IMG/VR virus record: IMGVR_UViG_3300042554_001242
Location: 1 to 40,223 of that record
Length of the DNA stretch: 40,223 nt
Strand: one strand, 5' to 3'
Source of the DNA: a virus
Below the pieces are notes generated by a model. The model saw only the letters and a list, made by a program, of their open reading frames with translations, had not been told where the DNA came from and ran no database searches. Position 1 is the first letter of the stretch. Every line of letters starts with the position of its first letter. This document shows, one piece after another, positions 1 to 40,223 of this stretch. A program made the translations under genes and the position numbers.

Positions 1-127
1 CCCCACGTTCTCACCATCCGTGGCATGGTCATCCGTGCCGTGCCGTCGGCACAGTGCATCGAGGCCCAGCCCCACATCCGGATGAGCAGGAACTCGACCC
101 ACGCCTCGTCACGGCCGGTCAGGTCCA
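1..127. repeat. Terminal direct repeat, left copy (circular contig overlap)
   Basis: Bases 1-127 are identical to bases 40097-40223. A perfect repeat of exactly 127 bp at the two ends of a contig is what a de Bruijn assembler leaves when a circular or terminally redundant molecule is closed with k=127. The reading frame of the replication-protein gene runs unbroken through the join, which supports circularity. A real 127-bp phage terminal repeat is a less likely alternative. Confidence 0.93.
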
Positions 128-191
128 TGATCTCCTGGAACTCCGGCTTGTCCGGCAGGGAAAGGTCTACCGCGATCCATTCACCGGCCAT
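1..191 (-). CDS. Replication initiator-like protein, N-terminal part (gene spans the contig junction)
   Basis: This is the 5' end of the gene that continues at 40096-39451. The ATG at 191-189 is preceded by AGGAGG six bases upstream; another ATG six bases earlier opens a frame that stops after four codons. Joining 191-1 to 40096-39451 gives 837 nt and 278 residues with no interruption. The first 60 residues begin MAGEWIAVDLSLPDKPEFQE and contain a WVEFLLIRMWGWAS-type segment, the beginning of a winged-helix domain typical of phage replisome organisers. The gene follows a stop-start gap of 13 nt to the GHKL ATPase gene downstream. Confidence 0.85.
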   Translation of the reverse strand, partial: MAGEWIAVDLSLPDKPEFQEIMDLTGRDEAWVEFLLIRMWGWASMHCADGTARMTMPRMVRTW

Positions 192-204
192 CCATGGCCT
201 CCTT

Positions 205-1629
205 TCAGGCAACCGTCTCGTGACGAGCCGCGAACTGCGATGCGATGCCACCGAGCGTTTCAAAAAACTGGTAGTTGGCGGCATCAGCTTTCACCAAAGC
301 AGCCATGATCGGCTGGTTGTTGTCCGTGCTGGTCACGGCCTGGCCCGTGAGGGCAGACATGGCCATGGCCTTCACGACGTCCGGGTTGCTCCAAAAGATC
401 TGCCAGTACGGGTGGGTGCGGCCGAACACCACGACATTTGCCTGCCTGTTGCCCGTAACCTCGACGAACCTGTCGGAGTCGTTGAACGTCACACGAAACT
501 TTCGGCCCGTAAGCGGGTTTGTAACGGTGATACTGCCACAGCCTGGCTGAACCTTGGACGCCCGTCGCCTGCGGATGCCCGTATTCCTCGGAACGGCCGT
601 CCCCTCTTCGCCGTTCTCTGGCTTGGATCGCTTTTCACGCATCGCCTCAACGCCTGCCATGGCCTGGGTCAGTTCGTCGCCAGCCTCAGTTCCTATCTGG
701 CTTTCAAGAGTCAACGAGTGCTCAGCCTCACACTGCTTAAGCAAGTCTTCGATCTGAGGGTAGATCTGCTCGCACAACTGCTCCAACTCGTCGGCCGAGG
801 TCTTGTGCTTCGTCACCTCCCACTTCTCACTCGCATCGGCATCGTCGGGCTCCTCGAGCTTGATCACGCCGTAGAAGTTGGTGATGTCCATGGCACCACA
901 CCCGTAAGAGCGCGTGGTGCTGGTCTCCGAAAGCATCCGGTGCTTGAACTCAAACCTCCATCCGCCGTGCGTCCGATCGTGCGGCGACTTAACACCAGCC
1001 CACCACGAGTAAGCTTTTCCGCACAGCTCGCCAGACCCTTCCCGCCTGTCCGTCACGGCGACGACTTCGGGCTGCACGACCTCCACGTCGTTCACGAAGA
1101 TGCGACGGTTCGTGCGCAGTGCAGGAGCGAATGTCTGACGCAGCTTGTTTGCAACGTCCGAAAACACGATCCGCCGATCGACCCGGCTAACAGTGACAGT
1201 GGTTCCGCTGTGAGGTCCAATGCCGTACTGCGTCGTCTCGGTGGCAATCCACCTGCCCGTGTGAACCATTTCCTCAAAATCGGCAAACACCACGCGGAAG
1301 CAGTTGTTGCGCCGCACGGCAACCTCCACGGCCGTCCCAAGGGCCAACGCTGCATCCTTGGCACCAATGCCGTACCTGCCGGAAGTAGACCGATCCTCGT
1401 GGTCGTGGTCTCCGAGCCGAACGATCGCCGCAGGGTGCGGAGCCCCGACACCGTCGTCGGCAATGACCACCCGCCTGTTCTTCGTGTCGATCTTGACGAA
1501 CACATTCGTGGCCCATGCATCCATGGAGTTGTCCACCAGTTCGCAGATGGCAAGCCAGGCTGGCATCTCCTGCTTTCGCATGGAGTTGATAGCGTGCGTC
1601 TTCGGCGTAATGTCGATCTCACCAGTCAT
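205..1629 (-). CDS. GHKL-type ATPase (Hsp90/MORC-like N-terminal fold)
   Basis: A 474-residue protein with the Bergerat ATP-binding fold. The N-box is ELVDNSMDA (about residues 30-38; E30 is the probable general base), the G1 box is ADDGVGA (57-63), and the glycine lid is GRYGIGAKDAALALG (84-98). This is the arrangement seen in Hsp90, MORC and topoisomerase VI-B type ATPases, without a kinase phospho-acceptor domain. The C-terminal half ends in a region around KVQPGCGSITVTNPLTGRKF that I cannot assign. I chose the ATG at 1629; a TTG two codons earlier is possible. The stop codon of the ParB-like gene lies three bases upstream, so the two are probably translationally coupled. A role in DNA transactions or host interference is inference. 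Confidence 0.8.
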   Translation of the reverse strand: MTGEIDITPKTHAINSMRKQEMPAWLAICELVDNSMDAWATNVFVKIDTKNRRVVIADDGVGAPHPAAIVRLGDHDHEDRSTSGRYGIGAKDAALALGTAVEVAVRRNNCFRVVFADFEEMVHTGRWIATETTQYGIGPHSGTTVTVSRVDRRIVFSDVANKLRQTFAPALRTNRRIFVNDVEVVQPEVVAVTDRREGSGELCGKAYSWWAGVKSPHDRTHGGWRFEFKHRMLSETSTTRSYGCGAMDITNFYGVIKLEEPDDADASEKWEVTKHKTSADELEQLCEQIYPQIEDLLKQCEAEHSLTLESQIGTEAGDELTQAMAGVEAMREKRSKPENGEEGTAVPRNTGIRRRRASKVQPGCGSITVTNPLTGRKFRVTFNDSDRFVEVTGNRQANVVVFGRTHPYWQIFWSNPDVVKAMAMSALTGQAVTSTDNNQPIMAALVKADAANYQFFETLGGIASQFAARHETVA

Positions 1630-1631
1630 GT

Positions 1632-2429
1632 TCAAAGCCTTTCCAAGTGGGTTTTCAACTCATCCTTGAGCACTTCGCGGTTGTGGTCTGCGTTCATCCA
1701 CTCGCCGATGATTTCACGAAGGTCGTTCAGGATCGCTTTCATGCCGCGATGCTTCGGCTCGGCTCTCGCCGGCTGCTTGTTCGGCACGACGTCCCGGAGT
1801 TTCTTCTTGCCCGCCATGACCTCTTGGGCAGTAGTGGCTGGCAGCTCGCCCTTCTCGATCGCCTGTTGAACCGCGATAGCCTGGCGGGCCTTGTGCATGG
1901 ACGTGCCGGCCTTGGCAGCGACCTGGCCGACGGTGGAGCGGGCGTGGTCGGCCTTCCGGTCTCGCTTCTGCGGTAACCACGATTTCGTGGTAACCGCATG
2001 ACGAGCATTTGCGGCCTTGCTCGCCTTCTCGCTGTCGAACTTCGTCGCCGCCTTGCGGGCCTCGTTCTCCTTGGCTATCAGCGGCCATATGGCAGACGAG
2101 GCCATTGCGAATCCGTCGTCGTTCAGGTGCCGTCGGTTGGCGTTGGTGTCCCACACCCACTCAGCAACTCCGATGCCGCCGTCGGTCCACTCGACGACTG
2201 GCACATCGACCACCGCCCCACGCTTCCGAGCCTCTTCTGCCGCCAGCACACGGTTGCGGCCGTCGATCAGCTCGTCAGCGTCCAAGCCCCTCCGCACGAC
2301 GATCGGATGGATGACGCCGCGCTCGCAGATCGACTCGACTAGGCTCTCAAACTCGTCACCATCCATAAGCGGAAACACAGCCGCCGCGGGATTAACCACA
2401 TACCCGCCGATTGTTGCTTCATCGCCCAC
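1632..2429 (-). CDS. ParB-N/sulfiredoxin-fold domain protein
   Basis: A 265-residue protein. Residues about 10-85 match the ParB N-terminal domain pattern: a 'F..L..SI.ERGVIHPIVVR' stretch followed by ELIDGRNRVLAA (residues 54-64), where DGRNR replaces the GERR box of chromosomal ParB. A helix-rich middle (about 150-200, STVGQVAAKAGTSMHKARQA) looks like a helix-turn-helix. The GTG start at 2429 is fixed by an excellent AAGGAGG six to seven bases upstream. No ParA is encoded, so plasmid-style partition is unlikely; phage ParB-N proteins are often nucleases, regulators or modification accessories. It sits directly before the GHKL ATPase, which suggests the two act together. Confidence 0.8.
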   Translation of the reverse strand: MGDEATIGGYVVNPAAAVFPLMDGDEFESLVESICERGVIHPIVVRRGLDADELIDGRNRVLAAEEARKRGAVVDVPVVEWTDGGIGVAEWVWDTNANRRHLNDDGFAMASSAIWPLIAKENEARKAATKFDSEKASKAANARHAVTTKSWLPQKRDRKADHARSTVGQVAAKAGTSMHKARQAIAVQQAIEKGELPATTAQEVMAGKKKLRDVVPNKQPARAEPKHRGMKAILNDLREIIGEWMNADHNREVLKDELKTHLERL

Positions 2430-2488
2430 GACTCACCTCCTTGCTCCTGTGCATCCCGCCCCGCCGCGTCTCAGCGGCACCGTGCCTG

Positions 2489-2629
2489 TCACATCAACCG
2501 GTCGATCTTCACGTGCACCTCCTGTGTATTAGCCGGCGTGACGTGCCGGCGGACGGTCGGATCACCGGCCTGTGGATACCGGCTCCGACTGCACTGATAC
2601 GACGCCTCTGGAGTGCGATGGCTGACCAT
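2489..2629 (-). CDS. Possible small protein, 46 aa
   Basis: The stretch 2430-2668 has no obvious large gene. One open frame from ATG 2629 to TGA 2489 encodes 46 residues ending TQEVHVKIDRLM. A competing frame starts at an ATG that overlaps the stop of the preceding gene (ATGA at about 2672) and gives 36 residues ending at 2562. A strong AGGAGG at about 2520 lies inside this region and could start only a seven-residue peptide. I cannot decide which, if any, is expressed. Confidence 0.3.
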   Translation of the reverse strand: MVSHRTPEASYQCSRSRYPQAGDPTVRRHVTPANTQEVHVKIDRLM

Positions 2630-2668
2630 GCAGCTGATGACCGCAGCTGCTTCGACCAGGTCTGGCCG

Positions 2669-2890
2669 TCATGCAATCGGTGCTCCGTCTGGTAGTGCCT
2701 TGCCCATGTACGAGAGCTGCACGACGCCGCCGTGCTGCACGAGTCGGTAGTGGTGCAGCTGACCGCTCCACGGCATGTCCAGCCTGGCCGGGTACTGCTC
2801 GCCACGCCGCGGCGTGTACGGCATCCCGTCCCATGGACCGCCGTAGAACTGGATGGTGCGGTCGTCGTCAAAAAGGGATGTCGTCGGCAT
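2669..2890 (-). CDS. Small hypothetical phage protein (73 aa)
   Basis: A 73-residue protein with the segment RTIQFYGGPWDGMPYTP near its start and a hydrophilic, Tyr/Gln/His-rich remainder. The YxGGPWDG motif recurs in small uncharacterised phage and actinobacterial proteins, so I regard the frame as real, but no function is known. The start ATG at 2890 lies 23 bases inside the end of the SSB-like gene, in a different frame, indicating coupled translation. Confidence 0.65.
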   Translation of the reverse strand: MPTTSLFDDDRTIQFYGGPWDGMPYTPRRGEQYPARLDMPWSGQLHHYRLVQHGGVVQLSYMGKALPDGAPIA

Positions 2891-3383
2891 CGGCCCGCTC
2901 CTGGAACTCCGCATGCGTCTTGGCAGCCGGCGTCCGGGCCGGCGCCCGCTTCGGCTTTGCCTCGGCCGGCAGCGGCCTCTGTGGCGACGCATGCCACCTG
3001 GTGATGCGCTGGTACTGGATGGCTGTGGCCTGCGCCACCTTGTTCTCGATCTCGACGGTGGCCACGCGCCCGACCAGCGACTGCTCGTCCCAGTCCTCGC
3101 CACGCTTCGGTGGCGACACGCCAGCCGACCGGCACACCGCCTCGAGCAGGCCACGCCACCGCAGGTTGACGATGGCCTCGACCGGGTAGTACCCGGACTT
3201 GCTCCACGTCACGACGAGCGACGTACCCGTCGGGTTGTCGTCCGCGATCTTGAACTTGAGGTCCTTGATCTCGGCCCGGACGATGTCGCCCGTGTGCCGA
3301 CCCGTCGGCACCTTCTGCGTGTGCCCGTGGTCCACGGCGGCTCGTGGCTCCTCGTCCCAGTTCCACCACTGATCGAAATTCAT
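2868..3383 (-). CDS. Single-stranded DNA-binding-like protein with SSB-type acidic tail
   Basis: A 171-residue protein. Residues 25-120 form a predicted beta-rich domain (KDLKFKIADDNPTGTSLVVTW and following strands) of the kind found in phage DUF669/gp2.5-type proteins. A basic Ala/Pro/Lys linker leads to the C-terminal tail DADDIPF, which closely matches the DDDIPF tail through which bacterial SSBs recruit partner proteins. The Sak4-like ATPase is encoded two genes upstream; Sak4 recombinases are known to work with a cognate SSB. The start overlaps the stop of the preceding gene as ATGA. The OB fold is inferred, not demonstrated. Confidence 0.65.
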   Translation of the reverse strand: MNFDQWWNWDEEPRAAVDHGHTQKVPTGRHTGDIVRAEIKDLKFKIADDNPTGTSLVVTWSKSGYYPVEAIVNLRWRGLLEAVCRSAGVSPPKRGEDWDEQSLVGRVATVEIENKVAQATAIQYQRITRWHASPQRPLPAEAKPKRAPARTPAAKTHAEFQERADADDIPF

Positions 3384-3577
3384 GACTTGATCTCCGGTTC
3401 GTGTGCCTTACCGACCCTCACGCGGAGCGGCTCCAGCAGCTCCCGCACATGCTCGACAGCCTTCGTGCCCGAGATGCGGCGGACGTGCCACCGCCGCACC
3501 ACCTCGGCCACCTGCTGCATCAGCTCCTCCGACTCCGCACGCTTGGCCGTCCACGGCGGCACGTCATGCCACGCCAT
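3380..3577 (-). CDS. Small hypothetical protein between Sak4 and SSB genes (65 aa)
   Basis: A 65-residue basic, helical protein (WTAKRAESEELMQQVAEVVR then RISGTKAVEHVRELLEPLR). It has no motif I recognise. It overlaps the 3' end of the Sak4-like gene by 14 bases and its own stop overlaps the SSB-like start as ATGA, so it belongs to the recombination cluster and may be an accessory to it. Confidence 0.6.
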   Translation of the reverse strand: MAWHDVPPWTAKRAESEELMQQVAEVVRRWHVRRISGTKAVEHVRELLEPLRVRVGKAHEPEIKS

Positions 3578-4490
3578 CGATCACCTCCTGCGGCTCGATC
3601 GCGTCGTGCCGCTCCTTGACCAGTACTGTCAACGCCTCGCACTGCTCGGCCGTCAGCTGGCCGTCGGACAGCAGCGCGTCGATGCGGTCGCCGATCTTGC
3701 CGAGCGTCCGCACGCTCTTGGCCTCGGCGATGTACTTGACGACCTGGTCGTACAGCTCGGTGTCGATCGGCTTGGCCCCGGTGCCTGTGAACAGCGGGGC
3801 CAGGGCCTCGATGGTCATGGGCAGCTCTTCGCCCAGCCCATACCGGTTCTTGGCGTCGTAGGCCGCCGCACGCTCGGCGTAGACGACGCGGTCCTTGCCG
3901 CCGATCGCCTTCCGCTTCCCGTCGCTGCCCTCGATCAGCCGCATGCGGTAGTTGGCGAATAACAATGCGTCCGCCCATTCCTTGACGATCGGGCTGACCT
4001 GCTTCGACAGCCGCAGCTCGTACCGGTCGTAGCCGTCCGTCTGGTCGGGCGGGCTCGTCCGCTGCACCTTGGCATGGGCCACGAGCAGCACGTGCAGCCC
4101 GGCGCGGTGCAGGTTGTCGAGGCCCTCGACGAACCGCCCCATATGCTCGGCCACCACCGTGTAGCCCTTGCCGAAGCCGTAGTCCTCGATCGACTTCTTG
4201 CCGTCCTGCTTGCAGACGAACTCGACCAGCGCGCGCTCCGCCCAGTCGATCGAGTCGATGACGATCGTCTGGTAGCCGTGCTTCTCGACAGCCAGCTCGG
4301 CCACCGCGCCCCGCAGGCTCGGCCAGTCCTGGCAGGCGACACGGTCGACCTCGAGCTGCTTGGTGCCGTCCTCGGTGTCGAGAAACAGCGGCGTCGGAAA
4401 CTGCGCCGCCAGCGTCGTTTTGCCGATGCCCTCGACGCCGTAGAGCACGCACCGCACGGGTGCAGCCTGCTTGCCTTTCACGATCTTCAC
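3564..4490 (-). CDS. Sak4-like RecA-fold ATPase (phage recombinase/annealase)
   Basis: A 308-residue P-loop ATPase. Walker A is GVEGIGKTT (residues 18-26) and Walker B is TIVIDS (75-80), followed by IDWAERALVEF and a HVLLVAHAKVQR segment that resembles the RecA-family sensor strand. Size and motif spacing fit the Sak4 group of phage RecA-like recombinases, which anneal single strands with help from a cognate SSB. The GTG start at 4490 is preferred to an ATG 13 codons upstream because GGAGG lies seven bases before it and because it overlaps the csrA stop codon as GTGA. The GGAGGA in its ribosome-binding region could also be a CsrA target, which is speculation. Confidence 0.8.
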   Translation of the reverse strand: MKIVKGKQAAPVRCVLYGVEGIGKTTLAAQFPTPLFLDTEDGTKQLEVDRVACQDWPSLRGAVAELAVEKHGYQTIVIDSIDWAERALVEFVCKQDGKKSIEDYGFGKGYTVVAEHMGRFVEGLDNLHRAGLHVLLVAHAKVQRTSPPDQTDGYDRYELRLSKQVSPIVKEWADALLFANYRMRLIEGSDGKRKAIGGKDRVVYAERAAAYDAKNRYGLGEELPMTIEALAPLFTGTGAKPIDTELYDQVVKYIAEAKSVRTLGKIGDRIDALLSDGQLTAEQCEALTVLVKERHDAIEPQEVIDGVA

Positions 4491-4696
4491 TTCACGTCCT
4501 CCTCTTGGGTTGGTTCGTCCTCGTCCCATTGATCCATCGCAATCCGATCGAACACCTCGCCGCGGAAGATGTCGACACGCTGTGGCGCTCGAAACGCCAG
4601 GCGGACGACGTTGCCGCGGATCTCCTGCACCACGATTTCCATCCGTGCATGCGGCACGACGACACGCTCGCCCTCCGCTCGACTGAGCACTAGCAC
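4487..4696 (-). CDS. csrA: CsrA-family translational regulator
   Basis: A 69-residue protein with the CsrA signature along its length: MLVLSRAEGERVVVP at the N-terminus, EIVVQEIRGNVVRLAFRAP in the middle and IFRGEVFDRI at residues 42-51. R6 and the GERVVV and RGNVVRLAF strands correspond to the RNA-binding surface of CsrA. The tail is acidic (DEDEPTQEEDVK). CsrA dimers bind GGA motifs in mRNA leaders and block or protect translation. The GTG start has GGAGG five bases upstream. A phage copy could act on phage transcripts or retune host metabolism; the sequence does not say which. Confidence 0.92.
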   Translation of the reverse strand: MLVLSRAEGERVVVPHARMEIVVQEIRGNVVRLAFRAPQRVDIFRGEVFDRIAMDQWDEDEPTQEEDVK

Positions 4697-4762
4697 GTAG
4701 CCCTCCTTAGCGCGGCCGGCCGCACTCCGTCACGACCGGCTCGCAAACAAAACCATCCGTGA

Positions 4763-5116
4763 TCAGGCCAGCGATCCGTCGCCGACCTCGCGTCCTTGCG
4801 TATCGCCATCGACGAAGAGGCTCTCGCCGCGCTCAGCGCGACGACACATCTCCTCGACCTTGTCTGATGTGCCCGGCGCGGCCGTCGTCGGCTCGGCCGC
4901 GTCCATGGTCGCGCCGATCTCGTCGCGGACCTCGATCAGCTCGTCGATCGTCACCGTCAGCGCGTCGTAGAGCAGCGTGCGGTCGCCGCGAGCCGCGCGG
5001 GCCTGGTACGTCTCGCCAGCGTTGGACTGGCCGCCGGCCTTACTGGGATCGCCGTAGAGCCGCACGATGGCGCACAGATGCGCGTGGCAGCGGGCCACGC
5101 GGTGCAGCCACGTCAC
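4763..5116 (-). CDS. Hypothetical early protein (117 aa)
   Basis: A 117-residue protein of unknown function. The N-terminal part is helical with His/Cys (LHRVARCHAHLCAIVRLYGD), the C-terminal half acidic (TIDELIEVRDEIGATMDAAEP). The GTG start at 5116 overlaps the stop of the upstream HTH gene as GTGA. The same frame stays open upstream to an ATG at 5437 with a good ribosome-binding site, but that stretch is antisense-like Arg/Gly/Ala-rich sequence overlapping the HTH gene, so I did not include it. A 66-base gap with a GCGGCCGGCCGC palindrome (4712-4723) separates it from csrA. Confidence 0.55.
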   Translation of the reverse strand: MTWLHRVARCHAHLCAIVRLYGDPSKAGGQSNAGETYQARAARGDRTLLYDALTVTIDELIEVRDEIGATMDAAEPTTAAPGTSDKVEEMCRRAERGESLFVDGDTQGREVGDGSLA

Positions 5117-5418
5117 GAGACGTTGGCAAGCCCGAGATCGGATGCGTGTACGACGGTTACGCTCGCTCGCCGCTGCCCGGCTCTCCTGCGCCGCTCCTGC
5201 TCGGACCAGCGCGACTGCACCTCCGAGCACCGCTGGCGAATGGTCGCCTCGTCCGGGTCCTTGGGGCCGGGATGTGGGTCCGTCCAGCCGAGCGCCCGTA
5301 GCCGGCGCGAGATCGACGAGGTAGTCGACCCCGTAATTGCGGCGATGCGCTCCAATGGCATAGCCGCTGCCCACTCGAGGAGCTGCGTATCCGTGACGTG
5401 CGCGAATCCGCGGCCCAT
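5113..5418 (-). CDS. Small helix-turn-helix protein, first gene of the early operon
   Basis: A 101-residue protein. Residues 10-42 form a helix-turn-helix (LLEWAAAMPLERIAAITGST then SISRRLRALGW), resembling resolvase- or GcrA-like DNA-binding helices. The C-terminal half has an Arg/Glu helix (IRQRCSEVQSRWSEQERRRR). It is the first gene after the predicted early promoter, so a regulatory role is likely. The start is uncertain: ATG 5418 lacks a well-spaced ribosome-binding site, while GGAGGG sits before an out-of-frame ATG at 5437; GTG at about 5430 is an alternative. Confidence 0.65.
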   Translation of the reverse strand: MGRGFAHVTDTQLLEWAAAMPLERIAAITGSTTSSISRRLRALGWTDPHPGPKDPDEATIRQRCSEVQSRWSEQERRRRAGQRRASVTVVHASDLGLANVS

Positions 5419-5453
5419 CGGCAACACCGGTCGGCATGGCGTATCCCTCCGCC

Positions 5454-5472
5454 TCACGCCGTCGTGGCGTGA
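5454..5472. promoter_or_regulatory. Inverted repeat in early leader
   Basis: TCACGCC and GGCGTGA are separated by five bases. The repeat lies immediately downstream of the predicted start point of the early transcript, so it could be an operator or a 5' stem-loop. Confidence 0.4.
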
Positions 5473-5481
5473 CGGGGGCGG

Positions 5482-5510
5482 ATAGTAGGCCACGCCTAAA
5501 AACCCGTCAA
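5482..5510 (-). promoter_or_regulatory. Predicted early promoter (sigma70-like)
   Basis: Read on the minus strand, TTGACG (5510-5505) is followed after exactly 17 bases by TACTAT (5487-5482). The -35 box matches the consensus at five of six positions and the -10 box at four of six. Transcription would start near 5475 and run into the HTH gene and the long minus-strand operon. It sits just after the repressor gene. Confidence 0.6.
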
Positions 5511-5524
5511 GGCGAGTTTTTAGG
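5495..5524. promoter_or_regulatory. Inverted repeat overlapping the early promoter, probable repressor operator
   Basis: CCTAAAAAC (5495-5503) and GTTTTTAGG (5516-5524) are perfect inverted copies with a 12-base spacer. The repeat covers the -35 box and part of the spacer of the predicted promoter. It is conspicuously AT-rich in a GC-rich genome. A dimeric Cro/CI-type repressor bound here would exclude RNA polymerase. Confidence 0.55.
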
Positions 5525-5549
5525 TGACACGGAAAAATGAAAAACTGGG

Positions 5550-5825
5550 CTATTGCCGCAGTTTGTCGAGGGGGACGCCGAGCGCGTCCGCCAGTCGGCA
5601 GGCCGTTTCCATCTTGGGCTTCGTCTGGCCCATCAAGAGCTGCCACATGGACACGTAGCTGATGCCGATCTTCTCAGCCAACTCGCTGCGTGTCAGGCCT
5701 CGCTTGGCGGCCATGGCCTCAACTCGGAGGCCCCACTCGCTCGGAACCCTGTTCCGTGGCCGGCCGCCGGAAGGCTTGCTGCGGCTGCTGCCAGGTTTCT
5801 GCCTGCGGGTGCCCTGTCCTGGCAT
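5550..5825 (-). CDS. Cro/CI-family (XRE) repressor-like protein
   Basis: A 91-residue protein. Residues 32-91 form an XRE helix-turn-helix: RVEAMAAKRGLTRSELAEKI, then a recognition-helix region ISYVSMWQLLMG, then METACRLADALGVPLDKL. The N-terminal 30 residues are basic and disordered. No peptidase S24 or other induction domain is attached, so induction would work differently from lambda CI. ATG 5825 has AAGGAAGG ten bases upstream. Its stop is about 25 bases from the operator-promoter region, consistent with control of the early operon. Confidence 0.8.
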   Translation of the reverse strand: MPGQGTRRQKPGSSRSKPSGGRPRNRVPSEWGLRVEAMAAKRGLTRSELAEKIGISYVSMWQLLMGQTKPKMETACRLADALGVPLDKLRQ

Positions 5826-6048
5826 GAGCGCTTTGCCTTCCTTGGCGTAGATCCCGATGGTTCCAGTGGGCCTACCGGGGACAGGGTTGCGATCCCGTCG
5901 GGATTGCAACGTTTGTAAGTGGCGGGGACAGGATGAAACCCCGCAAAACCGGCCGACCCGCACAGCCCGCACGACCGGACTCCCTTCCACGGACGGAGCA
6001 CACCCGCACGGACGCGTGACCTATCCCTGAGTAGGAGGATCACGCACC
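5826..6048. other. Divergent intergenic region between repressor and integrase
   Basis: These 223 bases separate divergently oriented repressor and integrase genes and hold no convincing gene. They contain an imperfect 11-bp inverted repeat at 5886-5910 and the integrase ribosome-binding site. Promoters for both flanking genes are expected here, but I see no convincing pair of boxes. The attachment site may lie here or just after the integrase. Confidence 0.5.
5886..5910. repeat. Inverted repeat sharing an 11-mer with the integrase 3' flank
   Basis: GTTGCGATCCC (5886-5896) is followed after three bases by GGGATTGCAAC, its inverted copy with one mismatch. The same GTTGCGATCCC occurs in direct orientation at 6980-6990, just beyond the integrase stop. 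Such repeats could be integrase or excisionase binding sites of attP. Confidence 0.35.
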
Positions 6049-6951
6049 ATGACACTCGACGCGTTTTTGGACACCGTGTACGTGCCGCTGCGACTGCGCG
6101 GTAGGTCTCGCGAAAGTGTCCGCCTGCTGCGGCACGCCATCACGCAGTTTTCCAAGTGGCTCGGACGAGCCGCGCTCCTCGACGACCTCGAGGACCTGAC
6201 CGTCAGCCAGTTCCTCGCAGTGCGCGGCCAGCGGCTTTCGCCCAACAGCGTGGCCCGCGAGCGGTCAGGGCTCTTGGCCCTGTGGAACCTCGCCCAAGGC
6301 CGCGGCCTCGTGAAGCTCCGCCCGTCGGTCTCCCCCGAGCTGGTGCCGCAGTCGACTCCGCGAGCGTTCACGACGGACGAGCTGGCCAGGCTCGCCGACG
6401 CCGCACGGCAGGCGAGCGGCTGGGTTGGGCCTGTGCCGGCGGCGGTTTTCTTCCCGGCGCTCGTCGCTGTGGCACTGGAAACCGGCGAGCGCATAAACGC
6501 GATCCTGTCGACGCCCCGCATGTGCTGGCGACGGCCGACGCTCACCGTGCCAGCCCACGTCCGGAAAGGCGGACGCCAGGAACGTGTCTACGAGCTGTCG
6601 CCCGAGGCCTGCGACCTGGTCGACCGCGTGGCGGCTCACAACGGTCCGACGGTGTTCTGGTGGGTCGCCAGCGGGACGGCCCTGCGAAAACGCTGGAAGA
6701 CCATCACGAGGCGCGCCGGCCTTGGCGACGGACGCGACGTTCAGTTCCACGCTCTGCGTCGGTCGACGGCGTCGCACCTCGCAGCGGCGGGCTTCGACGC
6801 CACGGCATTTCTCGGCCACTCGTCCGACCGCATCACTCGGCGTAGCTACCTAGATCCTCGCGTGGTCGATGCTCATCGCCCCAAGGCGTGGCAGGCCATG
6901 CCGCGAATCTTTAAGCCCGATGACCACGAGCCGCCGGCTCGCACTGCGTGA
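6049..6951 (+). CDS. int: Tyrosine-type site-specific integrase
   Basis: A 300-residue tyrosine recombinase. The N-terminal core-binding (SAM-like) domain spans about residues 3-90 (FLDTVYVPLRLRGRSRESVR onward); the catalytic domain follows. Catalytic residues visible are R148 (ETGERINA), K173, H234 and R237 (HALRRST), H257 (GHSSD) and the nucleophile Y267 (RRSYLDP). The short N-terminus without an arm-binding domain and the YVPLRLRG opening resemble integrases abundant in Planctomycetota. ATG 6049 has AGGAGGA ten bases upstream. It is divergent from the repressor and precedes an excisionase-like gene, making an integration module. Confidence 0.93.
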   Translation: MTLDAFLDTVYVPLRLRGRSRESVRLLRHAITQFSKWLGRAALLDDLEDLTVSQFLAVRGQRLSPNSVARERSGLLALWNLAQGRGLVKLRPSVSPELVPQSTPRAFTTDELARLADAARQASGWVGPVPAAVFFPALVAVALETGERINAILSTPRMCWRRPTLTVPAHVRKGGRQERVYELSPEACDLVDRVAAHNGPTVFWWVASGTALRKRWKTITRRAGLGDGRDVQFHALRRSTASHLAAAGFDATAFLGHSSDRITRRSYLDPRVVDAHRPKAWQAMPRIFKPDDHEPPARTA

Positions 6952-6964
6952 GCCAGTAGCGTCC

Positions 6965-6978
6965 CCGGACGGGTCCGG
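6965..6978. repeat. Short perfect inverted repeat after the integrase
   Basis: CCGGAC and GTCCGG flank two bases, 14 bp in all, starting 13 bases after the integrase stop. There is no T-run, so it is not a standard terminator. Together with the 11-mer at 6980-6990 it could belong to attP. Confidence 0.3.
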
Positions 6979-7037
6979 AGTTGCGATCCCCTGCGTCCAT
7001 CCTTGCGGGTCGTGCCGGCCAAGGCCAGACTGCCGCC

Positions 7038-7217
7038 ATGCGGATCGACACCGACGACTACGTGACCTGCACGCACGCCGCCGAGCTGGCCGGCTGCAGT
7101 CGGCAGTACATGCGGCGGCTGGCCCTCGACGGCCGGGTGCGGTCGGTGGTCATCGACGGCTTGCTGTTTGTGCACCGAGCCGACGCCCTCAAGTTGTCAC
7201 GTGACAACGGCCGATGA
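7038..7217 (+). CDS. Excisionase-like MerR/HTH DNA-binding protein
   Basis: A 59-residue protein with the layout of small excisionase-family HTH proteins: THAAELAGCSRQYMRRLALDG (residues 12-32) is a winged-helix entry followed by a VRSVVIDGLLFVHRADALKL wing and helix. In-frame upstream codons exist back to about 6981, but MRIDTDDYVT gives the usual length for the family; no clear ribosome-binding site precedes it. Following the integrase in the same direction suggests it controls excision or int expression. The first 16-bp palindrome overlaps its last codons. Confidence 0.7.
   Translation: MRIDTDDYVTCTHAAELAGCSRQYMRRLALDGRVRSVVIDGLLFVHRADALKLSRDNGR
7193..7208. promoter_or_regulatory. 16-bp perfect palindrome, putative operator 1
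   Basis: GTTGTCACGTGACAAC is fully self-complementary and covers the 3' end of the excisionase-like gene. A near-identical palindrome lies 29 bp away centre to centre. Two such sites suggest cooperative binding by a dimeric regulator. Confidence 0.5.
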
Positions 7218-7219
7218 GT

Positions 7220-7239
7220 GTGTTGTCACCTGACAACAC
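7220..7239. promoter_or_regulatory. 20-bp palindrome, putative operator 2
   Basis: Nine-base arms GTGTTGTCA and TGACAACAC flank CC. Its core differs from operator 1 by one central base. It lies about 20 bases before the start of the 23-residue membrane peptide gene, over the place where a regulator would control that gene. Confidence 0.5.
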
Positions 7240-7259
7240 CACAGCCAAGGAGGGCTACC

Positions 7260-7331
7260 ATGTCGATCACAGTCTGGCTCGAGCTGTTGCTGCTCGTCGC
7301 TCGCATCCTGTCGGCCGGCGGAGCGTTCTAG
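7260..7331 (+). CDS. 23-residue membrane peptide
   Basis: A very short frame, MSITVWLELLLLVARILSAG plus three residues, almost wholly hydrophobic and long enough for one membrane span. The evidence for expression is a textbook AAGGAGG six bases before the ATG and two palindromes just upstream. Its TAG stop overlaps the stop of the convergent minus-strand gene in the sequence CTAG. It could be a toxin-like, holin-like or regulatory peptide; no homologue is recalled. Confidence 0.5.
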   Translation: MSITVWLELLLLVARILSAGGAF

Positions 7332-7732
7332 GCCGCCCTCGCCCTCACCTGAAACGCCAGCCGGCGGATGCCGATCCGGTGCTCGGTGGACGCGAACCAC
7401 AGGTTTGCCACCTCGACGACGCAGGCCAGCACGATCAGGTTGACGGCCTCACCCTGCTCCTCGGTCTCGCACCGCAGTTCGAGCACCTCGCGGACTTTCG
7501 CTGAGATTACGCCTATTGCATCCAGCGCCTCGCGGCCGGCGCCGGCCGCCTGCGCCCGCCTGGCTAGGTCGGCCATGTGACGCTCGGGCCAGTGCACGAG
7601 CGTGGCGTCGACGATCGCGGCCACCTCGTCGGGCAGCTGCAGGGCAGGGCCGCCGACGCGGTGCCGTACCTCCGCCCGCAGCCACGTCAGGTCCATGCCG
7701 GCGACGTCGCCCACGGGAGCCTCCAGCATCAT
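7328..7732 (-). CDS. Hypothetical protein at the end of the late operon (134 aa)
   Basis: A 134-residue, mostly helical protein of unknown function (LTWLRAEVRHRVGG, then helices rich in Ala/Glu/Arg and a hydrophobic segment AVNLIVLACVVEVANLWF near residues 96-113 that may be a membrane helix). I start it at the ATGATG at 7732 because the first ATG overlaps the stop of the Cys-rich gene as ATGA; an in-frame ATG at 7819 would overlap that gene by 91 bases. It is the last gene of the minus-strand operon. Confidence 0.6.
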   Translation of the reverse strand: MMLEAPVGDVAGMDLTWLRAEVRHRVGGPALQLPDEVAAIVDATLVHWPERHMADLARRAQAAGAGREALDAIGVISAKVREVLELRCETEEQGEAVNLIVLACVVEVANLWFASTEHRIGIRRLAFQVRARAA

Positions 7733-8037
7733 GGCGTGGCCGGCTTGCCAGGCGTGGGCGACGCCGCAGGCATCGGCGCTCGTGGCCGCTTGCAGCTGCA
7801 CGAGGCCGGGCACGGGCATGGCGTCCTGTGCCCGTCGCCGTGCACGATCACGCCGGTGCTGCCGCAGTCGCTGCAGCACTTGCCGTCCGGCGGAGCCGGG
7901 TCGGGCGGCACATCGGGCGACGTGACCATCGTGGCGCGTGCCGCGGCGATCGACGCAGCCGCGCGTGCCGACTCGCGGCCGATGTCGGCCGGGTCTGCGG
8001 AGAGCCACGTGAGGAACCAGACGATCCAGCGCCACAT
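7729..8037 (-). CDS. Membrane-anchored cysteine-rich protein (102 aa)
   Basis: Residues 1-14 (MWRWIVWFLTWLSA) form a hydrophobic anchor or signal segment. The middle is Pro/Ala-rich, and residues 54-84 contain a cysteine cluster CCSDCGSTG...CPCPASCSCK resembling a zinc-ribbon or DnaJ-like CxxC arrangement around a HGDGHRT motif. It lies in the putative lysis/membrane block, with four bases to the preceding gene. Function unknown. Confidence 0.65.
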   Translation of the reverse strand: MWRWIVWFLTWLSADPADIGRESARAAASIAAARATMVTSPDVPPDPAPPDGKCCSDCGSTGVIVHGDGHRTPCPCPASCSCKRPRAPMPAASPTPGKPATP

Positions 8038-8040
8038 GTG

Positions 8041-8295
8041 TCACCACCCTCGTCCGTGATCGACCGCCACGTAGCCGTCGGAGCCAATGTGCGAGCGGAT
8101 TTCGGCGTGCTGCTCGGCGGGCGGCTCTTCGACGAACACGGCCACCCACAGGAGCGATTTGGCCGCCCGGGCGATCCACCGCAGCACTGGGCGGTCCTCG
8201 AGCGGCTTGGGCTCGTGGGACGCACCGGAGCCGGCGTACCAGCCCACCGCCACGGCGATCACGACCATGGCCACCATGCGATGCCTGTCCGTCAT
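8041..8295 (-). CDS. Small membrane protein (84 aa)
   Basis: An 84-residue protein with one N-terminal membrane helix (MVAMVVIAVAVGWYAG, residues 7-22) and a second hydrophobic patch at about 47-55 (SLLWVAVFV). The C-terminus is hydrophilic (EIRSHIGSDGYVAVDH). Its start overlaps the stop of the C1 peptidase gene as ATGA. Position among membrane proteins suggests a lysis or envelope role such as a spanin or holin partner, but there is no diagnostic motif. Confidence 0.6.
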   Translation of the reverse strand: MTDRHRMVAMVVIAVAVGWYAGSGASHEPKPLEDRPVLRWIARAAKSLLWVAVFVEEPPAEQHAEIRSHIGSDGYVAVDHGRGW

Positions 8296-9353
8296 TGCTC
8301 CTCCGGTGGCGGCTGCAGCCAGTCGCCGTTGTGAATCTCGCGGTACGCAAACCCGTCCACGCCACCGATGGCGTAGCTGTCGCCCTGTGCAAGGATTCGC
8401 TGGATGGCCGACTTTTCGGCCCAGAATGTGCCGTCGGGCTGGTCTGGTGGGAATTTCCCACCGCCGACGTAATTGCCCCACGAGTTGCAGACGAGGCCAC
8501 CCGTGCGGTTGCCAAACCGCACGCCGATCACGCACATCTGGTGCATCCACGTGCCGGACGCGGCACAGAAGCCGTCGGCGTCGCGGTTGCCGCTGTTGAA
8601 GCCGACCGAGCTGGCGATGGTCACCGGGTAGCCCGAGGTCACGGCGGCGACCAGCTCGTCCCACGTCTTACAGGCCACCACGTGCCGGCAGGGATGCCGC
8701 TTGGCTCGCGCGTCGAGCTTGCCGTCGTCGCCCTGGCCGCCGCAGCCGTACGCTCCCCACGCCTTGGCGCGGGCCTTGTCGTACGTCCGCAGGTCGTGCC
8801 CTAGCACGTCCTCGCGGTACACGACGCCCCAGTCACGCAGCCAGCGGGCCGCTCCCCATCCGGTGGCACCGTCGCTCCACCCGCCAACCGGCGACCGACC
8901 GGAGCCGTCCCGGCCGCGCGCCTCGACCCGGGCACCGCCGTATATCGCTTCGCTGGCCGGCATCTTGGGCGGCTCGGCCAGCTTGCCGGTCGCCCAGTCC
9001 ACGGCCTCGGCGCAGAAGACGGCGTGCATCGCGCCCCAGGCTATGCAGTCGCCGATTCCTTGCTTGCCAACGACGAACGGCGTGCCGTACCGGGCGCGGT
9101 GCGCTCGGTCCATCTGCCTGTAGAGAAACGTGTCGACTGGCACGGCCTGACGCATGGCGTCGGCGCCGGCCTGGGCGAAGTAGGGCTCGGGCAGCTCCTC
9201 GAGGAACCGGGCGACTCCCTCGGGGTCTGGCACGTATCCGGTCAGGATCGCCGGCTGCCGCACCTCGCCGGCTGCCCACCAGAAGGAGAGCACAAGCCAG
9301 ACGACCAGTGCCGCAGCCGCCACGAGGCGCCACGGATGCTTGGGTGCGCTCAC
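8292..9353 (-). CDS. Papain-like (C1 family) cysteine peptidase with membrane anchor
   Basis: A 353-residue protein. Residues 9-27 form a hydrophobic signal-anchor. The catalytic domain carries the C1 triad in order: C103 in GIGDCIAWGAMHAV, H271 in WMHQMCVIGVR and N290 in VCNSWGNY (the NSWG box). A Gln equivalent to the oxyanion hole residue is Q98 in GKQGIGDC. The GTG start overlaps the upstream stop as GTGA. An exported protease in this position could help break down the host envelope at lysis, process an extracytoplasmic protein, or act against the host; no peptidoglycan-binding domain is attached. Confidence 0.85.
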   Translation of the reverse strand: MSAPKHPWRLVAAAALVVWLVLSFWWAAGEVRQPAILTGYVPDPEGVARFLEELPEPYFAQAGADAMRQAVPVDTFLYRQMDRAHRARYGTPFVVGKQGIGDCIAWGAMHAVFCAEAVDWATGKLAEPPKMPASEAIYGGARVEARGRDGSGRSPVGGWSDGATGWGAARWLRDWGVVYREDVLGHDLRTYDKARAKAWGAYGCGGQGDDGKLDARAKRHPCRHVVACKTWDELVAAVTSGYPVTIASSVGFNSGNRDADGFCAASGTWMHQMCVIGVRFGNRTGGLVCNSWGNYVGGGKFPPDQPDGTFWAEKSAIQRILAQGDSYAIGGVDGFAYREIHNGDWLQPPPEEQ

Positions 9354-9892
9354 CTAGCGGCCTCCGCGGCCCGGGCGACCTCACGGTAGGCGGCGACCCA
9401 CTTGGCCTTCTGCTCGGGCGTGAGCGGGCCTCCTGCGGTGCCTGCGACGGTGTTGAGGTAGTCCTCGATCGCCTGACGCGCGAGCGGGTGCTTGGCACCC
9501 AGCGACTCGCCACGGCACAGGAGGACGCGGCTGCGGACCCGCAGCTCGTCGAACGCCACGCCGGTGCGGATGAGCGGCTCGGGCTGGCTCGCGTCCCACT
9601 CGATCTCGTTGGCCAGCTCGGTGCACAGGGCTGCGACGAGCGCCGCGTCCCGGGCGGCATCCGGCCCGACGAACTTGCCGCGCAGCGTGAACGCCGCCGG
9701 GTCCGGGGCAGGGGCCGGCGCCGGCGTGGCCGGCGAGCTGGCGACGTACGACCACGCGGCCGCGGCGACGAGCGCGGCTGCGGCCAGGTGGCGGCTGTCG
9801 AGCTGCGGCCACCGCCATTCGTGGTAGTGAGCCTGAATCCACGGCCAGGCGAGCGCCACCGCGGCCACGGCGACGAGCAGGAGCGGCATCAT
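9350..9892 (-). CDS. Two-helix membrane protein of the lysis block (180 aa)
   Basis: A 180-residue protein with two N-terminal hydrophobic helices (residues 2-20 and about 36-52) separated by HYHEWRWPQLDSRH, then an Ala/Pro linker and a soluble helical C-terminal domain (about 68-180). Topology places the C-domain outside or inside as a tether. The ATGATG start overlaps the upstream gene's stop. It could be a spanin-like or holin-associated protein; unproven. Confidence 0.65.
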   Translation of the reverse strand: MMPLLLVAVAAVALAWPWIQAHYHEWRWPQLDSRHLAAAALVAAAAWSYVASSPATPAPAPAPDPAAFTLRGKFVGPDAARDAALVAALCTELANEIEWDASQPEPLIRTGVAFDELRVRSRVLLCRGESLGAKHPLARQAIEDYLNTVAGTAGGPLTPEQKAKWVAAYREVARAAEAAR

Positions 9893-10263
9893 TCGGCGGC
9901 CCTCGTGAGCGGTAGGACGATCTCGATGGCACCGCTGGCGAGGGCCAGCACGAGCGCCCGGATCGCTGGTCGGGCGAGGATCCAGACCGGCCAGACGACG
10001 ACCGGCACGGCCTTGTCCGCGAGCTGGTCGAAGAGCGCGGCCACGGCCTCGAGCACAAGCGCCTTTTTCTCGGCACCGCTCATCCCGAGCACCGCGTCGA
10101 GGGTCTCGACGGACAGCCGCAGGAGAGCAATCAGCAGCTCGCCAAACTCGGCCCACGTGATGCCGCCGGCGGCCTTGGCCTTGGCGACCTCGAGGAACGC
10201 GGCGACCTGCGCCATCAGCGTGGCCTCGCCGCCTGCGGCCATGACAGGTGCGTCGGAGATCAT
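9889..10263 (-). CDS. Holin-like/phage membrane-associated protein (124 aa)
   Basis: A 124-residue protein with an amphipathic helical N-terminal half (ITWAEFGELLIALLRLSVET, then GMSGAEKKALVLEAVAALFD) and a strongly hydrophobic C-terminal half (VPVVVWPVWILARPA and LVLALASGAIEIVLPL) that can span the membrane twice. Its size, topology and place beside other membrane proteins fit a holin, but holins have no conserved motif. ATGA overlap joins it to the upstream gene. Confidence 0.55.
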   Translation of the reverse strand: MISDAPVMAAGGEATLMAQVAAFLEVAKAKAAGGITWAEFGELLIALLRLSVETLDAVLGMSGAEKKALVLEAVAALFDQLADKAVPVVVWPVWILARPAIRALVLALASGAIEIVLPLTRAAE

Positions 10264-10724
10264 GCCTTCACTCCTGCCAGGACGATCTCGTACGTGGCGG
10301 ACGCCGCTCCGCCTTCGATGACGATGTTGCCGGCGTCAAACCACTTGTTGGTCGGAGCAGTGCCGGCGGTCCACAGAAACACCGCACCCGGCGGCATCCC
10401 GCAGTTGGTGCCGGCGATGTCGTAGGTCAGAGTGACCGTCGACGACTGGTTGCGGACGTAGATCAACTTGACGCTCGCCAGATTGAGCGTGCCGGCCGTG
10501 CCGAAGACCGACAGCGGCAACGCCGTCGTGTTGATCGTGTCGGTGGCCGAGATGCCGACGGTGCGCACGTCCCGCCAGTAGCCGTTGACCTGGCCGGCGC
10601 CGGTGCCGTTGGCGAGCGACAGCGTCTGCAGCACAGACGCGGAGTCGGTGACGGTCGTCAGCGTCAGGTCGTCGACCCATGACGCCGCGAGCCGCAACTG
10701 CCCGGTGATCGTGAGCGTAGGCAT
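10260..10724 (-). CDS. Beta-rich virion-associated protein (154 aa)
   Basis: A 154-residue Thr/Ser/Val-rich protein with alternating strands (TLTITGQLRLAAS, SVKLIYVRNQSSTVTLTYDI) and no charged catalytic motif. It resembles the beta-sandwich proteins found at phage tail tips or on capsids. It pairs with a similar protein immediately upstream; both end with a predicted strand such as ATYEIVLAGVKA or SYSLYLVGTSVAP, suggesting related folds. Confidence 0.6.
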   Translation of the reverse strand: MPTLTITGQLRLAASWVDDLTLTTVTDSASVLQTLSLANGTGAGQVNGYWRDVRTVGISATDTINTTALPLSVFGTAGTLNLASVKLIYVRNQSSTVTLTYDIAGTNCGMPPGAVFLWTAGTAPTNKWFDAGNIVIEGGAASATYEIVLAGVKA

Positions 10725-11227
10725 CAGGTGGGTGCCACGGAGGTGCCGACCAAATACAGCGAGTAGCTCACCGCCGCGGCGTTGGGGTTGGCGATGTACA
10801 TGAGCTGGTTGGTCGACGTGACCGGCCAGGCGTTGATGTGATTGATTGAAAACCACTCGGAGCCCGGCCCGATCTCCGACGCGTAGGCGACGCTGGGACG
10901 GCCCGGATCGCAGCCGACGCGGATTTTGCGGCCGCTCGTCGTCTCGGTGTTGACCACGCGCACCAGCCGCAGCTGGCGGAAGTCGTAATTGACGGTGACG
11001 CCGAGCGTGGTCTGCGTGATTGCCCGCAGGTCGATCTCTTCGAGCGTGTTTGCGGCGATGGTGCGGTTGGCCGCATAGACGAGGTCCGCCTGCCGGCTGC
11101 CGCTGCCGTCGGTGATCGCGTAGGTGTTCTGGTCCGTCTTCGCAGACACGGTCGTGCCGATGTCCTGGTCGACCGTGCGGTCCCAGATCATCACGGTACG
11201 CATCGTCGCGGTCAGTGTGTCAGCCAT
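10724..11227 (-). CDS. Beta-rich virion-associated protein (167 aa)
   Basis: A 167-residue protein, probably beta-sandwich (TYAITDGSGSRQADLVYAAN, then RQLRLVRVVNTETTSGRKIR). It contains SSTNQ/NPNA-type segments usual in structural proteins (QLMYIANPNAAAVSYSLYLV). Its start lies eight bases inside the upstream gene and its last base is shared with the start of the next. Likely a minor structural protein; exact role unknown. Confidence 0.6.
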   Translation of the reverse strand: MADTLTATMRTVMIWDRTVDQDIGTTVSAKTDQNTYAITDGSGSRQADLVYAANRTIAANTLEEIDLRAITQTTLGVTVNYDFRQLRLVRVVNTETTSGRKIRVGCDPGRPSVAYASEIGPGSEWFSINHINAWPVTSTNQLMYIANPNAAAVSYSLYLVGTSVAPT

Positions 11228-11465
11228 CGAAAAGCCCCATCTCGATGGCCTGACGGGCGACCGACGGCTTGACGCCCAGACGGAACGCGGCCAAGGCGAT
11301 GTCCTCGGGCGACAGCCTGGCTGGCTTCTTCGACGTGAGCTTGCCCCACGTCTGCTGCGTCGGCGTGTAGACCGCGGCCAGCGACAGAGCGTCGGACGGC
11401 GACGGGATCGCCTCGCGCTGGCCGCTGCGGTGCCGGTAGTGGGCAATCACGCTGCCGTCCTCCAT
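11220..11465 (-). CDS. Small hypothetical protein with HTH-like C-terminus (81 aa)
   Basis: An 81-residue protein. The N-terminal part is extended and charged; the C-terminal 30 residues (LSPEDIALAAFRLGVKPSVA then RQAIEMGLF) look like a small three-helix or HTH module. It lies 40 bases after the MazG/Nmad-like gene. No family recognised. Confidence 0.5.
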   Translation of the reverse strand: MEDGSVIAHYRHRSGQREAIPSPSDALSLAAVYTPTQQTWGKLTSKKPARLSPEDIALAAFRLGVKPSVARQAIEMGLFDG

Positions 11466-11505
11466 GCCGTCACGGTACGGCAGGACGGCGGTCGGTCGGC
11501 AGGGG

Positions 11506-12072
11506 TTATGGACGCTCGGACTCGCGGTACAGCACTAGGGCGATGATGCTGTAGGCGGCCATGTCCAGAAGCGTGTCAGGGATGCCGTCAAACTCCACCT
11601 TGCCACGGCGAAAGTAGGCCCGCAGACGGTGCATCTTGTCGGCCAGCCTGATCACGCAGCCCGCCCACGCCGGCACGTTCACGTAGTCGGCGCTCGTGCG
11701 AATGTTCGACAGCGCGTCCTCGTCGACGCCGTAGTCGAGTGTCTTGCGCAGGTGCAGCTCACGCAGCTCGTCGAGCACGGCGAGGAACTCGGCCGATCCC
11801 GGCCGCAGCGACGCCTCCCGTGCAAGCCGTGCCGGCTTGGCGTCCTCGACTGTCTGCTTCCAGCCGGCGGCCGCCGCACGCAGCTCGGCCTCGCCTCGCA
11901 GGATGTAGTCCACCGGGATCGTGCGGCCGCCGTCGCAACAGGGCGCCGGGTCCGACAGCACGCTCGCCGCCGCGGCCTGCGCCGGCGGGCAGCCCGCCAG
12001 CGACGCTGCCATGCCCTCGTGTCGTGCCGTCACAGCCGCCCGCAGGGCAGCGTTGCTCTCGTCCAGTGTCAC
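11506..12072 (-). CDS. MazG/Nmad1-like all-alpha nucleotide pyrophosphohydrolase-type protein
   Basis: A 188-residue protein whose C-terminal half (about residues 100-185) has the pattern of DUF1599/nucleotide-modification-associated domains: LRKTLDYGVDEDALSNI, then AWAGCVIRLADKMHRLRAYF, then a final DTLLDMAAYSIIALVLYRES helix. The acidic and Lys residues in these helices correspond to the metal-nucleotide site of all-alpha NTP pyrophosphatases, enzymes that cleave (modified) nucleotides. The N-terminal region has a Cys pair (PCCDGG). GTG 12072 has GGAGG six bases upstream and overlaps the phosphoesterase stop as GTGA. Confidence 0.65.
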   Translation of the reverse strand: MTLDESNAALRAAVTARHEGMAASLAGCPPAQAAAASVLSDPAPCCDGGRTIPVDYILRGEAELRAAAAGWKQTVEDAKPARLAREASLRPGSAEFLAVLDELRELHLRKTLDYGVDEDALSNIRTSADYVNVPAWAGCVIRLADKMHRLRAYFRRGKVEFDGIPDTLLDMAAYSIIALVLYRESERP

Positions 12073-13268
12073 CGTCGTCCTCCTGGTGGTGGTCCAGATA
12101 CGTGCATGCTCGACAGCCCGCCGCCGCGCTCGTACACGAACAGCTCCATCGCCTGCCTGTTGCCCACGAAGCCCTGCTGTGCATGCCACTCGTCAGGCGG
12201 ACACAGGGCAGGGGCCACCCGCACGAGCACGCCGTCGATCGTCTCGATCGGCCGACTCCACTCGGCGGATTGCTGGTGGTAGTGCCCGGTGTGGATCTCC
12301 CGGTAGGGGCACTGGCTCCACAGTTCCGCCGCCTCGAGCGCCATGAGCTGCGGCAAACGCTTTTTGGCCCGGTGACCGTGGCAGAAACCGAGCAGGTTGC
12401 CGGCGTGGTGCAGGTACTTTCGCGGCGTAAACGTGTCCTCGACCCGCACCCGGCGGTCCTTGCGGAAACGCTCCTGCAGGATCCGCAGCCACGCCCAGGT
12501 CAGCGTCTCGTCGTGGTTGCCGTGCACCGTGAGCGTGTCGGTCGGGGCGATGTCGCCGGCCAGGTCCACGACCCGCAGCAGCTCGTCGGTGCCTACCTCG
12601 ATCATTTTCTGCAGCCGCCCGTCCCGCTCAAGCGGCGTGCCGCTCGTCGTGGTGCCGCTCGGCGTGTCGTAGTGGTACACGTCGCCGAGCGTGGCCACTG
12701 TCAGCCGGCTCGGCCGCATGGATGCGGCGATCGACAGCAGCTCCTGTGACGCCTCCCTAATGAGCGTGGCCGCGATGCCGACGTCGTAGTCTTGCTGGCC
12801 GGTCGTGCGAGCCCACGCGTACTTGCCGAAATGCGGGTCGGCTATCACGAGCACCGCCCAGCGGTCGCCCTTGACCGACTTGGTCTTCGGCCGGGATGGC
12901 CGCACGATGTCTCGGCTGGCCGCCGCGATCATCGCCTCGACGACCTCACGCACGCCCGGGCCGGGTCGCGGCTTGAGCCGCACGAACACGCGAAACAACT
13001 CGGTCACCACAGGCTGGCCGCTCGACCGGTCGACGGACATGCCCTCCCACTTCGTGGCCTCGGACGCCGCGACCTCGTACTTGGTCATGTCGGCCTCGAT
13101 GTGCGCTAGCAAGTCCTCGACCGTGCGGATCGTGCGCGAGACGCTGCGGGCCTCGACGGTGTCTCCGTCGGTGCGCTGCGTGATCTGCTCGGCGTCCTTG
13201 CCCTGCGGCACGTCGGCTGCCGCCTCGGCCAGGACGGCGTCGGCTAGTGGCTTCGTCGTCCGATCCAC
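12069..13268 (-). CDS. Calcineurin-like metallophosphoesterase
   Basis: A 399-residue protein with all motifs of the calcineurin-like phosphoesterase fold: IADPHFG (D144, H146), LGDVYHYD (195-202), HGNHDE (249-254), a CHGH motif and HTGHYHQ. These residues hold a binuclear metal centre that hydrolyses phosphodiesters. The N-terminal 130 residues are a separate, poorly conserved region. GTG 13268 has AGGAG about seven bases upstream and overlaps the preceding gene by 25 bases. Many phages carry such an enzyme, proposed to act on DNA ends or nucleotides; its substrate here is unknown. Confidence 0.85.
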   Translation of the reverse strand: MDRTTKPLADAVLAEAAADVPQGKDAEQITQRTDGDTVEARSVSRTIRTVEDLLAHIEADMTKYEVAASEATKWEGMSVDRSSGQPVVTELFRVFVRLKPRPGPGVREVVEAMIAAASRDIVRPSRPKTKSVKGDRWAVLVIADPHFGKYAWARTTGQQDYDVGIAATLIREASQELLSIAASMRPSRLTVATLGDVYHYDTPSGTTTSGTPLERDGRLQKMIEVGTDELLRVVDLAGDIAPTDTLTVHGNHDETLTWAWLRILQERFRKDRRVRVEDTFTPRKYLHHAGNLLGFCHGHRAKKRLPQLMALEAAELWSQCPYREIHTGHYHQQSAEWSRPIETIDGVLVRVAPALCPPDEWHAQQGFVGNRQAMELFVYERGGGLSSMHVSGPPPGGRR

Positions 13269-13510
13269 GCCTCGACTCCTTGGATGCCGCAGATGTCGTG
13301 GCCACGCTGTTGGCACACCGTGACGATCGCCCGGGCGAGCGCCCGCTTGTGCATGGGCACCTGGCCGACACGCCACCGATCCCGCAGCTCCTCGAGCTGC
13401 CGCAGGTCGGCCTCCGGCAGCCGCATGTACCACGGCGCGTAGCCTGGGCCTTTATTCGCAGCGACAGCGAGCACCTGGTCGATGATCGACGGCGTGTCGT
13501 CACTCGTCAC
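13244..13510 (-). CDS. Small hypothetical protein preceding the phosphoesterase (88 aa)
   Basis: An 88-residue basic helical protein (LRQLEELRDRWRVGQVPMHK then RALARAIVTVCQQRGHDICG). It overlaps the phosphoesterase start by 25 bases and the SprT-like gene end by 11 bases, so the three are coupled. No recognised domain. GTG start. Confidence 0.6.
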   Translation of the reverse strand: MTSDDTPSIIDQVLAVAANKGPGYAPWYMRLPEADLRQLEELRDRWRVGQVPMHKRALARAIVTVCQQRGHDICGIQGVEAWIGRRSH

Positions 13511-13766
13511 GTCGGAAGCCCTCCTGCTCGAGGACGGTGGTGAGCATGCCGGCGAACTCAGACACCGACTCTTCCGAGATGTCGGGCCACCTCGCGTGGA
13601 TCAGCTCGTGCAGGAGCGTGTCGAGGTAGTCGGTGCCGGTCAGGCGTGAGTCGACCGTGATCGTGCGCGTGGCGTAGTCGCACAGGCCGTAGAGATTGCG
13701 CAGCCGCGCCCGGACGATGTGCCACTTGGCACCGGCGATCTCGATCGTCCGCTGTCGCCTCGCCAT
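13500..13766 (-). CDS. SprT-like zinc metallopeptidase-type protein
   Basis: An 88-residue protein containing the zincin motif HELIH (residues 53-57) in DTLLHELIHARWPD. The length and context (ITVDSRL before the active-site helix) match minimal SprT-like phage proteins. SprT family members cleave DNA-bound proteins in cells; this short version lacks a C-terminal zinc ribbon and may be structural or a restricted protease. Confidence 0.75.
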   Translation of the reverse strand: MARRQRTIEIAGAKWHIVRARLRNLYGLCDYATRTITVDSRLTGTDYLDTLLHELIHARWPDISEESVSEFAGMLTTVLEQEGFRRDE

Positions 13767-13775
13767 GCCACCACC

Positions 13776-14093
13776 TTATCCATGTGCGTCCAAATCCGTG
13801 GTGCCGGTGTGGTCAGGGTTTGGTGTGCCGATGCCGATTCTGTAGCCAACCTCGTTGAGCCATTGCTGGCGCTGCTGGCATCCGCAGTCCTTGACGCCTA
13901 GCGCAGCGGCCACACGTTCCTTGGTGATGCCTGCGGAGTCCAGCGCGGCGGCGACGCGATCACCAAGGCCGGGAGCGGGTGCACACTCTGCGTTCACCGG
14001 CAGCCGACGGACGCGCACGCGACGGCCGCACCGGTTGCACGTGCAGTCATGCATGTGATCGGCGTCAGTGCATAAGAACGCGCACGCCGTCAT
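13776..14093 (-). CDS. Cysteine-rich small protein with CGCxxRxxWLN motif (105 aa)
   Basis: A 105-residue protein with an N-terminal cysteine cluster (CAFLCTD, then HDCTCNRCGRR) suited to metal binding, a short HTH-like middle (GITKERVAAALGVK), and the motif CGCQQRQQWLN at residues 70-80. The CGCxxRxxxLN motif recurs in small uncharacterised phage proteins near tail and lysis genes. Overlaps the upstream stop as ATGA. Function unknown. Confidence 0.6.
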   Translation of the reverse strand: MTACAFLCTDADHMHDCTCNRCGRRVRVRRLPVNAECAPAPGLGDRVAAALDSAGITKERVAAALGVKDCGCQQRQQWLNEVGYRIGIGTPNPDHTGTTDLDAHG

Positions 14094-14767
14094 GGGAGGA
14101 CGATGTCCACTGATTGAACGACAACGCTATTCATTGTCGTGTCTGCATCAGTCACGCTTGAAAGGAGCTGCCAATCCGAACCAATTGAAAAACCTGGCTG
14201 CCCAAACAATGGCGCATACGGCATTGGGTTTGTGAATTGCCCGTTGATGCACTGGGACACAACAGACCTGTCGTTGACTGCATTGGACGCTTGAGAGCAG
14301 TCTGCGGACGAGGACGTGCACCCGCCTATGGTGCCAATGTCGTAGTATTGCGGATTGCCGCACGATAACTGCCCGCTGCTATACTGCCTTTCCGCTTTTC
14401 CAATAAGCCGCACGTTTAGAAGTTGCAATGCATAAAACAGATTTGTCGGCGCGGTGCTTGGATTGTTGTACACATCCACAACAATAGTTACCGCTCCGCA
14501 CCCTGAAGGCTGTCCCTGCACTTCAACGGACCACCTGGTAAACGCTCCAAGAGAGCCGATGCGCGTCAAAAAATGCGTACCGTCGAGTATTGACGTTTTT
14601 GCGGCCACAGACTCTTTTTGCGTTGCTGTTCCAAACTCGCTCTGCGTGTTGTAGATTCGCGTGCGTTGCAAAAGGTAATCGTTGGCCGTGATTTCCACTA
14701 TCACATCGGTGGCTACGCTCCAGTCTCCTGTGCAAGGATTGCAACACGGCGAGCATCCCAAAAACAT
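14090..14767 (-). CDS. Cysteine-rich distal tail/structural protein (225 aa)
   Basis: A 225-residue protein opening with MFLGCSPCCNPCTGDW, a cysteine-dense start, followed by Thr/Ser/Asn-rich beta-type sequence with further cysteines (SCGNPQ, GGCTSSSADCSQ, SQCINGQF). The start was chosen at the ATG that overlaps the upstream stop as TAATG. Its DNA is visibly less GC-rich (about half GC) than its neighbours, hinting at separate origin. Probably a tail-tip or adhesion component; no catalytic motif. Confidence 0.65.
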   Translation of the reverse strand: MFLGCSPCCNPCTGDWSVATDVIVEITANDYLLQRTRIYNTQSEFGTATQKESVAAKTSILDGTHFLTRIGSLGAFTRWSVEVQGQPSGCGAVTIVVDVYNNPSTAPTNLFYALQLLNVRLIGKAERQYSSGQLSCGNPQYYDIGTIGGCTSSSADCSQASNAVNDRSVVSQCINGQFTNPMPYAPLFGQPGFSIGSDWQLLSSVTDADTTMNSVVVQSVDIVLP

Positions 14768-15534
14768 TACGCACACTCCGCCGCAATCAGTACCCACGTG
14801 CTGTCAATCAATGCACACGCCACCCGGCGCGTGCCGCTGGATACAGTCACCGTGGCGAAGTAGTTGGTGGCCGTGAACGTGGTTGCAGGTGATAGCGCCG
14901 TGCCGTCGCCGGCTTGTTGCGTCACCGTGGCAGTGGCGCCTTTGTTCCACGTTGCGGAAACGGTTCCCAGTCGCACGGTGCCCCTCCCTGCGCCAATCCG
15001 CACCAGTGCCCATTTGTTTGCACCAGTCCCGGATTCCTTGTAAATGATGGCCGCACCGTTTCCGCCGCTTTGCAGCTCGGACGTCGATGCCTTCGGGCCG
15101 GCCGTGGCATCTGCCGCGTTGCGGACCTCGAGCTTGACCTGAACAAGGCCATCCACAGCCAGCCTGCCGATTGCGTTATTGGCGATTGGCTCCACGGCGA
15201 CGCCAAACAAATCGTTGGTCGACGTGGTTGGCGTGCTGCCCCTCAGGACAGGTGATTGCTCGTACTGGGCCGTGGCCGGCCCAGTAACGCCAGTTGGTGC
15301 GACCTCCAGCCCGGTGATCGCCAGCACGCCCCAGCGTGGCACGGTCTGGCCGCTGACGTTTTTGCACGGCAGTGCAATGAAGGGGGCGCCACCATAGGCG
15401 GATGGACCGGCATTCACTTCCGGTCGCTGGCCAAGCACAAGGTCAGCTGCGTCCTGCGCCCGGTTCCACGCCCTGGCCGATATCGCCGAATTCAGCGACT
15501 GACCGGCTTCAATGCGTCCGTCACGCCTGGCCAT
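14767..15534 (-). CDS. Putative tail-associated structural protein (255 aa)
   Basis: A 255-residue protein. The N-terminus (ARRDGRIEAGQSLNSAISAR then AWNRAQDAADLVLG) is helical and basic; the remainder is Thr/Ala/Gly-rich beta structure with strands such as VQVKLEVRN and TNYFATVTVSSGTRRVA. A TGATG overlap joins it to the preceding tail gene. I recognise the N-terminal pattern as recurring in planctomycete prophages, but not a named function. Confidence 0.6.
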   Translation of the reverse strand: MARRDGRIEAGQSLNSAISARAWNRAQDAADLVLGQRPEVNAGPSAYGGAPFIALPCKNVSGQTVPRWGVLAITGLEVAPTGVTGPATAQYEQSPVLRGSTPTTSTNDLFGVAVEPIANNAIGRLAVDGLVQVKLEVRNAADATAGPKASTSELQSGGNGAAIIYKESGTGANKWALVRIGAGRGTVRLGTVSATWNKGATATVTQQAGDGTALSPATTFTATNYFATVTVSSGTRRVACALIDSTWVLIAAECA

Positions 15535-16463
15535 CAGGTCACCCCGATCCCAAGCAGGGAAAAATTGGCCTCTGGATAGACCTGGTTCACGTACACGTGC
15601 AGTGGCTTTTTCAACAGAGTCGTTCCAGATACAGAATCCTCGTACCGCACCCACAGGTACTCGTGGCCCTTTTTCTCGATGTTGGTCACGTCTCCGACAT
15701 TCAGTCTTGGCAGGGTCGTACCATCGGCGTTGGCCTGTGCGACGAACTTGTAGGAAAGGGACCAGGGCGAGTTGCCCTTCTCGGCGTCCCAGTCTTGCGA
15801 CCCGCTGCCACCCATGAACAGCACTTCGCCAGCGGCGAATCCCCTGAATGAGCTGTTGTTGACTGTGCCCGTGATTGCCGACACGATTTTGATGTAGTCG
15901 GTTGTCACGTACTGTGTGGGTACGTCGTAAGTCTCAGTCCATTGCAGGGCTGGGATTACTACGTCGACGCCTTGGACGTTCTGGCCGTCGACACCTATAG
16001 CACCCTGCTGATCTGGCGCAGCGCTTGCGCCACTCGTCGGATACCGTTTTTCTGTGTTCCACACCAATCCACCCAGCGCAGTGCCAGCCGCATAACTCGG
16101 CTGCTGCGTGATGTGCGTCGTTCCGCCTGACGTATCGAACGACCTCGAGCGTCGCAGCGGGTCGGGCTTTTGGTCGTCGTCAGCACCGCGGCTGACGTAG
16201 CTGACCGTCAGCTGCCACGCCTCGTCGCCCAGGTAGTCGAGCGTGTAGCTCTCGGCCTGCAGCTTGTTCTGCGGCTGACCGGGGTACTCCCAGTAGAGGT
16301 AGCTGGTCCACAGCGTCACGTTGACGTCGTCGTGCACGGCACGGTCGTCGGTCGTGCCGAAAATCTTCCACGACTTCTTGTACGTGTTCTGGCTGCGCTG
16401 GCCCAGACGGTAGATCGTCGCCGACCGGCTCGCGGAGTCCTCAACCCATGTGTATGTCGGCAT
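15534..16463 (-). CDS. Putative distal tail protein (309 aa)
   Basis: A 309-residue protein immediately after the tape measure, the usual place for the distal tail protein. It is mostly beta sequence, with LTVSYVSRGADDD, QWTETYDVPTQYVT and SLSYKFVAQANADG segments and a KKGHEYLWVRYED stretch near the C-terminus. DIT proteins form the ring joining tail tube and baseplate hub; this assignment is by synteny. The gene is separated by three bases from the tape-measure stop. Confidence 0.6.
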   Translation of the reverse strand: MPTYTWVEDSASRSATIYRLGQRSQNTYKKSWKIFGTTDDRAVHDDVNVTLWTSYLYWEYPGQPQNKLQAESYTLDYLGDEAWQLTVSYVSRGADDDQKPDPLRRSRSFDTSGGTTHITQQPSYAAGTALGGLVWNTEKRYPTSGASAAPDQQGAIGVDGQNVQGVDVVIPALQWTETYDVPTQYVTTDYIKIVSAITGTVNNSSFRGFAAGEVLFMGGSGSQDWDAEKGNSPWSLSYKFVAQANADGTTLPRLNVGDVTNIEKKGHEYLWVRYEDSVSGTTLLKKPLHVYVNQVYPEANFSLLGIGVT

Positions 16464-16466
16464 GCG

Positions 16467-18521
16467 TCAGGTCCCCACCAAGGCCGGGTCTTCGTCCGTG
16501 TTGTCCGCGATCCGCTCAAGCAGGTCGACCTGCTGCTGTGCGAGCGACTTTGCAAACCCGAGGCCGCTGGCCGCGGCCGCCGAGAACGTGCCGACCACCT
16601 CGCCGCGCTCCATGCCGGCGGCAGCGGCGCCTGCACCTTCGCGGATGCGTTGCTCGTTGCCGCCGGCCGCTCGCTCCGCCGCACGCTCGGCTGACGCTGC
16701 CAACGCCTCCGCCAGTGCCGCCTCGGCACCCTGTGTGGCACTGCGACGGTCGGCCGCTCGCTGTGCGTTGGCGTCGAGGCGGCCTTGGGCGGTCGCGTCG
16801 GCGTTGGCGTTCATGGCGTCGATATTGCGTTGCGACTCTGCGGCAGTCTGTGCGTTCTCCTGTGCTGCCGTCTGCATGCGTCCGGCGATACCAGGGCGAG
16901 CCTGTGCGCGTGCCCTCGACCGCGCTGACATCTCGTCGTTGACCTTGGCGTTTTCTTTGGCAAGGTCGTAGCCGCGGGTGATGAAAGACTGCACATAGTT
17001 CCACGACTTGCGGACGGCGGCCTCCATGGTGTCCCAGGCGGCGAGAATGCCGTTGATGATGTTGTCGAAAGCACCCTGCAGGATCGCCCCGAACGTGTTG
17101 GCACCCTGTGTGACGTACGACCACATGCCTTCCCACGTCGTGGCCACGGACGTGCCCAGATACGTCCACGTGTTCTGGAACGTCGCCACCCACGAGTCGA
17201 CCTGCCCCATAAGGGCCTCGACACCACGCGCCCAGCCGGCCTGCAGCCCGAGCCACAGGATGTCCATGGCACCAGATAGGTTGCCGGCGGCCAGCTCCTG
17301 GTACACGCCGTCAAACGTGGCCGTGGCGGTGGCGCCCAAGTCACGCAGCACGCCCATGGCATTGGACCCGGCATCGACAAACGCTCCGCCGATGACCGAC
17401 GCGATCTGACCGAAGCCGCCGGCTGCGTAGATGGCCGCACCCGCCACGGCGCCAAGCAGGCCCACGGCGATCGCCAGCGGGGCGTTAGCGGCCACCCAGG
17501 CAGCCAGGCTGGTCGCCGCCGCCACGGTCGTTTTGACGCCGTACAGCACGGCACCGGCGGCTGCCGAGACGAAGGACGCAGCGAGCTGATAGGCGAGCTT
17601 GACGGTGGAGACGAGCGGCGTCACGAGCGATGCAACGCCTGTAGAAAGTGTTTTGACTGCGAAGCCGGCTGCAGTAAGTGCAGCACCGGCCGCGACCATA
17701 GCCGCGCCGACCGCCAACGCCTGCTGAACAAAGACTTTGTTTTCGGAGATGTACTTCGACACCTGGCCGACAATCAGGGCCACCGACGACGCGAGGCCGG
17801 ACATGGCTGGTGCCACAGCCGCACCGACCATAAGCGTCACGGCCTTTAGCGCCGTCATTAGCTCGCCGATCGAGTCGTTGAGTCGTGCCGCGGAGTCGGC
17901 CGTCTCCTGATCCATCACGATGCCGAGCTGCTCGGCCTGCTGCATGAGCGCCCGGATGCCGCCGGCGCCGTCCTCGAGCATGGGCAGGAGCGCGGCGCCG
18001 GCACGTCCGAAGACGGCCATGGCCAGCGCCGCCCGCTCGCCAGGATCCTGCACCCCAGCCAGTGCATCCGACAGCGCGAGAAACTGGTCCTCCGGAGACA
18101 TCTGCCGTAGCTCGTTGACGTCCACGCCCAGCCGCTCAAATGCCTTCGCGGCAGCCTTGCCGCCTTGCGCAGCCGTGTCCAGCGTCCGCTGCATTGTGCG
18201 GATGCCTTTTTCCAAGGTGCCGACGTCGGTGCCCGACTGCCCGGCCGCGAAACCGAGCGCGGACACGGCCTCCGTGGACATGCCGGTGCGCGCGGCCATC
18301 TTCTGCACCGCGTCACCAACCTCGGAGAATGCAGCCGCCGCGCCAGCGATCGGTGCCGTGATCGCGCTGCCGGCGGCCATCAGCCGGCTGCCGATGGACA
18401 TCATCGACGAGCCGAGCTGCCCCATTCGCTTGTTGATCGTGCCGAGGGCCGCGAACAGCTTCTTCGGGTCCGCGCCGATCTCGACGTAAACCTTGCCCTG
18501 GCGGACTGCGTTGGCACTCAT
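16467..18521 (-). CDS. Tail tape measure protein
   Basis: A 684-residue protein with the hallmarks of tape measures: helical, Ala/Gly-rich, Met-containing N-terminus (GTINKRMGQLGSSMMSIGSR), a 'MAARTGMSTEAVSALGFAAG' type segment found in TP901/T5-like tape measures, several central hydrophobic helices, and an Ala/Arg/Glu coiled-coil-rich C-terminus. By the usual relation (about 0.15 nm per residue) the tail would be near 100 nm. The start overlaps the frameshifted tail chaperone stop as ATGA. Confidence 0.9.
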   Translation of the reverse strand: MSANAVRQGKVYVEIGADPKKLFAALGTINKRMGQLGSSMMSIGSRLMAAGSAITAPIAGAAAAFSEVGDAVQKMAARTGMSTEAVSALGFAAGQSGTDVGTLEKGIRTMQRTLDTAAQGGKAAAKAFERLGVDVNELRQMSPEDQFLALSDALAGVQDPGERAALAMAVFGRAGAALLPMLEDGAGGIRALMQQAEQLGIVMDQETADSAARLNDSIGELMTALKAVTLMVGAAVAPAMSGLASSVALIVGQVSKYISENKVFVQQALAVGAAMVAAGAALTAAGFAVKTLSTGVASLVTPLVSTVKLAYQLAASFVSAAAGAVLYGVKTTVAAATSLAAWVAANAPLAIAVGLLGAVAGAAIYAAGGFGQIASVIGGAFVDAGSNAMGVLRDLGATATATFDGVYQELAAGNLSGAMDILWLGLQAGWARGVEALMGQVDSWVATFQNTWTYLGTSVATTWEGMWSYVTQGANTFGAILQGAFDNIINGILAAWDTMEAAVRKSWNYVQSFITRGYDLAKENAKVNDEMSARSRARAQARPGIAGRMQTAAQENAQTAAESQRNIDAMNANADATAQGRLDANAQRAADRRSATQGAEAALAEALAASAERAAERAAGGNEQRIREGAGAAAAGMERGEVVGTFSAAAASGLGFAKSLAQQQVDLLERIADNTDEDPALVGT

Positions 18522-18922
18522 GTGTTCACCTCATGCCAATTCGGCCCGAGCAGCTTGCGGATCTCGTCGGACGTCGCTTGCCGCGGCGCTGCCTTTTTCG
18601 CGAACGGGTTGAACTCGATCGGCTTGGCTTGCGGCTGGCCCTTGCTGCGGTGCAGGTTGGCCTGCTGACTCATGAGCCACGCGACCCGCCACCACTCCTG
18701 CTCTAGACGAGCGTCGCGAGCGGCGAAGAGTCCACGGATGGTCCATTCATCTGGGTTGACTCCGAGGATTCCTGCGGCCTCGTAGATGGCGTCCCAGATT
18801 GTGCGAGTAGGGACTCGACCGTCGTCTGTTGCAGTTGCGCCTCCGCCCGATTGGCCAGCTCGGCCTGCAGCTCGTCCATTCGCTCGACGAGCTGCTTGAT
18901 CATGCGGCGAAGGCGGAGGGGG
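18518..18922 (-). CDS. Tail assembly chaperone, -1 frameshift extension (T part of G-T)
   Basis: This 134-residue frame has no start codon of its own before its C-terminal half, and becomes translatable by a -1 slip at 18928-18922. It encodes a Pro/Ala/Gly-rich linker (PPPPSPHDQAARRA...) then a folded region (TIWDAIYEAAGILGVNPDEW, LEQEWWRVAWLMSQQ) and a basic tail ending LLGPNWHEVNT. Its stop overlaps the tape-measure ATG. Frameshifted G-T chaperones bind the tape measure and recruit tail tube subunits. Full G-T product would be 254 residues. Confidence 0.8.
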   Translation of the reverse strand, partial: PPPPSPHDQAARRANGRAAGRAGQSGGGATATDDGRVPTRTIWDAIYEAAGILGVNPDEWTIRGLFAARDARLEQEWWRVAWLMSQQANLHRSKGQPQAKPIEFNPFAKKAAPRQATSDEIRKLLGPNWHEVNT

Positions 18923-19281
18923 AAAAAATCGACCAGCTCCTCCTCGAGCGCACGCTGCGCCGCCTCGAGCGAGTCACCACGCAGCGACTCCAGAAACTCT
19001 TCCTTGGTCAGTTTGCGCTCGTCGACCTGTCGGCAGAGGATCGCGTAGAGCACCTCGCCGATCGTCGTGTACCGTGAGCGGATGACCTCCAAGGCTCGTC
19101 CGATCGTCGACACGTCGATCAAGTCGAACGGAATGGACCGGTCGACCTTGCGGACAGAGCCGTCCGGCTGCTCTTCGTCCTCTTGGACGTCGATGCGCAC
19201 CAGATCCTTGACCCGAGCGGCCGCACCGCACGTCATCACGACGCGCCACGGCCGGCCCTCGTCGTCCTTAAATTCGCGCAT
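18703..19281 (-). CDS. Tail assembly chaperone, unshifted product (gpG-like)
   Basis: A 192-residue protein directly upstream of the tape measure. The N-terminus (MREFKDDEGRPWRVVMTCG) begins a mixed domain; residues 90-150 are helical (RALEEELVDFFPLRLRRMI then KQLVERMDELQAELA). The last 40 residues are low-complexity Ser/Thr/Pro. ATG 19281 has AGGAG six bases upstream; an earlier in-frame start is less supported. The U-rich slippery site lies at codons 119-120, so a fraction of ribosomes would make the longer G-T protein. Confidence 0.8.
   Translation of the reverse strand: MREFKDDEGRPWRVVMTCGAAARVKDLVRIDVQEDEEQPDGSVRKVDRSIPFDLIDVSTIGRALEVIRSRYTTIGEVLYAILCRQVDERKLTKEEFLESLRGDSLEAAQRALEEELVDFFPLRLRRMIKQLVERMDELQAELANRAEAQLQQTTVESLLAQSGTPSTRPQESSESTQMNGPSVDSSPLATLV
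18922..18928 (-). promoter_or_regulatory. Programmed -1 frameshift slippery site
   Basis: On the minus strand the heptamer T TTT TTC is phased as X-XXY-YYZ with the zero-frame codons GAT TTT TTC. After slippage, reading resumes as CCC CCT CCG and stays open for 134 codons to the tape-measure start. It is a classic slippery sequence in the classic location. Confidence 0.8.
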
Positions 19282-19283
19282 GG

Positions 19284-19637
19284 TCAGCTCCTGAGCCCAG
19301 ACCTGGTCAACGCACACTCGACGGTCCAGCTCGTCGCCCCGTCGAGCGGGTTGGTCTCGCTGATGCCGGTAACGACAGCGTCGAAGGACCAGCCGGCTTC
19401 CCCGCCAGATACGGCCACGAGCGTGCCGTCGAGTAGCAGATCGAGATCCATGTCACCGTCGTCGTTGATCTCAAACGACACGGTCGCGGCCCAGCCGGTG
19501 GAATACACGGCCTGCTCGCGCGACCCATACTCCTCGATCTCGATCGTGCGGGCTGTCGCTGTCCACGTGACGTTTCGCACGCTCGCGATGACGTCGCCGA
19601 CGGTCAGCGTCGCGTCCTTGCCGAGCGTGATCGCCAC
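19284..19637 (-). CDS. Small tail-tube-like protein, paralogue 3 (117 aa)
   Basis: A 117-residue protein opening MAITLGKDATLTVG, with strands (VRNVTWTATARTIEIEEYGS, WAATVSFEINDD) and a C-terminal WTVECALTRSG. It belongs with the next two upstream genes, which share MAxTLGxxxx openings, similar lengths and similar strand patterns. Such short beta proteins in front of the tail chaperone are usually tail tube (major tail) proteins. Confidence 0.65.
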   Translation of the reverse strand: MAITLGKDATLTVGDVIASVRNVTWTATARTIEIEEYGSREQAVYSTGWAATVSFEINDDGDMDLDLLLDGTLVAVSGGEAGWSFDAVVTGISETNPLDGATSWTVECALTRSGLRS

Positions 19638-19640
19638 GAG

Positions 19641-19964
19641 TCAGATGCCCCCCCGACGCGCGGTGATCGTGTACGTCACGGCGCCGTCGATGGACACGTT
19701 CTCGGTGACACCCATCACCACGAAGTTGCTCGTCGCGGTGTTGCTGACGAGCTGCGTTATGACGCCCGTGGCGTCGTGGCACTCGATCTCCCACGTCTGC
19801 GACTTGAATCCGGTATCGAAGGCGCGATAGCCGACCGTGCCGGTGCCGACGTTGCTACGGTTGGACACGTCGACGACCTCGGCCTCCTCGGTGTACGTGG
19901 CCGAGATGACGTCGGTGCCGAACGGTGGGGCGCTCGCCGCCTTGAAGCCGAGGGTGATCGCCAT
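19641..19964 (-). CDS. Small tail-tube-like protein, paralogue 2 (107 aa)
   Basis: A 107-residue beta protein starting MAITLGFKAASAPPFGTDV and ending VTYTITARRGG, closely parallel to its upstream neighbour (ITYTVSAQRY). It has VVDVSNRSN and WEIECHDATG motifs. GGAG lies six bases before the ATG. Probably a tail tube or tube-like subunit. Confidence 0.65.
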   Translation of the reverse strand: MAITLGFKAASAPPFGTDVISATYTEEAEVVDVSNRSNVGTGTVGYRAFDTGFKSQTWEIECHDATGVITQLVSNTATSNFVVMGVTENVSIDGAVTYTITARRGGI

Positions 19965-19976
19965 GGTGGTCTCCGG

Positions 19977-20300
19977 TCAGGTCTGGGTTTTGTATCGCTG
20001 GGCGCTGACGGTGTACGTGATGATGCCGTCGATCGGCTGCGACTGGGCCACGTTCGTCACGACGAATTCGACGGCGTTGCCAGTCGTCGTGCCGGTGAGC
20101 GTGAACGTCCCGCCGACGGCCACGCCCGGGGCGTCGACGCACTCGACCTCGATGGTCTGCTCGACCATGGCCTTGATGAACGTGCGAAACGTGTCGCCGA
20201 ACTTGGTGACGTCCACCTCGTTCGCGGTGTTGTTGACCGTGATCGATCGGGCGTTGGAAAGGCCCGAGATCGTGACGTCCTTGCCGAGCGTGACGGCCAT
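19977..20300 (-). CDS. Small tail-tube-like protein, paralogue 1 (107 aa)
   Basis: A 107-residue beta protein starting MAVTLGKDVTISG, with ARSITVNNTANEVDVTKFGD and a TIEVECVDAPG strand that recurs in the other two copies (WEIECHDATG, WTVECALTRSG). It is first of the triplet in transcription order, so may be the major tube protein with the others specialised copies. No direct proof. Confidence 0.65.
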   Translation of the reverse strand: MAVTLGKDVTISGLSNARSITVNNTANEVDVTKFGDTFRTFIKAMVEQTIEVECVDAPGVAVGGTFTLTGTTTGNAVEFVVTNVAQSQPIDGIITYTVSAQRYKTQT

Positions 20301-20370
20301 GTGTGGCTCCTGCTGGTGTCACTGGCAGGGTACGGCCAGGCGACGCGTCCGCCGCAGGGGGTGTGGACGG

Positions 20371-21108
20371 TTATGCCGCGCGGATCGTGTCGCGAAACCG
20401 CGTAAAAATGCGGGCCACCACCTTCTGCACGCCGGCAGCACCCTGCATGAACGGACGCTTGGGATAGCGCACCGACCGCGTGATCGTGGTCTTGTCCCAG
20501 TTGCTGGCGCCCCGGAATCCCTTGTGCGTCCACAGGATCGCACCATAGTCGTAGTCGCCGCTGGCACGTCTCGGGATTGGCTTGCCGGCATCCCGTGCAT
20601 CCTTCGCACGCCTAGCGGCGCCAACGCCGATCCGCCACGCCGTGAGCGTCAGGGACCCGCCAAACTCATGCAGCCGGCCGAGCCAGTCGGCGCGCAGGGT
20701 GCCGATGACGACGCTGCGTGTAGTCCCGTCCCAGTAGTACATGATGTCGTTGTAGAGCCAGCGCTTTGGCGCCCACGACTTTGGCGGCTTGCCGGCTGGC
20801 CGCGGCTTGCCGCTGCCAAGCATCGTGAGGTCTCGGTACAGGCCGTTCATGAACTCGACGACTGCCCCGGCCTTGACCTCACGCTGCCCGGCCTTGGTCC
20901 GCTTGGGTGCGTTTTGACCGATGCCTTTTTTCGACGCCTGGCGGATGTCCATGCCGGCCTTTTTGAGCGCCTCGTAGTTGGCTCGCTCGAGCAGCCGGCG
21001 AACCTTGGAGCGGTCGAAAAACTGTCCCTTGACCCGCGCGGTGATCGCCCGCTGGCTCGCGGTCGCGGCCGACACTGGCCGGCGGTTTCCGCCACGTCTG
21101 CCGGCCAT
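20371..21108 (-). CDS. Head-tail connector/HK97 gp10-like protein (245 aa)
   Basis: A 245-residue basic protein with an N-terminal region of Lys/Arg-rich helices (RSKVRRLLERANYEALKKAG then MDIRQASKKG) and a C-terminal RYPKRPFMQGAAGVQKVVAR segment. 'R.PFM..A' near the C-terminus is typical of HK97 gp10-like neck proteins, which are longer here. The ATG at 21108 overlaps the upstream stop as TGATG. A 70-base gap follows. Confidence 0.6.
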   Translation of the reverse strand: MAGRRGGNRRPVSAATASQRAITARVKGQFFDRSKVRRLLERANYEALKKAGMDIRQASKKGIGQNAPKRTKAGQREVKAGAVVEFMNGLYRDLTMLGSGKPRPAGKPPKSWAPKRWLYNDIMYYWDGTTRSVVIGTLRADWLGRLHEFGGSLTLTAWRIGVGAARRAKDARDAGKPIPRRASGDYDYGAILWTHKGFRGASNWDKTTITRSVRYPKRPFMQGAAGVQKVVARIFTRFRDTIRAA

Positions 21109-21554
21109 CAGCGGAACGTCCTGTAGGTGGCCGTGATCACCGCCCGCCACACGTTGCGGTCGTGCAGTGCGTCGTCCGGGTTCACCTCGATCGCGACCTC
21201 GACCGGCGTGGTCACGCCGCTGGGCCACGTCACCGCTTGGTCCCAGGTGTGTGCCCGGATCGCGTCCGCGATCTCCTCCGCCAGGTCCAGCATGTCGTCG
21301 GCCATCTCGTCCGACGGCGTGTGCCGGCCGACGAAGACGGTCGCCTGGTAGTCGTACTGGTGGTGCGTGCGGTCGACTCGCTCGATCGTCAACGTGCCAG
21401 GCATGACCGCGATCACCGGGTCGACCATCTCCTCGATGGTGTAGTCCGGCCAGTTGACGCGCTCGACAGCCGGCTGCGTGGCCACCGACGTGAACGTCTC
21501 GGCGTCCAGGCCGTCGGCAAGAGCGTCGGCAATCTCACGCAGCGTGCTGCTCAT
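21108..21554 (-). CDS. Tail terminator/neck-like protein (148 aa)
   Basis: A 148-residue protein between the connector and the glycosyltransferase. N-terminal helix (LREIADALADGLDAETF), then beta strands (HHQYDYQATVFVGRH), a helix (MADDMLDLAEEIADAIRA) and a final WRAVITATYRTF strand: the fold order of phage tail terminators. Assigned by size, strand/helix order and position. Confidence 0.55.
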   Translation of the reverse strand: MSSTLREIADALADGLDAETFTSVATQPAVERVNWPDYTIEEMVDPVIAVMPGTLTIERVDRTHHQYDYQATVFVGRHTPSDEMADDMLDLAEEIADAIRAHTWDQAVTWPSGVTTPVEVAIEVNPDDALHDRNVWRAVITATYRTFR

Positions 21555-22581
21555 GGGCCTCGATCTGCTCCACGTTCTTCGCGAGCCGCGGGTCGTCCGG
21601 GCATCGTCGCACAGCCTCGCGGGCGTACTGCAGGGCTTGTGGGTGCTTGCCTAGATTCCACGCAGCCACGGCCGCCAGGTCGTAGGCCTTGGTGACAGCG
21701 TCCGGATCGGTGGCGTGCGTCGACTCGCCGGTGGCCTGCATGGCCGCCTCGGCGAACGTCAGGCACTCGACCCACTCCTGCCGCTGGTAGTGCACCCACG
21801 CGAGTTGCTGCCACGCGTCGGGCTCCGCCTTCGCCTCGTAGGCTGCCCGGTGCAGATGCCGCTCGTCTTGCGTCAGCCGGTACAGGGCGCGGTATGCGTA
21901 CGACCGCTCCGTAGGCGTGCCCGGCAGGCCGAGGTAGTGTGCGAACGTCGCCGCGGCGGCCGGGTGCCCGACCCACTCCTGCTCGCGGGCGAGGTACCAG
22001 TGAGCGCGGGCGTCGTGCGGCGCCTCGCGGACCGCCACCTCAAGCAGCTCGAGGTCCGTCTTGTGCCGCTTGCCAGGCGTCCGGTGGTGATGGATCTCCA
22101 GACCGTCGGCAACGGCCTGCACCTTCTCGCCTGACCAGCACACGAGCCCCTCGTGCGTCGGTGCCGACCACCGGAACCCGCGGCGGGCGTGGACGCGGTC
22201 CGAGAGGAACACCAGCCCAGGCACGCCTGGCGACTTCCACGACCACACGTAACGGTACCGCAGGTTGTTGACGTTGCCGGTCCACGCCCGCTCGATCGCC
22301 GCACGCCACCCGGGCTGCAGCCGCTCGTCGAGATCCAGCCGCACGCACACGTCCACGTCGTCCGGCAGGTGGTACAGCGACAGGTTGTGCGCATCGTCCC
22401 ACCGCCACGGGATCACGTTGCCGGTCATCACCGTGATGCCGCAGGACCGCAGCCGCTGCGGGGTCGAGTCGGTCGACCCGGTGTCCGTGACGATCACCAC
22501 GTCGGCGCCGTCGGTCGACTCGGCCCAGTCGATCGCGTGGGACTCCTCGTTCTTGGCGAGCGCGTAGATACCGATCTTCAC
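21535..22581 (-). CDS. GT2 family glycosyltransferase with TPR-like C-terminus
   Basis: A 348-residue protein. The N-terminal GT-A domain has ALAKNEE, DTGSTDS (33-39) and the metal-binding DLDE (83-86), the standard GT2 set. From about residue 175 the sequence turns into TPR-like helices (ARAHWYLAREQEWVGHPAAA, YRALYRLTQDERHLHRAAYE). GT2 plus TPR enzymes commonly glycosylate proteins or surface polymers. The GTG start overlaps the FkbM gene stop as GTGA. It is the last gene of a five-gene carbohydrate cassette; its acceptor could be the phage fibres. Confidence 0.85.
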   Translation of the reverse strand: MKIGIYALAKNEESHAIDWAESTDGADVVIVTDTGSTDSTPQRLRSCGITVMTGNVIPWRWDDAHNLSLYHLPDDVDVCVRLDLDERLQPGWRAAIERAWTGNVNNLRYRYVWSWKSPGVPGLVFLSDRVHARRGFRWSAPTHEGLVCWSGEKVQAVADGLEIHHHRTPGKRHKTDLELLEVAVREAPHDARAHWYLAREQEWVGHPAAAATFAHYLGLPGTPTERSYAYRALYRLTQDERHLHRAAYEAKAEPDAWQQLAWVHYQRQEWVECLTFAEAAMQATGESTHATDPDAVTKAYDLAAVAAWNLGKHPQALQYAREAVRRCPDDPRLAKNVEQIEAHEQHAA

Positions 22582-23207
22582 GAGCCGCCCCACGTGTAGA
22601 TGGTGTCATGCGGCAGCCGCTCCGCGACGGCGTACCCGTGAGCCAGAAACCACGCGTGCACGTCAGCGGCCGTGTGGCCGTAGCGCGTCTCGTTGCCAAT
22701 CGTCTCGACGACCACCGCCGGCCTGTGCACCGACACGGTCACCTCCGCACCATGCAACGCCTGCAGCTCGTAGCCCTCCACGTCCAGGTGCAGGCAGTCG
22801 ACCGGTGCTGCAAAGTCGTCGAGCCTGATGGTCGGGATCAGGCCGCCCGGCTGGCAGTAGTAGCCGCCGCAGTTGCCGTCGTGGTCCACCCGCATCGACA
22901 CCGGCTCGCGGTCGATGCCGAGCGCTGCCTGCACCTTGACCACGTTTGGCTGCTGGCAGTTGCGCACCAAGGCGTGGAAGTTGAGCGGGTGCGGCTCGAT
23001 CGCCAGCACCTGCCCAAACCGTGACGCGTAGGCCGCCACGTAGAACCCGGCATTCGCGCCGGCCACCACCACCGACCGCCACTGGCTGACCTGCCGCATG
23101 ACGCGATCCGGCAGGCCGGCCGCCATGTGCATCCAGTCCCAGCAGCCGCTGTCGGCCGCCGGCCACCACAAGCCGCCACGCTGCTCAAGCTGGTCGTCAA
23201 GCGTCAT
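22578..23207 (-). CDS. FkbM family methyltransferase
   Basis: A 209-residue SAM-dependent methyltransferase. Motif I is AGANAGFYVAAYA (49-61), followed by the FkbM signature EPHPLNFHAL (71-80), and later LHLDVEGYELQALHGAE. FkbM enzymes O-methylate sugars and related hydroxyls. The canonical DVGAN start of motif I is VVAGAN here, slightly divergent. ATGA overlap with the upstream methyltransferase and GTGA with the downstream glycosyltransferase indicate coupled synthesis. Confidence 0.85.
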   Translation of the reverse strand: MTLDDQLEQRGGLWWPAADSGCWDWMHMAAGLPDRVMRQVSQWRSVVVAGANAGFYVAAYASRFGQVLAIEPHPLNFHALVRNCQQPNVVKVQAALGIDREPVSMRVDHDGNCGGYYCQPGGLIPTIRLDDFAAPVDCLHLDVEGYELQALHGAEVTVSVHRPAVVVETIGNETRYGHTAADVHAWFLAHGYAVAERLPHDTIYTWGGS

Positions 23208-23749
23208 GTGATCACCGCACACTGCCGCAGGCCGTCGTCGATCCACCTGGCCGGCCGCTTGGCTTGGTCGAGGAACTCAAGCACCGCCCGCCGCACGTGC
23301 GGGTTGTCGCAGTCGTCCGCCAAGATCACCGGGCACGCGGCCACCAGCAGCAGGTCCCGCAGGGCACCCTGGTAGGAATGGTCGCCGTCGACGTGGGCAA
23401 AGTCCGCCCGCGGCAGCTCACGGACGTGCTGCGTGTCCACGACGACGAGCTGGGCATCGATGCCGCGGCGGGCTCGCACGGCGTGCCAGTGCCGCAGGCA
23501 CTCGGGCGAGTCGTCGTCGAGGCCGCCGTCGATGCACAGGTAGCGTGCCATCGGTGCCGCCACGGCGAACGCCGCGAGCGAGTAGCCCGCCCGGGTGCCG
23601 ATCTCGATCACGCTGCCCGGTGAGAATTCGGCACACACGGCAGCCTTGTTGACGTAGTGGCCGGCGGCCTCGTCCGTCAGGCGAAACCAGTCGCCAGGCC
23701 GCCAGACGTCGACCAAGGCTGCCAGCACCTGCTCCCTACTCGGTAGCAT
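23204..23749 (-). CDS. Class I SAM-dependent methyltransferase
   Basis: A 181-residue methyltransferase-fold protein of the Methyltransf_24 type: motif I VIEIGTRAGYSLAAFA (47-62), an acidic residue at the end of strand 2 (CIDGGLDDDS), and FAHVDGDHSYQGALRDL (117-133), a signature of this group. Likely substrate is a sugar or glycan hydroxyl, by context. Overlaps the upstream gene by 14 bases. Confidence 0.8.
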   Translation of the reverse strand: MLPSREQVLAALVDVWRPGDWFRLTDEAAGHYVNKAAVCAEFSPGSVIEIGTRAGYSLAAFAVAAPMARYLCIDGGLDDDSPECLRHWHAVRARRGIDAQLVVVDTQHVRELPRADFAHVDGDHSYQGALRDLLLVAACPVILADDCDNPHVRRAVLEFLDQAKRPARWIDDGLRQCAVIT

Positions 23750-24812
23750 CGAGCACCTCCCAGACGGCGGCGGCCGGCAGCTCGCACACCCACGCCTCCG
23801 CGTCGTGCACGCCGTAGGACACGATCACGCGGTCGCCCTGGACGGCGAGGCCGGCGGCGAACTCGATCACCCGCAGCTCGCGGAACGAGAACCAAGGGGA
23901 GACCCGCGCGAGCCGCAGGCCGGCGTCGAGCCAGATAAACCGATGCTCGTACACTCGCTGCGAGCCGACGTAGCACACCTCGTGCACGCACCCGAGCCAA
24001 CCGTCTCGGAAGGGCACGAGCTGTGACCCGCCCCGGAACCGCTTGGCCAGCGGCGTCGTCGCACCGCGCCTCGACAGCACGTAGCCGCCGGGCAGCTCGG
24101 GGTTGGCGTCGACCGTGACCAGGTGGCCGTCGTGGTGGCAGCCGTAGAGCCAGCCGCCTGGTGCCGCGAGGAACGGCATCCAGTTTTTCTCGTGCTCCTG
24201 CGTCGAGACGCTGTCGAGCACCCGCAGCCCGGACATGGTTGCCGAGCGGACGTCGAGGTCCGCCGTGGCGATCCGGCAGCGGCCGTCGGTCCACGGTGCC
24301 GCGTTGCGCACGGTCGCCGACACGCCCAGACCGGTTTCGGTATGCCGCAGCCGGCAGTCCTCGAGGCCGTGCACCGGGTAGCCGCTCGTCGGGTATTCCG
24401 GGGCGACGATGTGCCGCTGACTGACGACGCCGAGGTGCTGGTCGAACCTGACGACGATGTTTTCGGTGCGGATGACGCCGCCGTCCGCCTCGGGCATCCG
24501 GTATTGGTGGTCGACGATCTGGTAGTTGCTCGACCGCACGATGCCGATCAGGTCGCCGGCGACGAGCGCGATCGTCGGGTTGAACGTCGACCACCCGTCG
24601 TGCACCGGCTCCACGGCGATCCTGACGTGCCGCACCGCCGGCACCAGCTCGGACAGGAGCGGCGTGTACCACGCGCGGTTGCTGCGGGCGAGCTGCTCGG
24701 TCTCGACCGCCAGGCCTGGCACGGCCAGCAGCTGCTCGGCCGCGCGGCGGCCGGCGGCGATCTCGTCGCAATAGAAGGCGTGCTGCAACAGCCCGGCGAG
24801 GTGCTCCACCAT
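23736..24812 (-). CDS. GH130-like beta-propeller protein
   Basis: A 358-residue protein with features of the GH130/five-bladed propeller superfamily: FNPTIA (77-82), HGLEDCRL (148-155), EKNWMPF and a closing VIVSYGVHDAEAWVCELP. In GH130 phosphorylases GLEDPR contributes an acid residue near the active site; the substitution C for P leaves activity uncertain. Propeller proteins of this type are often encoded beside glycosyltransferases. The first 50 residues are a separate helical region. Confidence 0.7.
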   Translation of the reverse strand: MVEHLAGLLQHAFYCDEIAAGRRAAEQLLAVPGLAVETEQLARSNRAWYTPLLSELVPAVRHVRIAVEPVHDGWSTFNPTIALVAGDLIGIVRSSNYQIVDHQYRMPEADGGVIRTENIVVRFDQHLGVVSQRHIVAPEYPTSGYPVHGLEDCRLRHTETGLGVSATVRNAAPWTDGRCRIATADLDVRSATMSGLRVLDSVSTQEHEKNWMPFLAAPGGWLYGCHHDGHLVTVDANPELPGGYVLSRRGATTPLAKRFRGGSQLVPFRDGWLGCVHEVCYVGSQRVYEHRFIWLDAGLRLARVSPWFSFRELRVIEFAAGLAVQGDRVIVSYGVHDAEAWVCELPAAAVWEVLDATE

Positions 24813-24852
24813 GCCGCCATCGTGACCAGCGGCCGGCAGGCGGCAGAGGGGG

Positions 24853-25803
24853 TCAGGCAGCCGCGTGGACGGCAGCGTGCCGTACCGTCTCGCGGATGCC
24901 GGCGGCTAGGGTGACGGATGGCCGCCAGCCCAGCAGGTGCTCGGCGAAGGCTGCGTCGACCAGGCTACTGCCCAGGTCGCCGGCTCGTGGATTGCCGTGC
25001 ACCGGCGGCGGCAGGCCACGGCCCGTGACGGCCTCGACCTCTCCCCGCACCAGCTGCTCGAGCTGGGCCACGCTTGTGCCCACGCCGGTGCCCACGTTGA
25101 CCGGGAAAAGCCTGCCGTATGGCAGCTCTGCAGTCAGCGCCAGCACGTTGGCGGTGGCCACGTCCCGCACGTGAACGTAGTCGCGCGCCTGGCTGCCGAC
25201 GCCGTGGATCTGGCACGGCCGACCCTCCATCGCCGCCCGGCAGAAGATCGCCACGACGCCGGCCTCGCCGTGCGGGTTCTGCCGTGGCCCGTAGACGTTC
25301 GCGTACCGCAGCGCCACGGCCTGCATGTGGTACCAGTGTGCGTGCCACGCCAGGTACCGCTCCGCCGTGAGTTTGGCCAAACCGTACGGGCTGACCGGGT
25401 CTCGGACGGCCTCCTCGACGGCCGGCTCGCGCACGTTGCCGTAGACGACGCCACCGGACGACGCGAAGACGATCCGCCGGCAGTCATGCCGTACGGCAGC
25501 GGAGACGACGTTGATCAGCCCGACGACGTTGACCTCGGCGTCGAACGCCACGTCTCGCACGGACCGGCTCACGCTGATCTGGGCGGCCTGGTGGCAGATG
25601 GCCGTCGGTCGCACCTCTCGGACGACCCGCTCGACGTCGCCGGCGTCCCGCACGTCGACCACGTGCACCGCAACGCCTGGCGGCACGTTGCCGCGGCTGC
25701 CGGTCGACAGGTCGTCGAGGACTGCGACGCCGTGGCCCGCCTGGAGCAGCTGGTCGACGACGTGGCTGCCGATGAAACCGGCTCCGCCGGTGACAAGAAT
25801 CAT
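24853..25803 (-). CDS. NAD-dependent sugar-nucleotide epimerase/dehydratase (GalE-like)
   Basis: A 316-residue extended short-chain dehydrogenase. The Rossmann motif is TGGAGFIG (5-12), catalytic residues Y140 and K144 (YGLAK) follow S115 or S116, and RYANVYGPRQN marks the UDP-sugar epimerase subgroup. It would interconvert nucleotide sugars, supplying the glycosyltransferase. ATGA overlap ties it to the LamG gene upstream; a 40-base gap separates it from the propeller gene. Confidence 0.9.
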   Translation of the reverse strand: MILVTGGAGFIGSHVVDQLLQAGHGVAVLDDLSTGSRGNVPPGVAVHVVDVRDAGDVERVVREVRPTAICHQAAQISVSRSVRDVAFDAEVNVVGLINVVSAAVRHDCRRIVFASSGGVVYGNVREPAVEEAVRDPVSPYGLAKLTAERYLAWHAHWYHMQAVALRYANVYGPRQNPHGEAGVVAIFCRAAMEGRPCQIHGVGSQARDYVHVRDVATANVLALTAELPYGRLFPVNVGTGVGTSVAQLEQLVRGEVEAVTGRGLPPPVHGNPRAGDLGSSLVDAAFAEHLLGWRPSVTLAAGIRETVRHAAVHAAA

Positions 25804-26600
25804 GAGTCGGGGAACGCTGCCGTGGGTGGCGTGAACCCTGCCGTATACCGAGCGACACCCTTCGTGATGCGGAGGTCGTCGATGTACCCAGAAAACGATC
25901 GTGTCGACGGAGCGTACGCACCGCCACCGATCACGAGCGGTCCGCTGTTGTTGGTGCTCACCGTGAACGACACGGTATTGGAAGCAGACTGCACGCCGTC
26001 AATGAAAAGCCGCAGTGTCGATCCGCTGCGTGTGACGGCGACGTGGTGCCACGCGTTCTGGCTCGGCTGTGTCGTTGTGACCGTTTGGGTGGTTGCAGCC
26101 CAGGGCACAAAAATGATCCCACTGCCGCCAAATTCCAGCGTCCACGCGTCCGATGTGGTGCTGCCGACCGGACCCTTGCCGACCAGTCCGGCGTATGTCT
26201 GATTGCCACCGTCGTGGTAGTACCACAGCTCGATCGTGAAATCGCCTGACCCTAGTTCGAGCGCGTTGGCCGACGTGATCTGCACGTAGTCGCCGCTGCC
26301 GTCAAACTTGCCGCTGGCGCCGCCAAACTTGCTCTGGGTCGTGCTGATCTGTGCGTTGCCATTGGCCGTCGCTGAGAACGCATTTGATGACGAGTCTGTA
26401 AACGTCGTGCTCGCGTTGGAGCCGTCCATGTGCAAGAGCAGCGACACGCTACTGAAGTCTTGATCGGTTGCATTAGACGGCGGCCACATCGAGTTGCGCT
26501 TGTACCAGTAGTGCAAGTGCAGCGGCCAAACACCAACAGCACTCGACGTGCTGGGGGCTGGCGGACCGATCCCGATGTACCCGCCTGGTATGCGCCCCAT
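25800..26600 (-). CDS. LamG/concanavalin A-like tail adhesin
   Basis: A 266-residue protein. The N-terminal 45 residues (IPGGYIGIGPPAP then GVWPLHLHYWYKRNSMWPP) match a peptide found at the tips of many phage fibre proteins. The remainder is a LamG-like jelly roll: SLLLHMDGSNASTTFTD, then SGDFTIELWYYHDG, HHVAVTRSGSTLRLFIDG and SGYIDDLRITKGVARY. Such domains bind carbohydrates, so this is a likely host-recognition protein. It precedes the epimerase with an ATGA overlap. Confidence 0.85.
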   Translation of the reverse strand: MGRIPGGYIGIGPPAPSTSSAVGVWPLHLHYWYKRNSMWPPSNATDQDFSSVSLLLHMDGSNASTTFTDSSSNAFSATANGNAQISTTQSKFGGASGKFDGSGDYVQITSANALELGSGDFTIELWYYHDGGNQTYAGLVGKGPVGSTTSDAWTLEFGGSGIIFVPWAATTQTVTTTQPSQNAWHHVAVTRSGSTLRLFIDGVQSASNTVSFTVSTNNSGPLVIGGGAYAPSTRSFSGYIDDLRITKGVARYTAGFTPPTAAFPDS

Positions 26601-26604
26601 AGCG

Positions 26605-26982
26605 TCAAGAAATCTCCAGATAGCTGCACACGAACTCGAGGTCGTTTGACGCGCTCGGCGTGACGACGATTGACCGATCCTCCTCCAGCCATATCGTCGT
26701 GTCCTTGCTGACGACGACGAGCGTGGCGTCGGCCGGGACAGTTACTGTCGAGCAGATAGCGTGACCGGTGCCGCCGCCGTCATCTTGGCTGTGCAGCTTC
26801 ACCGTCACATCACAGTTAAGAGACCCGTCGACGTTGGCCACGTATAGCGACTGCACCTGCAGCGCCTTGCCCGAGCTGGCGGCGTTGTTGAGCAGCACCG
26901 TGCCCGTGGCGCCCGTGACCGCGGACAAGTACGCGGTCTTCGCAGTGATGGTCGTGGGTCCGACGATGTTGGGGGCAGCCAT
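26605..26982 (-). CDS. Phage structural protein of the fibre region (125 aa)
   Basis: A 125-residue beta protein with DDGGGTGHAICSTVTVP, TLVVVSKDTTIWLEEDRSIV and a C-terminal SNDLEFVCSYLEIS. This pattern (sheet plus 'LEEDRSL...ANDLE.VCSYEEIS') recurs in marine and cyanophage structural proteins, without known role. It lies between the collagen-like and LamG proteins. Confidence 0.65.
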   Translation of the reverse strand: MAAPNIVGPTTITAKTAYLSAVTGATGTVLLNNAASSGKALQVQSLYVANVDGSLNCDVTVKLHSQDDGGGTGHAICSTVTVPADATLVVVSKDTTIWLEEDRSIVVTPSASNDLEFVCSYLEIS

Positions 26983-26989
26983 GAATCAC

Positions 26990-27610
26990 CTATGACAGTG
27001 CGAGGATGAGTCCAATCGCGGATGCAGCTTGTGCGCCTGTTGGGCCGGTAGCACCGGTTGGACCACCAGAAGGCCCTGTCGGACCGCCCGCTCCGGTTGG
27101 CCCAGTAGCTCCTGAGATGCCTGTCGGCCCTGTGACTCCGGTGGAGCCTGTTGCACCAGTCGGCCCAACGTCGCCAGTCGGTCCACCATACGGGCCTGTC
27201 GGACCTTCAACACCGGTCGGCCCAGTTGGTCCGGTCACATTCGACGCAGCACCGGTCGGGCCTGTGGAACCTGTCACGCCCACTGATCCAGACGAACCGG
27301 TCGGGCCTGTGGAACCTGTCACGCCCACTGATCCAGACGAACCGGTCGGTCCTGTGCTGCCGATCGAGCCAGTCGGGCCGGTGACTGTAGACGCAGCTCC
27401 TGTCGCACCGACAGCACCGGTCGGGCCTGTCGGGCCGGTGACCGCAAGATCGATCGGACCGGTTGGCCAGCCGCCAGACTCTTTCGGCCCGTACAGCTTT
27501 CGCCCGACGCTGTCGAGAAACAAATCGCCGACGTTGCCGACGCCACCCGTCGGCGCAGTCACGCCGGCCAGGACGGGCGAGCCACCGGATGGGAGCGAGT
27601 AGAACGGCAT
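26990..27610 (-). CDS. Short collagen-like fibre protein with Gly-X-Thr repeats (206 aa)
   Basis: A 206-residue protein: a 55-residue N-terminal region ([19 protein letters not shown]...), then about 135 residues of Gly-X-Y repeats dominated by GPTG ([15 protein letters not shown]...), then [14 protein letters not shown]. Collagen-like repeats give rigid triple helices; a high Thr content in the Y position is typical of bacterial collagens, some of which are O-glycosylated at Thr. A 45-bp stretch encoding 15 residues is duplicated exactly. Confidence 0.85.
27252..27349. repeat. 45-bp tandem duplication in the collagen-like gene
   Basis: Two perfect 45-bp copies run from 27252 to 27341, with the first eight bases of a third at 27342-27349. 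The period equals 15 residues (five triplets), so reading frame and triplet phase are kept. It is a recent, identical duplication, the expected way for a collagen-like rod to change length. Confidence 0.9.
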
Positions 27611-27655
27611 GGCATCACTTTGCCCTGTGGGCGGCCTTGAGGTGAGGGGGTGCGG

Positions 27656-27970
27656 TCACGCGTCCGGCCCTGCCACCACGCCCTCTGCCACGCCCACCTT
27701 CGCCACATAGTTCATCAACGCCCCCACCGCCGCCGCGAGGTCCGCGTCGGCCTCCGCTCCCGCGAGCAGGTCGCGGACGTGCAGCCGCACCGGCTCGGCG
27801 GGTGCTTCTTCGACGCCGTCTGCGGTGCTGCGGAATCGGACGAGCGTCACGCGGGCTTCGGCCTCGCCGCCTGTCACTGATGACACAACGATCTCGCGGA
27901 CCCACAGGCGGTCGTACGTGGCTGAATAAGACAGTGGCTCGGATGCAAAGAGCGTGGGGATGTCAGCCAT
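27656..27970 (-). CDS. Hypothetical protein between fibre genes (104 aa)
   Basis: A 104-residue beta-then-helix protein ([40 protein letters not shown]). The ATG lies eight bases inside the long-fibre gene. No family recognised; it may be a fibre assembly or attachment accessory by position. Confidence 0.55.
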
Positions 27971-30900
27971 TGATCCTCTCCTCTAGTGCGGCGATGCGTG
28001 CGTTGCTCTCTTGAAGTGCCTTGATCAACACCGGCACCAGTTTTTCATACGCCAAGCCGAGATGGTCGCCGCACTGTGCGACGACGCTATCGGCGTAGTC
28101 GATGCCAGCCAGTGCCGCCTGAGCCTCTTGGGCGATCAGTCCGACCTGACGCTCGGTGGCGAAGTTGCGGTCCTCTTGCGGAATGAAGTCAAACGCAACG
28201 GGACGCAGCGCTTCGATGACGCTAGTGGCGTCGGTCAGTGATTCGACGTGGGTCTTGAACCGTGCGTCGGACGTAGCGATCGTCGCGTTGGTGGCGTAAA
28301 TCTGGGAGTTGACTTGCAGGAGGTAGGCACCGTTGTCTGTGGTGGTGCCGATCAAGAGTTCAGCACCGCCCGTCAGCCGCATCTTCCCTGAGCCACCGAT
28401 CTGCCATTCATGGTAGCCGCTGTTGGGGTTGTCGTAGTACACGCCCGCCGATGCCGTTACTCCAATGTCCAGCGTCTGCGTGGAGTTGTCGGTGAATCGC
28501 GCGGCTATGCCGGTGCCAGAACGTACTACGTGGAGTCGCTGCGTCGGCGTCGCCCCAATCCCCACATTCCCGCTCGCATCCACCCGCACCCGCTCTGCAC
28601 CTCCAGAGGTGGAGATGGTGAATATGTCGGCCCCGTCGCTGCCGATGAACGGACCGTTGCCGGTGGCACCCTTGTTGAGTTGCACGCCGAACTTCTCGTC
28701 GGCGGCGAAAAACTGGACGCGACCACCACTTCCAATCCGCACCCGCTCGGTGCCATTTGTGACCCACGCCGCTACGTCTGCCGACGGGAAATACAGTCCA
28801 CTATTGGGATCGCCAGACGCTGCCACGCTGCACGCTGACACGCTGCCTGCGGTGACGACGATCTGCCCCGCGAACGTGGCGGTGCCGGTGGAGGAGATGG
28901 TGAGGCGGGTGGCAGGCGACGACGCGCCTGTCTCAACAATTATTTCCCCTGACGAGCCAGTTGTGATCGTCGCTCTGTTTGTGGCGCTGACATAGTACAG
29001 GTGAAGTTTTCCGGCCTCCGACGATGGGCCGGTGCCGCGCAAACGGAACTCCCCGCCACAGTCTATTTTGTGCGTAGGGCTGGAGACGCCGATGCCTACG
29101 TTCCCCGCTGCATCAATCACAAACGGCGACGTATCCCCACTGGCGTCATTGACGACGAAACTATTCGCCGTGCCTGCGTTTGTGACGGTCAGCGGGACAA
29201 CGTCGCCCGTGTTGGCGAACGTCGCTGCGCCAGTGAACGCCGGACTCGCCGTCGGCTGCACCGAGAGCGCGGTGCGTGCCGCAGGGGCGTCGGCTGACGA
29301 AATCAAGGAACGACCGAACGACGTGCAGGTGATCTCCTCCACGTCTCCTGAACCGGACGACGAGCGACCGAGAAGGCGGTCGGTGGCGGAGACGTTCTGA
29401 ATCTTTGCATACGTGACGGCGTCGTTGTCGATCGTCAGCACCGTGCCGCTGCTCGAGATCGTGATGTCGCCCTTGTCGCCGTCGGTGAATCCGACGCCGG
29501 CCATGCCTGTCGGCCCTGTCGCGCCAGTTGGTCCCGTCACACCTTGCGAGCCTTGACTGCCGGTCGACCCGGTCGGCCCTGTGGCACCGGTCGCGCCCAC
29601 GGATCCCGTGTCGCCAGTCGCACCTTGCGCTCCGGTTGGCCCAGTTGGCCCGGTCGATCCGACGTTGCCCTGAGAACCCGTCGCCCCTGTCGGGCCTGTT
29701 GCGCCGACTTCGCCTTGCACGCCCTGGGATCCGACAGCCCCTGTCGGCCCTGTCGGTCCGGTGGCACCAACGGATCCTGTGTCACCGACGATGCCCTGCG
29801 GACCGGTGCTGCCTGTCGGCCCAGTAGGCCCGGTCGATCCGACTTCGCCTTGTGCACCGACAGCGCCCGTTGGCCCGGTGACGCCTTGATCACCTTGCGG
29901 ACCTGTTGAGCCGGTCGGCCCGGTGACGCCCTGAATCCCCTGCGCGCCCGTCGGCCCTGTTGCACCAACGTCGCCGACCGATCCTTGCGGTCCTGTGTTG
30001 CCAGTCGGGCCGGTGCTACCGACCTGGCCTTGGACACCAGTGGCACCGGTTGGTCCGGTCACGCCCTGGTCACCTTGTGCACCGGTCGGCCCTGTCGAAC
30101 CAGTGGCGCCAACGGAGCCCTGTGGCCCTGTGCTGCCCGTCGGCCCCGTCACGCCTTGCTCACCATGCGCGCCAGTCGGGCCAGTGGCACCGACGTCGCC
30201 TTGGCTGCCTACGGCACCCGTTGGCCCGGTGACGCCTTGACCACCGGTGGCTCCTGTCGGACCGGTCACACCTTGATCACCTTGGGTGCCGGTCGCACCC
30301 GTCGGGCCTGTCACGCCCTGCTGGCCTTGCGACCCGGCGGCGCCGCTGGCACCTGTAGGTCCGGTCTCACCGACGAGCCCTTGCGGACCAGTCGAGCCTG
30401 TGGGTCCGGTCGACCCAACGGAGCCCTGCGCGCCACCAGCACCCGTCGGTCCTGTCGCACCAACGCCGCCGACAGCACCGGTCGGCCCCGTCACGCCTTG
30501 GATGCCTTGCGGTCCAGCCGCGCCGACGTCGCCTTGGCTACCTGTTGGCCCGGTGACGCCGATCAGTCCTTGATCGCCTTTGACACCTGCGGCACCTGTC
30601 GGCCCAGTGGCTCCTGTGTTGCCGACGGCTCCAGACGAGCCGGTCGGCCCCGTCGCTCCCGTGGCGCCCTGCGCGCCCGAGCTGCCCTGTGCACCGGTCG
30701 GGCCTGTTGCACCTGTGCCTCCGACGTTGCCTTGCGGTCCGGTCGGGCCTGTCGATCCGACGGCGCCCGTGGACCCGACCGAGCCTGTGGCACCCATGCT
30801 GCCGGTCGGGCCGGTCACGCCTTGGACGCCCTGCGGTCCGGTGATCGATGCGCCCTGGGCGCCAGTTGGGCCGGTCGCACCGGCAACGCCCGTGGCACCG

Positions 30901-31187
30901 ACGCCGCCAGTCGATCCCTGCGGTCCGGTTGGCCCGGTCGCACCCGAGGTGCTGAACTCCGTCCACGTCGTCAGGTCGCCGCCCAGCTGCCACAGGAGGC
31001 CCGTGGCGGTGACATGCACGAGCATGCCGGCCTCGCGGCGTGCGGACGGGATCGCGTCCCTGGCGGCGTTGCTGGCCACCGTGCGGTAGCCACCCTTGCC
31101 GTAGAGCGCCTCGTGGCTCGGGTGCACGTCGGTCGTGTCGAACGGCACGACCGACGCGGCGACGTTCGTGCCCTTAATGTTGGCCAT
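27963..31187 (-). CDS. Long collagen-like tail fibre with S74 intramolecular chaperone
   Basis: A 1,074-residue fibre. Residues 1-81 are a globular N-terminus; 82-561 are almost unbroken Gly-X-Y triplets (GPTG, GATG, GPQG); 562-960 are beta-rich repeats including '[12 protein letters not shown]' and '[13 protein letters not shown]'; the end is a peptidase S74 chaperone with SDARFK (S973, D974, K978), GLIAQEAQ and a final coiled coil. S74 domains trimerise the fibre and cut themselves off at the Ser-Asp pair. A rod of 160 triplets would be about 140 nm if fully triple-helical. The repeats lie just upstream of the carbohydrate cassette. Confidence 0.92.
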
Positions 31188-31876
31188 CAGCTCACCACCA
31201 CGACGACGGTGCCGGTGATCGGGTACGTGCTGCGGTAGATCGTGTAGCTACGTGCCGCCTGCCCCGTAAACGTGATCGACCTGGTCGTCGTCTCCCAGGC
31301 AGAGTTGACCAGGCCGCCGACCGTGAACGTGGGCGACCCGAACGACGCCGGCAGCACAACGTGCAGGTAGGCCGCCGTGGCCGTGATTGTTCGCGTCTGG
31401 CTGCGGCCGTCGGCCAGGTCGCTTGTGAGCTGCGACGTGATCTGACCGTCGGTGATCGCTGCGGCCGTGCTCGAGCCCCACCACCTGACGAGCAGGGCAG
31501 GGGAGGTAGCCGTGTCGTCCGCGACGGCCTTGGTGTGCACGCGCATCGTGGCTCGGAACCCGTCGCCGTACCGCCAGACCGGGATACCTCGAGGTGCCGC
31601 CACCTCGTACGTGACGTCGGACCCGCTTTGCGTGTCGACCACGCGGTCGTGCCGCTGCGGCACGCCGAGCGGGAAACTCGACGTCTTGATCACGAAGTCC
31701 CGCGATTCCCACCGCTCCACGACGCCGTTCTGATCGGCAGCCTCAAATACCGAGCTGCCGACGGTCGCCGTGACGTTCACCGTCGTAGCACCGCGCACGT
31801 ACCGCACCGTCCGCCCGGCCGAGGTCGCCAGCCGGTCAGCCAGCCAAGACGCACCTACGGCGAGCATGTCGGACAT
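31187..31876 (-). CDS. Neck/tail-attachment-like structural protein (229 aa)
   Basis: A 229-residue protein. The N-terminal part ([20 protein letters not shown] then [17 protein letters not shown]) resembles head-tail joining proteins encoded after the major capsid in many siphophages; the C-terminal half is beta-sandwich ([32 protein letters not shown]). The two halves could be a fusion of a neck domain and a fibre-attachment domain. TGATG overlap with the long fibre. Confidence 0.6.
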
Positions 31877-31892
31877 CGGTCACTCCACGGCG

Positions 31893-31919
31893 CCACAACG
31901 CCGCCGCGGCGCGTTGTGG
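31893..31919. terminator. Hairpin downstream of the decoration gene
   Basis: CCACAACG (31893-31900) pairs with CGTTGTGG (31912-31919) around an 11-base GC-rich loop. It lies in the 84-base gap after the decoration protein stop. No U-run follows, so it may attenuate or protect the mRNA rather than terminate it fully. Confidence 0.4.
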
Positions 31920-31960
31920 ATACGCGCCGGCGGCGGGTTGCGACGTTGGGCTGTCCGGGA

Positions 31961-32278
31961 CTACTTGTTGATCACCACGTCGACCGTGGTGTCGGCCGCG
32001 AGCCGGGCCTTGGCGAGCTTGCCGGCAGCCACGCCGGTGCTGGCGTGCGCCACACCGCTCGTTGCGTACCAGTTGATCGCGGAGCCCTGGGCACCGGTGG
32101 CACCCGACGCACACGGCATCGAGTACACGCCCTCGATCGCCACGACGCCCGTGTCGCCACTGGCGATGGGACGCGGAGCGACAGCGACGAGCGAGCCGAT
32201 AACCACGACGTCGCCGACGGCGATCGTGCTGCCGGCGGTGTAGTCGAGGTACTTGCCATCTTGAACCGTGGAAGCCAT
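31961..32278 (-). CDS. DUF2190-type capsid decoration protein
   Basis: A 105-residue protein with the DUF2190 pattern: GKYLDYTAGSTIAVGDVVVI, VAVAPRPIASGDTGVVAIEG, and VAAGKLAKARLAAD...VVINK. Such proteins form trimers or patches that cement the expanded capsid. AGAGGA lies eight bases before the ATG. It is bracketed by hairpins on both sides, which may set its expression apart from the rest of the operon. Confidence 0.8.
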   Translation of the reverse strand: MASTVQDGKYLDYTAGSTIAVGDVVVIGSLVAVAPRPIASGDTGVVAIEGVYSMPCASGATGAQGSAINWYATSGVAHASTGVAAGKLAKARLAADTTVDVVINK

Positions 32279-32315
32279 GGGACTGGTCCTCTTCTGCTAG
32301 TGGGAGTTGATCGGT

Positions 32316-32352
32316 GCCGGCTGGCTGGACTAACTCGCTCCAGCCAGCCGGC
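32316..32352. terminator. 14-bp perfect hairpin between capsid and decoration genes
   Basis: Arms of 14 bases (32316-32329 and 32339-32352), perfectly complementary and GC-rich, flank a nine-base loop. It is the strongest stem-loop seen in the window. It lies 19 bases after the capsid stop. Without a T-run it is better read as an mRNA-stabilising or attenuating element. Confidence 0.55.
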
Positions 32353-32370
32353 GAATGGTTACCGTGTCGG

Positions 32371-34209
32371 TCAGACGTCCATCTTGACGCCGGCCTTGTC
32401 CTCGGCCTTGGCGACGCCGAAGTCGAAGTAGCCGCGCATCTGGACGCCGAGCACGTTGAAGTCCGCCTCGGCCGTCTCGACCACCGGGCTCTGCACGCCG
32501 TTCAAGAACGCCACCTCCATCACCGGCAGGTCGGCCGGAGACGCGAGGAGGTAGTAGTCCGCCGTGTTGCTGAGGTAGGTCGAGCTGACCACCTCATACC
32601 GACCGGCGAACACGTTCGTCGACGGCTGGCCGCCGGTCGCACCGGACGAGATCTGGACGCTGTTCATCAGCTCGGCGGCCGTGACCTCGAGGTCGACCGG
32701 GACGAGCAGCACGCGCGGCTGAACCGCGATGGGGTTGCCATCGGGATCGGTCAGCTTCCTGTAGAGCGCGAGGGCCTCCTTGAGACCGGCCAGGCCTAGG
32801 GCCGTGGCGGAGGTCTTCTTGTTTCCCTTCGCGGTCGTGAAAAACGAGCTGTCGTCCGTGAACGCCGTCCAGAAAACGGAGTTGAGCTTCAGGGCACCAC
32901 CGCGACCGATCCGCTGCGGGACCGCGGTCAGGGCACCGAGGTCGTCGTTGATGAGGTCGGTACGGGTGACCGAGGTCATGATCCCGTACGTGTCCGCACT
33001 GATCGTCCGCTTCTCGTCGCTCGCGGCCGCGTGCTTCAGCTCGCCGCCGTTCTGCACTTCCTGGAACACGAATCCGCCGTTGAGACGGTACTGCGTGACG
33101 GTCTTGAAGTCGTTGACGCTGCGCACCGAGCTGATCGACCGCCACGCGTTCTCGACCGAGTCGAAGCCGGCGAGCAGGAACTTGTTCACCGTGCTCGACA
33201 GGATGTCGGCGATCGAGTGCGTCGACCACGCCGCCTGCAGAACCGGCCGCAGCGTCGCCGCCGAAAGCCGACGCGGGCCGTCGTAGCCGCCGGCCACGGC
33301 CGCCTGCAGCAGCACCTCACCGAGCGACAGGTCGCGGCGCGCCTTGTGGGCGGCCTCGAGCACCTGCGCGTCGTACTTCTTCTCGACGCCCGGCAGGTTG
33401 CCCTGCAGCGCAAACGAGGCCTCGATCACCTCGGCCGACGGCGGCGCGTAGGTGGTGACGTGCACAGCCGGCGATGCCGGACGCTCGTCGCGAGCCGCCT
33501 GGAGCTTCTCCATGTTTTTGACCTTCTCGTCGAGGGCCTTGACCGTGGCGAGCAGCTCGCCGACGTCCGCGGCCGGGGTGGTGACAGGCTCCACGGCGAC
33601 CTCCGCCGTGGCCGCCACGGCCGGGGTCGACACGACCTCGTCCGTGGGCTTGGTGGTGGCGTCAGCCGCCATGGTTTCCTCCTCGACGGCCTCTTCGGCC
33701 GCGATGGCGACGCTGGTCTCCGCGTCAGCGCCCAAGGTGACAAACGAGACCTCGCGGAGAGCGGAGGCCTTGACGATGCGGACAGGCCCCATGTGGGTCT
33801 GCCCGTTTGCGGTGGCGACTGCGTCGGCGTCGACCTTCTGGTGCCGGCGGACGTCGGCGCCGACACTGGCCTGCCAGGCGTAGCCTCGCTCGGCCAGGGC
33901 GAGTACCTGGCGGGCCGTGTCGGTGTCGGCCATGATCTCGCCCTCGACGATCAGCTTGGATCCCTCGACGCGGACGCTGTCCGTCTGCCCGAGGATCGAC
34001 GCGAGCCCGTAGTCGTGGCCGAGAACGATCGGGATACGCTGCTTGGTTTGCATGCCGGCCAGATCGATCACGACCGGCTCGCGGCTCCAGCCCTGACGGA
34101 TCGGAGAGCCGGTGTAGGCCTCGATCGTGAACCGACGCGGGGAGGCCGCGGCCTCGCCATCGGCGGCCTGGAGAAACGTCACGCTGGTGTCGAGTTTCAG
34201 AGTGTTCAT
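32371..34209 (-). CDS. Prohead protease-scaffold-major capsid fusion protein
   Basis: A 612-residue protein joining three functions. Residues 1-170 match the S78 prohead protease: GHDYG (H65), ASVGAD (S115), LREVSFVTLGADAETS (E153 region). Residues 170-260 are acidic/Ala-rich with a coiled coil (ELLATVKALDEKVKNMEKLQ), a scaffold. Residues about 280-612 form an HK97-fold or Mu gpT-like major capsid (RSVNDFKTVTQYRLNGGF, DTYGIMTSVTRTDLINDDLG, NVLGVQMRGYFDFGVA). Most siphophages encode these separately. Self-cleavage would release mature capsid protein. Its ATG overlaps the acidic peptide stop. Confidence 0.85.
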   Translation of the reverse strand: MNTLKLDTSVTFLQAADGEAAASPRRFTIEAYTGSPIRQGWSREPVVIDLAGMQTKQRIPIVLGHDYGLASILGQTDSVRVEGSKLIVEGEIMADTDTARQVLALAERGYAWQASVGADVRRHQKVDADAVATANGQTHMGPVRIVKASALREVSFVTLGADAETSVAIAAEEAVEEETMAADATTKPTDEVVSTPAVAATAEVAVEPVTTPAADVGELLATVKALDEKVKNMEKLQAARDERPASPAVHVTTYAPPSAEVIEASFALQGNLPGVEKKYDAQVLEAAHKARRDLSLGEVLLQAAVAGGYDGPRRLSAATLRPVLQAAWSTHSIADILSSTVNKFLLAGFDSVENAWRSISSVRSVNDFKTVTQYRLNGGFVFQEVQNGGELKHAAASDEKRTISADTYGIMTSVTRTDLINDDLGALTAVPQRIGRGGALKLNSVFWTAFTDDSSFFTTAKGNKKTSATALGLAGLKEALALYRKLTDPDGNPIAVQPRVLLVPVDLEVTAAELMNSVQISSGATGGQPSTNVFAGRYEVVSSTYLSNTADYYLLASPADLPVMEVAFLNGVQSPVVETAEADFNVLGVQMRGYFDFGVAKAEDKAGVKMDV

Positions 34210-34259
34210 AGGAAGTCGATCAGCTCCTCGAGGTCCTCGTCGTGGTCGAAGTCGTCCAC
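34206..34259 (-). CDS. 17-residue acidic peptide between portal and capsid genes
   Basis: The frame encodes MDDFDHDEDLEELIDFL, with ten Asp/Glu in 17 residues. Evidence for expression is AGGAGG six bases before the GTG at 34259 and an exact ATGA overlap with the capsid start, so it fills the whole gap between portal and capsid. It could be a real micro-protein or a coupling device that delivers ribosomes to the capsid start. Confidence 0.5.
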   Translation of the reverse strand: MDDFDHDEDLEELIDFL

Positions 34260-34260
34260 G

Positions 34261-35685
34261 TCACGCCTCCTGCGGGTTGGCCTCCTGCATTGGCTGGGCA
34301 GCACCACCGAGGTCGATCGGCAGCCCCAGCTCTCGCATCAGCTCCAGCTCGGCCGCACGCTGCCGCAGCTCGACGTCCCACCGCTTACCTTGGCGGGCGT
34401 ACTCGCTCGCCAGCGTCGTCGTGTGCGTCCGCAGCCGCACCTCGGCCGCCGACGCCTCCTTGCCCGGGTCGACGTGCTCGCGGCCGTCCCAGACCCAGGC
34501 CCAGTTCCATTCGCTGAACGGCGGAAGGCCGTCCGGGATGACGCCGGCGAGGCTGGCCTCGTTGACCCACGCTGCCAGCACGCGGTCGAGACAGACCCGC
34601 TCGAGCTGGTCGCGGTCGACGCGCTGCATCAGGCCGTAGACCTGGTGGTCCATCCGGCCGCTGGCGTAGTTGTAGGACGAGCTGTCGAGCGCGGCGACGT
34701 TGTACGGCAGCTGCATGCAGCGGGCGATCTCGTTGAGGATCTCGCGCTTGAAGTCCTTGTAGGTGCTTGTCGGCTGCTCGGCCTTGAGCTGCGAGATGTC
34801 CCAGCCTTCCGGCAGCGTGACCAGCGACCGCTTGCGGATCTCCATCTCCGCGAACGCATCGACCTCGTCGACCTCGGCTGCAGGACTGTTCGAATGAATG
34901 AACGCCGCGAAGTCGGCGGCCGTCTCTGCGGCCGCGATGACGGCCTCGGTGTAGCGTCGCAGCTGCCCGAACAACTTGAGCGCCGGCGCCACCTCGGGCA
35001 TGCCACGGTTCTGGCCAGGACGCTGACGGCGGAACCAGTGGATGACAGCGGCCGCCGGCACACGCTGGAACTGCAACGTGTTGACGCGGTAGTTGGAACC
35101 TGGGTGGAAGTTGAGCACCTGGTAGGCGACGACGTTGCCAATCTCGTCGAACTCGAGGCCGTCGACCGTGTTGCCCTCGGGCGTGATCGTCTGCCGCATC
35201 ATCTCGGTCGGTGTCGCGACCATCTCGGCCTCGACGAGCCGCAGGTCGAGCTGCACGCCAGGCAGGCGGGCGTTGTTGACCATCAGCGCGAACGCCTCGC
35301 CGTCGACGACGAGCGCCTCGCGCATGGTCCGCAGCTTCGCCGGCAGGTCGATCGTCGTGCCCCAGTCGTAGAACGCCCGCTCGACGACACGTGCGGCTTC
35401 GTCCTGGACGTCGAGCTGCAGCCGCGGGCCGGTGCCAACCAGGTCGCTTGCGAGCGTGGCCGAGATGCCGGCCAGGTACGAGTTGTTGTTGCGCTCGTAC
35501 CGGGCGCGGTTGCGGATCGTGCGACGCACGACCGGCGAGAGCTGCGCGTCGGCCGAGAACGCGTCGGCTACCTGCCAGTGCTTGTAGTCGTCGCCTGACT
35601 GTGCGGCCTCATACCGTGCACGAACGACCGGAGCCGCGACGGGTCGCGGCTTGGCCTTGGCACGGAAGAAGTCGAGGAATGCCAT
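34261..35685 (-). CDS. Portal protein (lambda gpB family)
   Basis: A 474-residue portal. The N-terminal domain has SPVVRRTIRNRARYERNNNS and YLAGISATLASDLVGTGPRL, the hallmark of lambda-type portals, followed by RAFYDWG and DGEAFALMV. The middle has NFHPGSNYRV and the HWFRRQRPGQNRGMPEVAPAL loop, then the long helix and Gln/Arg-rich C-terminus. It forms the dodecameric ring through which DNA passes. TGATG overlap with the gpW-like gene. Confidence 0.92.
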   Translation of the reverse strand: MAFLDFFRAKAKPRPVAAPVVRARYEAAQSGDDYKHWQVADAFSADAQLSPVVRRTIRNRARYERNNNSYLAGISATLASDLVGTGPRLQLDVQDEAARVVERAFYDWGTTIDLPAKLRTMREALVVDGEAFALMVNNARLPGVQLDLRLVEAEMVATPTEMMRQTITPEGNTVDGLEFDEIGNVVAYQVLNFHPGSNYRVNTLQFQRVPAAAVIHWFRRQRPGQNRGMPEVAPALKLFGQLRRYTEAVIAAAETAADFAAFIHSNSPAAEVDEVDAFAEMEIRKRSLVTLPEGWDISQLKAEQPTSTYKDFKREILNEIARCMQLPYNVAALDSSSYNYASGRMDHQVYGLMQRVDRDQLERVCLDRVLAAWVNEASLAGVIPDGLPPFSEWNWAWVWDGREHVDPGKEASAAEVRLRTHTTTLASEYARQGKRWDVELRQRAAELELMRELGLPIDLGGAAQPMQEANPQEA

Positions 35686-35882
35686 CAGGAGTACGGCGAT
35701 GGTGTGAGCTGGTTAAACCGCAGGCCACGCCTCGAGGTCGACGCGGCCGCCTTGCCTGTCAGGTACTTGTCCGCGGCGATCTGGTCCTGGATGGACTGCG
35801 CCTCAACCTCGCCGGCGTCCGTGCGGACGCGCTTGGGGCCGGTGGCGGTGTCTTCGATGGCCTGCTCGATGGCGTCGCTCAT
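35685..35882 (-). CDS. gpW-like head completion protein (65 aa)
   Basis: A 65-residue protein with SIQDQIAADKYLTGKAAAST then RRGLRFNQLTP, a pattern of the small proteins found between terminase and portal in lambda-type packaging modules. The acidic N-terminus (SDAIEQAIEDTA) and basic C-terminus fit a connector that binds the portal opening. Assignment is by size, position and the IAADKYL segment. Confidence 0.6.
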   Translation of the reverse strand: MSDAIEQAIEDTATGPKRVRTDAGEVEAQSIQDQIAADKYLTGKAAASTSRRGLRFNQLTPSPYS

Positions 35883-35930
35883 AGTGGCGACGATAGAGCG
35901 CGCGCGAGCGCAGACCGCAGGGGGTGTGGC

Positions 35931-36074
35931 CTACTTGGCAGCCATAGCCAGGCCGATGTTGGCCAGCGCGTAGCCGGCCCACGCGATGGCCATGCCGGTG
36001 CTGCCCTTCGACCACTGGTCGCAGGCCACCGCGAGGTAGACGACGCCAACGCCGAGGATGAGGGGAGCGGACAT
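35931..36074 (-). CDS. Small hydrophobic protein after terminase (47 aa)
   Basis: A 47-residue protein with two hydrophobic segments (SAPLILGVGVVYLAVAC and MAIAWAGYALANIGLAMAA) around DQWSKGSTG: a helical hairpin in the membrane. No good ribosome-binding site precedes the ATG at 36074. I trust it because the sequence between terminase and gpW-like genes would otherwise be empty and the composition is protein-like. Possible holin or virion membrane-interaction protein. Confidence 0.55.
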   Translation of the reverse strand: MSAPLILGVGVVYLAVACDQWSKGSTGMAIAWAGYALANIGLAMAAK

Positions 36075-36120
36075 GGTGCAGTTGCGTGCTACCTAGTTTG
36101 CTACGCAGTTTTGGGCGACG

Positions 36121-36159
36121 TTACGTCCACCGTCGCAGGCGTGTCACGATGTCGGTCAC
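36121..36159 (-). CDS. Possible 12-residue peptide coupled to terminase
   Basis: A GTG overlapping the terminase stop (GTGA) opens a frame MTDIVTRLRRWT. The opening resembles small leader-like frames often found after phage terminase genes. Too short to be sure it is more than chance. Confidence 0.25.
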   Translation of the reverse strand: MTDIVTRLRRWT

Positions 36160-38252
36160 GCACCCATCCTCCGTAGCTCAATCTTGCGGACAGGTGACGT
36201 CGGGATGGTGACCTTGCGGCGATGGTTTCTTGGCGTGTCCACACCCACGGCCGTCACGCCGGCGTAGCTGGCCGCCACGGCCGCACCCACCACGCAGTCG
36301 AGCCAGTGGTTGTCACGGCCTGGCAGCGTCCGCCACTCGTCAACGACACGGCCGCGTGCCTCGGTCCGCACCGGGTACTCCGCGGCCAGTTGCTCGAGCA
36401 GCATGGCGTGGTCGCCGGCGTGAATTGTGAACGCCTGCGGGTCGGCGGCCGGCAGCTTCAGCCTCGCAGCGATCAGCGTCTTCCAGGCGTTGGTGTCGTA
36501 GAGCACGTGTCGCTGCTTTTGGATCGTCGACGTCCGCCAGTTGCTGCCGACGCGCTCGCCGCGGTCAGGCCGCTTGTCCGACAAGGTCGAGCCGGACGCG
36601 CCGACGAAACGGCCATGGCTTGGTAGCACGCGCGGGCCGTACGTCGACCTCCTGGCGAAGTCGCGGACCACGCCCTGAGTCTGCGCCCAGTTGGCGTCGA
36701 CCATCACCTGGGAGATCCGCAGCACCGCGTCGTCCGTCTCGCGTGCGAACTCGCGGTCCAAGAGCATGGCGGCCACCTCCGCCAGCGCCTGGTTGGTGGC
36801 GGCCTCGAGGCTCGACAGCTTGGTCACGGTCTGCATGGTGCGGCGAATGTCACGCAGCGTGAAATACGAGCGGTTCTGCTCTGGCCACGTGCCGTAGGCC
36901 ACGAGGTGCCCACGGAACTGGTGCCCCCATGCCACCACCGCCCAGTAGAGCGCCTTTTCCTGCACGTCGACGAACGCCGTCAGCGTGTCGAGCTGCCCGG
37001 GCACCACCCACCTGGCCACCTCGACGACGTTGCTCCGCACGTCCTCGCTGGTGATCGCGTTGGTCTGCGCCTCCTGACGCAGCGGCTGGTTCTGGTACTC
37101 CGACGCGAACACGTCCGGGCCGTCGTCGATGAACGCGTTGTAGGCGTGCTGGATGGCGGACTGCTCCCGCTCCGGGTCGTAGCAGCTCTCCCACGACACC
37201 TGGCAGCCGGCGTCCATCGCTTCGCGGTGTTCGCGGTAGTACGCGTCGGCCTCGGCCCACGCGCGGGCCTGGTCCCCTGGCGTGTCCTTGTCGAACGTCA
37301 CCCGCAGCTCGCGGTACCGGCCGAGCCAGTCGTCCTCGTGGCGGTCCGCCCACTGCTTGACCATGGCGATCCGCTCGCCCTGCCAAGCCGGGTACCTCTT
37401 CGTGTCGAGCAGCTGGTCGACCATGTCGTCGTGCTGGATGACCGTGGCGTTGACCACGCACGCGATGCTCGACCTGTGGCCGGCCAACTTCATCACCGAC
37501 TTCGACAGGATCTCCAGCCGCTTGCTGCACTGCATCGGGCTGGCGGCGCTCTCGCGGGTCTGCGGGTCGTCGACGATGACGAAGTCGGGACGCAGCTGCG
37601 TGCCGTCGGGGCTCTTGTGCCGCAGGCCGAGGATCGACCCGGTCAGGCCGCGAGACATGACGATCGAGCCGGACGCCACCGAGCCCGGGATCGTCGGCAT
37701 GACGATCGAGTCTGCCTGCCAGCGGATGTGCGTCTGCTCGCCCTGGTGCGTCTGGGAGTTGCACCGCTGCACCTTGCCCTCGAGCGCCCGTATCGCGTGA
37801 CACACCTCCGGGAAGTCGTCGTGCAGTAGGTCGTTCTCGCCCAGCTCGAGCTTGACGCTGGCGATCGCCTTGGCGGCCAGTCCGCCCTCGCCAGCGAAGA
37901 TGGCGCAGAACCGACGGTGCCCGTACAGCGTCGCCCAGATGATCGCGTTTTCGCTGATCGTCGACTTGGCGAACCCGCGATAGACCGCGTTCACAAACCT
38001 GCCGCCGCCGATGATGCAGCCTTGGATCCGCTCGATGACGCGACGGTGGTCCGGGGAGAACGGCGTCAGTCCCGTCGACATCGGGAAGTACGTGATCAGG
38101 AACCGCTCGAGGTCGAGCCGGCAGGCGGCGCGGCGCGCGGGATCGACGACGCCCGGCACCTCGCCGATGTCGCTGCCGAGCCGGGTACGCTCGCGGGACC
38201 GCTCGATGTCCTGGCGGCGCTTGGCGTCGGTGGCTGGCGGAGTTTGTGGCAT
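36156..38252 (-). CDS. terL: Large terminase subunit
   Basis: A 698-residue packaging motor. The ATPase domain has a Walker A-like AVYRGFAKST (89-98), a Walker B FVIVDDPQT (224-232), and a coupling region VNATVIQHDDMV. The C-terminal nuclease domain has FVDVQEKALYWAV and VMVDANWAQTQGVV carrying the acidic residues of the RNase H-like site, and a final DNHWLDCVVGAAVAA. Domain order and length fit GpA/TerL of lambda-like or P-type packaging. No small subunit is recognisable upstream; the 51-base gap before it has no ribosome-binding site. Confidence 0.9.
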   Translation of the reverse strand: MPQTPPATDAKRRQDIERSRERTRLGSDIGEVPGVVDPARRAACRLDLERFLITYFPMSTGLTPFSPDHRRVIERIQGCIIGGGRFVNAVYRGFAKSTISENAIIWATLYGHRRFCAIFAGEGGLAAKAIASVKLELGENDLLHDDFPEVCHAIRALEGKVQRCNSQTHQGEQTHIRWQADSIVMPTIPGSVASGSIVMSRGLTGSILGLRHKSPDGTQLRPDFVIVDDPQTRESAASPMQCSKRLEILSKSVMKLAGHRSSIACVVNATVIQHDDMVDQLLDTKRYPAWQGERIAMVKQWADRHEDDWLGRYRELRVTFDKDTPGDQARAWAEADAYYREHREAMDAGCQVSWESCYDPEREQSAIQHAYNAFIDDGPDVFASEYQNQPLRQEAQTNAITSEDVRSNVVEVARWVVPGQLDTLTAFVDVQEKALYWAVVAWGHQFRGHLVAYGTWPEQNRSYFTLRDIRRTMQTVTKLSSLEAATNQALAEVAAMLLDREFARETDDAVLRISQVMVDANWAQTQGVVRDFARRSTYGPRVLPSHGRFVGASGSTLSDKRPDRGERVGSNWRTSTIQKQRHVLYDTNAWKTLIAARLKLPAADPQAFTIHAGDHAMLLEQLAAEYPVRTEARGRVVDEWRTLPGRDNHWLDCVVGAAVAASYAGVTAVGVDTPRNHRRKVTIPTSPVRKIELRRMGA

Positions 38253-38303
38253 TCGGGAGAGAGTCGACGAAAACGAGGATGCTCGCCGCTGGGTGTACCG
38301 CTG

Positions 38304-38660
38304 CTACCGGCCAGAAGGACCCGCCACATTGGCAGCGGCTGCCATGATGGCTTGACATACGTCAAGCAGCCTCGACGTCTCGATGATCACGACGCTGTCG
38401 TGGTTGTTGCGTCTGTGCCACACGATCGGCACCTTGTCGCCGCACTCGTCACGCGCCTGCGTGATCGCAGCGTATAGATCAAGTCGCTCAGTGCGCTTGC
38501 ACTCGACGTGTATAGGCACGCCATCGAGCACGACATCAGGCGAGTCCGGCCCGCCTTGGTACTGCACGCCACGGCGTGCGGTCACGCCTAGCAGCCTGGC
38601 CAGCTCGGCCGCACACTCGCGCTCACCTCGCTTGCCCTTCTGACGGCTCATGCGTCCCAT
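38304..38660 (-). CDS. PD-(D/E)XK nuclease, Holliday junction resolvase-like
   Basis: A 118-residue protein with KRGERECAAELARLL, then PDVVLDG and HVECKRTERLDLY: the D42...E53-x-K55 active-site spacing of PD-(D/E)XK nucleases. Size and the N-terminal KGKRGERE helix fit archaeal/phage Hjc-type or phage resolvase-like enzymes that resolve recombination intermediates before packaging. ATG 38660 has GGAGG six bases upstream. The start overlaps the serine protease end by 38 bases. Confidence 0.8.
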   Translation of the reverse strand: MGRMSRQKGKRGERECAAELARLLGVTARRGVQYQGGPDSPDVVLDGVPIHVECKRTERLDLYAAITQARDECGDKVPIVWHRRNNHDSVVIIETSRLLDVCQAIMAAAANVAGPSGR

Positions 38661-39405
38661 GGTGTGCCTCCATGACGGACCGCATCCACGCACGCACAGG
38701 AGGCAACAGCACGTGCCCGCTCTCCTCGCCGTAGCGTGAACGAAGTGGCCCGCGTGGACCGACCTGGTGCGAGTTGATCGCGGCCAGCTTGGCGTGTGAC
38801 CCTGACCCCACAAACAGCGGCCCGCCACTGTCGCCCGGGGCGATCATGTACTCGAGCGGCGACGACCTGGCCTTGGCCGAGCAGGTGACAATCGGCCCGT
38901 CGATCGAGTCGATCGTCTGCGTGCCGGCTCGGAGCCGGCCGTCTGCGATCTCGTAGCCTCGCCCCATGGTGCCCGTCACCCCGTAGCCGGCGACGATGCA
39001 GGCCTCGCCGGCCGTGACCGTCTCGGCAATCTCCGGGTACCAGGGCAGGGCACAGTCCTCGGTCGTCCGCAGGATCGCCAAGTCCTCGCTGGCCATGGCC
39101 AGACGCTCCCAGCCCGGGTGAACCACGACCAGGTCGACGTCCCGGGACGTATCGGCGAACGCCAGCCGCACGCCGTCGCAGCCGGCCACGACGTGTGCCG
39201 CCGTCAGCGCCCAGCGGCCGGCGATGACCACCGCCGTGGCCGTGTGCCGATGCCCCTCGGGGCTGCGGCAGCTCACCGCCGCCGTGTACGGCCGCATCTG
39301 CCGACCGAGCTCGAGGTACCGGGCATCCGGCACGCCGTCGTCCCTGGTCCCAGCGACGGCTGGGTGCGTCAGGGTCAGCGCGAGGATCACGACCAGGGCT
39401 CGCAT
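38623..39405 (-). CDS. Secreted trypsin-like (S1) serine protease
   Basis: A 260-residue protein with a cleavable signal peptide (MRALVVILALTLTHPAVAG, probable cut after A18 or G19) and a chymotrypsin-fold catalytic triad: H71 in ALTAAHVVAGC, D108 in SEDLAIL, and S193 in APGDSGGPLF. Paired cysteines (C46, C76, C118, C136, C175) could form disulphides outside the cytoplasm. A secreted S1 protease inside the replication region of a phage is unusual. It may act in the host periplasm or on the surface, or be a lysogenic-conversion gene. Confidence 0.9.
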   Translation of the reverse strand: MRALVVILALTLTHPAVAGTRDDGVPDARYLELGRQMRPYTAAVSCRSPEGHRHTATAVVIAGRWALTAAHVVAGCDGVRLAFADTSRDVDLVVVHPGWERLAMASEDLAILRTTEDCALPWYPEIAETVTAGEACIVAGYGVTGTMGRGYEIADGRLRAGTQTIDSIDGPIVTCSAKARSSPLEYMIAPGDSGGPLFVGSGSHAKLAAINSHQVGPRGPLRSRYGEESGHVLLPPVRAWMRSVMEAHHGTHEPSEGQAR

Positions 39406-39450
39406 GCCCTGACCGTACCGGCGGCCGGCTGTCGTCGAGCGGGGCTGTGG

Positions 39451-40223
39451 TCACGACGCCTCCCGGCGTTTGGCGGCCAGCACGGCCTCGGTGCGACGCA
39501 CGGCGGCTTGGAACTCCGGGTCGAGCTGCCGCTTGGGCTGCTCGCCGGCCGCTCCACGCTCGGGCCGTGCATCGTCGTACTGGCCGCCCAGCACCCGGCG
39601 GACAAAGCCACTGCCGCAGAGCTGCACAAGTGTGGGTGGGGTTTTAAAAAATCGACACTTGGGCAGGTGGGCGATCGCCTGGACGGCCTCGTCCAGCCAC
39701 CCGGGCTCCGCCAGCCGCTCCTCGAGGCCGTCCGGGGGCTGCGGGTGCTTCCACGGACGTCCAGGGCCGGCGTTCCAGGCCGTCCGCAGCCGCTGCCAGC
39801 CGTCCTCGGTCTGCGCAGCCTCGCGCGGAGGAGGAGGAACTTCTTCTCTCCTCTCCTCTCCTCTGCGATGCGCGAGCGTCGGCACGTCCGATGCGCGCGC
39901 ATCGGAAGGTCCGATGGGGCGTTTTCGGGCCGGATTCCGGTCCTCGTACGACCGTGCCCGGTCGGCTTGCTGGGCTCTCGACTTGGCCGCCTGGCTAAAC
40001 CGGCGGTCCCATCCTGGGACAGCAACGGTAGCGGCCGTCTCGTCGATCTCCAGCCACCCGACGGCCGCCACGGCACGCCAGAAGGCTTCATCCGCACCCC
40101 ACGTTCTCACCATCCGTGGCATGGTCATCCGTGCCGTGCCGTCGGCACAGTGCATCGAGGCCCAGCCCCACATCCGGATGAGCAGGAACTCGACCCACGC
40201 CTCGTCACGGCCGGTCAGGTCCA
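39451..40223 (-). CDS. Replication initiator/replisome organiser-like protein (main part)
   Basis: Full protein is 278 residues once the junction is closed (start at base 191). I see an N-terminal winged-helix-like region (residues about 1-95, with W-rich turns and a WLEID segment), an Arg/Glu/Pro-rich low-complexity linker (about 100-160), and a C-terminal domain with CRFFKTPPTLVQL and VLGGQYDD. This layout is that of phage replication proteins that recognise the origin through the N-terminal domain and recruit a helicase or loader through the C-terminus; no helicase motif is present in it. The linker DNA carries a 20-bp palindrome and purine-rich repeats that could be the origin itself. The assignment rests on architecture and position, so the specific family is uncertain. 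Confidence 0.6.
   Translation of the reverse strand, partial: DLTGRDEAWVEFLLIRMWGWASMHCADGTARMTMPRMVRTWGADEAFWRAVAAVGWLEIDETAATVAVPGWDRRFSQAAKSRAQQADRARSYEDRNPARKRPIGPSDARASDVPTLAHRRGEERREEVPPPPREAAQTEDGWQRLRTAWNAGPGRPWKHPQPPDGLEERLAEPGWLDEAVQAIAHLPKCRFFKTPPTLVQLCGSGFVRRVLGGQYDDARPERGAAGEQPKRQLDPEFQAAVRRTEAVLAAKRREAS
39887..39916. other. Candidate replication origin: 20-bp palindrome plus a third half-site
   Basis: Bases 39887-39906 form a perfect 20-bp palindrome whose arms are TCCGATG/CATCGGA around alternating GC, and a third TCCGATG lies at 39910-39916. Nearby at 39844-39864 there is a CTCTC-type pyrimidine repeat. The site is inside the linker-coding part of the replication protein gene, the same arrangement as lambdoid origins inside gene O. 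Function is inferred only from symmetry and position. Confidence 0.35.
40097..40223. repeat. Terminal direct repeat, right copy
   Basis: This is the second copy of the 127-bp end repeat. One copy should be removed to give a circular unit of about 40,096 bp. It lies inside the coding region of the replication protein, near its N-terminus. Confidence 0.93.

Follow-up and report, generated by a model that had tools for sequence, protein, structure and literature searches.

A papain-like cysteine peptidase cassette of Planctomycetota phages and its putative role in breaching the host envelope

The window, i.e., the whole stretch of DNA analysed here, is a virus contig of 40,223 bp with a direct terminal repeat of 127 bp at its ends, and the genome is therefore probably complete. 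On its minus strand, following the tail genes, lies a gene with a GTG start that encodes a C1 (papain-like) cysteine peptidase of 353 aa. The gene is part of a cassette that reads, 5' to 3' on that strand, g17, g16, C1, g14, a gene for a Cys-rich protein, and g13. Neighbouring genes overlap by 4 bases throughout, except for g14 and the Cys-rich gene, which lie 3 bases apart. The features are as follows.

9889..10263, minus strand: g17, small membrane protein of 124 aa, resembling a holin only in its size and position, conserved upstream of g16
9350..9892, minus strand: g16, membrane-anchored four-helix partner of 180 aa, its stop overlapping the C1 start (g16 HMM)
8292..9353, minus strand: C1 (papain-like) cysteine peptidase with N-terminal signal anchor (sequence, alignment and model)
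9270..9326, minus strand: hydrophobic membrane-anchor segment of C1, residues 10-28, mean Kyte-Doolittle 2.22 over 19 residues, helix 7-29 in the model
9060..9062, minus strand: codon for Q98, the oxyanion-hole glutamine, invariant in 23 relatives
9045..9047, minus strand: codon for catalytic C103, invariant in 23 relatives
8541..8543, minus strand: codon for catalytic H271, invariant in 23 relatives
8484..8486, minus strand: codon for N290 (NSWG), invariant in 23 relatives
8041..8295, minus strand: g14, small single-pass membrane protein of 84 aa, directly downstream of C1 and conserved there
7729..8037, minus strand: Cys-rich protein of 102 aa, CCSDCGSTG...CPCPASC, BLAST match to the G408 fusion at E 6.5e-5
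7328..7732, minus strand: g13, last cassette gene, 134 aa, its ATG overlapping the stop of the Cys-rich gene
38623-39405, minus strand: S1 protease, Pfam Trypsin at E 1.1e-16

The cassette is co-directional and tightly packed with the late genes, and its end adjoins the integrase region. Elsewhere in the window, a 474-aa protein with a GHKL ATPase domain (205-1629, minus strand; HATPase_c_3, E 4.6e-14) is unusual for a 40-kb phage and has no PADLOC match, and a stretch inside the tail module (21535-25803, minus strand) holds sugar- and methyl-transfer genes, namely a glycosyltransferase-like gene, an FkbM methyltransferase and an NAD epimerase.

The initial annotation had read C103, H271 and N290 (NSWG) as a C1 triad behind a signal anchor, and both assignments were borne out. 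Q98, G101, C103, H271 and N290-S-W-G show no variation in 23 aligned IMG/VR relatives, the most distant of which share 25-27% identity, which puts the triad far outside what chance would give, and the order that marks the C1A branch, Cys-His-Asn with the oxyanion Gln ahead of the Cys, was found across these 23 sequences. In an AlphaFold (AF2) model of pLDDT 85, Foldseek matched the protein to xylellain (E 3e-11) and also to cathepsins B and L and papain, in keeping with a papain fold, with 164 PDB matches at E < 0.001. Four pairwise comparisons gave dN/dS values of 0.08-0.28. Family databases are nearly silent: the window protein has no Pfam match, its 23 relatives yield a single weak one (Peptidase_C39_2, E 0.063), and the best PHROG match is weak (E 0.006), to a PHROG of unknown function. 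By its modelled fold and NSWG motif, the gene product is a papain-like peptidase of the C1A branch and a predicted thiol peptidase. A hydrophobic N-terminal segment is present in 63 of 76 homologues, and about a dozen of the 76 are without an anchor.

The neighbouring proteins are less easily placed. The model of g16 shows two N-terminal helices followed by a helix bundle, for which the PDB offered nothing better than E 0.69, and its fold was therefore dropped as a functional clue. A holin-like neighbour had also been proposed; a small membrane protein is indeed conserved beside the protease, but searches of the small membrane proteins, g17 included, against holin families returned nothing significant (best holin, E 0.17). 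The Cys-rich protein is related to the N-terminal region of prophage proteins in which a Cys-rich part is fused to a thioredoxin, and no thioredoxin-type WCxxC protein was found in the window. PADLOC returned no match for the cassette genes, C1 included, and a defence system was set aside on that account.

The host of the window phage very probably belongs to the Planctomycetota. The closest cellular matches of the window are Planctomycetota prophages; for example, those of genomes G302 and G340 match its terminase, portal and capsid-protease (E to 1e-137), and its integrase matches one in Planctomycetes bacterium Pan216 (E 2e-33). Against Pseudomonas phages, terminase identity is only 27%. 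A C1-profile scan of genome contigs found five loci, four of them in genomes named Planctomycetota and the fifth on an 8.5-kb MAG contig labelled Flavipsychrobacter, and three C1 queries found the gene in none of the isolated phages in the collection. Among 392 sampled Planctomycetota genomes, C1 is present in 16 (13 at E 2e-14 or better, 3 weak), with three loci in Pan216. Phage_lysozyme occurs in 6 of the 392, none of which bears C1.

The cassette is common to unrelated planctomycete phages and inherited phage remnants, recurring in differing phage contexts, in prophages and in one vertically inherited phage-derived element. Its general form comprises small membrane proteins, a four-helix exported partner, the C1 peptidase, a further small membrane protein and a Cys-rich/thioredoxin protein. 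A g16 HMM, whose training set included 14 sequences from the 77 loci searched, put the partner next to C1 on the upstream side in 61 of the 77, and at most three genes away on that side in 69. In several prophages and in L063, the g16 helix domain is preceded, as judged by eye, by a signal peptide and an Ig/PKD-like stretch. Fusions of a small membrane-protein region to a g16-like helix domain were seen at L072:5222-6451, L124:777-1700 and L125:18021-19124, suggesting that the membrane protein and the partner are functionally linked.

Downstream of the peptidase, an ORF with a CxxCxG motif lies within 2.5 kb in 37 of 60 loci, relative to 0 of 33 control pieces. A cassette-thioredoxin HMM matches 11 loci and no controls; setting aside seeds and L094, which repeats G171, leaves the four loci L066, L060, G380 and L067. 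Further thioredoxin matches in cassette loci came from Pfam and from sequence comparison with solved structures. In G318 and G408, the Cys-rich and thioredoxin-like parts form one protein, and in G318 the thioredoxin domain of this protein has matches among solved thioredoxin structures. Genes resembling g13 follow the cassette in L007, L014, L020, L003, L004 and L023, and L057 has a possible counterpart recognised by eye. The genomic setting varies widely. In L047 and L053, the cassette sits between the prohead protease and capsid genes; in G340, its neighbour is the capsid-protease gene, without a separate prohead protease alongside; and in L064, L065, L067, G140, G358 and G352, it lies upstream of the terminase. 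The nearest genes past the cassette in L055 read as helix-turn-helix proteins, and in G171 and G380 the cassette is chromosomal with no phage genes directly beside it.

A phage-derived block of terminase, portal, capsid and tail genes houses the cassette in G140 and G358, at a single chromosomal position whose flanks are syntenic. Block and flanks are alike in synonymous divergence, and dN/dS is 0.12 for C1 and no more than 0.35 for most block genes, which suggests that the block has been passed on vertically, with most of its genes under purifying selection. Three more genomes carry the block's terminase at 55-56% identity. In two of these related blocks, those of the sister genomes G346 and G224, the C1 family is absent at the block position, and neither genome is listed in the genome-wide C1 search. 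Upstream of their terminase, a 255-aa protein carries Q, GSC, GHAIY and NSWGTWG, and is thus papain-like. It adjoins a gene whose product, as read by eye, begins with a signal-like sequence and contains a CxxC stretch resembling that of thioredoxins, and small membrane proteins are found beside it as well. A profile comparison of the 255-aa protein with the C1 family gave a probability of 80% (E 1e-5), and as a single sequence it drew weak PDB matches (E 0.9). In our reading, one papain-like peptidase has here apparently given way to another, very distant one that fills the same functional slot. The related blocks are found at L111-L114 (G140, G358), L109-L110 (G352) and L159-L162 (G346, G224), and the phage-derived block may represent a gene transfer agent or some other domesticated particle of Planctomycetota.

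The observation that no endolysin is visible in the window held up in Pfam screens and in direct searches. Pfam found no endolysin family among the window's called proteins (one scan covered the best 25 of 41 families, for some proteins at E <= 2.4e-8), nor among the larger unassigned proteins of G008, G011, G006, G012 and G013, nor, among the best 25 of 27 families, in such proteins of prophages G302, G340 and G016 and the G140 block; the screens of relatives covered proteins beyond the very short ones and those already recognised by eye. Direct searches for Peptidase_M15_3, Phage_lysozyme and SLT in 15 records including the window were empty, as was one for Amidase_2 in the 14 records other than the window. 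The C1 protein itself yielded neither a recognised peptidoglycan hydrolase domain nor a peptidoglycan-binding domain. Endolysins without a Pfam match may hide among the window's many orphan genes. One candidate hidden hydrolase is an 88-aa protein with an HELIH motif and a weak SprT-like match (13500-13766, minus strand; E 8e-4), possibly a small metallopeptidase; a short HExxH protein in L057, recognised by eye, and a SprT-like match in G012 are similar.

The S1 protease, which the initial annotation had paired with C1 as a second exported protease, does exist, but it is not a conserved companion: across 14 records, the Trypsin model found it only in the three closest relatives (G001, G002 and G004), which rules it out as an obligatory partner. 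The 85-kb phage G012 has an unrelated Trypsin_2 gene, and the window's S1 protease has weak PADLOC matches to RT-Protease and LmuA. Of the accompanying idea of lysis by protease, the anchored enzyme, the tight operon and the want of a classical endolysin remain, while S1 as a partner does not.

Taken as a whole, the many contexts of the cassette, its tight operon, the anchor in most homologues and the lack of classical endolysins favour a role in lysis or release. With no recognisable standard endolysin and a recurring C1 cassette, these phages may exit using a protease and a redox partner. We infer lysis, export and substrate, and on balance consider it probable that Planctomycetota phages use the C1 peptidase as the catalytic component of an envelope-breaching (lysis) module, in the role of an endolysin. 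Late in infection, the peptidase would be exported by its signal anchor or, in relatives lacking one, would rely on the small membrane proteins to get across the membrane. The exported four-helix partner g16 may position or restrain it, and the exported Cys-rich/thioredoxin-like protein may open envelope disulfides or maintain the catalytic cysteine in its reduced state. The peptidase would then cut peptide bonds of the host envelope in place of a classical endolysin. Against lysis stand the homologues without an anchor, the lack of a holin match for g17 and the missing WCxxC protein in the window; in addition, known C1A enzymes cut proteins, and papain-fold enzymes that cut peptidoglycan mostly belong to the NlpC/CHAP cluster (PMC10318531).

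What such a module would attack depends on the host envelope. Mur ligases are encoded in all five C1-bearing genomes considered and PBP transpeptidases in four, so that host peptidoglycan is probably present, and on the strength of the Mur ligases the simple idea of a host without peptidoglycan was rejected. The complete chromosome of Pan216 (G016, locus L065) encodes Mur ligases and has no match to the PBP transpeptidase family PF00905; published work on this organism (Kolteria novifilia) reports mur genes and, from electron microscopy, a surface layer (PMC12288469). In the Planctomyces group, a passage of PMC3035269 citing 1986 work describes an envelope of Cys-rich, disulfide-stabilised protein, which would fit a protease acting with a thioredoxin. 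The cassette thioredoxin could also simply keep the peptidase reduced, and a proteinaceous wall is a possible but putative target of the C1 peptidase. It is tempting to extend the proposed lysis role to a general statement, i.e., that proteolysis is how Planctomycetota phages, and one or more inherited phage-derived elements, lyse cells, the exported thioredoxin/Cys-rich protein opening the disulfides in an envelope of Cys-rich protein, the anchored peptidase cutting that envelope, and no peptidoglycan hydrolase taking part at all; in this full form, the idea is speculative and rather doubtful.

The presence of Mur ligases in all five hosts and of PBPs in four, together with the published mur genes of Pan216, also lends itself to a more conventional explanation, in which C1 is an endopeptidase of peptidoglycan peptide cross-links, i.e., an endolysin that cuts an ordinary sacculus but whose scaffold is C1A and not NlpC/CHAP. 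The annotations of viral relatives found by Foldseek, among them N-acetylmuramidase, peptidoglycan-binding-like and Lysin A, agree with it. We nonetheless regard it as unlikely: the nearest solved relatives (xylellain, cathepsins and papain) cut proteins, a search for a peptidoglycan-binding domain came up empty, this reading leaves the thioredoxin partner unexplained, and Pan216, with three copies of C1, lacks a PBP transpeptidase match. A module that serves not for lysis but to alter the surface of the host, in the lysogenic state or early in infection, through superinfection exclusion or receptor shedding, would suit a mobile cassette of exported or anchored proteins that ends beside the integrase region in the window and has no immediate phage-gene neighbours in G171 and G380. 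This appears improbable given that the cassette is co-directional and tightly packed with the window's late genes and, in other loci, with head or terminase genes, that PADLOC gave no match for its genes, and that it is retained in a non-mobile phage-derived block, where exclusion would bring little benefit. Finally, a virion-associated or maturation protease for entry or head/tail processing, as the gene order of L047 and L053 and the anchor-less homologues might suggest, is improbable too, since most homologues have a membrane anchor, the cassette moves independently of head genes, and the window already has a head maturation protease fused to its capsid gene (PHROG head maturation protease and major head and protease protein), which rules out that function in particular.

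Phage lysis of Planctomycetota is nearly unstudied, and judged by titles and the beginnings of abstracts, the papers found on lysis by papain-like enzymes or on gene transfer agents of planctomycetes contained nothing directly on point. The source of planctomycete mechanical strength has long been disputed, with thin peptidoglycan, a Cys-rich protein layer and an S-layer as contenders. With a conserved protease-redox cassette standing where a detectable endolysin would be expected, this question can be tested directly, and the cassette could provide a tool for opening planctomycete cells. If the lysis role is true, a C1A protease joins the short list of phage lysis enzymes.

Several known systems resemble the proposed lysis module in part. 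The NlpC/P60 and CHAP endolysins likewise have a papain-like fold and are used by phages for lysis (PMC10318531). The window peptidase differs from them in belonging to the C1A branch, in having no wall-binding domain and in its thioredoxin/Cys-rich partner. With the C1A enzymes themselves (papain, the cathepsins and the bacterial xylellain, 3ois), it shares the order and spacing of Q, C, H and NSWG and the overall fold, whereas the lack of a Pfam match, a signal anchor in place of a cleaved propeptide, and the phage cassette context set it apart. SAR endolysins, such as P1 Lyz, offer a parallel for the N-terminal Ala-rich hydrophobic anchor, which would export the enzyme without a holin lesion, release from the membrane being putative here; the SAR enzymes known to us are glycosidases or transglycosylases, unlike the C1 peptidase. 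Finally, PeiW and PeiP of archaeal viruses (MEROPS C71) are pseudomurein endoisopeptidases, i.e., cysteine peptidases that act as endolysins on an unusual host wall. We know of no redox partner for either; peptidase family and host differ from those described here, and the use of a cysteine peptidase in the endolysin role is what they have in common with the proposed function of C1.
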